Assembly: GCA_948433295.1 (NCBI GenBank) | Contig: CAOJDT010000012.1 | Coordinates: 1 to 34,370, forward strand | Source of the DNA: an uncultured bacterium | GTDB lineage: Bacteria; Cyanobacteriota; Vampirovibrionia; Gastranaerophilales; Gastranaerophilaceae | Reading direction: 5' to 3' | Length of the DNA: 34,370 nt | Shown here: positions 1 through 34,370 of the stretch, in pieces | How the letters are laid out: every line of letters begins with the position of its first letter | How positions within the stretch are numbered: position 1 is the stretch's first letter | Notes under the pieces: model-generated | Database searches by the model: none | What the model saw: the letters and a program-made list of their open reading frames with translations, nothing else | Told to the model about the DNA's origin: nothing | Program-made: the position numbers and the translations under genes

Positions 1-1419
1 AATTTCGTAAAAAGTTTGGAAGGTAAATCTTTTGCGGAACAAGCAAAAGTCTTGCAAATTGAAGAGTTAAAATGCCTCGGCGTAAGCGACGATGTTCTTA
101 GAGCTGCCTCAGGTAAAACTCTTGAACAACTTCAAAATGCTGCTAAAAATTTAAAAGTTAAAAAACTCGGTTTTGAATCTCTTAGTGCTTATGAAGCCTT
201 AAAAGGTAAATTCATTGATAATCCTAAGGCTATAATGGAAGCATTGTCAAAAGCCGATAAAAATATTAAAATTTCAATATGGCGTAAACACGGAAATCTC
301 GGTAAAATTAAAAACCACCTTTTGGGAAGAACCGTTTCTTTAGCAGAATACAATAACAAATATATTGCAACTATGGGCAAAGGTAACAAAACAGCTCTCG
401 GAAGATTCCTCCCTAAAGCTTTTGGTTACTTTTTAGAAGGTTCTACAAACAGGTTCGCGGGCGGCAAACTCGCTGTTGCAATGCAGGCAGGTATCTTTGC
501 CGATATGTTATTGCATACTTTCAAAGCTCCTAAAGGTGAAAAGATAAAAACTTTTACTGAAAGATTCATCAATGACTTTACATACTTTATGGCAATGCCT
601 CTCGGTATTTGGGCTATGCATAAAGTAGGCGGTTTGAAATATGCGGGACTTGACAAGAAAGGTGTGGAAGCATACAGAGCTGCACTCAAACAATTCAATG
701 CAGATGTAAAAGCAGGTTTACTTTCTGACAAAAATCTTTATAAAACCAGAAAAACCGAACTTAAAAATATGTTAAAAGCTAATGTTAAAAACCCTGTTAC
801 TAAATTATTAAAGAAACTCGGCGGATTTATAAACATTGGTAACGAAACAAGATTGGCTCGTCGTTCTGCTTCAACACTCAACATGAACCTTTTCAGAAAA
901 ATGGGTAACGGTTTTAGAAATCTTATCGGGGTTCCGATGAGAATAGCTATCCCTATGGCAATTATAGTTCCGTTTGTAGCGAAAAATGCGACTAAAATCA
1001 GCCACTTCCTCTTTGGAAAACCGACAAACTCTGTTCTTGATGAAGACAAAGAAGACGCTAAACAAAATGAGTTAACTCCTGAACAACAGGCTCAAATGCA
1101 AGCTCTTATTGAAGAATATAGAAAACAACAGGAAGCACAAGCTGCAAAACGTGTAGAACCGCTGGTAAGTAACAACAGCCCTACTAATCTTTTAACTATG
1201 GCTAAAAACGGACAGGCTTATAAAAATCCTATTCCTGCCTCAACTAAAGAAGAAGTAAATACTTCGGAACAGCCGAAAGATAATTACACCTATGTTCCGT
1301 CACCTACTCCGGTTGTGGTAAACGGCGTTTCTCCTGACTTAACTCCTGCCGAAGCTGCACTTAGAAAAGCCGATATGATGGAACAAAAGGTTGCGGAAAC
1401 ACTCTCAATGAGACGATAA
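1..1419 (+). CDS. Lineage-specific membrane-associated protein, 5'-truncated by the window edge
   Basis: The frame is open from base 1, and the first start-like codon inside the window (TTG at 16) has no ribosome binding site, so the N-terminus lies outside. At least 472 residues are visible. They are Lys-rich and helical, with two hydrophobic stretches: around DFTYFMAMPLGIWAMHKVGG and, more strongly, around GVPMRIAIPMAIIVPFVAKN. A charged Gln/Glu-rich helix (ELTPEQQAQMQALIEEYRKQ) follows, then a Pro-rich tail containing YVPSPTPVVV. I recognise no catalytic motif or family. The composition resembles the hypothetical protein at 4227-5213. It is probably a membrane-anchored structural or host-interaction protein, but that is a guess. 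A strong promoter for the next element begins 20 bases after its stop. Confidence 0.75.
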   Translation, partial: NFVKSLEGKSFAEQAKVLQIEELKCLGVSDDVLRAASGKTLEQLQNAAKNLKVKKLGFESLSAYEALKGKFIDNPKAIMEALSKADKNIKISIWRKHGNLGKIKNHLLGRTVSLAEYNNKYIATMGKGNKTALGRFLPKAFGYFLEGSTNRFAGGKLAVAMQAGIFADMLLHTFKAPKGEKIKTFTERFINDFTYFMAMPLGIWAMHKVGGLKYAGLDKKGVEAYRAALKQFNADVKAGLLSDKNLYKTRKTELKNMLKANVKNPVTKLLKKLGGFINIGNETRLARRSASTLNMNLFRKMGNGFRNLIGVPMRIAIPMAIIVPFVAKNATKISHFLFGKPTNSVLDEDKEDAKQNELTPEQQAQMQALIEEYRKQQEAQAAKRVEPLVSNNSPTNLLTMAKNGQAYKNPIPASTKEEVNTSEQPKDNYTYVPSPTPVVVNGVSPDLTPAEAALRKADMMEQKVAETLSMRR

Positions 1420-1439
1420 AAAATCCCAATTGCTAACAG

Positions 1440-1468
1440 TTGTTATTTAAAATAAATAATGTTATAAT
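1440..1468 (+). promoter_or_regulatory. Sigma-70 type promoter for the intergenic RNA
   Basis: TTGTTA at 1440-1445, a 17-base spacer and a perfect TATAAT at 1463-1468. Predicted transcription start is about 1475 (G). No coding start follows for about 345 bases. Confidence 0.65.
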
Positions 1469-1474
1469 ATTATT

Positions 1475-1770
1475 GCTCTGTACGGGTGTTCAATTTTGTT
1501 CCTACATTTTTATTAATAGGGAGAGTTGACTCTGACAGGTATTGAAGTATACCCGCCGAAATTTATTTCGCCAGCGGGAAACGGATTTATCGAGGCGCTC
1601 ACCCACCTGCGAGCTCAGCAGGTAACAAAATCACATCCGAACAGGGCTTTTTTAGAGTGGGGGGATATACGAGTGTTCTATCATTGAGGGGCTTGAGCTG
1701 CAATAGCAGTGTTATCACGATTCTGAATCAAGTTCAGGATGGTGCAATGTCGTGAAAACTTGTATTATGC
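1475..1770 (+). ncRNA. Candidate structured non-coding RNA, unknown class
   Basis: The 400-base gap 1420-1820 has no convincing ORF but folds extensively by eye. A long-range stem pairs 1483-1489 with 1633-1639 (7 bp, one G-U) and 1493-1500 with 1624-1631 (8 bp). It encloses hairpins at 1522-1533 (AGAG/CTCT, TTGA loop), 1538-1553 (GGTAT/ATACC), 1553-1578 (two-part stem CGC..GCG plus CGAAA/TTTCG) and 1605-1623 (ACCTGC/GCAGGT). A 3' domain has hairpins at 1698-1709 and 1720-1740 (8 bp), the latter closed by CACG 1716-1719 with CGTG 1751-1754. It has a strong promoter, and the downstream gene has a separate promoter at 1772-1800. I looked for signatures of RNase P RNA, tmRNA, SRP RNA and common riboswitches and found none. 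A 6S-like RNA was considered but the multi-hairpin junction does not fit. The 3' end is uncertain, with no intrinsic terminator seen. It could instead be a long 5' leader. Confidence 0.5.
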
Positions 1771-1771
1771 C

Positions 1772-1800
1772 TTGCCCTATCGTGATTAATATGGTAAAAT
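1772..1800 (+). promoter_or_regulatory. Promoter of the cpaE-like/cpaF-like pair
   Basis: TTGCCC at 1772-1777, a 17-base spacer and TAAAAT at 1795-1800. The predicted start near 1807 leaves a short leader with the AGAGG ribosome binding site at 1811-1815. Confidence 0.5.
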
Positions 1801-1820
1801 TCTTGTATAAAGAGGTTTTT

Positions 1821-3014
1821 ATGACAGAAAAGGTTTCAACGGTTATATTATCACATGAAGGCAATTTGAAAGAACTTTTAACATTGTATTTGCAAGAATA
1901 CGGAGGCTTTGATGTTCTTGACGGATTTGCCGGTAATTCTGAAATCTACAATACGCTCTCAGCATTGCCTAAATCTCTTGTTATTGCAGATATGCAGGAC
2001 GAATCTTTGATGGAATTTATCACAGAGGCGGCAGATTGTCCTAATTGTAAAATTCTGGCGGTTTCCGAAAATCCTACTGTTGATTTTATTGTAAAAGTTA
2101 TGCGTGCAGGGGCAAAAGAGATTCTTACTTCTCCGATTATAAAAACCGAATTTTTTGATGTTTTAAAACGGGTTACTGAACAGTTAAACGGCGAGTACCA
2201 AAAAGTTAACAAATGTCGTATGATGACTGTTTTTTCAAATAAAGGCGGAATCGGTAAAACTTCAATAGCTTTGAATCTGGCGCTTGAACTTGCAAAAACG
2301 ACAAAAGAAAATGTTGCGCTGATTGATTTGAATTTTCAACTTGGCGATATCACGACATTTATGGATTTGAAGCCATCGTTTAATATTTCTTATATGCTGA
2401 AAAATCCCGATAAATTAAATAAGGACTTTTTGCTTAATACACTCGAAAGATATAAAAACACGAGTCTTTATGTACTGGCAGACCCTCCTTATTTTAAACA
2501 GGCTGACGATATTTCATCAAAACAGGTTGCGCGTTTGTTTGAAATATTGAGAGAAAGCTTTTCTTATATTGTTGTAGATACGGATTCAAGTTTTGACGGA
2601 AAGACCATTACCGCTCTTGATAATTCGGATTTGTTGTTTCTTGTTACATGTATAAATCTCCCTGCATTAAGAAACTGCCAGCGCTGTTTGGATTTATTCG
2701 AGAAACTTGGTTATGAAGACGAAAAGGTTCAGATTCTTGTTAACAGATATATGGAAAATGACGAGATTAAGGCTGAAGACGCAGAAAAAGTGTTAAATAA
2801 AGAAATCTACTGGAAGATTCCGAACAACTATTTTACTATGATGGCTGCTATTAATAAGGGCGTAACCGTTTCTGAAATTAATGCTTCATCCAATGTCGCA
2901 CAAAGTTATAAAGAGCTTGCGATTCATGTTTCGGACAGTATTCACAGGCGTAAACTTATAAAGAAATATACTTCATCTTCTGTTGAAAATATAGATAATA
3001 TTTTGAAAGGTTAG
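1821..3014 (+). CDS. CpaE/TadZ-like ATPase: receiver-like domain plus MinD/ParA-type ATPase
   Basis: About 397 residues. The first ~120 look like a response-regulator receiver fold (starting TEKVSTVILSHEGNLKELL, with VIADM and ending near AKEILTSPIIKTEF). A MinD/ParA-type P-loop domain follows, with the deviant Walker A NKGGIGKTS around residues 140-148, switch-like LIDLNFQLGD and a Walker B-like YIVVDTDSSFDG. This matches CpaE/TadZ proteins, which localise the Tad/type IVc pilus machinery at the pole. The ATG at 1821 is chosen because AGAGG lies 5 bases upstream; an in-frame ATG at 1752 would begin inside the upstream structured RNA and has no site. It is followed after 2 bases by a CpaF-like gene. 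No pilin, secretin or TadB/TadC gene is in the window, so its partner apparatus is unknown. Confidence 0.8.
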   Translation: MTEKVSTVILSHEGNLKELLTLYLQEYGGFDVLDGFAGNSEIYNTLSALPKSLVIADMQDESLMEFITEAADCPNCKILAVSENPTVDFIVKVMRAGAKEILTSPIIKTEFFDVLKRVTEQLNGEYQKVNKCRMMTVFSNKGGIGKTSIALNLALELAKTTKENVALIDLNFQLGDITTFMDLKPSFNISYMLKNPDKLNKDFLLNTLERYKNTSLYVLADPPYFKQADDISSKQVARLFEILRESFSYIVVDTDSSFDGKTITALDNSDLLFLVTCINLPALRNCQRCLDLFEKLGYEDEKVQILVNRYMENDEIKAEDAEKVLNKEIYWKIPNNYFTMMAAINKGVTVSEINASSNVAQSYKELAIHVSDSIHRRKLIKKYTSSSVENIDNILKG

Positions 3015-3016
3015 TT

Positions 3017-4234
3017 ATGGCATTCAAAGACAGATTCAAAGAGACAATCATTCAACCTGTGGAGAGTATTATGGAATCCGGGGTGGCAGAGACTTCACAA
3101 CCTGATTTTATTGAAGATTTAAAGAGAATGCTTTTTCATAAACTTTCGGCAGTACCGGTATGGTTTGAATATTCCGAAGATGAAAAAACTTCGCTTATTG
3201 AGACTTTTCTTACAAATTATCTGAAAGAATCAGGGATGACTCTCGACGAAGATAAGAAAATACCGTTAGTAAATAATTTATTAAAAAGCGCCTACGGTTT
3301 TGGTGAATTGGATTTGTTACTTTCGGATGAAACTGTGTCTTCTGTAATTATAAAGGAAAATGAGAAGGTTCTTGTCGAACGCAACGGGAATTTGTCTGAA
3401 TCTGATGTTCCTGTCAAATCTGTTGAAGATTTGTGTGATAAGTTTCTAAAGATTGCGGGCGTTTCTCAAGAGACAAAGGTTGCAAAAGTAACATTTCGGA
3501 ATTTGATTGCTACTGTCATAAAGCCGCCTGTAAGTCATTATACGGTTGTTATTAAAAAGAAAAATCGTGAAGTTACTACTTTTAATTATCTTGTTGAAAA
3601 CGGATTTGTTGATGAGAAAATTCGTGCATTTTTGCTTTCTTTACTAAATAACAAAAAGAATATTCTGATTTCAGGTTCATCTAATTCAGGAAAGACTTCT
3701 TATGCGGAGAGTTTTCTGGAACATATTAAAATTCCTTTGCTTTTACTGGAGACTAAATCTTTAAATCGGGAAAGTTTTGTATGTTCGGGTTTGAATGATG
3801 ATGAATTTTGCAATTTAATTGATACTTTAAGTCTGTTTGAATCGGATTATTTGATTTGTGATTTGAATAACGGATTTTCGGATATTGAACATAAACCGTT
3901 GCTTTCAACATTCAGGGCTGAATCTATATCCAATGCTGTTTCAAAACTTGCGAACGGTCTTGCAGCTAAGAATAAACTCACTGACAAGCAGGCAAAAGCA
4001 CTCATTGCTTCAAAATTTGATTACATAATCCATCTTGATTCAATGTATATTGCATCAGTTTCAGAATTGTCATTGAATAAATCAGGCTCTCTTATTTTGA
4101 ATGAAGTTATTACGTGTGCTGACGGGCAGTATTCTTACGATTTGCCCGAGGTGGAAACTCCTGCTGCGGAAATTCGGGAAATTACACCACAAATCCCTGT
4201 TCTTGATGGTTCTTTTGCCGCTAGATTCAGGTAG
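3017..4234 (+). CDS. Degenerate CpaF/TadA-like secretion ATPase
   Basis: 405 residues. The N-terminal half (FGELDLLLSDETVSSVIIKE) resembles the CpaF region that defines hexamer packing. The P-loop GSSNSGKTS near residues 219-227 is intact. After it, the expected Asp box and Walker B are eroded: LLLLETKS is followed by SDYLICDLNNGF near 278-289, where CpaF/TadA ATPases normally have an acidic Glu and Arg (GEVRG type). The His-box region is also hard to find. The start is ATG at 3017, 2 bases after the stop of the CpaE-like gene, so the two are almost certainly co-transcribed. I infer an ATP-binding but possibly catalytically weak protein, perhaps regulatory or a specialised motor. The assignment rests on the layout and partner gene more than on strong motif identity. 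The 3' end overlaps the convergent gene by 8 bases. Confidence 0.6.
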   Translation: MAFKDRFKETIIQPVESIMESGVAETSQPDFIEDLKRMLFHKLSAVPVWFEYSEDEKTSLIETFLTNYLKESGMTLDEDKKIPLVNNLLKSAYGFGELDLLLSDETVSSVIIKENEKVLVERNGNLSESDVPVKSVEDLCDKFLKIAGVSQETKVAKVTFRNLIATVIKPPVSHYTVVIKKKNREVTTFNYLVENGFVDEKIRAFLLSLLNNKKNILISGSSNSGKTSYAESFLEHIKIPLLLLETKSLNRESFVCSGLNDDEFCNLIDTLSLFESDYLICDLNNGFSDIEHKPLLSTFRAESISNAVSKLANGLAAKNKLTDKQAKALIASKFDYIIHLDSMYIASVSELSLNKSGSLILNEVITCADGQYSYDLPEVETPAAEIREITPQIPVLDGSFAARFR

Positions 4235-5213
4235 TTTTGTTCAGTATATGTTTTTTTAATGCACTGGTTTCCAATATAGTCTTATTAAACTTATCCAAAC
4301 CCGGGTCAATATATTTTGGCATTACTGTTTTTTTGACGAAGGAGTCAATCGGTTTATAGCTTAATACGAGTGCAATAAGTCCTCCTGCGGTTTTTATAAG
4401 TTTGTTTGCGAAAAGAAGTTGGTTTTCGTAAGTTTTGAGTGAATACCTGAGCGCGTTGTTTGCGTATTTTTCACCGAAAGTTTGTTTCAAAATCGGATAA
4501 TCCGCCATATATCTTCTAAAGCTTGAGTTTGAAATTTCGGGCGGTTTTTTATGAGCCTGCAAAGATTCTTTTATTGTTATAAGTTTGTTTATATTTTTTT
4601 CGGCATAATTCATTATTTTGTTCTTATCACAATTGGCAAGCGCGTATTTGCCGCTCAGATTTTTGAAAAGTTTCTTCCAAAATCGGTCAGAATTTTTTTC
4701 GTTATGGCAGGCATGAATTTTGTTTTCCAGAGAATCCAGGAAAAACTTTTTAAGTTTTTTCTTGTCATCAAAAATATCACCGACGCATTGGTCTATGGTA
4801 TTATTTATATGCTTAATTGTAGCTTTTTTTGTGTTTACGCTTATGCCTTTGTTTATGAGTTTGCCAAGAGGTGAGGTAAGTTTTTGTCCTGCAATGATTG
4901 CACCTGTTGGAAGTATAAAACTACTCAATCCTTGATAAATTGCCTGTTCTACGGCTCTTGTTTTGCTCGGATTGTATTTGTTGTTATCATTTTTGTATTT
5001 ATCATAAATATCTGCACCAAAGTACATTATAGGCGGAATCCAAAGAACTTGCGAGAGTTTTGGGGCAATCTCATAAATTGCCGCACCCAGTTCGTTTGAA
5101 AATGACAATCCAACCATCCAATTTTCATTAAGCGGATCGTTATATTTTTTTGCAGGCTGTTTCTCTTTCTGCCCGATTGGAGTATTGGAGGTAAATTGAA
5201 TTTTTGTAAGCAT
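4227..5213 (-). CDS. Hypothetical protein with one or two membrane segments
   Basis: 328 residues, Lys/Asn-rich. A weakly hydrophobic stretch lies near residues 50-70 (APKLSQVLWIPPIMYFGADI), another near 95-115 (FILPTGAIIAGQ) and a clearer segment near 275-290 (AGGLIALVLSYKPI). The rest is predicted helical. I recognise no family. Style and composition recall the truncated gene at 1-1419, suggesting a lineage-specific family. The ATG at 5213 has no Shine-Dalgarno, and TATAAT sits 7 bases upstream on this strand, so the message may be leaderless. It is divergent from uvrB and convergent, with an 8-base overlap, to the CpaF-like gene. Confidence 0.7.
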   Translation of the reverse strand: MLTKIQFTSNTPIGQKEKQPAKKYNDPLNENWMVGLSFSNELGAAIYEIAPKLSQVLWIPPIMYFGADIYDKYKNDNNKYNPSKTRAVEQAIYQGLSSFILPTGAIIAGQKLTSPLGKLINKGISVNTKKATIKHINNTIDQCVGDIFDDKKKLKKFFLDSLENKIHACHNEKNSDRFWKKLFKNLSGKYALANCDKNKIMNYAEKNINKLITIKESLQAHKKPPEISNSSFRRYMADYPILKQTFGEKYANNALRYSLKTYENQLLFANKLIKTAGGLIALVLSYKPIDSFVKKTVMPKYIDPGLDKFNKTILETSALKKHILNKTT

Positions 5214-5219
5214 GCATTT

Positions 5220-5225
5220 ATTATA
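5220..5225 (-). promoter_or_regulatory. -10 element for the gene at 4227-5213, possibly leaderless
   Basis: TATAAT on the minus strand ends 7 bases before the A of the ATG at 5213, which would put transcription start at the start codon. No good -35 is seen. Confidence 0.35.
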
Positions 5226-5245
5226 ATAATCGTAAAAGAAAAAAT

Positions 5246-5273
5246 TTGCTATTAAATTAATTTGATATAAAAT
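5246..5273 (+). promoter_or_regulatory. uvrB promoter, possibly leaderless
   Basis: TTGCTA at 5246-5251, a 16-base spacer and TAAAAT at 5268-5273. The predicted start falls at about 5280, the A of the uvrB ATG, and there is no ribosome binding site. Confidence 0.4.
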
Positions 5274-5279
5274 TTGGTT

Positions 5280-7271
5280 ATGGAGCGAAAATTTAAAATT
5301 AATTCAAAATATTCCCCGTCCGGAGACCAGCCAAAAGCAATACAGGCTTTGACTGAGGGAATTTTGCGCGGAGATGATGCGCAAACTTTACTCGGGATTA
5401 CCGGCTCGGGTAAAACTTTTACAATTGCAAACGTGATTGAAAAAATTCAAAAACCTACTCTTATTATCGCTCACAACAAAACTCTCGCAGCGCAGTTGTA
5501 CAACGAATTTCGAGAACTTTTTCCTGATAATGCGGTTGAATATTTTATAAGTTATTATGATTATTATCAGCCTGAGGCTTATATTCCGAGAACTGACACT
5601 TACATAGAAAAATCGGCTTCTATAAATGACGAAATCGACCGACTCCGTCATAATTCAACCCGCAGTCTCTATGAACGTAACGATGTAATTATTATTGCAT
5701 CAGTAAGTTGTATTTATGGTTTGGGTTTGCCGGAGAATTATTTCAGGGGGTCTGTTGAACTTAATGTTGGCGATGAAATTGATAGAGATGCGCTTTTAAA
5801 TCACCTTGTGTCGACTCAGTATTCACGTAACGATTTGGTTCTTGAACGTTCTACTTTCAGAGTTCGCGGTGATATTGTAGAAATCATGCCAGCTTACGAA
5901 AAGATTGTGACGAGAATTTACTTTTTTGGTGATGAAATTGAAAAAATTGTCAGAATTGATAATGTATCGGGCGAAATTGTCGAAATGCCCGAAAAAGTTG
6001 TTATCTATCCTGCAGTCCACTATCTTTCTTATGATGAAAACGTGGATGAAACGATTCGTTTGATTAGAGAGGAAATGCAGCACAGGCTTGTCGAACTTAA
6101 TAACGAGAATAAGCTTATTGAGGCGCAAAGGCTTGAACAACGTGTAAAATATGATTTGGAAATGATTAAGGAAATGGGTTATTGTTCGGGTATTGAAAAT
6201 TACTCGCGCATAATTGAACGCCGTCCGCCGGGTTCTCCGCCTGCAACGCTTTTGGATTATTTTCAAAGTGATTTTCTTACAGTTGTTGATGAATCTCATG
6301 TTACTCTGCCTCAATTAAAAGGTATGAGTCATGGAGATGCCGCAAGAAAAGACACGCTTATAAAATACGGTTTTCGTTTGCCTTGTGCCAAAGATAACCG
6401 CCCGCTGACCAGCGATGAGTTTTTTGAAAGAGTCGGACAGAAAATTTATATTTCCGCAACTCCTGCTGATTTTGAACGTAAAACTTCTACACAGCTTGTT
6501 GAACAGATTATTCGTCCGACAGGGCTTGTCGATCCTAAAATTCATGTAAGACCTATCGACACTCAGATTAATGATTTGAAAGAGGAAATTAAAAAACGTA
6601 CCGAAAAGAACGAACGTGTGTTAATTACGACTCTTACCAAACGTATGGCGGAAGATTTGAGGGATTTCTTTATTCAGGAGGGAATTCGAGTAAGATATCT
6701 TCACAGCGAAATTCAGTCGCTTGAGCGCGTTGAAATTCTTCGCGACTTGAGATTGGGTGAATTTGACGTACTTATAGGCGTAAACCTTTTACGTGAAGGG
6801 CTGGATATTCCTGAAGTTTCGCTTGTGGCTATTATGGATGCGGACAAGGAAGGATTTTTGCGTTCGGAAACAAGTTTAATCCAAACAATCGGACGTGCCG
6901 CCCGTAACGCTTGCGGTGAAGTTATTATGTACGCCGATAAAATTACGGATTCCATGAAAGCCGCCATTGACGAAACCGAACGACGCCGTGAAATTCAAAT
7001 TGCACACAATAAAAAATACGGTATTATTCCACAAACCATTAAAAAGCCTATTGAAAATAATCTTCTTTCACTCGTGGCAAGCTATCGTGATTTGGAAGAT
7101 ATTGTCGCGGAAGAAATGGTTGATTTGGGCATTGAACAAAAAGACTTGCCGAAACTTATTGACAAACTTGAAAAAGATATGCACAAAGCTGCCAAAATTC
7201 TTGATTTTGAACGCGCTGCCGAGATTCGTGACAAATTGAAAAAACTTCGCGAAATGGTTTCTAAAAAATAA
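5280..7271 (+). CDS. uvrB: Excinuclease ABC subunit B
   Basis: 663 residues, normal length for UvrB, the DNA-loading helicase-like subunit of UvrABC nucleotide excision repair. The opening [16 protein letters not shown] is typical. Walker A GITGSGKT is at 39-46. The damage-sensing beta-hairpin region follows ([20 protein letters not shown]). The DESH Walker B is near 337-340, helicase motifs V/VI are [14 protein letters not shown] and QTIGRAARN, and a C-terminal UVR domain ([19 protein letters not shown]) binds UvrC. I take ATG 5280 rather than the in-frame TTG at 5274 because the predicted transcription start coincides with the ATG. uvrA and uvrC are not in the window. The stop is 5 bases from the end of the convergent membrane-protein gene, with no clear terminator between them. 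Confidence 0.97.
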
Positions 7272-7276
7272 GTTTT

Positions 7277-7987
7277 TTAGTCTTTTTTATCATCTTTTTC
7301 CGTAAAAGAGTATAATTCTTCGCTAAGTTTTGCAAGATAATTTGTCGCTATTACAAGGTTATACATAACCGCAATGCACCAGATGTAATTAATCAAAGCA
7401 TTGTCCAAGCCTACAAAAAGCCAGAACATATATGTTATAAATCCGATTATTACAAGTGCAATAAGATATAATTTAATGATTAAATAAGATACCGTAATAA
7501 ATGCGTCACCGTAGCCGAGTGATACTTTTTTCAAATTTAGTGTATCAAAAAAACTGAGTCTTCTTATGAAAACAAGATATACCGTAACAGGAAATGCGGT
7601 CAAAAACATCCAGATAAATATTTGAACAGTCATCATAAGAGTTTTATCAGGAATTTGTATAAAACTCAAAAGCAGATTGCCTAATGCAATGGTAACCGCT
7701 GTCGGTATTGCAAGCGCAAGAAGCGTTTTTATTCCCGTAAATGCCATTGACAAAACGTTTATTCCGGGAACAAGTTCCGGCTTTTTCTCAATAACGTTAT
7801 GCGCAGATTCTGTAAGAAATCCGATTAATAAAAGTGCAAATACTCCACCGAAAATAGTCAGCATTATACTGTTTTGTTCAATATAAAAACTTCTGCAAAT
7901 ATATAAAGGAATAGCCCAAATTAAGAGTTTTAAACCCGTAAAACTTTCACCGATTGTACTTTCATACGCTTCTTTTAAAGATGCCAC
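7277..7987 (-). CDS. Polytopic membrane protein of unknown function
   Basis: 236 residues with about six hydrophobic segments (for example LKLLIWAIPLYICRSFYI, IMLTIFGGVFALLLIGFL, LYLIALVIIGFITYMFWL) and a charged cytoplasmic C-terminus ending EKDDKKD. The start is GTG at 7987, preceded by GGAGG about 6 bases upstream; the frame extends 18 codons further to an ATG at 8041 that has no binding site. The layout resembles DUF4013-type membrane proteins, but no defining motif is visible. It lies 58 bases after the histidine kinase gene on the same strand with no terminator between, so it may be the last gene of the long operon and part of the kinase's sensory or output pathway (inference). Confidence 0.7.
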   Translation of the reverse strand: MASLKEAYESTIGESFTGLKLLIWAIPLYICRSFYIEQNSIMLTIFGGVFALLLIGFLTESAHNVIEKKPELVPGINVLSMAFTGIKTLLALAIPTAVTIALGNLLLSFIQIPDKTLMMTVQIFIWMFLTAFPVTVYLVFIRRLSFFDTLNLKKVSLGYGDAFITVSYLIIKLYLIALVIIGFITYMFWLFVGLDNALINYIWCIAVMYNLVIATNYLAKLSEELYSFTEKDDKKD

Positions 7988-8045
7988 TTTATACCTCCAT
8001 GTATCTGTTTTTATTTTAACATTTTTTTTATAAAAAAACAATATT

Positions 8046-9122
8046 TTAAAGCTTTGGAATTTTTATAATAAATTCGCTGCCTTTTTGTGGTTCGCTTTTT
8101 ACCGAAATTTTACCTCCGTGCATTTTTACGATTTCGGAGGTTATTGTAAGCCCTAAGCCTGTTGAATCCGCCATTTGTGATATTTGAACGAATTTATCGA
8201 ATATTTTTTTATGGAATTCTTTCTCAATTCCGCATCCGTTATCTTTTACCGAAATCGTTATATTATTTGCGCTCTCAGAGGATTTAATTTGAACCAATCC
8301 GTTTTCGGGAGTGAATTTTATCGCATTACTTAACAAATTGAAAAATATCTGTTGTATTTTTGTATAATCTGCCGTAATTTTCATCTCCTCCGGTATCTTA
8401 GACCGAAATTTCAGGTTTTTCTTTGCAAAAAGCGGTTTTAATATGTTCACTACTTCGTTGACATTTTGTTTTAAGTCAAAAGTTCTTAGAGTCAAATTCA
8501 TTGTTCCTGATTCGATTTTAGAAATATCAAGAATTTCGTTGACCATTGTTAAAAGGTGTAAACCCGCAATCCGTATATCTTCCACGTATTCCGACTGTTT
8601 TTCGTTAAGGGTTCCTATAAACTGTGAATCGAGCAATTCTGCAAATCCTAGTATTGAATTGAGCGGAGAGCGAAGTTCATGTGAGACATTTGAAATAAAA
8701 TTATTTTTTATAAGATTTTCGGTGTTTTTTGCCGAAATACCTTCCTGAAGCATACTTAATTGCATTTTTATTATTGAATTCATTTCTATGTCTTTTAGAA
8801 TACCGGCAATAATCGTCGCGCAAGATTCAAAAACGAGAATTTCTTCTTCCGTAAAGATTTTGTTTCGTCCGATTTCTATTATTCCGAAATTTAATCCCTG
8901 TACACATAATTCGGCTTCGGTAACGTGTTTTGGTGTTATATTGCAATTGTTAGAGTAAGTCAGAGTTTTTTCTTTACCGTTAAGGTAATATATTTTCCCG
9001 CAGTCAAACTCAACAATGCGGTTAAGTGTATCAAAAAGCGCTGTTTCCACATTGTTTTCATCAAATTTTACGGAATAAAAATTCTTAATTTTGTTTATTG
9101 AATTTTTGTAATAGTTTTTCAA
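8046..9122 (-). CDS. Soluble sensor histidine kinase with GAF-like input domain
   Basis: 358 residues with no membrane segment. Residues 20-115 look like a GAF-type sensor. The HisKA dimerisation/phosphoacceptor helix contains VSHELRSPLNSILGF with His148. The ATPase domain shows an N box (NLLSNAIKFTPENG), G1 (VKDNGCGIE) and G2 (STGLGLTI). The start appears to be TTG at 9122, with AAGGA 6 bases upstream, 2 bases after the hpt stop. No response regulator is encoded nearby, so this is an orphan kinase. It lies where ftsH often follows tilS-hpt in other bacteria. The signal is unknown; a soluble GAF domain suggests a cytoplasmic ligand or redox cue. Confidence 0.9.
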   Translation of the reverse strand: MKNYYKNSINKIKNFYSVKFDENNVETALFDTLNRIVEFDCGKIYYLNGKEKTLTYSNNCNITPKHVTEAELCVQGLNFGIIEIGRNKIFTEEEILVFESCATIIAGILKDIEMNSIIKMQLSMLQEGISAKNTENLIKNNFISNVSHELRSPLNSILGFAELLDSQFIGTLNEKQSEYVEDIRIAGLHLLTMVNEILDISKIESGTMNLTLRTFDLKQNVNEVVNILKPLFAKKNLKFRSKIPEEMKITADYTKIQQIFFNLLSNAIKFTPENGLVQIKSSESANNITISVKDNGCGIEKEFHKKIFDKFVQISQMADSTGLGLTITSEIVKMHGGKISVKSEPQKGSEFIIKIPKL

Positions 9123-9124
9123 AA

Positions 9125-9649
9125 TTAATCCTTATATCCGATAAATCTGAGGTTTCTCATATATCCTTCGTAATCAAGTCCGTAGCCGACAACGAATTTA
9201 TCATCAATTTCAAATCCGTAATAATCGGGTTCAATATCGGTTTTTCTCGTAATTTTTTTGTCAAGAAGCGAACAGAATTTTGTAGATTTTGTATGAAAAT
9301 TAGCGTGCATAAAATCCATTAAGAACTTTGCAGTCAATCCTGTATCAACTATATCTTCTATAATAAGAACGTTTTTTCCGTTCAAATCAGGGAGAGAAAT
9401 ATCAACGGCATTAACTTTTCCTGATGTATTGAACCCTGTTCCGTAACTTGAAAGTCGGATAAATTCCATTTTTAACGGCATATTAAGGTGTTTGACAAGG
9501 TCTGTTGCAAACATAACCGCACCTTTTAAAACGCAGATTGCAACAACTTCTTCACCGTTGTAAAACGCGTTCATTTCTTCTCCGAGTTCTTTTATTCTGT
9601 TCTGGATTTCCTCTTCCGAGAACAATACTTTTAAATCTTCAGCTTTCAT
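9125..9649 (-). CDS. hpt: Hypoxanthine (guanine) phosphoribosyltransferase
   Basis: 174 residues, usual length. It converts hypoxanthine or guanine and PRPP into IMP or GMP in purine salvage. The PRPP-binding signature VLIIEDIVDTGLT is at 94-106, with the acidic pair EDIVDTG. LKGAVMFATDLVKHL (PPi loop) and the C-terminal DDKFVVGYGLDYEG loop match bacterial Hpt. The start ATG at 9649 has a strong AAGGAAGG upstream and overlaps the 3' end of tilS by 11 bases, so translation is coupled. The tilS-hpt pair is conserved across many bacteria. Confidence 0.95.
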   Translation of the reverse strand: MKAEDLKVLFSEEEIQNRIKELGEEMNAFYNGEEVVAICVLKGAVMFATDLVKHLNMPLKMEFIRLSSYGTGFNTSGKVNAVDISLPDLNGKNVLIIEDIVDTGLTAKFLMDFMHANFHTKSTKFCSLLDKKITRKTDIEPDYYGFEIDDKFVVGYGLDYEGYMRNLRFIGYKD

Positions 9650-10958
9650 TATAACCTTCCTTTTTAACCAATTTTAACACATGTGTGGATGTTCGGACAA
9701 CTTTTATTTTTTCGCTTAATCCTATACCTGCCGCCCATAAAACTTCGTTGCCGTTGCACAATAAAGGTATTGAGCCTTTTTCGTGATTAGGAATTTTTTT
9801 ATCATTAAAGTATTTTTTTAATTTTTTACTCCCTGCAGTGCCCAACGGGTGAATAATGTCACCGTTTTTTCTGTATCTCAGTGTAAAATTTATATCTGAG
9901 AGTTCGATAAACGCTGTCATATCTTTATCTTTTGGAAATTCATTCACAGTTTTACAATAGGGTTTCATTGTAAAAATATATTCGTCAAACTCGAATTCGC
10001 CCTCGTGAGAAATTTCAACTTCCCTATAAGTGTCGTTTGATTCCGTTATGAATTCGAACTTTTCGCTATTTGCAAAAATCCATAATCCTTTTGTGACAGA
10101 GCCTTTTTTACCTGATTTTGATTCGGAATTTTTATTGATAAATTCAACGATTTCCGTAATCTTTTTTCTGTCATATTCCAGATTATTTTTGATAAAATAT
10201 TCGTGAATCAGATAATTTTGCGCTGGTTTGCCAAGTTTAATAAACTTTTGTGTAGAATTTCCTGTTTCTTCTTTAATTTTGTCCATGTATTCACGAACAA
10301 GTTCGGAGGTTTCTTTTGCGGATTCTGCGAGGTTTTTGAGAGCGTGTGTGTAATTTTCGTTTATCTCTGCAATCAGCGGCAAAAGTTTATGTCTGATGAA
10401 GTTTCTTCGATATTTTGTATCGTTGTTCGAACTGTCATTTATGGGTTTTAGTCTTTTTTTATTGCAATAATTTTCAATTTCTTCGCGTTTTATATCAATA
10501 AGCGGGCGGTAAAAATTTCCGCGATTTTCGGCAATGCCGTTTAGTCCAGTAATCCCCGTTCCTTTCAAAATTCTGTAAATAAGTGTCTCTGCCAAATCAT
10601 CAAGGTTATGCGCCGTCAGAATCGCATCTGCGCCGAATTTTTCTATACATTTTTCAAAAAATTTATAACGTGCTTCTCTTGCCGCGGTTTCTGTATGAGG
10701 AACGGTATCGGGAAGTTTTTCACAGTAAAAATCAATCGTGTTATCGCAACAAAATTTGCGGCAGAAATCTTCGTCCCGAAGGCTTTCGTCTCCGCGCCAA
10801 TTGTGGTTAAGATGTATGGCTGTAACATTATAACCGAGTTCTTTTACAATATTAAGCAGGCATAAAGAATCATACCCTCCGGAAAATCCCACAAGAAGTT
10901 TTTTCCCGTTCAGATCGTATGTATCCAAAAAACTTTTTACGGTTTCAGTGATATTCAT
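9639..10958 (-). CDS. tilS: tRNA(Ile)-lysidine synthase
   Basis: 439 residues. TilS modifies C34 of tRNA-Ile(CAU) to lysidine so that it reads AUA, an important codon in this AT-rich genome. The N-type ATP pyrophosphatase loop SGGYDS is at 26-31. LTAHNLDDLAETLIYRILKG and PLIDIKREEIENYC are typical of the family. A TilS C-terminal domain is indicated by LRYRKNGDIIHPLGTAGSKK and KKIPNHEKGSIPLLCNGNEV. The start overlaps the stop of the Clp_N-repeat gene as ATGA, so the two are translationally coupled. Confidence 0.95.
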   Translation of the reverse strand: MNITETVKSFLDTYDLNGKKLLVGFSGGYDSLCLLNIVKELGYNVTAIHLNHNWRGDESLRDEDFCRKFCCDNTIDFYCEKLPDTVPHTETAAREARYKFFEKCIEKFGADAILTAHNLDDLAETLIYRILKGTGITGLNGIAENRGNFYRPLIDIKREEIENYCNKKRLKPINDSSNNDTKYRRNFIRHKLLPLIAEINENYTHALKNLAESAKETSELVREYMDKIKEETGNSTQKFIKLGKPAQNYLIHEYFIKNNLEYDRKKITEIVEFINKNSESKSGKKGSVTKGLWIFANSEKFEFITESNDTYREVEISHEGEFEFDEYIFTMKPYCKTVNEFPKDKDMTAFIELSDINFTLRYRKNGDIIHPLGTAGSKKLKKYFNDKKIPNHEKGSIPLLCNGNEVLWAAGIGLSEKIKVVRTSTHVLKLVKKEGYNES

Positions 10959-12313
10959 TGTTTGAATTTTTTAATGCCTTCTTTAATTTCCACAGCGTCG
11001 ACGCCTAACTGTTCAAGAACTCTCATTGCAACGCTTGTCGGTTCTGTCGTAAGTGCCAGAAGCATGTGCGAGGATTCAATTCGGGATTTGTGTTCTTTTT
11101 TCGCAAATTCCCATGCTGCTTCCAGGACTCGTTTTGCGCGTTGAGTGAATACAATTTCGCGGTCAAAATACTCGTTGCCGAAGCCGATTATATTTTCTAC
11201 CACTTTTCTGGCGTCTCTGATGTTTATTTCCAACTCGGAAAGAACTTCCGCACCTACGCCCGTAGCTTCACCGAGAATCCCGAGTAAAAACATTTCCGTA
11301 CCCACGATATTTCTTCCGAGCCTGCGTGCTTCTTCTTTTGCAAGACGCAGGATAGTGAGAGTTTCGGGCATTTGTTTTTCAATAGGTTTGATAATACTGT
11401 GAGCCAAATCATCGTCTGAAATTTTCAATTCTTTAAGAATTTCATACGCAAGCCCTTTCTTAGTTTTGAGAACACCGAGGACAATGTGTTCGGGCAAGAC
11501 AACAGAAGAACCGAGTTCTTTTGCGGTTTGCAGTGCCATATTCATTGTTGTAAAGGCGTTAGGCGTAAAAATAATTTGTCTTCCTTCGTATTCAGCCTGG
11601 CGTGATTGAACTTTTTGAAGCTTTTCTTCAAACTGTTCTGCCGTAACTCCGTTTTGCGCAAGGATTTTTGAAAGTTCTGAATCTTTATCTTCAAGGATTG
11701 ACGAAATAATTTGTTCAGTGCCGAGAATTTCGTAATTTGACGCTGATAATTTAGCAACCGCGCGTTCAAAAATTTCAGTGGATTCTGCGCTGTCAAAGAG
11801 TGCATCGGCGGCTTCGCTCGAGTTTTTCTTATTTTCTTTGTTTTCGTCAATTTCGGGATGATAAAGTTTTTTGATTTTTTTCTGAACGAGTTTTTCCAGA
11901 AGATTTTTCGCCATATAAACATCAAATCCCATTTTTTCGAGTGTATTAACGTTATTTGAGTGTTTATCGGTGATTACCGCAAGGAATAAATGTTCGTAGA
12001 GGATAGACGGATTGCCTGATTTGTTGGCTAAATCCAGAGTCTTTTTAAGAATTGTTTTGACGTGATTGCTGAAGTTTGCGTTGGCGTTTGTGTGGATTTT
12101 TTCCGTAATAACAAGGTCTTTCGATATTTCTTCGTAAAGATTTTCATAAGAAATGTTTGCCATTTTAAAAATTTTTAGCGAAACTCCTTTTGCCTCGTGA
12201 ACAAGCGCCAGTAAAAGATGTTCCGATAAAATATATTCGGACTGCATTTCTTCAGCGATTCTTTGTGCCTCTGCAACAGTATTTATTGCTTTTTCGGTAA
12301 ATTTTTCAAACAA
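10955..12313 (-). CDS. ATPase-less protein with three tandem Clp_N domains
   Basis: 452 residues made almost wholly of six Clp_N-type repeats, equal to three ClpC/ClpA N-domains, with no AAA+ module: no Walker A and no P-loop. Recognisable repeats begin with YILSEHLLLALVHEAKGVSL (~27-46), SILYEHLFLAVITDK, EILGTEQIISSILEDK, VVLPEHIVLGVLKTKKGLAY, NIVGTEMFLLGILGEATGVG and RIESSHMLLALTTEP. The last pair, joined by DARKVVENIIGFG, is very like a ClpC N-terminus. Acidic/Lys linkers separate the units. Clp N-domains bind adaptors (MecA, ClpS) or substrates, so this protein may be an adaptor, anti-adaptor or scaffold for a ClpC encoded elsewhere; plastid ClpT proteins are a partial precedent. The start is TTG at 12313 with AGGA 7 bases upstream. 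Flanking genes are intact and carry no AAA remnants, so it does not look like a broken clpC. Confidence 0.85.
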   Translation of the reverse strand: MFEKFTEKAINTVAEAQRIAEEMQSEYILSEHLLLALVHEAKGVSLKIFKMANISYENLYEEISKDLVITEKIHTNANANFSNHVKTILKKTLDLANKSGNPSILYEHLFLAVITDKHSNNVNTLEKMGFDVYMAKNLLEKLVQKKIKKLYHPEIDENKENKKNSSEAADALFDSAESTEIFERAVAKLSASNYEILGTEQIISSILEDKDSELSKILAQNGVTAEQFEEKLQKVQSRQAEYEGRQIIFTPNAFTTMNMALQTAKELGSSVVLPEHIVLGVLKTKKGLAYEILKELKISDDDLAHSIIKPIEKQMPETLTILRLAKEEARRLGRNIVGTEMFLLGILGEATGVGAEVLSELEINIRDARKVVENIIGFGNEYFDREIVFTQRAKRVLEAAWEFAKKEHKSRIESSHMLLALTTEPTSVAMRVLEQLGVDAVEIKEGIKKFKQ

Positions 12314-12316
12314 ATC

Positions 12317-12592
12317 TTAATCCTCGTCTTCAATTTCATCTTCAAGGCTTTCTACATAAGCCGCTACTTTTTCGAATTCCGCATCATCGTCGATTGTTTC
12401 GAAAATATAGTCTTCGCCGTCTTTTGATAATCTCATAAGAACGATTTCATCTTCTTCGCCGGCTTGTGATTCTGTAGGGAGAAGAAGGGCGTATTCCTGT
12501 TCGTCTACTTCTACGATGTCGAAAAGTTCAAATGTAATTTTGTTTCCGTTTTCGTCAATGGTTTCGATTAATTGATCATTTTCTTTTGTCAT
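12317..12592 (-). CDS. DUF1292 (YrzB-like) acidic protein
   Basis: 91 residues, very acidic. The central NKITFELFDIVEVDEQEYAL and a DDAEFEKVAAYVESLEDE end match DUF1292 proteins such as Bacillus YrzB, whose biochemical role is unknown. I place the start at ATG 12592, with AGAGGA 4-5 bases upstream; the frame extends 18 codons further, but into the ruvX 3' end. The ruvX-DUF1292 order is the same as in many Firmicutes, supporting both assignments. It lies 3 bases before the Clp_N-repeat gene. Confidence 0.85.
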   Translation of the reverse strand: MTKENDQLIETIDENGNKITFELFDIVEVDEQEYALLLPTESQAGEEDEIVLMRLSKDGEDYIFETIDDDAEFEKVAAYVESLEDEIEDED

Positions 12593-12609
12593 TTTGTCCT
12601 CTTTCTTTT

Positions 12610-13011
12610 TTATTTTCGTGACAGGTATTGTTCCAGTATAATACAAGCACTTTCAATATCAACCAGTCCTTTATTTTTCTTAAAGTCTATTTTTTTATTT
12701 CGTAAATTTTCTTCTGCCGTGTCTGATGTAAGACGTTCGTCTTCAAAGATTATCTCGTAACCTTGAATTTTATTGGCGAATTCAATACAATCATCTGCCT
12801 GAAATCCTTTTGTTCCGTCCATATTCAGCGGAACCCCGCAGACGATTTTTTTTACGTTATTTTCTTTTGCAATTTTTTGAATTTCTTCAAGCGCCTTTGT
12901 TTCAGGTTGGCGTTGAATGCAGGAATGTCCGTTGGCGAGCATTAACAAATAATCGCTTAGTGCCACGCCTATTCTTTTTGTTCCGATATCAAGCGCCATA
13001 ACTTTATACAT
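12610..13011 (-). CDS. ruvX: Putative pre-16S rRNA nuclease, RuvX/YqgF family
   Basis: 133 residues, close to the usual ~138. It has an RNase H-like fold with ALDIGTKRIGVALSD at 6-20 (first catalytic Asp), IVCGVPLNMDGTKGFQ (the GxPxxxxG motif) and IIFEDERLTSDTAEENL (the DERxT motif), then DIESACIILEQYL. The family matures the 16S 5' end. ATG 13011 is preferred over the longer in-frame start at 13041 because the extra residues are inside the preceding gene. Start and stop overlap by 8 bases, so coupling is expected. Confidence 0.93.
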   Translation of the reverse strand: MYKVMALDIGTKRIGVALSDYLLMLANGHSCIQRQPETKALEEIQKIAKENNVKKIVCGVPLNMDGTKGFQADDCIEFANKIQGYEIIFEDERLTSDTAEENLRNKKIDFKKNKGLVDIESACIILEQYLSRK

Positions 13012-14578
13012 TCTGCACCCACTTATTTTCAATTTTTTCAATAATTGCGTCTAATTCTTTTAATGTTAGTTGACCATTATTCTCTTCAGTATTGAATTTC
13101 AGAGTAAAGTAATACTCGTAAATACTTTTTCTTAATATATTTTTTAATACTTCGGAGAATACATTGTTATCGTTATATATTGCAAGAAGATTCGACGCAT
13201 CATTATGTTTGTTATCAAGCATTTTTAAATAAGCGCAGTTCAAAAGTCTTTTACGCCAGATTTCGCGTTCTTCCGTGTAGAAAATCAAATCGATATTTTG
13301 GTTTATCAGACTGTCGAAATCCGTATTTTTCAAATCTGACGTTACGCTTTCGTTAAGTTTTTGCAAGAATGTTTCAAATTCACTGCTGTAGTGTGCGTCA
13401 AGGAACCAGTGTTCCATAAATTCATAAGTTTCTATTTTTGCCTCTTGCGGCGGAAACTGCGATGTTAGAATTGTTTTTAAATCTTCAGTATCGTATTCTA
13501 TATCCGCAAGAAGATTTTTCCAGCATACATATTCATAAGGCAAGAGCCAGTTGTTTGCTTTTTTCTTGGAAAGCTTTTCCGAATGCAAAAGCAGTGTTTT
13601 TAATGATTTTGCGGGAATATTAAGTGAAGGTTCATCCTTGTAGAAACGTTCGATAATTTTGTCGCATTCGAACTGTGAAATATCGTTAAATCCAAAACAG
13701 TCGCGGATTCCGTTATAATCATTTGTTACAATCGCAACGAATTGAACCCTTTTTTCCGAATTCGTGCGAGAAAAGATTAACGCTTGATTGCCATGTCCAT
13801 CCGGATATGTAACGCAACAACGATAAGGTTTTGATTCTGAAAGGAGGTTTTTATAAAATTCTTGGGAATTGTCTTCTCTTATTCCGCTAAGTTTAAGGAT
13901 TGAGAGATTTTTCTTAACCGAAGGTTTTAATTCCTCGCTTACAAATTCCATTGCTGTATTCAAAGCATGGTATGCAAGTTGTGATTTCGAATTTCCGAGG
14001 AGCGAGAGTGCTTCCTTGCCTATTTCGGAATCGGGCTGTGAAAGAAATACCGGAACCAGAATATTTGCAAGAGCGTCTTTTTCGTAATCATCCGCAAGTG
14101 ATTTTATTAAAAGAACTTTATCCTTTTCGTTAACAGCGCTCAAAAAGTCCAGAAAATCAATCTGTACTTCAGGATTCACTATTGCTTTATCCAGAAGTCT
14201 TTTAGTATCTTCGTCAATGATTTCGTCCGAATTTTCGATAAAGCCTTCGTAATCTTCGTATTTCCAATCGGTTTCCAAATCTCTAAGCAGGTTAAGTACG
14301 ATGATTTTTGCCTCAACCGATGCCAGATTGTTTTTTAGAATTGCCCAGAGTTGATTGATTAACTCTTCTTTTTCGCAGTATCTTTCCAGAAGAATTTTTA
14401 TATTTTGTTCATTTTCTGATTTTATGTTTATTAGTTCTTTGAAAAGAATCTTGTTAATAATATTTTTGTTGCAATTATCCAGTGATTCAAAATCAGCGTC
14501 AGAGATTTTTCTGTCGTTTTTGGACAGAATTCGTACGAGTTCGGCTTTTATTTCAAAAGGATTAAGTTCTTTTACCAT
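13004..14578 (-). CDS. Large helical (HEAT-like) protein of unknown function
   Basis: 524 residues. The first ~230 are acidic helices in HEAT/ARM-like pairs (EAKIIVLNLLRDL, NEKDKVLLIKSLADD, DSEIGKEALSLLG). A short alpha/beta-looking segment follows, at about 250-290: CCVTYPDGHGNQALIFSRTN, then VQFVAIVTNDYNGIRDCFGF. A helical C-terminal region has several Trp/Tyr-rich stretches (NNWLLPYEYVCWKNLL, EREIWRKRLL). I recognise no enzyme motif. Its start shares one base with the stop of the ClpX-type zinc finger gene (TAATG) and its end overlaps ruvX, so it is translated together with both. HEAT-like scaffolds often mediate protein contacts; a role with the neighbouring Clp-like proteins is inference. 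Confidence 0.8.
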   Translation of the reverse strand: MVKELNPFEIKAELVRILSKNDRKISDADFESLDNCNKNIINKILFKELINIKSENEQNIKILLERYCEKEELINQLWAILKNNLASVEAKIIVLNLLRDLETDWKYEDYEGFIENSDEIIDEDTKRLLDKAIVNPEVQIDFLDFLSAVNEKDKVLLIKSLADDYEKDALANILVPVFLSQPDSEIGKEALSLLGNSKSQLAYHALNTAMEFVSEELKPSVKKNLSILKLSGIREDNSQEFYKNLLSESKPYRCCVTYPDGHGNQALIFSRTNSEKRVQFVAIVTNDYNGIRDCFGFNDISQFECDKIIERFYKDEPSLNIPAKSLKTLLLHSEKLSKKKANNWLLPYEYVCWKNLLADIEYDTEDLKTILTSQFPPQEAKIETYEFMEHWFLDAHYSSEFETFLQKLNESVTSDLKNTDFDSLINQNIDLIFYTEEREIWRKRLLNCAYLKMLDNKHNDASNLLAIYNDNNVFSEVLKNILRKSIYEYYFTLKFNTEENNGQLTLKELDAIIEKIENKWVQNV

Positions 14579-14847
14579 TATTTTCTTGCTTTCCCCCAGA
14601 ACGCGTCGAGAATCTGCTGGGCTTCTGCTGAAGGCATTCTGTCGTTAAGTATAAGGTATTGAACAGCAATCATTGCGCATTCGGAGCATATATTAACTCC
14701 GGGTCCCTGTACCATTTTTAATACATGTGTATTAGGTCTTTTACAAAAACTGCAGTATACCAATTCGTCATTGTTGGTGTCGGAAGCGGTTTCTTCTTTG
14801 TGAGTGCCGCGTTTTGCCCCTAACTTAACTACTTTATCTTCAGACAT
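14578..14847 (-). CDS. Stand-alone ClpX-type C4 zinc finger protein
   Basis: 89 residues. YCSFCKRPNTHVLKMVQGPG (31-50) followed by VNICSECAMIAVQYL reproduces the ClpX zinc-binding domain: Cys32, Cys35, Cys54 and Cys57 in two CxxC pairs separated by the GPGVxIC strand. In ClpX this dimeric domain recruits substrates and adaptors such as SspB. Here there is no AAA+ domain; the protein ends after a short helix (AEAQQILDAFWGKARK). The start ATG 14847 has AAGGAG about 6 bases upstream, and the gene is first in the operon, directly behind a strong promoter. It could act as an adaptor-binding decoy or an adaptor for ClpXP, or simply be a small zinc protein of the same fold. Confidence 0.85.
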   Translation of the reverse strand: MSEDKVVKLGAKRGTHKEETASDTNNDELVYCSFCKRPNTHVLKMVQGPGVNICSECAMIAVQYLILNDRMPSAEAQQILDAFWGKARK

Positions 14848-14898
14848 GTTTATTCTCCTTTATTAGACCTTTTACACGATAGAAAATATCATACATTT

Positions 14899-14927
14899 AT
14901 TGTAACTTAAATGTATAAATTTGCCAA
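14899..14927 (-). promoter_or_regulatory. Promoter of the Clp-like/tilS/hpt operon
   Basis: Read on the minus strand: TTGGCA at 14927-14922, a 17-base spacer and TACAAT at 14904-14899; start about 14892. The -35 overlaps that of the divergent promoter. Confidence 0.6.
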
Positions 14928-14949
14928 ATACTTTTGATTAATTTATAAT
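14921..14949 (+). promoter_or_regulatory. Promoter of the TPR lipoprotein/lgt/MFS operon
   Basis: TTGCCA at 14921-14926, a 17-base spacer and TATAAT at 14944-14949; start about 14956. The ~65-base leader has a small hairpin, TGCCC 14975-14979 with GGGCA 14987-14991. Confidence 0.6.
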
Positions 14950-15021
14950 AACTTTAAATATCGTTTAAAAAGACTGCCCGTATGTGGGGCAAATCAGCTA
15001 AAAGAAGAGGGATGATTTTCT

Positions 15022-15630
15022 ATGAAAAAAGCACTTTTATTAGTAAGTATTCTTTTTATACCAGTATTAACAACTGCCTGTATTAATAATTTAGCCGTTC
15101 AAGAATTGAATAATAAAGCGGCTGCCTTTATGGAACAGGGAAATTATCAGGAGGCTATTGAACGTCTCAAATCCAGTATTGATTTAGATTCTTCGTTATA
15201 TGAATCTCATTACAATCTCGCGGTTGCTTATGCTAAAGCCGAAGATTATGCCAATGCTATTTCCTCTTATGAAAAGACCTTACAACTTAATCCTGATTTT
15301 GCCGATGCATATTATTCTTTGGCCGTTGCTCAGGAAGATTTGGCAAGCGATATTTCTTCATGTTCAATGTCTGTGGACGATGAAGGTAACTTAGAAAAAC
15401 AGGAAATTAACGACATTAATGAAGACAAGGCATGCAATTTATCTGCAAACTCAAAGAAATTTGCCGATGAATTAGTTAAAGGTGCCGTAAATAATTATCA
15501 GGTATATCTTGAAAAGAACGCTTCTGCGCAAGACCGCGAAGAAGTTGAAAACCACATAAACGATTTGAATGTAAGATTAAACGGGGCTGATTCTAAATCC
15601 TCTGTTCCCGCTGCATTTGCTCAAGAGTAG
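15022..15630 (+). CDS. TPR-repeat lipoprotein
   Basis: 202 residues. A lipoprotein signal peptide ends at the lipobox LTTAC with lipidated Cys20. At least two clear TPRs follow: NNKAAAFMEQGNYQEAIERL, then SHYNLAVAYAKAEDYANAIS with SYEKTLQLNPDFADAYYSLA. The C-terminal half is charged, with a Ser/Ala-rich tail. It probably sits at the outer face of the inner membrane or in the outer membrane as a scaffold. It lies 3 bases before lgt, which encodes the enzyme that lipidates this class of protein. The start ATG has GAGGG about 10 bases upstream. Confidence 0.85.
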   Translation: MKKALLLVSILFIPVLTTACINNLAVQELNNKAAAFMEQGNYQEAIERLKSSIDLDSSLYESHYNLAVAYAKAEDYANAISSYEKTLQLNPDFADAYYSLAVAQEDLASDISSCSMSVDDEGNLEKQEINDINEDKACNLSANSKKFADELVKGAVNNYQVYLEKNASAQDREEVENHINDLNVRLNGADSKSSVPAAFAQE

Positions 15631-15633
15631 ATT

Positions 15634-16428
15634 ATGTTTAAATCACCGGGCGATGTTTTTTTCAGCATAGGCAGTCTTGATATCTATTATTACGGTATTA
15701 CTATGGCGCTTGGTTGTTTGGCGGGTGTTCTTACGGCTTATTTTGTATTTAAAAAATATAATTCCGATAAAAATTATGACGCTATAATTGATGTTGCCGT
15801 TTATGCTGTTATTTTCGGGCTTTTGGGGGCGCGACTGTATTATTGCCTGCTTAATTTTCAGTATTATCTCCATAATCCGTTTGAAATTTTCTTTTTCAGA
15901 CAGGGAGGCTTATCTATCCATGGAGGTTTAATTGCAGGAGTCTTGGCGCTTGTTATTTCGTCTAAAAAGGCAAAACTTCCCGTATTAAACGTATTGGATG
16001 CTTTTGCCTGTGGTACGGTTTTGGGGCAGGCTATTGGAAGATGGGGGAATTTTTTTAACTCTGAAGCTTTCGGATATCCTACTGATTTGCCGTGGAAACT
16101 TTTTATTCCGATTCAAAACAGACCTGTTCAATTGATGAACTTTCAGTATTTTCATCCGACTTTTCTGTATGAGTCGCTTCTGGATATTTGTATATTTGTG
16201 ATTTTGTACTTTGTTATGAAAAAATTTGCCGTCAATAGAGCGGGTTACACGCTTTTTATATATTTGATTCTTTATTCTTGCGTAAGATTATTCGTCGAAC
16301 ATTTCCGAATCGACAGCGCCGCTTATGTTGCAGGAATTCCTGTCGCACAGATTGTGTCTGTCTTGTTAATTTTGTTGTCCGTTTGTGGTATTATAATTCT
16401 GAAAAAAGTATTGTATAAATCTAATTAA
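15634..16428 (+). CDS. lgt: Prolipoprotein diacylglyceryl transferase
   Basis: 264 residues with about seven membrane segments. Lgt moves diacylglycerol from phosphatidylglycerol to the lipobox Cys of prolipoproteins. The family signature GRWGNFFNSEAFG is near residues 135-147. GGLSIHGGLIAGVLAL contains the conserved HGG, and HPTFLYESLLDI is the C-terminal motif. It is the middle gene of a plus-strand operon, between a lipoprotein and an MFS transporter. Confidence 0.95.
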   Translation: MFKSPGDVFFSIGSLDIYYYGITMALGCLAGVLTAYFVFKKYNSDKNYDAIIDVAVYAVIFGLLGARLYYCLLNFQYYLHNPFEIFFFRQGGLSIHGGLIAGVLALVISSKKAKLPVLNVLDAFACGTVLGQAIGRWGNFFNSEAFGYPTDLPWKLFIPIQNRPVQLMNFQYFHPTFLYESLLDICIFVILYFVMKKFAVNRAGYTLFIYLILYSCVRLFVEHFRIDSAAYVAGIPVAQIVSVLLILLSVCGIIILKKVLYKSN

Positions 16429-16441
16429 CAGGGATATATAA

Positions 16442-17611
16442 ATGGAAAATATTGACGAAAAGAAACCCCTTGCATGGCTTTCGAGTGCACATTTTGTGAA
16501 TGATATTTATACAGGCATGTTGAATCCGATTATGCCTTTTATTGCGGTGAAATTGGGAATTTCTATGGCTATTGCAACAGTAATTCTCAGTGTTTCGCAT
16601 ATTTGGTCTTCTCTTTTGCAGCCGGTGTTCGGATTTTTTGCTGATAATATTACCAGACGGGCTTTTATTTTCTGGGGGTTAATATTTACCGCTGTATTTA
16701 TTTCGTTTGCGCCAAGTGCACATAATGTATATTCGCTTTTGATATTCATAATTCTAGGAAGTTTGGGCTCAAGCTTTTTTCATCCGCAGGCGTTAGGTTT
16801 TGCCGTAAGATTTACTACGACGGATGTTGTTAGAAATATGGGAATATTTATAGGGTTGGGCACCCTCGGCTATTCTCTGGGACCTATTGTGTCGGCTGGT
16901 GTAACTCAGTTTCTCGGACTGGGAAAAATGCCATTTCTGGCGATTCCGGGGATTATTGTTGCAGGCTTGATGTTCTTTTTTGTGCCGAAAATATCTTCAA
17001 CTTCCAAACAAAAAACTCATTATGAATTTTTGACTGCGTTTAAAGATATTCTTTCAAACAGAAGATTAAATATTCTCAATGTGATTGCCATGCTTAAAAC
17101 CCTTGTCACTACATCAAGTGCAATACTCTTACCGTTTTTGTGGAAAAACATGGGTTATGAACCTTTTAAAATAGGGGTTGCGTTGTTTGGTTTCAGTTTT
17201 GCCGCGGGAATAGGCTCTTTTATAAGCCGTTCTGTTGAAGCAAGAGTTGGAGCAAAGAGTGTGCTTTATTTTTCGATGATTTCGACTTTGCCGTTAATGC
17301 TTATGTTTGCGGCATTGTATAAAGTTTATCCTACTGCAACATTTTTGATTTTTGTCATTATGGGCTTTTGTACGGGTATGGCTATGCCTGTTACCATGGT
17401 TATGGCACAAAGTACTTTGCCGCAATATAAGAGTATTATCGGCGGTTTTATAAACGGTTTTTCATGGGGGGTAGTTGCAATAGTTATGTCTGCCGTCGGG
17501 TTTGTTGCGCAGGCAAAAGGTATTATTCCGGTCCTTATTGTAATTACTTTAATACCTGCAATCGCTTCGTATTTTGTATCAACAAAACTTTTTTCGTTAA
17601 AGAATGACTAA
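16442..17611 (+). CDS. MFS exporter, fosmidomycin-resistance (Fsr)-like
   Basis: 389 residues with about twelve membrane segments. The opening LSSAHFVNDIYTGMLNPIMP and LQPVFGFFADNITRRAFIFW are typical of Fsr-type major facilitator exporters, as is SLGSSFFHPQALGFAVRF in the N-terminal half. Substrate is not predictable from sequence; drug or metabolite efflux is the family precedent. It starts 13 bases after lgt, with a GGGAT-type site upstream, and ends just before a bidirectional terminator. Confidence 0.85.
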   Translation: MENIDEKKPLAWLSSAHFVNDIYTGMLNPIMPFIAVKLGISMAIATVILSVSHIWSSLLQPVFGFFADNITRRAFIFWGLIFTAVFISFAPSAHNVYSLLIFIILGSLGSSFFHPQALGFAVRFTTTDVVRNMGIFIGLGTLGYSLGPIVSAGVTQFLGLGKMPFLAIPGIIVAGLMFFFVPKISSTSKQKTHYEFLTAFKDILSNRRLNILNVIAMLKTLVTTSSAILLPFLWKNMGYEPFKIGVALFGFSFAAGIGSFISRSVEARVGAKSVLYFSMISTLPLMLMFAALYKVYPTATFLIFVIMGFCTGMAMPVTMVMAQSTLPQYKSIIGGFINGFSWGVVAIVMSAVGFVAQAKGIIPVLIVITLIPAIASYFVSTKLFSLKND

Positions 17612-17614
17612 AAT

Positions 17615-17645
17615 AAAAAAGCCTCCAAAATGAAGGCTTTTTTAT
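17615..17645 (+). terminator. Terminator after the MFS gene
   Basis: A hairpin of AAAAAGCC paired with GGCTTTTT (with one mismatch in the upper stem) followed by T-rich sequence. It is A/T-flanked on both sides and could also serve the convergent small gene. Confidence 0.75.
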
Positions 17646-17646
17646 T

Positions 17647-17913
17647 TTATATTGTTACATCTAAATTTCTTTTAAATTCCTGCTGTTGTCTTTTTTGTGC
17701 AGCTTTTTCCTGTAAATAAGCCATTTTATATAATAAACTGTTGGATGCCAAATCAAGACTTAATCGTTTATCTTTTTCATGAAGCATAGCCAGATCATGC
17801 TCTCCTCCGAATGCGCTTAAATTTGTGAATGAATTCGCCGCATTCATCATATTCATTGATGCATTGTTCATGGTATGAATTGCGTTAAAACGAGCAATTG
17901 ATGATACTAACAT
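17647..17913 (-). CDS. Small hypothetical protein
   Basis: 88 residues. A Met/Asn/Ala-rich N-terminal half (NNASMNMMNAANSFTNL) is followed by a charged helix (LLYKMAYLQEKAAQKRQQQE). No signal peptide or family is recognised. It has a plausible ribosome binding site (GAGG) and ends at the shared terminator, so I take it as real. It is likely a small cytoplasmic helical protein. Confidence 0.55.
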   Translation of the reverse strand: MLVSSIARFNAIHTMNNASMNMMNAANSFTNLSAFGGEHDLAMLHEKDKRLSLDLASNSLLYKMAYLQEKAAQKRQQQEFKRNLDVTI

Positions 17914-18064
17914 TTACACTAACCTCAAAAACATGTTTATTACTCTTTAAGAATATAATACTCGAAAATAAATTGCAATACCCGCGAGAATTATTTTTTG
18001 TATTAACTTTTGTAACGAAAATTAAAGACATTGAAATTCAAGTTTTTGTATATACTTTATATAT

Positions 18065-18197
18065 ACAGAGAGAAAACATTAAATAAACACAAAAGAGAGA
18101 GTATTATTACCGTTTAAACAAAGAGAGAGAAAAATTTATTCCTATTCCTACCTTCCTAAAACAAATTTTAAGCCCCTTAAAAAAGGGGCTTTTTTTT
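18065..18197 (+). ncRNA. Candidate small RNA with intrinsic terminator
   Basis: No ORF is present between 17914 and 18195, yet a strong plus-strand terminator ends the gap. The preceding ~100 bases carry three GAGAGA motifs (around 18068, 18095 and 18123) in A-rich, apparently unstructured sequence, then a pyrimidine run with three TCCT units (18139-18157). This looks like a small RNA with unpaired purine and anti-Shine-Dalgarno-like seeds. The promoter is uncertain; AT-rich -10-like hexamers lie at 18051-18063, with TTGAAA at 18031 at poor spacing. The 5' end is therefore approximate. The alternative is that the hairpin only terminates pyk from the other side. Confidence 0.45.
18170..18197 (+). 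terminator. Strong intrinsic terminator (plus strand)
   Basis: Perfect 9-bp stem AAGCCCCTT/AAGGGGCTT with an AAAA loop, followed by an uninterrupted T run to 18197. On the opposite strand, just after the pyk stop, the T tract is weaker. Confidence 0.8.
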
Positions 18198-19638
18198 ATA
18201 AAACAGAACCGACTTTGTGGATTTTGATAAAGTTTGTTCCTCCGCTCAGAAGTTGCGGTACAGAACCTGTGAAAATCAAATTGTCACCTTCTTCAACATT
18301 ATCCATGTGTCGGAGAATGAATTTATCAATTGTTTTTACCGTCCGTTTGTCGATGTTTCCGTCGAATTTCATCGGCACAGGGAAAACTCCTCTGTAAAGT
18401 TTAATTGATGTACACATTTTTTTATCCGGGCAGCATGCAAAAATAGGAACGCTTAATCTGCCTTCCGATAAGAATTTTGCTGTGTAGCCGCTTTTTGTTA
18501 ATGCAACTACTGCTTTTGCATTCATTTTTTTACACATATCTGCAATAGACATACCTATAGCCATGGCTTGATTGTCTTTTTCTTCCTCAATCATTTTTCG
18601 AGGGAATTTGTTTCTTCTCATAAACGGAGATTCTTCCACTGCGTCGGCAATTTTTTTCATCATTTCTACGGCTTCGACAGGGTATGCACCGGCTGCGGTT
18701 TCTCCTGAAAGCATAATTGCATCCGTGCCGTCAAGAATTGCGTTTGCAACGTCAGATGTTTCCGCACGTGTCGGAATAGGGTTCTCTATCATGCTTTCAA
18801 GCATTTGTGTTGCAACTATTACGACTTTGCGTTTAAGGTTTGCTTTTCTGATTATTGTTTTTTGCACAATCGGAACTTTTTCCGTTGAAATTTCAATACC
18901 CAAATCGCCTCTGGCTACCATTATTCCGTCAGATACTTCAATAATTTTATCAATATTATCAACTGCCTGAGGCTTTTCGATTTTTGAAATGATTTTAATA
19001 TCTTCTTTTCCGTATCCTTTTAGGATTTCACGAAGCTTTATAACGTCTTCCGCTTCTCTTACAAATGAAAGCCCAACGTAATCAAAATTATTTTCCACCG
19101 CGAATTTTACAAACGTCAAATCTCTTTCTGTAAGAACGTCAATGCTTCCGGTAGACCCTGGAATATTAATACCTTTGCGCGGTTTTAAAAGACCGTCAGT
19201 CAAAACTTTTGCATAAATGATTTCGTTTTCAACCTTTTGAACTTCAAGTTGAATTTTTCCGTCATCAATAAGAATCATTTCTCCGATTGTAACGTCATTT
19301 GCCATCCCTTTGTAGTCTACAGGCAAAATATCATTAACTATTTTATCCTGATGTTTGAATTTTATAATCTCACCTTTCTTAAGTTCAATAGGTTCTCCGA
19401 TGTTGCCTATTCTTATTTTAGGACCTTGAAGGTCAAGAAGTACGGGTATTAAAGTTTTTTCTTCTTTTTCGACTTCTCTGATATAAGCAAGGTTTTGTCC
19501 GTGAAAATCAACGTCTCCGTGGGAAGAATTGATTCTAAACATCGTTACTCCCGCGTTAAACAGTTTTTTTATCATTTTTTTATTTGCAGTAGCGGGACCA
19601 AGTGTCGCTACAATTTTTGTCATTGTATAATTATCCAT
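18196..19638 (-). CDS. pyk: Pyruvate kinase
   Basis: 480 residues, typical bacterial length. It catalyses phosphoenolpyruvate + ADP to pyruvate + ATP, the last step of glycolysis. The N-terminal KIVATLGPAT, FRINSSHGD, the signature ISKIEKPQAVDNID (catalytic Lys219) and MVARGDLGIE (240-249) are all present, as is ATQMLESMIENPIPTRAE. The C-terminal allosteric domain is intact. Start at ATG 19638 with AGGA 4 bases upstream; an in-frame ATG five codons later (MTKIVATLGP) is an alternative. It is divergent from the SLH protein gene. Confidence 0.97.
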   Translation of the reverse strand: MDNYTMTKIVATLGPATANKKMIKKLFNAGVTMFRINSSHGDVDFHGQNLAYIREVEKEEKTLIPVLLDLQGPKIRIGNIGEPIELKKGEIIKFKHQDKIVNDILPVDYKGMANDVTIGEMILIDDGKIQLEVQKVENEIIYAKVLTDGLLKPRKGINIPGSTGSIDVLTERDLTFVKFAVENNFDYVGLSFVREAEDVIKLREILKGYGKEDIKIISKIEKPQAVDNIDKIIEVSDGIMVARGDLGIEISTEKVPIVQKTIIRKANLKRKVVIVATQMLESMIENPIPTRAETSDVANAILDGTDAIMLSGETAAGAYPVEAVEMMKKIADAVEESPFMRRNKFPRKMIEEEKDNQAMAIGMSIADMCKKMNAKAVVALTKSGYTAKFLSEGRLSVPIFACCPDKKMCTSIKLYRGVFPVPMKFDGNIDKRTVKTIDKFILRHMDNVEEGDNLIFTGSVPQLLSGGTNFIKIHKVGSVL

Positions 19639-19678
19639 TTTCCTGATGTCTCCTTAACAAATGTATATTTTTAAACGC

Positions 19679-19707
19679 TTTACAAAATATTTTTTATAAG
19701 ATATACT
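19679..19707 (+). promoter_or_regulatory. Promoter of the SLH-domain protein gene
   Basis: TTTACA at 19679-19684, a 17-base spacer and TATACT at 19702-19707. The predicted start is about 19714, giving a ~45-base leader with AGAGG. Confidence 0.5.
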
Positions 19708-19758
19708 ATAAACAAAATTCATTTACTAGTGTTTAGTAGAAAAAAAGAGGAAGTAGAA

Positions 19759-21027
19759 ATGAAAAAAATGATGCTTGGCTTAATGGCTTGTGGTTTATTC
19801 GCTACAACGCTTGCGCCTGCTTTTGCGGCAAATATTGCCGATGTAAGCTCTTCTTATTGGGCTTCAAAAGAAATCAATGCGGTTGTTGAAGATGAAATCA
19901 TGACTTTGGACGGAGGAAAATTTAATCCTGAAGGTACTGTTCAAAGAGTTGATTTTGTTTCTGCATTGTTAAAAGTTTTATCAAATGACAATCTTGATGT
20001 TCGTATTTCTAACATTTTTACTGATGTTAATGCGTCAGATTATTTTTACGGAGATGTTTTACGTTCTCAACAATTAGGTCTTGTTTACGGTTATCCTGAT
20101 AACACATTCAAGCCTCACAAACTTATGACAAGAGCTGAAACCCAATCTGTAATCAGCCACATTACTCAAGATATGGATCCTGATCTTGCTGTTTTAGACA
20201 AATTCAGCGATGCAAAATCAATTCCTGCTTGGGCTCAAAAACCTTTTGCAAAAACTTTGAATTACGGTATCTACGTAAATTATCCTAACGCTGATGAATT
20301 ACGTCCTAACGATATCCTTTCAAGAGCAGAAGCAGCTGTAATTCTTGCAAGATTACAAGATAAAATCGGTCTTGTAAAATCTGAATTCAGAGATGGTGTA
20401 CAACATCTTTCTTATGCTAAAAAAGCTCCTAACAACGAAGTTAAAGTTACAAGAAGAGCTAACTACTTATCAGAAGGTAACGTAATCCCTGTTGCGTTTG
20501 CAGATAAATTTAAATCTGACAAATCTGCGGCAGGTGATTCTGTAGTTTTCGTTGCTAAAGAAAATATTTCTACAGATGAAGGTACTGTTATTTTCCCTGA
20601 AGGAACTAAATTCAACGCTACAATTAATGAAATTCAAGACCCGAAATGGTTCAACAAAAACGCAAGAGTTTATGCTGAAATCACAAGTGCAGAACTTCCT
20701 TGCGGTAAAAAAGTTGACCTTAACGCTAAACCTTTTACAAAAAGATATGAGTTAAAAGAAGGTCCTTGGATGACAGCAGGTAAACTTGCATTATACACTG
20801 TAACAGGTGGTGCGGTTGGTACCGGCGCAGGTATCGGTCTTGCATTTATTCCTGACCCTGTAAGACTCGGCAGAGGTATTGCTATCGGTGCTCCTGTAGG
20901 TGCTACTGTTGGTCTTGCAACAGGTTTGATTACAAAAGGTCTTCATTACCACGCTAAAGACGGCGAAGAAATCAAAGTTATCTTGTTGAAAGACGCTGAA
21001 GTTGCAAGAGTTAAAAACGCTCTGTAA
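19759..21027 (+). CDS. Secreted S-layer-homology (SLH) protein with C-terminal glycine zipper
   Basis: 422 residues. A signal peptide (MKKMMLGLMACGLFATTLAP, cleaved near AFA-AN at 23-24) precedes three SLH domains: IADVSSSYWASKEINAVVED (25-75), FTDVNASDYFYGDVLRSQQL (~95-150) and FSDAKSIPAWAQKPFAKTLN (~155-215). These bind peptidoglycan or wall polymer in cyanobacteria and Firmicutes. Instead of a porin barrel, the C-terminal part has a beta-rich segment and then a glycine-zipper hairpin (TGGAVGTGAGIGLAF, IAIGAPVGATVGLATG) that could insert in a membrane. The start is ATG 19759 with AGAGG upstream; the in-frame codon at 19729 would put charged residues before the signal peptide. It may tether the outer membrane to peptidoglycan. 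Confidence 0.88.
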   Translation: MKKMMLGLMACGLFATTLAPAFAANIADVSSSYWASKEINAVVEDEIMTLDGGKFNPEGTVQRVDFVSALLKVLSNDNLDVRISNIFTDVNASDYFYGDVLRSQQLGLVYGYPDNTFKPHKLMTRAETQSVISHITQDMDPDLAVLDKFSDAKSIPAWAQKPFAKTLNYGIYVNYPNADELRPNDILSRAEAAVILARLQDKIGLVKSEFRDGVQHLSYAKKAPNNEVKVTRRANYLSEGNVIPVAFADKFKSDKSAAGDSVVFVAKENISTDEGTVIFPEGTKFNATINEIQDPKWFNKNARVYAEITSAELPCGKKVDLNAKPFTKRYELKEGPWMTAGKLALYTVTGGAVGTGAGIGLAFIPDPVRLGRGIAIGAPVGATVGLATGLITKGLHYHAKDGEEIKVILLKDAEVARVKNAL

Positions 21028-21048
21028 TTCTTCAGAAAAGATTAATTT

Positions 21049-21080
21049 AAAAGAGGCTGATGTTTAGTCAGTCTCTTTTA
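21049..21080 (+). terminator. Terminator after the SLH gene
   Basis: Stem AAAAGAGGCTGA with TCAGTCTCTTTT around a 7-base loop, followed by T-rich sequence. Confidence 0.75.
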
Positions 21081-21123
21081 TTATAACAATATATTTGATA
21101 TTAAAAGAAATGATAAATTGTTT

Positions 21124-21342
21124 ATGGATGAAAAGAAAATTTTAGATATTTTTGGACAGCGCTTAAAACTTGCAAGAGATAAATCTGGGCTTACTCAGGC
21201 TGAATTAGCCGAAAAAGTTGATTTATCTCCGAATTTTATCGGTATGATTGAGCGCGGCGAAAGAAATACAAAGTTTACAAATGTGTTCAAGATTGTATAT
21301 GCCTTAGGGTATACTCTTGAAACATTTTTTGAAGATTTATAA
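21124..21342 (+). CDS. Small XRE-family helix-turn-helix regulator
   Basis: 72 residues, essentially a single Cro/C1-type HTH domain: FGQRLKLARDKSGLTQAELA, then EKVDLSPNFIGMIERGERN, where the Q-E-A and S-P-N-F-I-G-M-I-E positions are the recognition helices, and a final FKIVYALGYTLETFFEDL. There is no second domain, so it probably dimerises through the HTH and acts as a simple DNA-binding repressor. ATG 21124 is preferred over TTG 21118. No clear binding site is seen, so translation may start inefficiently or without a leader. It lies between two secreted-protein genes; its target is unknown. Confidence 0.85.
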   Translation: MDEKKILDIFGQRLKLARDKSGLTQAELAEKVDLSPNFIGMIERGERNTKFTNVFKIVYALGYTLETFFEDL

Positions 21343-21455
21343 CTTATTTAGCTGTTTTGTATTAGCCCGAATTTATGATTCATATTCTCCGAGTGGTTAT
21401 GGCAATAACCTGAACAGAGTTTACAATAAGAGTGTAACCAATAAGGAGATTATGT

Positions 21456-21743
21456 ATGAAAAAGTTTTTAATGTATTTTGGCGTTATGGGATTATTGCTG
21501 CTTCCTGCTCAAGGCGCATTTGCGTGGGATATTCAAAGTTTGAACCCGCTTCCGTATCTAGGCATAGGTCCTAACTATTCAACTTTCAGTTTGAATCCGT
21601 TCACGGGTTTTAAAAATTGTAACCCTTGCAAAAAAATTAATAAGTGTGACAAGTGCGCAAAAGTCAAAGTTGTTCCTACTTGTCCGACATGTCAAAAAGC
21701 GTTTGCAACAGAACCTTGTCCTTGTATGAGACAACGCTATTAA
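21456..21743 (+). CDS. Small secreted cysteine-rich protein
   Basis: 95 residues. A signal peptide (MKKFLMYFGVMGLLLLPAQG, cleaved near AFA-WD) precedes a mature protein of about 72 residues with eight cysteines arranged as CNPC, CDKC, CPTC and CPC, spaced by Lys-rich stretches. That pattern suggests metal binding (Zn, Cu or Fe-S) or four disulfides outside the cytoplasm. No known family is recognised. AAGGAG lies 7-8 bases before the ATG. The 113-base gap after the XRE gene has a hairpin GGTTAT/ATAACC near 21394-21409 and a TACAAT at about 21422. It ends at a strong terminator. Confidence 0.75.
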   Translation: MKKFLMYFGVMGLLLLPAQGAFAWDIQSLNPLPYLGIGPNYSTFSLNPFTGFKNCNPCKKINKCDKCAKVKVVPTCPTCQKAFATEPCPCMRQRY

Positions 21744-21755
21744 CACATTAAAGGA

Positions 21756-21781
21756 AAGCCGGCTAAAATGCCGGCTTTTTT
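21756..21781 (+). terminator. Terminator after the Cys-rich gene
   Basis: 8-bp stem AAGCCGGC/GCCGGCTT with a TAAAAT loop and a T run. The convergent gene at 21780 ends at its edge. Confidence 0.8.
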
Positions 21782-22013
21782 AGTCTAAATCATCGTATTC
21801 TGTTCTTTTTGCAATTGCTGTATAGACAATTGAAAGAATCAGAAGAACTGTCAGAGGAGTTCCGTATGCAAGTAAAAATGCAAGTCCTACAGTTTCAGGA
21901 TTTTTCGCAATTGATTCACCTGCGATTTTTAAGTGACCCATTGCTCCCACCGATAAAAATAAAAACGTTGTAATACACGCTTTTTTAGCTTTTACAGCAC
22001 TTTCGTGTTTCAT
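21780..22013 (-). CDS. Small two-span membrane protein
   Basis: 77 residues with two hydrophobic segments, about 13-28 (CITTFLFLSVGAMGHL) and about 43-66 (GLAFLLAYGTPLTVLLILSI), and a charged tail (AIAKRTEYDDLD). Its ATG shares a base with the stop of the upstream kinase gene (TAATG), so it is translationally coupled to it. No family recognised. Confidence 0.65.
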   Translation of the reverse strand: MKHESAVKAKKACITTFLFLSVGAMGHLKIAGESIAKNPETVGLAFLLAYGTPLTVLLILSIVYTAIAKRTEYDDLD

Positions 22014-22861
22014 TAGTATTCAATATCCTGTAATGTTTTAAAGATTCTGTCGGTAATATATTGAATATACTCCTGAGAAACCATTCCGTTAATCACGGCG
22101 TCTGCAATTTGATATGCAGGTCTGATATATTGTTGCGCCGTTCTATTCACGTCTTTAAATTGTAAATCTGCCGCGGCACCGGTTTTTCCGCGTAATTCTG
22201 CGCGTTTATACCAACGGTCTTTAATTACTTCGAGCGGAGTGTAAACGTAAACTTTTACATCCATTATATCTCGAATGCCTTCGTTAAGTACATATAAGCC
22301 TTCTGTAAGAACAACTTTTGCAGGTTTTTTGACGTCTCCGTCAGGTTTTGATTCACAGGTTACAAAGTCATAGTTTGGAGAAACTATGGTTTCACCTTTT
22401 TTAAGTCCCATAAGATGTTCTTTCATTAAATCAAGGTTTATAACATCAGGGGTGTCAAAGCTGAATCCTGTTTTGAACAATTCTTCATAACTGCCTGCTT
22501 CTTTTAATTCTTTTGAAGTGTCTTTATAATAGTCATCACAGCGTACGACAGTATAAATCCCTTCTTTTTTATCCTTTACGCAGGCTTTTATTGTGTTATC
22601 AACAAACACGGTTTTTCCGGATGCGCTTTCGCCGGTAATACCGATAATAAATGTTTTTTTCTTCTCCTGAACAACTTTTCTCGCAATATTGAGAATTAAG
22701 TTGTCGGAAGTTTTTAAAAATAAAGGTTGAGGCTCCCGTTTGTCTTCTTCAAGCACCTTTTTTAATGATTCCACTATATTAGAAATTATTTCCATATCAT
22801 TTCTGCTGGAATAATAATTATAACTTGTTAAGTTGAAACTTGTTGTCATAGCTTTTCTCAT
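22013..22861 (-). CDS. Uridine kinase-like P-loop kinase
   Basis: 282 residues. After a ~55-residue extension, the P-loop GITGESASGKTVF starts the uridine kinase/phosphoribulokinase fold. VVRCDDYYKDTS is the acceptor-binding strand, FDTPDVINLDLMKEHL and SPNYDF are typical of Udk-type enzymes, and VVLTEGLYVLNEGIRDIMDV carries the Walker B. The lid RWYKRAELRGKTG is present. It probably phosphorylates uridine/cytidine, but the extension and distant C-terminus leave another small substrate possible. Starts at ATG 22861 or 22849 cannot be separated: AGAGG is too close to the first and too far from the second. Confidence 0.75.
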   Translation of the reverse strand: MRKAMTTSFNLTSYNYYSSRNDMEIISNIVESLKKVLEEDKREPQPLFLKTSDNLILNIARKVVQEKKKTFIIGITGESASGKTVFVDNTIKACVKDKKEGIYTVVRCDDYYKDTSKELKEAGSYEELFKTGFSFDTPDVINLDLMKEHLMGLKKGETIVSPNYDFVTCESKPDGDVKKPAKVVLTEGLYVLNEGIRDIMDVKVYVYTPLEVIKDRWYKRAELRGKTGAAADLQFKDVNRTAQQYIRPAYQIADAVINGMVSQEYIQYITDRIFKTLQDIEY

Positions 22862-22922
22862 ACCTCTAATGATTCTATTTTAATATTGTACTTTAAAGGA
22901 AAATTATTTTCTAATAATTATA

Positions 22923-22939
22923 AATTTTGTAACAAAATT
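22923..22939. promoter_or_regulatory. Perfect 17-base dyad AATTTTGTAACAAAATT
   Basis: Two 8-base perfect inverted arms around a central A, in the divergent gap between the P-loop kinase and the small gene at 23009. A near-identical dyad lies at 24173-24187. It may be an operator; no bound protein is known. Confidence 0.4.
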
Positions 22940-22956
22940 ATTTTATTAATTAAAGA

Positions 22957-22984
22957 TTGCCCGCATGCATTCCGTAATTATACA
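22957..22984 (+). promoter_or_regulatory. Promoter of the small gene at 23009
   Basis: TTGCCC at 22957-22962, a 16-base spacer and TATACA at 22979-22984. The predicted start is about 22991, close before the GGGAG ribosome binding site. Confidence 0.45.
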
Positions 22985-23008
22985 TGTGATAGTCAATGGG
23001 AGTTATAT

Positions 23009-23167
23009 ATGAACGAAGATTTGTTTAAGACTGCATTTATGGAAGCAAAAGAAGAGATGGCTGCCGAATACAGAGAAGAGATATCCGAAATGGGGATGGC
23101 GCTTGAAAAATTCTTTAACAATGTTCTTGAAACAATTTCATTCAACGATAAAGTATTAATGAAATAA
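23009..23167 (+). CDS. Small acidic helical protein (52 residues)
   Basis: MNEDLFKTAFMEAKEEMAAE begins an all-helical, acidic protein with no cysteine, signal peptide or membrane segment. The ATG at 23009 has GGGAG about 6 bases upstream; the frame is open further 5' to 22886 but that part overlaps the promoter. A hairpin ATGGGATT/AATCCCAT follows the stop (23171-23191). It could be a small regulatory or adaptor protein. No family recognised. Confidence 0.55.
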   Translation: MNEDLFKTAFMEAKEEMAAEYREEISEMGMALEKFFNNVLETISFNDKVLMK

Positions 23168-23200
23168 AAAATGGGATTATAATAATCCCATTTAATTATT

Positions 23201-24130
23201 TTATGCGTATGATTCAAGAATTCGGTTTAAAGAAGCTTGTGCCTCAATCGCGGCTTGGCTTTTCTCCTCACCTTCCTGTTGAAGTTGTTCGTTTGCGGCA
23301 AGTAGCAATTCCCTTTCTCCGTCTTTAGTGAATTTAGCCCTTAGCGTAAGAACATTTGCATTGTATTCTTGTTTGTTTTTTATTTCAGATTCGCCGAAAA
23401 TAGCTTTTGAAGCTTTACCTGCGAGCCAGCTTCCTAAAAATCCTATTCCTGCGCCGACAATTGCACCTACTGCAGTTCCCAGTATAGGTACAGGAATGCA
23501 ACTGCCAACTGCGGCTCCAACCGCTGCTCCGGCTTTCATACCAACTGCAAATCCTGCTGTTTCTGCGGCTACGTTTACCAGTGTTCGCCCGAGTTGTATA
23601 TTCCCGCTCGCGGTACCAAGTGTGCTGTATGTTTCAATAATTTCAGGTGTTGCAGCGATAAGTGAAAATGCTGCGAATATTCCGTTGCCTTTTATTGTAT
23701 TTTTTGCAACTTTAAGCATTTCTGAACCTGTTTTTAAGGAACTTGCCGTAACAGTTCCTTTTGTTGCCGCAGTTGCAGCTCCGGTAGAGCTTGTTGTAGC
23801 AAGTGCGCTTGTTGTAGCTGTTTTTCCGCCTGCGGCAGCGACTTTATTATAATTCCAGAAATTTTTGGTTGTCTGGAGAATGTTTTTGCCCTTCATTGAT
23901 TGAGCAAAGGCTTGTTGTGCTTTGGCATCTGCCATAACTGTATTTTTAAAACCGTTTGTTTTGAAATTTTTACGATTTTGCCAAAGGTAACTTCCGCCGC
24001 GTTGTACACCGTCAAAAATAACCCAGCTTGCCATCCCTTCGCCGAGTCCGACGCCGCCTTCATTTATTGCCGCACCCGTTACATATCTTGCCAGATTGTT
24101 AACATCTTTTGATGAGACCTGTATTGTCAT
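23201..24130 (-). CDS. Glycine-zipper membrane-inserting protein A
   Basis: 309 residues. The N-terminal part (TIQVSSKDVNNLARYVTGAA, ASWVIFDGVQRGGSYLWQNR) leads to an Ala/Thr-rich linker, a hydrophobic stretch (GIFAAFSLIAATPEI) and a long glycine zipper: GFAVGMKAGAAVGAAVGSCI, then ILGTAVGAIVGAGIGFLGSW followed by LAGKASKAIFGES. A polar Gln/Glu-rich tail follows. There is no signal peptide. The ATG at 24130 has GGGGG just upstream; the in-frame ATG at 24169 is less likely. It is a paralogue in layout of the next gene (24261-25145). Such zippers are seen in pore-forming bacteriocins, polymorphic-toxin translocation regions and membrane-associated scaffolds; the function here is unknown. Confidence 0.7.
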   Translation of the reverse strand: MTIQVSSKDVNNLARYVTGAAINEGGVGLGEGMASWVIFDGVQRGGSYLWQNRKNFKTNGFKNTVMADAKAQQAFAQSMKGKNILQTTKNFWNYNKVAAAGGKTATTSALATTSSTGAATAATKGTVTASSLKTGSEMLKVAKNTIKGNGIFAAFSLIAATPEIIETYSTLGTASGNIQLGRTLVNVAAETAGFAVGMKAGAAVGAAVGSCIPVPILGTAVGAIVGAGIGFLGSWLAGKASKAIFGESEIKNKQEYNANVLTLRAKFTKDGERELLLAANEQLQQEGEEKSQAAIEAQASLNRILESYA

Positions 24131-24172
24131 GTTTCCCCCGTGAGATTTTCCCCTTACTTTTATAAACAAATT

Positions 24173-24187
24173 TTTTGTTACAAAATT
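24173..24187. promoter_or_regulatory. Second TTTTGTTACAAAA dyad
   Basis: The same dyad core as 22923-22939, in the upstream region of glycine-zipper gene A. Confidence 0.35.
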
Positions 24188-24210
24188 GCTAAAATTGTTA
24201 AGAAATATAA

Positions 24211-24238
24211 AAAAGACGTTAATTGCTTAACGTCTTTT
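24211..24238 (-). terminator. Terminator after glycine-zipper gene B
   Basis: Near-perfect 12-bp stem AAAAGACGTTAA/TTAACGTCTTTT with a TTGC loop, A/T flanked, 23 bases beyond the stop at 24261. Also readable on the plus strand. Confidence 0.75.
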
Positions 24239-24260
24239 TATTAATTAAATATATAATTAC

Positions 24261-25145
24261 CTATGCAATTGGTCCTTTTGCTGCGTTATTGTATATTCCT
24301 GCGGCTTGTGCCATAAAGTCGTTGTTAAAGCTTCCCGCAGAGCCTCCGCCATAGAGTTGTTGTTGAAGGTATGCCAGTTGTTCGGGAGTCATTGTATTTT
24401 TTGAGAACGGGTTAGTTGAACCTGTATCAAAGTGTTGTTGTGCTTGAGCAATATTTTGTGCATCAGCTTCTTTTTCCATTTTCTTTTCCGAATAGCTTTT
24501 TCCGGTAATCAGGCTTGCAAGTTTATCACCTGCCATATAACCGACAACACTACCAACAAGAGGGCCGATAACCGGAATCGGAGAGAATAATGCAGCACCG
24601 ATAGCTCCACCGACCATACCTGAAGTTACTCTGGTGGCGGTTTTTGCAGTTTCGGCAGCTCCGCCAAATAGACCGTCTTCTTTTGTTGCTCCGATGATGT
24701 TAGGTAATTCTGTTGCTATCATAAGAAGCCCGCCCAGCAAAGGTAATCTTTTTCCCATTGCACCGATAGAGCCTTTTAAACCGCCCCACCATTTTATTTT
24801 ACCCGCTTTTGCTGCATTTTTTGCTCCTACTTTCCAACCTGTTGCAACTTTTCTCGGCAAAGTTTTTGTTTGATGAAGCATGTTTTTCCAGAACCCGCCA
24901 TGAAGTTTGACTTGTTTGGCGTTATGTGTTTCTGCGGCTTTAGTGGCATCTTTTAATTGTGTCCAGAAGTTTTTAAAATATTTTCCGCCGGTTCTTTTTC
25001 CTGTGTCATCCGCAACGCCGTAAAATGAATTCTTAAGAGTGTTGGAAAATTTTTCATTTCCCGTACCCAGTACAAAATCAGGAGCGAGTTTTGCACCACG
25101 TTGAATGTAACCCCAGGCTTTTGATCCTATTGCACCAATTCCCAT
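24261..25145 (-). CDS. Glycine-zipper membrane-inserting protein B
   Basis: 294 residues. A basic N-terminal half (KNFWTQLKDATKAAETHNAK, then RKVATGWKVGAKNAAKAGKI) leads to LLGGLLMIATELPNIIG and a zipper: MVGGAIGAALFSPIPVIGPL, VGSVVGYMAGDKLASLITGK. The tail is Gln/Asn/Gly-rich (YLQQQLYGGGSAGSFNND). The zipper with its Pro-Val-(Ile/Leu)-Gly turn and the following GKAS/GKSY matches protein A closely, so the two are probably paralogues. No signal peptide. AGGT precedes the ATG, and a TATAAT on this strand lies near 25158-25163. Secretion, membrane insertion or a bacteriocin-like role are possibilities, none shown. Confidence 0.7.
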   Translation of the reverse strand: MGIGAIGSKAWGYIQRGAKLAPDFVLGTGNEKFSNTLKNSFYGVADDTGKRTGGKYFKNFWTQLKDATKAAETHNAKQVKLHGGFWKNMLHQTKTLPRKVATGWKVGAKNAAKAGKIKWWGGLKGSIGAMGKRLPLLGGLLMIATELPNIIGATKEDGLFGGAAETAKTATRVTSGMVGGAIGAALFSPIPVIGPLVGSVVGYMAGDKLASLITGKSYSEKKMEKEADAQNIAQAQQHFDTGSTNPFSKNTMTPEQLAYLQQQLYGGGSAGSFNNDFMAQAAGIYNNAAKGPIA

Positions 25146-25276
25146 AACTTTTACCTACTATAAATTATAACTACCTTACTTATATAAAAAATTTTTCTTT
25201 CAAAAAATTGCCATAATATTCTTATATGTTACAAATGTTAATAATTACTCCTTTTGTTGTATCTTTGTAAACTTAT

Positions 25277-25305
25277 TTGCCAAAAGTTTAAAATAAAGGT
25301 ATAAT
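25277..25305 (+). promoter_or_regulatory. Promoter of the isocitrate dehydrogenase gene
   Basis: TTGCCA at 25277-25282, a 17-base spacer and perfect TATAAT at 25300-25305; start about 25312. Confidence 0.65.
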
Positions 25306-25347
25306 CAGAACATCAGAAGATATTTTAGAGCGAAAGGTATGAATAAT

Positions 25348-26346
25348 ATGAAAACGGTAACATTAATTAAGGGTGACGGTATCGGACCCGAAATAGCCGA
25401 TGCGGTCATGAGAATTATTGAAGCCAGCGGGTTGGAATTGAATTGGGATATTCAATCTGCGGGCGCGGATTCTATTAAAGAGGATGGTACTCCTTTGCCT
25501 CCAAGAGTTCTTGAATCTATTAAGGTCAATAAGGTAGCTCTAAAGGCTCCTATTACTACTCCTATCGGAATGGGATTTCGTTCGGCTAATGTTCAGCTGC
25601 GTAAAGCGCTTGATTTGTACGCTAACGTGCGTCCGTGCAAAAATCTTCCAAATATTAAGACTAAATTTGACGATGTTGATTTGGTTGTAATTCGCGAAAA
25701 TACAGAAGATTTGTATGCGGGACTTGAACATAAAATTGACGAAAATACTGCGGAAAGTATTAAAATTATTACAAGAAAAGCTTCAGAAAGAATTGCCCGT
25801 TTTGCTTTTGAATACGCGGTTGAACATAAACGTAAAGAAGTTTGCTGTGTTACAAAAGCTAATATATGCAAGCTCTCAGACGGCTTGTTCTTAGATTGTT
25901 TTAGAGAAGTTGCGCAAGAGTTTCCTAAAATTAAAACAAAAGAATTACTTGTAGATAATCTTTGCATGCAGCTTGTTCAAAATCCGCAGGTTTTTGATGT
26001 TCTTGTAATGCCTAATTTGTATGGCGATATTGTTTCCGATTTAACAGCAGGACTTATCGGCGGTTTAGGAGTTGCGCAAGGCGCAAATATCGGCAAATAC
26101 GGTGCTGTTTTTGAACCTGTTCACGGCTCTGCTCCAGATATCAAGGGTAAAAATAAGGCAAATCCGATGGCATTGTTGCTTTCTGCAATTGATATGCTCA
26201 GATATATTGATGAAGGTAAATATGCTGATAAGATTGAAAAAGCTTTGTATAAAACTCTTGAAGAAGAAGCCTTCACGGAGGATTTGGGCGGTAAGCTTAA
26301 AACAACGGAATTCAGAGATGCCGTTATTATGAATATGAACGAATAA
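25348..26346 (+). CDS. NAD-type isocitrate dehydrogenase (isocitrate/isopropylmalate family)
   Basis: 332 residues. LIKGDGIGPEIADAVMRII opens the beta-decarboxylating dehydrogenase fold. The substrate site FRSANVQLRKALDLYANVRP has the Ser-Asn-Arg pattern of isocitrate rather than isopropylmalate enzymes. VVIRENTEDLYAGLEH, the catalytic Lys/Asp set and MPNLYGDIVSDLTAGLIGGL are present, as is VFEPVHGSAPDIKGKNKANP, whose Asp and Ile favour NAD over NADP. This would supply 2-oxoglutarate. The length (~330) matches the short NAD-IDH group; homoisocitrate dehydrogenase is a less likely alternative. ATG 25348 is preferred (AAAGG 10 bases upstream) over ATG 25339, where the site is only 1 base away. 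Confidence 0.88.
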   Translation: MKTVTLIKGDGIGPEIADAVMRIIEASGLELNWDIQSAGADSIKEDGTPLPPRVLESIKVNKVALKAPITTPIGMGFRSANVQLRKALDLYANVRPCKNLPNIKTKFDDVDLVVIRENTEDLYAGLEHKIDENTAESIKIITRKASERIARFAFEYAVEHKRKEVCCVTKANICKLSDGLFLDCFREVAQEFPKIKTKELLVDNLCMQLVQNPQVFDVLVMPNLYGDIVSDLTAGLIGGLGVAQGANIGKYGAVFEPVHGSAPDIKGKNKANPMALLLSAIDMLRYIDEGKYADKIEKALYKTLEEEAFTEDLGGKLKTTEFRDAVIMNMNE

Positions 26347-26350
26347 AATA

Positions 26351-26380
26351 AAAATACCGCTTTTTATAAGCGGTATTTTT
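26351..26380 (+). terminator. Bidirectional terminator
   Basis: 12-bp stem AAAATACCGCTT/AAGCGGTATTTT with T run, between the convergent isocitrate dehydrogenase gene and the small gene at 26380-26712. Confidence 0.8.
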
Positions 26381-26712
26381 TATTCTGTTAAACCTAAGTC
26401 TCTTAAAAATTTTGAATTATCAGCGAGTCTTTCAAGTTTCTCGTCTTCTAGCGGGTCAAAAATGCCTTTGTCAAAAAGTTGATTAACCATTTCTTCATGT
26501 GATGTATTTTCGGGATCTGAAAGAACCAGTTGCGAAAACTTTTTGATATCCTGCTGATTTTCATAAAGTTTTAATGCACGTTTTGAAAGTCCGTCAAGAA
26601 ATTCGTTTTTAGAAGCGTCAAAATTGACATCAATAGGTTTAATCATTCCGTTGACGGCTGATTTTTTGTTTTTTGTACCTAATTTTTCAGAAAGTTTTTT
26701 AAATAGTTCCAT
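26380..26712 (-). CDS. Small hypothetical cytoplasmic protein
   Basis: 110 residues, charged and helical. ELFKKLSEKLGTKNKKSAVN is followed by KRALKLYENQQDIKKFSQLV and a C-terminal NQLFDKGIFDPLEDEKLERL segment. The ATG 26712 start has GAGGA 8 bases upstream; the longer in-frame start at 26727 lies ahead of it. No family recognised. It is a single-gene unit, convergent with the isocitrate dehydrogenase gene and divergent from serS. Confidence 0.6.
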   Translation of the reverse strand: MELFKKLSEKLGTKNKKSAVNGMIKPIDVNFDASKNEFLDGLSKRALKLYENQQDIKKFSQLVLSDPENTSHEEMVNQLFDKGIFDPLEDEKLERLADNSKFLRDLGLTE

Positions 26713-26797
26713 GACACATATCCTCAACCATATTATCCTATTTTTTCTTTATTTTTGCAATCAATCCATAGATTTAGTGTTTTGACCTGTTTTAATC

Positions 26798-26826
26798 TTG
26801 ATTAATGTTTCTATTTAAACTATAAT
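26798..26826 (+). promoter_or_regulatory. serS promoter
   Basis: TTGATT at 26798-26803, a 17-base spacer and TATAAT at 26821-26826. The leader is about 30 bases, so there is no room for a T-box. Confidence 0.65.
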
Positions 26827-26862
26827 ATTAATGCTGATTCAGAAATAAGAAAGAGGTTGAAA

Positions 26863-28128
26863 ATGCTTGATATAAAACTGATTCGAGAATGTCCCGAAAA
26901 AATTAACGAACTTTTAAAACGCAGAAATCCCGATTTATCAATTGATGAAGTTATTAAGATTGATGAAGAAAGACGTAAAATTCAAACAGCCGCCGACGAG
27001 TTGCGTGCAAAAAGAAAATCAGAATCGCAAAAAATCGGTGAATTAAAGAAAAAAGGCGAAAATACTGATGCGATTCAGGAAGACGTTCGCAAAATCGGCG
27101 ATGAAATAAAAGCTTTAGAAGAAAAACAAAACGAACTTGATTCAAAACAACGTAATGTTTTGCTTCATATTCCTAATATTCCCGATGAAACTACTCCTAT
27201 CGGAACATCAGAAGATGATAACGTTGAAGTTTACAAATGGGGTGAACCTCGCAAATTTGATTTTGAATTCAAACCTCACTGGGACTTATGTGAAGAAAAA
27301 GGGCTTGTTGATTTTGAACGCGGTGTAAAAATTTCTCAAAGCAGATTTACTCTCTATCGTGGCAAAGGTGCAAAATTGGAACGTGCAATTATCAACTTTT
27401 TCCTTGATTACCATTGCGATGAACAGGGTTATGAAGAAATTTTGCCTCCGTTTATGGCTAATGCCGCAACTATGACAGGCACAGGTCAGCTTCCTAAATT
27501 TAAAGAAGATATGTACAAATGTGTTGATGAAGATTTGTACCTCATTCCTACAGCGGAAGTTCCTGTAACAAATATTCATTCGGGCGAAATTCTTTCTGAA
27601 GATGACTTGCCTAAATTGATGACTGCATATACTCCTTGCTTCCGCCGTGAAGCAGGTTCGGCAGGAAAAGATACCAGAGGATTAATCCGTGTTCACCAGT
27701 TTAATAAAGTTGAACTCGTTAAACTCTGCAAACCTGAAACAAGCGCAGAAGAACACGAAAAATTAACTGAAGATGCCGAAAAAATGTTACAATTACTAGG
27801 GCTTCCTTATCGCCGCGAAGCTCTTTGTACGGCAGATATCGGGTTCTCTGCGAACAAATGTTGGGATTTGGAAGTTTGGATGCCGTCATACGGTGCTTAT
27901 AAAGAAATTTCAAGCTGTTCAAACTTCGGAGATTATCAGGCAAGACGTGCAAATATCCGTTACCGTGACAAAGAAACAGGTAAAGTTAACTTTGTACACA
28001 CAATTAACGGTTCAGGACTTGCTGTCGGAAGAACTTTTGCAGCAATTGTTGAAAATTATCAACAGGAAGACGGAACAATTGTTATCCCGGAAGTTCTCAG
28101 AAAATATACAGGATTTGATAAAATATAA
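26863..28128 (+). CDS. serS: Seryl-tRNA synthetase
   Basis: 421 residues, standard bacterial length. It charges tRNA-Ser. The N-terminal coiled-coil arm that holds the tRNA long variable arm spans about 30-110 ([20 protein letters not shown]). Class II motif 2 is [20 protein letters not shown] and motif 3 is [22 protein letters not shown] 26863 is chosen over the in-frame TTG at 26857 because AGAGG lies 6 bases before it. Monocistronic, with its own promoter and terminator. Confidence 0.97.
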
Positions 28129-28131
28129 AAT

Positions 28132-28157
28132 AAAAGCTCCCTTTTGGGAGCTTTTTT
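28132..28157 (+). terminator. serS terminator
   Basis: 10-bp stem AAAAGCTCCC/GGGAGCTTTT with a TTTT loop and a T run, 3 bases past the stop. Confidence 0.85.
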
Positions 28158-28162
28158 ATTGC

Positions 28163-28190
28163 AAAAAAAAACTCTATCTGAGATAGAGTT
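28163..28190 (-). terminator. Intrinsic terminator facing left
   Basis: Stem AACTCTATC/GATAGAGTT around a TGA loop. The A-tract at 28163-28169 becomes a U-tract only on minus-strand RNA; on the plus strand no T run follows. Confidence 0.75.
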
Positions 28191-28290
28191 TGGAATCTTT
28201 TTACAATTCCTCGTGTGTGTAGAAGGTTAGTGTGTAGTAGGTAGTGTAGTAGTAAGTGTGTATTTTATGTCTCGTGTTTATTTAATCGAT
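28163..28290 (-). ncRNA. Candidate small RNA on the minus strand
   Basis: The gap 28129-28461 (333 bases) has no gene on either strand. A minus-strand terminator at 28163-28190 implies a transcript coming from the right, where no minus-strand CDS exists. The preceding segment, 28211-28281, reads on this strand as a pyrimidine/A-rich run with repeated CTAC and ACAC units and almost no self-pairing, flanked by CACGAG-type sequence at both ends. That is a plausible antisense seed region. I could not fix a promoter, so the 5' end is approximate. No similarity to a known small RNA family is recognised. Confidence 0.45.
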
Positions 28291-28388
28291 ATTGCTTACA
28301 TTAATATAAAGTATTTTTAGAGTATATAATTGCTATATCTTATTTGTTTCGTTACATTTTGTAATAATTTGCGGTTGTATTCTTTTAA

Positions 28389-28404
28389 TGTAAATATTTT
28401 TACA
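28389..28404. promoter_or_regulatory. CRP/NtcA-like dyad TGTA-N8-TACA before the DEVH helicase
   Basis: TGTAAATATTTTTACA is a perfect TGTA-N8-TACA palindrome. Twenty bases after its TAC lies TAATAT (28424-28429), which fits the class II arrangement GTAN8TAC-N20-24-TAN3T used by cyanobacterial NtcA. The gene start follows at 28462. In AT-rich DNA the match could be chance. Confidence 0.35.
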
Positions 28405-28461
28405 TTTTACTGTTTTTAGGGCATAATATATTTAGATATAACTTGATTTTAAGGAGTAAAG

Positions 28462-30747
28462 ATGTACGAATTTCCGTTTGAGTTGGATGATTTTCAAAAA
28501 GATGCATGTAATCATATAAATAACGGTGAAAGCGTTGTTGTTTGTGCACCTACGGGGGCAGGAAAGACTGTAATTGCTCAGCACGCTATACATAAGGCAC
28601 TGGAAAACGGAAAGCGGATTTTTTATACAACTCCTTTGAAAGCTCTTTCTAACCAAAAGTTTTATGACTTTGGTGAAAAATACGGACATGATAAAGTCGG
28701 ACTTTTGACGGGCGACACTTCTATTAACCGTGGCGCACAGATTGTTGTTATGACAACCGAAGTTTTTAGAAATATGCTTTACGGCACAAATTTTGGCGCT
28801 GTGGCGGATAATTTGAAAGATGTAAAGTATGTTGTTCTGGATGAAGTTCACTATATGAACGATGAACAGCGCGGTACTGTTTGGGAAGAAAGTATTATTT
28901 ATTGCCCGACAAATGTACAAATTATCGCGCTTTCGGCAACTGTTGCAAACGCCGATGAACTTACCGATTGGATTAAAACGGTTCATTCAAAAACTCAACT
29001 TGTAGATACGGATTTTCGTCCTGTTCCGTTGAGATTTTTTTATTTTGACAGTTCTCAGCCCGATAAACTCTTGCCCCTTTTAACTCCGAGCGGACAGTTG
29101 AATAAAAAAATTAAGCCTGAAAAAAAGGTTTGGGGACACAACAGAAAAAAACAGCGTTCTTACGTAAAAGATATTGTGAAAAACCTTTATAATCAGGATA
29201 TGCTTCCTGCAATTTATTTCACTTTTTCTCGTAAAAAGTGTGATGAACAGATGGAAAAATGTGCGTCATTGGAACTTGTTACAAAAGGTGAACAGGCGCA
29301 AATTCGTCAATTTATAGATGATTACATCGCGGAAAATCCTCACCTGTATAACAACAAGCATATTGAATATCTTTTACAAGGGGTTGCCTCTCACCATGCG
29401 GGGCTTTTGCCTGCGTGGAAAAATTTGGTTGAAAAACTCTTTCAAAAAGGTTTGATTAAGGTTGTGTTTGCAACTGAAACTCTTGCCGCAGGTATAAATA
29501 TGCCTGCACGTTCTACCGTAATCAGTTCGACCAGTAAAAGAACCGACAGCGGGCATAGAATGCTTACAGCAAGCGAATTCTTGCAAATGTCCGGACGTGC
29601 TGGGCGACGTGGAATGGATGAAGTCGGTTACGTTACGATTGTTGGTACACAATTCCAGTCTCCGGAAGAGGTTGCAGAACTTGTTCTGAGTGATGCAAAT
29701 CCGCTTGAAAGTCGTTTTTCGCCGAGCTATTCAATGGTTTTGAATCTTTTGCAGCGTTTTTCTTTAGATGAGGCAAAAGAATTAATTTTGAAAAGTTTCG
29801 GATATTTTTCGTCAGGTTCGCGCTTAAAACCGCTTTTGCAGTTGAAATCTTCACTTGAGGGTGAACTTAAATCAAGAGAATTTGTTTGCCCGAATAAATT
29901 GTGTGATTCAGAATTGCATGAGTATGACAAACTTCGTTATTTGTATGTTCAAAATCGTCAAACCTACAAAAAAATTACCAAACAGGAACGTGCAAAAAAT
30001 CGTCCGCTTTCTGCCGAAGTAGTTAAATTTGGTAAAGAAACAAAGGCTATGCTTGATAAAATGCACGATTTCCCTTGTGATAACTGCAAACTTTATAAAA
30101 AGCATACTAAAAATATCGAAGTTGTTTCGCGATTTGAAGGCAAGTTAAAAAAACTTGATAAAGAAATTGAGCGGCAGCGCGATATTTTCTGGAATAATTT
30201 TCTCGCTCACAGAAGTGTTTTGACTCAGTTCGGATACTTGAAAGATGATTATCCGACGGATAAAGGCGTCACAACTTCGCAAATTCGTTCGGAAAACGAA
30301 CTTTTTATAGCGGAAATTATTTTTTCTCAAGTCTTGGAAAATCTTACTCCTGCACAACTTGCGGCAGTTGTATGCGCGATTACTACAGAAGATTTGCGTA
30401 TAGATATTCCATACCTTCCGATTTCCGAACCTGTCAGAAAAACTCTTAATGCTATACGAAATATTCGTCGTAAAGTGGAAAAAGTTCAAAATTCAAATTC
30501 GGTTGAAGACCCTATGTATATTAATCCGTATTTTAGTTCTCTTATAGAACTTTGGGTTGAGGGTGCGGAATGGTCAACCGTTACGGAACAAATTGATATG
30601 GGCGAAGGCGACATTGTGCGTTCCTTTAAGCGTGTAGTTGATGTTCTTCGTCAGTTTACAACGATTTCTAATGTTCCTGAGGCACTTGTATTTACTGCGC
30701 GTGAAGCAATAGAAAAAATTATGCGCGAACCTGTTGATATAGATTAA
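28462..30747 (+). CDS. DEVH-box (Ski2/Mtr4-like) RNA helicase
   Basis: 761 residues. Motif I APTGAGKT is at 29-36, motif Ia YTTPLKALSNQKF, motif II DEVH at 127-130, motif III ALSATVAN and motif VI QMSGRAGRRGMDEVGY near 374-389. FATETLAAGINMPARSTVIS is diagnostic of the Ski2-like superfamily. The C-terminal part includes a Cys-containing insert (CPNKLCDSELHEYDKL, CDNCKLYKKH) and a DSHCT-like domain. Closely similar proteins are widespread in cyanobacteria and plastids (ISE2-type), supporting the lineage. Its role is probably RNA processing or decay. The start has AAGGAG about 6 bases upstream. Confidence 0.92.
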   Translation: MYEFPFELDDFQKDACNHINNGESVVVCAPTGAGKTVIAQHAIHKALENGKRIFYTTPLKALSNQKFYDFGEKYGHDKVGLLTGDTSINRGAQIVVMTTEVFRNMLYGTNFGAVADNLKDVKYVVLDEVHYMNDEQRGTVWEESIIYCPTNVQIIALSATVANADELTDWIKTVHSKTQLVDTDFRPVPLRFFYFDSSQPDKLLPLLTPSGQLNKKIKPEKKVWGHNRKKQRSYVKDIVKNLYNQDMLPAIYFTFSRKKCDEQMEKCASLELVTKGEQAQIRQFIDDYIAENPHLYNNKHIEYLLQGVASHHAGLLPAWKNLVEKLFQKGLIKVVFATETLAAGINMPARSTVISSTSKRTDSGHRMLTASEFLQMSGRAGRRGMDEVGYVTIVGTQFQSPEEVAELVLSDANPLESRFSPSYSMVLNLLQRFSLDEAKELILKSFGYFSSGSRLKPLLQLKSSLEGELKSREFVCPNKLCDSELHEYDKLRYLYVQNRQTYKKITKQERAKNRPLSAEVVKFGKETKAMLDKMHDFPCDNCKLYKKHTKNIEVVSRFEGKLKKLDKEIERQRDIFWNNFLAHRSVLTQFGYLKDDYPTDKGVTTSQIRSENELFIAEIIFSQVLENLTPAQLAAVVCAITTEDLRIDIPYLPISEPVRKTLNAIRNIRRKVEKVQNSNSVEDPMYINPYFSSLIELWVEGAEWSTVTEQIDMGEGDIVRSFKRVVDVLRQFTTISNVPEALVFTAREAIEKIMREPVDID

Positions 30748-30797
30748 GTGTAGTTTTACCTCTATTTAGAAATGTAAAACCCTTACCTGTTATGGAC

Positions 30798-30826
30798 TTG
30801 AAGGTTTTGTAAAAATATGTTACAAT
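30798..30826 (+). promoter_or_regulatory. Promoter with a long leader before the phosphodiester glycosidase gene
   Basis: TTGAAG at 30798-30803, a 17-base spacer and TACAAT at 30821-30826. Predicted start near 30833, leaving a ~155-base untranslated leader. Confidence 0.55.
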
Positions 30827-30832
30827 AATAGT

Positions 30833-30988
30833 AGGAAGTTCCTGAAAATGTTAAACTCTTTTGAAAAAACTTTATGGTTGTAAGGACACTTTCAAACAGG
30901 GTAAAAAACAGGTTTCCGATGAGTGTTATTCCCCACCCCACTCTAAAATAAAAAAGGTATCCGGTTACTTTAAAATTGAGGTGACGCT
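30833..30988 (+). other. Long 5' leader, possible cis-regulatory RNA
   Basis: The leader contains paired segments GGACACT (about 30884-30890) with AGTGTTATTCC (30921-30932, imperfect) and AAAC/GTTT around a CAGG repeat, then a C-rich run (CCCCACCCCACTC, 30932-30944) 35 bases before the GAGGTGA ribosome binding site. No known riboswitch consensus is recognised. Confidence 0.3.
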
Positions 30989-32254
30989 ATGGATACACTC
31001 TTTTATGCAGAAAATCGAAGTAAATCTGTCGAATCAATGATAAGTTGTTCGATTATAGGGGTTCTTATTTTTTTACAGGCACTTATTTTTCATTCCCCGA
31101 TTTTTGCTGATGATATGAAAATTGCTCAGATGTCTGCCCCCGCGTTGAGTGTTGACACCGAGAAAATAACAAATACAATTTTAAATGAATTTTCTATGGA
31201 ACGACGTACTCAAAATTTTAACGAAAGAATTAAACAAAAATATCCTAAAGCCGCAATTGTTGATGTTGAGAGAGGTATTAAACATATAAGACTTACGAAA
31301 TATTATGATGGCAAGCCTGTCAGGATTAATGTGGTGGAAGTCGATTTAAAATTGGCAAATGATTTTGAACTTAAACCTGCACTTTCTTCAACTTCCAATA
31401 ACCTAAAAAGCAGAAGAACTATTACAACAATTGCTAAAAATACAAATTCCATAGTAGCTTTAAACGGTACATATTTTAAACCACAAACAGGTGTTCCTCT
31501 CGGAACTTTAATGATTGACGGGAAAATGTATACGGGACCTGTTTATGACAGAGTAGCGATGGGAATATTTGATGATGGTTTTGATATGGCACGTGTTCAG
31601 TTTAAAAGTAGTTTAAAGGGCTCTAAAAGCCTCGTAAAGGTCGATAATATAAATCAACCGAGAATGTTATCAACTTATGTTATAGCCTACTCAAAAGCCT
31701 GGGGAACAACCTCTCCCGCATCGCCAAAATACGGTTATCAGATTGCTATAAAAGATAATAAAGTTGTCGGTTCTTCTTATTCTTCTATGTCTATTCCGGA
31801 AGACGGATATGTGATTGTAGGTCCTGAAAGGCTTTTAAAACCGCTTGTTCAAGAAAAAACTATAAATTTTGAAATCGGTACAACTCCGGATTGGAAAAAT
31901 GTAAAACACATAATCAGTGGTGGACCTTATCTTGTTAAAAATTCCGAAGTCTTTGTTGATATGACAGCGCAGAAACTCGGCGCAATCGGCGGTAAAAATC
32001 CTCGCAGCGCAATCGGTTATACTAAAGATAACACAATGATTCTGGTTGCTGTGGACGGCAGGGAAGGCAGTTCTGTCGGAATGACATTAATGCAGCTTGC
32101 AGGATTTATGAAGTCTCTCGGTTGTATTAATGCAATGAATCTCGATGGCGGAGGTTCTACAGTAATGTACGTTAACGGTCAGGTTGTTAATAAACCTTTT
32201 GTTAAAGGCGGAATTTCTATTTCAAACGCCCTTGTTCTTTCTAAAAAGATTTAG
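30989..32254 (+). CDS. Secreted phosphodiester glycosidase (NAGPA-domain) protein
   Basis: 421 residues. An N-terminal hydrophobic segment (SCSIIGVLIFLQALIFHSPI, followed by FADD) looks like a signal peptide or anchor. The C-terminal ~300 residues match the phosphodiester glycosidase / N-acetylglucosamine-1-phosphodiester alpha-N-acetylglucosaminidase (NAGPA) fold: IVALNGTYFKPQTGVPLGTL, HIISGGPYLVKN, NPRSAIGYTKDNTMILVAVD and NLDGGGSTVMYVNG near 384-397. Related proteins occur in many bacteria, including cyanobacteria, and act on glycan or wall-polymer phosphodiesters outside the cytoplasm; the exact substrate is unknown. GAGGTGA precedes the ATG. The stop overlaps the convergent Tic20-like gene by 4 bases. 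Confidence 0.88.
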   Translation: MDTLFYAENRSKSVESMISCSIIGVLIFLQALIFHSPIFADDMKIAQMSAPALSVDTEKITNTILNEFSMERRTQNFNERIKQKYPKAAIVDVERGIKHIRLTKYYDGKPVRINVVEVDLKLANDFELKPALSSTSNNLKSRRTITTIAKNTNSIVALNGTYFKPQTGVPLGTLMIDGKMYTGPVYDRVAMGIFDDGFDMARVQFKSSLKGSKSLVKVDNINQPRMLSTYVIAYSKAWGTTSPASPKYGYQIAIKDNKVVGSSYSSMSIPEDGYVIVGPERLLKPLVQEKTINFEIGTTPDWKNVKHIISGGPYLVKNSEVFVDMTAQKLGAIGGKNPRSAIGYTKDNTMILVAVDGREGSSVGMTLMQLAGFMKSLGCINAMNLDGGGSTVMYVNGQVVNKPFVKGGISISNALVLSKKI

Positions 32255-32661
32255 TGTATATTCTGTTTAATTATATCTGAAACCCACGGCAGATAGCTGT
32301 ATTTACCAAGAAAAGCCGTAACTGCCAGATAAATTATTACCGAATAAATACAAGCCTGTATCAACGAATATCCGAATATCGCAGGTACATTCAGCCAGAA
32401 TATTATCTGTGCTGTTAATTTATTAATTAATGGAATTACACTTAATACATTACTAACTATACCGAGAAGTATCGAAACAATTACGTATGCAATCGAAAGG
32501 AATATAGATTGGAATATGTGATATTGTGTAAAAGGTCTGAGTTTTGCGTGTGTAATCAGCCCGAGAATTAACCATATAAAGCCAACCATTCCCATGGTAG
32601 GATATGTTAGTGACGATACAATTCTTTCAATCATATAAGGCTTTTGAGTTTCGCAATGCAT
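32251..32661 (-). CDS. Tic20-like membrane protein
   Basis: 136 residues with three to four membrane segments: MGMVGFIWLILGLITHA, IFQSIFLSIAYVIVSILLGI, IPLINKLTAQIIFWLNVPAI and ACIYSVIIYLAVTAFLGKYS. FTQYHIFQSIFLSIAY before the second span and LPWVSDIIKQN at the C-terminus resemble cyanobacterial and plastid Tic20 proteins. In plastids Tic20 is part of the inner-envelope protein import channel; the bacterial role is unknown. DUF4870-type membrane proteins look similar, so this call is tentative. Its ATG overlaps the TPR gene stop (TAATG). Confidence 0.5.
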   Translation of the reverse strand: MHCETQKPYMIERIVSSLTYPTMGMVGFIWLILGLITHAKLRPFTQYHIFQSIFLSIAYVIVSILLGIVSNVLSVIPLINKLTAQIIFWLNVPAIFGYSLIQACIYSVIIYLAVTAFLGKYSYLPWVSDIIKQNIH

Positions 32662-33734
32662 TATGCGGCATCTCCATTACGTTGTTTATCAATAAATTCA
32701 TCAAGAACCTGGAAGTATACAAGTTTAAATTCATCATTTTCCGGTTCAATCTTAATTGCTGCACGATAAGCGGCAATAGCTTTTTCAATATCTCCTTGAA
32801 GATAATGTGCATTCCCGAGTAAAAGATAAGTTTGAGCGTCATTTTGTCTGAATCTGAGAACTTTTTTGTACTCTTCCATAGCCTCGTCAAGCCTGTTAAG
32901 GTTAGCATAAAGGTTGCCGAGAAGCTGATATGCGTTCGGTTCTTTCGGGAAGATTTCTTTTGCCTTTTCATACATAGCAATAGCCATATCGTTTTCGCCG
33001 AATTCCGAAAGCGCAATGGCATAACAAATGTACGCTCTGTAATTGTCGCCTTCCATTGTCAGGGCTTTTTCATAATAGCTGTATGCTTCGTCACGTTTTT
33101 TCATTAATGTATACGTGTTACCGATACAAATTGCTACAACTTTGTTATCAATATTCAGTGCAAAAACTTTTTTGTAAAGTTCAAGCGCTGTTTCATAATC
33201 AAACAATTTAAAGCAAACATTACCCATATCAACAAGCGCAGTAAGGTTTTCAGGGTCAATTGAAAGTGCTTTTTCGTAATAGGCTTTAGATTCAATATAT
33301 TCTTCGTTATCCTGATATAAAAGCGCTATTGCGTTGTATATTTCAGGGTTTGTTGAGTTCAAGTCAATGGCTCTGTTATAGTAAAATAATGCTTTTGAAA
33401 AGTTTTTCCATTCTGCAAAAACATTACCGATGTTATAGTAAATCAGATAGTTTTTAGGATTGATTTCAAGCGCTTTGTTGTAGTAAGAAAGCGATTTTCT
33501 GAAATCTTTTTCGTAAAACCACATCGTACCCATTCCGACCAATGCCTGAACATCGTTCGGATAAAGCGCAAGAAGACTTTCGAGAACAGACATTACTTTG
33601 TCGTAATCTTCAAGCTGAAGGTAAAGACGGGACAACTTATGGTAATTGTCAGCGTCTTTAGGGTTTTTTGCCATTTCCATAATTAAATCGTTAATTTGCT
33701 GATTAATTTCTTTTTTTAAATCTGAATTTTCCAT
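32661..33734 (-). CDS. TPR-repeat protein
   Basis: 357 residues, composed of about nine to ten tetratricopeptide repeats of 34 residues: for example KLSRLYLQLEDYDKVMSVLE, ALVGMGTMWFYEKDFRKSLS, YYNKALEINPKNYLIYYNIG and LLGNAHYLQGDIEKAIAAYR. No signal peptide, so it is probably a cytoplasmic scaffold. A short region after the last repeat ends DKQRNGDAA. It lies 18 bases after rsfS and shares a base with the Tic20-like gene, so the three form one unit. Confidence 0.9.
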   Translation of the reverse strand: MENSDLKKEINQQINDLIMEMAKNPKDADNYHKLSRLYLQLEDYDKVMSVLESLLALYPNDVQALVGMGTMWFYEKDFRKSLSYYNKALEINPKNYLIYYNIGNVFAEWKNFSKALFYYNRAIDLNSTNPEIYNAIALLYQDNEEYIESKAYYEKALSIDPENLTALVDMGNVCFKLFDYETALELYKKVFALNIDNKVVAICIGNTYTLMKKRDEAYSYYEKALTMEGDNYRAYICYAIALSEFGENDMAIAMYEKAKEIFPKEPNAYQLLGNLYANLNRLDEAMEEYKKVLRFRQNDAQTYLLLGNAHYLQGDIEKAIAAYRAAIKIEPENDEFKLVYFQVLDEFIDKQRNGDAA

Positions 33735-33752
33735 AAGCTTATTATCTCTTTC

Positions 33753-34151
33753 TTATTCGTTATAAGTACTGTAATCTTTTGAAATTTCTTTCCATTCCTG
33801 TTCGGAGATGCTGAACGCGTTGCTCCAGAATTTTTCTATAGCATAAGTTTCGCGTTCGTCTCTGTGAAGAATATGGACAACAACATCGCCGTAATCCAAT
33901 AAATTCCAACGATTTTTGGCATCGTTTTCCATTCTGATAGGCATGCGAGAGAAAAGTTTTTTCATTCTGTCTTTAACGGATTCCATTAAAGCTTTTACCT
34001 GTGGTGTAGAATCACCTGTAACGATAACGAAATAGTCTGCTAATGATGAGACATGTCCGATATTTAAAATAGAAATATCTTTTCCGAGTTTGTCATCCAA
34101 AGTTCCTGCAATAATACAGGCAAGTTTATGTGAATCAATATCTGTAGTCAT
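33753..34151 (-). CDS. rsfS: Ribosomal silencing factor RsfS
   Basis: 132 residues. RsfS binds large-subunit protein L14 and blocks subunit joining in slow growth. LACIIAGTLDDKLGKDISIL, SLADYFVIVTGDSTPQVKAL and NRWNLLDYGDVVVHILHRDE are the conserved family blocks, followed by RETYAIEKFWSNA. The start ATG at 34151 has AGAGGA about 6 bases upstream. It is the first gene of a minus-strand operon with the TPR and Tic20-like genes, behind an extended -10 promoter. Confidence 0.95.
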   Translation of the reverse strand: MTTDIDSHKLACIIAGTLDDKLGKDISILNIGHVSSLADYFVIVTGDSTPQVKALMESVKDRMKKLFSRMPIRMENDAKNRWNLLDYGDVVVHILHRDERETYAIEKFWSNAFSISEQEWKEISKDYSTYNE

Positions 34152-34172
34152 TATAATTTCCTCTTTTCCCCA

Positions 34173-34181
34173 ATTATATCA
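34173..34181 (-). promoter_or_regulatory. Extended -10 promoter of the rsfS operon
   Basis: TGATATAAT on the minus strand (TGn plus perfect TATAAT), about 22 bases before the rsfS start. No good -35, consistent with an extended -10. Confidence 0.5.
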
Positions 34182-34210
34182 GAAAACTTCAATTAGGGGA
34201 AGTTCTTAAC

Positions 34211-34238
34211 AAAACAAAAAAGCGACCATTGGGTCGCT
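34211..34238 (-). terminator. Terminator of an unseen minus-strand transcript at the right edge
   Basis: 7-bp stem AGCGACC/GGTCGCT. A-tracts at 34211-34220 give a T run on minus-strand RNA; on the plus strand no T run follows. It must end a gene or RNA starting to the right of 34240. I see no convincing gene in 34240-34370. Confidence 0.6.
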
Positions 34239-34370
34239 GGAAAAATAAAGGGGGAAATAAATATTGGAAATAAATTGTAAAAATATAAAAAATTTGTGTC
34301 GAAACTTCCAAAAACATTTTCTTGAAGAGCCTCATTTTTGATTGTGGAGTTTTTCTCGAATATCTGGTTA

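Follow-up and report, generated by a model that had tools for sequence, protein, structure and literature searches.

The preliminary description of positions 1475–1770 of the window (the whole 34,370 nt stretch of DNA analysed here) presented this gap as a structured RNA of about 300 bases and of unknown class, independent of the cpaE-like gene downstream. This raised the question of which RNA, if any, is encoded at the locus, and how far it extends. The interpretation as an independent structured RNA with its own promoter, rather than a leader of the cpaE-like gene, was borne out by covariation and by loss of synteny; the unknown class and the length of about 300 bases were not. Instead, the region 1475–1653 on the forward strand is almost certainly the single 6S RNA gene of a Gastranaerophilales bacterium. 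6S RNA is a well-known small RNA that mimics an open promoter and sequesters RNA polymerase; the Gastranaerophilales are non-photosynthetic relatives of the Cyanobacteria.

Identity of the RNA gene

A default Rfam scan with gathering cut-offs returned no match, and the preliminary description had stated that none of the signatures of 6S RNA fitted. It had also named a hit to an established Rfam family as evidence against a novel RNA. In E-value mode, such a hit was obtained: the 6S family RF00013 matched positions 1470–1653 along the full length of the model (1–187, end to end), with a score of 41.8 bits and an E-value of 5.2e-7. The curated gathering cut-off of RF00013 is 46.4 bits, an annotation threshold rather than a biological feature, and the window sequence lies 4.6 bits short of it. 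Default annotation misses the RNA because its score sits under this cut-off, and the score is low because the Gastranaerophilales diverge from the Rfam seed. Among 19 loci scanned, relatives above the cut-off included those scoring 58.5 (L066), 55.4 (L063 and L064) and 54.9 bits (L067). The RF00013 match was the sole 6S match in the genome, which is 99% complete. Weak matches to snoRNA and microRNA families in the E-value Rfam scan (snoR13, mir-208 and others) all had E-values of at least 0.5 and were dismissed as chance.

The gene, its structure, its homology, its copy number and the conservation of its template are direct results of the analysis. The RNA is an ordinary member of the 6S family that was previously unreported within the literature searched, in which no paper linked 6S RNA to Melainabacteria or Gastranaerophilales. 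Its identification fills in the main polymerase-directed small RNA for an order of gut bacteria documented mainly through metagenomes, and explains why many genomes of the order escape default Rfam scans.

Secondary structure and covariation

The 178 nt at 1475–1652 folded better than all of 200 dinucleotide shuffles (z = −4.25), and the anatomy of 6S RNA is kept: a closing stem, an open central bubble with a hairpin on its 3′ side, and an imperfect apical arm. The 15 bp long-range stem reported from the first reading was recovered (1483–1489 with 1633–1639, and 1493–1500 with 1624–1631), and extends outwards by seven more pairs that had been overlooked (1475–1481 with 1641–1647). In the outer part of the closing stem, the 5′ strand at 1475–1489 (+; 1475–1481 and 1483–1489) has its partners at 1633–1647, and 13 of 14 consensus pairs show compensatory changes. 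The inner part, AUUUUGUU at 1493–1500 (+), pairs with 1624–1631 in 100% of 39 sequences, with A-U/G-C and U-A/A-U double changes in seven. The whole 3′ strand of the stem, at 1624–1647 (+), is defined by both the consensus and the minimum-energy structure.

The 5′ side of the central bubble (1501–1518, +) is unpaired in both of these structures. Four hairpins had been placed inside the long-range stem, where we found two branches instead. The first is the long imperfect apical arm at 1519–1604 (+; GGGAGAG...CUCACCC, with an internal stem-loop around GUAUACC...GGAAAC), which comprises consensus helices 3–7; 88–100% of cells are paired in these helices, and compensatory changes occur in helices 3, 4, 5 and 7. 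The second is the single hairpin on the 3′ side of the central bubble at 1605–1623 (+; ACCUGC...GCAGGU), corresponding to helix 8, in which 96.9% of cells are paired.

Covariation was assessed in an alignment of 39 homologues with identity to the window sequence down to 52%. The RNAalifold consensus contained 46 pairs, 28 of which showed compensatory double changes, supporting the earlier proposal that the stems belong to an independent structured RNA. In a separate count on the same homologues, 94.4% of cells were paired, against 84.6% after shuffling and 39–46% with the partners slid, and the covariation score was 0.362 against 0.179; the shuffling control takes no account of relatedness and the structure came from the same sequences, such that these figures are supportive and are not to be read as probabilities. 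The size of the gap, together with changes across seven of the eight helices, leaves little doubt that the aligned sequences share a real structure. The covariance model built from this alignment, designated R1, scored 203.9 bits on the window RNA, which is itself a member of the seed.

Extent of the predicted transcript and its neighbours

The consensus promoter described upstream of the RNA is present at 1440–1468 (+; TTGTTA-17-TATAAT, with an extended −10 TG, TGTTATAAT). The promoter scan as a whole showed no excess over chance, with 22 promoters found and 19 expected; this one is believable because same-genus relatives retain it, equally far upstream of the same RNA. At the other end, a T run at 1648–1653 (+) directly follows the closing stem, and most relatives are likewise T-rich here. 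This run is the probable 3′ end or termination site; the scan called no short terminator hairpin at 1648–1653, and the closing stem may itself serve in termination. The conserved promoter and the T run bracket about 178 nt between predicted ends, compared with the discrete RNA of about 180–200 nt that is typical of 6S. The predicted transcript runs from G1475 to the T run (1475–1653, +), an assignment supported by the RF00013 and R1 matches, the compensatory changes and the fold z-score.

The previously proposed length of about 300 bases had included a second domain beyond this point, and what follows the 6S RNA of about 178 nt is instead a lineage-specific repeat insertion. A nucleotide search of relatives gave matches in 44 of 59 genomes, and the homology of the RNA ended at approximately 1654. 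In same-genus relatives the insertion of ~113 bp (~1654–1766, no strand assigned) is missing, and the empty site can be read as TTTTTT followed directly by ATGCCTTGC. The core of the inserted segment, GATYCTGAAWCAAGTTCAGRATG at 1719–1741 (likewise without strand), belongs to a dispersed palindromic, REP-like repeat; it occurs nowhere else in the window but at about 20 other places in the genome. This repeat of ~23 bp, GATCCTGAA(A/T)CAAGTTCAGGATG, is present in about 20 or more copies in the 1.96 Mb genome (loci L033–L056). A longer element with 75% identity, at G000:C9:2091-2169, joins the repeat to the TCATTGCGGGCTTGACCCGCAATC palindrome.

An RNA of about 300 nt, with 1654–1766 as its functional extension, would fit the hairpins into which this stretch folds and the fact that the T run is the only stop signal before it. 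However, the stretch folds weakly (z = −1.94), same-genus relatives lack it and its core is scattered through the genome, all of which makes a longer functional RNA very unlikely. The segment 1654–1766 is a dispersed repeat insertion lying between the 6S gene and the cpaE-like gene, outside the RNA.

The cpaE-like gene itself (1821–3014, +) encodes a cpaE/MinD-like ATPase with Pfam CbiA and AAA_31 matches, and is a neighbour only. The separate promoter previously assigned to it was confirmed at 1772–1800 (+; TTGCCC-17-TAAAAT) and is conserved in same-genus relatives. The gene follows the RNA on the same strand after 168 bp, and the 6S–cpaE order recurs in many close relatives, as might be expected if the RNA were a long structured 5′ leader, acting as a cis-regulator or attenuator with no independent role. 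Against this, many other relatives keep the RNA with no cpaE homologue in the flanking sequence examined (L007, L010, L011, L014, L019, L021, L025–L031 and others). The variable neighbour and the conserved promoter that the cpaE-like gene retains argue against a leader role, and the T run at the end of the RNA and the end-to-end 6S match likewise favour a separate 6S gene; we consider the leader explanation highly improbable.

Neither of the two large ORFs that flank the 6S/cpaE pair (16–1419 and 3017–4234) had a Pfam match. Most same-genus relatives also keep ORF 16–1419 upstream of 6S.

Distribution, relation to known 6S RNAs and the putative pRNA

By R1, 363 of 383 genomes of the order, representing 51 of its 52 genera, contain the RNA, nearly always in one copy. 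The good-quality subset gave 297 positive genomes out of 306; the nine with no R1 match (G080, G096, G148, G201, G230 and others) may reflect assembly gaps or divergence. RF00013 detected 6S RNA in 216 of 244 genomes across the phylum, in one copy each. R1 also matched six of eight cyanobacterial 6S loci at the same place as RF00013, with a best E-value of 5e-6. In whole-genome searches, R1 found three genomes of another family of the same class and one elsewhere in the phylum, and nothing at an E-value of 0.001 in the 14 remaining genomes that belong to the phylum but not to the class. It gave no match to E. coli ssrS. The failure of R1 to recover E. coli 6S and nearly all tested genomes outside the class indicates that sequence divergence is large.

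The closest comparison is with cyanobacterial 6S RNA (6Sa/SsaA/Yfr7, RF00013; PMC1242208, PMC5721685), which shares the length of ~180 nt, the single copy, the closing stem, the central bubble and the 3′-bubble hairpin. Sequence blocks are also common to both, namely AAAAGGGAG, AGUAUACC, GGAAAC and CCCACCUG...CAGGU. The Gastranaerophilales RNAs differ in their lower RF00013 scores (~35–58 bits, versus ~66–117 for most cyanobacterial sequences), in an AU-rich inner stem (UUUUGWU/AWCAAAA) and in a near-invariant template block, UUUUGWUCCUACAU. The genomic neighbour differs as well, being often the cpaE-like gene in Gastranaerophilales, whereas the 6S gene is reported to lie beside purK in two freshwater cyanobacteria (PMC1242208).

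E. coli 6S (ssrS) aligns to the same Rfam model and has the U44/C1505 column in common, but scores 139.8 bits against 41.8 for the window sequence, lies beyond the reach of R1 and has a different pRNA. B. subtilis 6S-1, like the Gastranaerophilales RNA, has a hairpin in the 3′ bubble, whereas B. subtilis carries two 6S paralogues in contrast to the single copy here. Ms1 of actinobacteria is structurally related to 6S and binds RNA polymerase (PMC9130861, PMC4191392). Ms1 binds the core polymerase lacking the primary sigma factor; the match here is to RF00013 itself. That the RNA belongs to a new class and is a convergent promoter mimic resembling 6S in outline only, as Ms1 does, would accord with the scores below the Rfam cut-off in the window and in many members of the order and with the failure of R1 to reach E. 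coli 6S, but is exceedingly improbable given the blocks AGUAUACC, GGAAAC and CCCACCUG...CAGGU held in common with cyanobacterial 6S, the agreement of RF00013 and R1 on position in both directions, the several order members above the cut-off and the single copy per genome across the phylum.

As a 6S RNA, the transcript is expected to contain a template for a short pRNA. The block at 1493–1507 is more highly conserved than the rest of the bubble, with a mean column identity of 0.97 versus 0.75, and C1505 occupies the same Rfam model column as U44 of E. coli 6S, the known pRNA start site there. The putative template at 1493–1505 (+) gives a predicted pRNA of 5′-GUAGGAACAAAAU(U) from C1505 (or U1507). 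From C1505, the putative pRNA would read 5′-GUAGGAACAAAAUU, resembling the pRNAs quoted for B. subtilis (5′-GUUCGGUCAAAACU) and Aquifex (5′-GUAGGCCCCAUUGACAA) (PMC12005410); like that of B. subtilis 6S-1, it would begin with G and carry CAAAA in the same place.

In characterized 6S RNAs, polymerase is freed by a short pRNA that it transcribes from the 5′ side of the bubble (PMC8876501, PMC12005410). Polymerase binding, pRNA synthesis, its start site and the physiological role of the RNA described here are all inferred from such known 6S RNAs. The RNA would be transcribed from its own promoter and adopt a rod with a central bubble that mimics an open promoter. It would be expected to capture polymerase carrying the primary sigma factor, and to lower or redirect transcription under nutrient shortage; several proteins with a sigma-70 region 4 are encoded in the genome. 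On the return of nucleotides, polymerase would copy the conserved 5′-bubble template into a short pRNA, and this pRNA, starting at C1505, may invade the inner closing stem (1493–1500 with 1624–1631) and release the polymerase. In constrained folds, blocking at least 11 template bases opened the inner stem, and no new release helix was predicted with the template blocked. A central-bubble collapse helix has been proposed for B. subtilis (PMC8876501), in contrast to the RNA studied here, for which none is predicted.

The overlap of the near-frozen template UUUUGWUCCUACAU with the inner closing stem leads us to raise, as a rather doubtful suggestion, that the Gastranaerophilales RNAs form a distinct 6S sub-type in which pRNA synthesis directly unzips the stem. 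If true, the release mechanism would match neither the E. coli type nor that of B. subtilis. The sequence of the predicted pRNA is testable, and an order-specific model and alignment would permit consistent annotation of the gene.

In Synechocystis, 6S RNA has a role in recovering from nitrogen starvation (PMC5721685). Taken with the presence of 6S RNA in non-photosynthetic sister lineages, this role suggests that control by 6S arose earlier in the phylum than the functions tied to photosynthesis.

Among named genomes, a motif scan picked out mainly records labelled Gastranaerophilales or Melainabacteria. Pattern matches in Erysipelothrix (L098/L105), Lachnoclostridium (L104) and Leptolyngbyaceae (L141) were not 6S by Rfam, and the Erysipelothrix match falls in 23S rRNA. 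Viral contigs with the template pattern were considered as carriers of phage-borne 6S and rejected: L187, L188 and L191 had no 6S match by Rfam, and R1 gave only tiny partial matches in seven contigs (E-value of 0.33), none in L186, and a 92 nt match at an E-value of 0.001 in L189. Metagenome-assembled genomes named Acinetobacter or Fusobacterium bear the Gastranaerophilales 6S motif (L077, L091 and L128; L077 has a weak RF00013 match of 35 bits), and are probably mislabelled bins.

A second 6S copy in genome G012 (G012:C6:74754-74941, L057) looks less like a paralogue than like part of a foreign, contaminating contig. It is 86% identical to a sequence from another genus and is without the neighbours usually found beside 6S; contamination of the genome stands at 4%. 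Genome G300 has two 6S copies. Finally, the 6S RNA at L061 (G020:C13, 1979–2239, reverse strand) carries ~70 extra bases in the apical arm, and at 261 nt scores 104.8 bits by R1.
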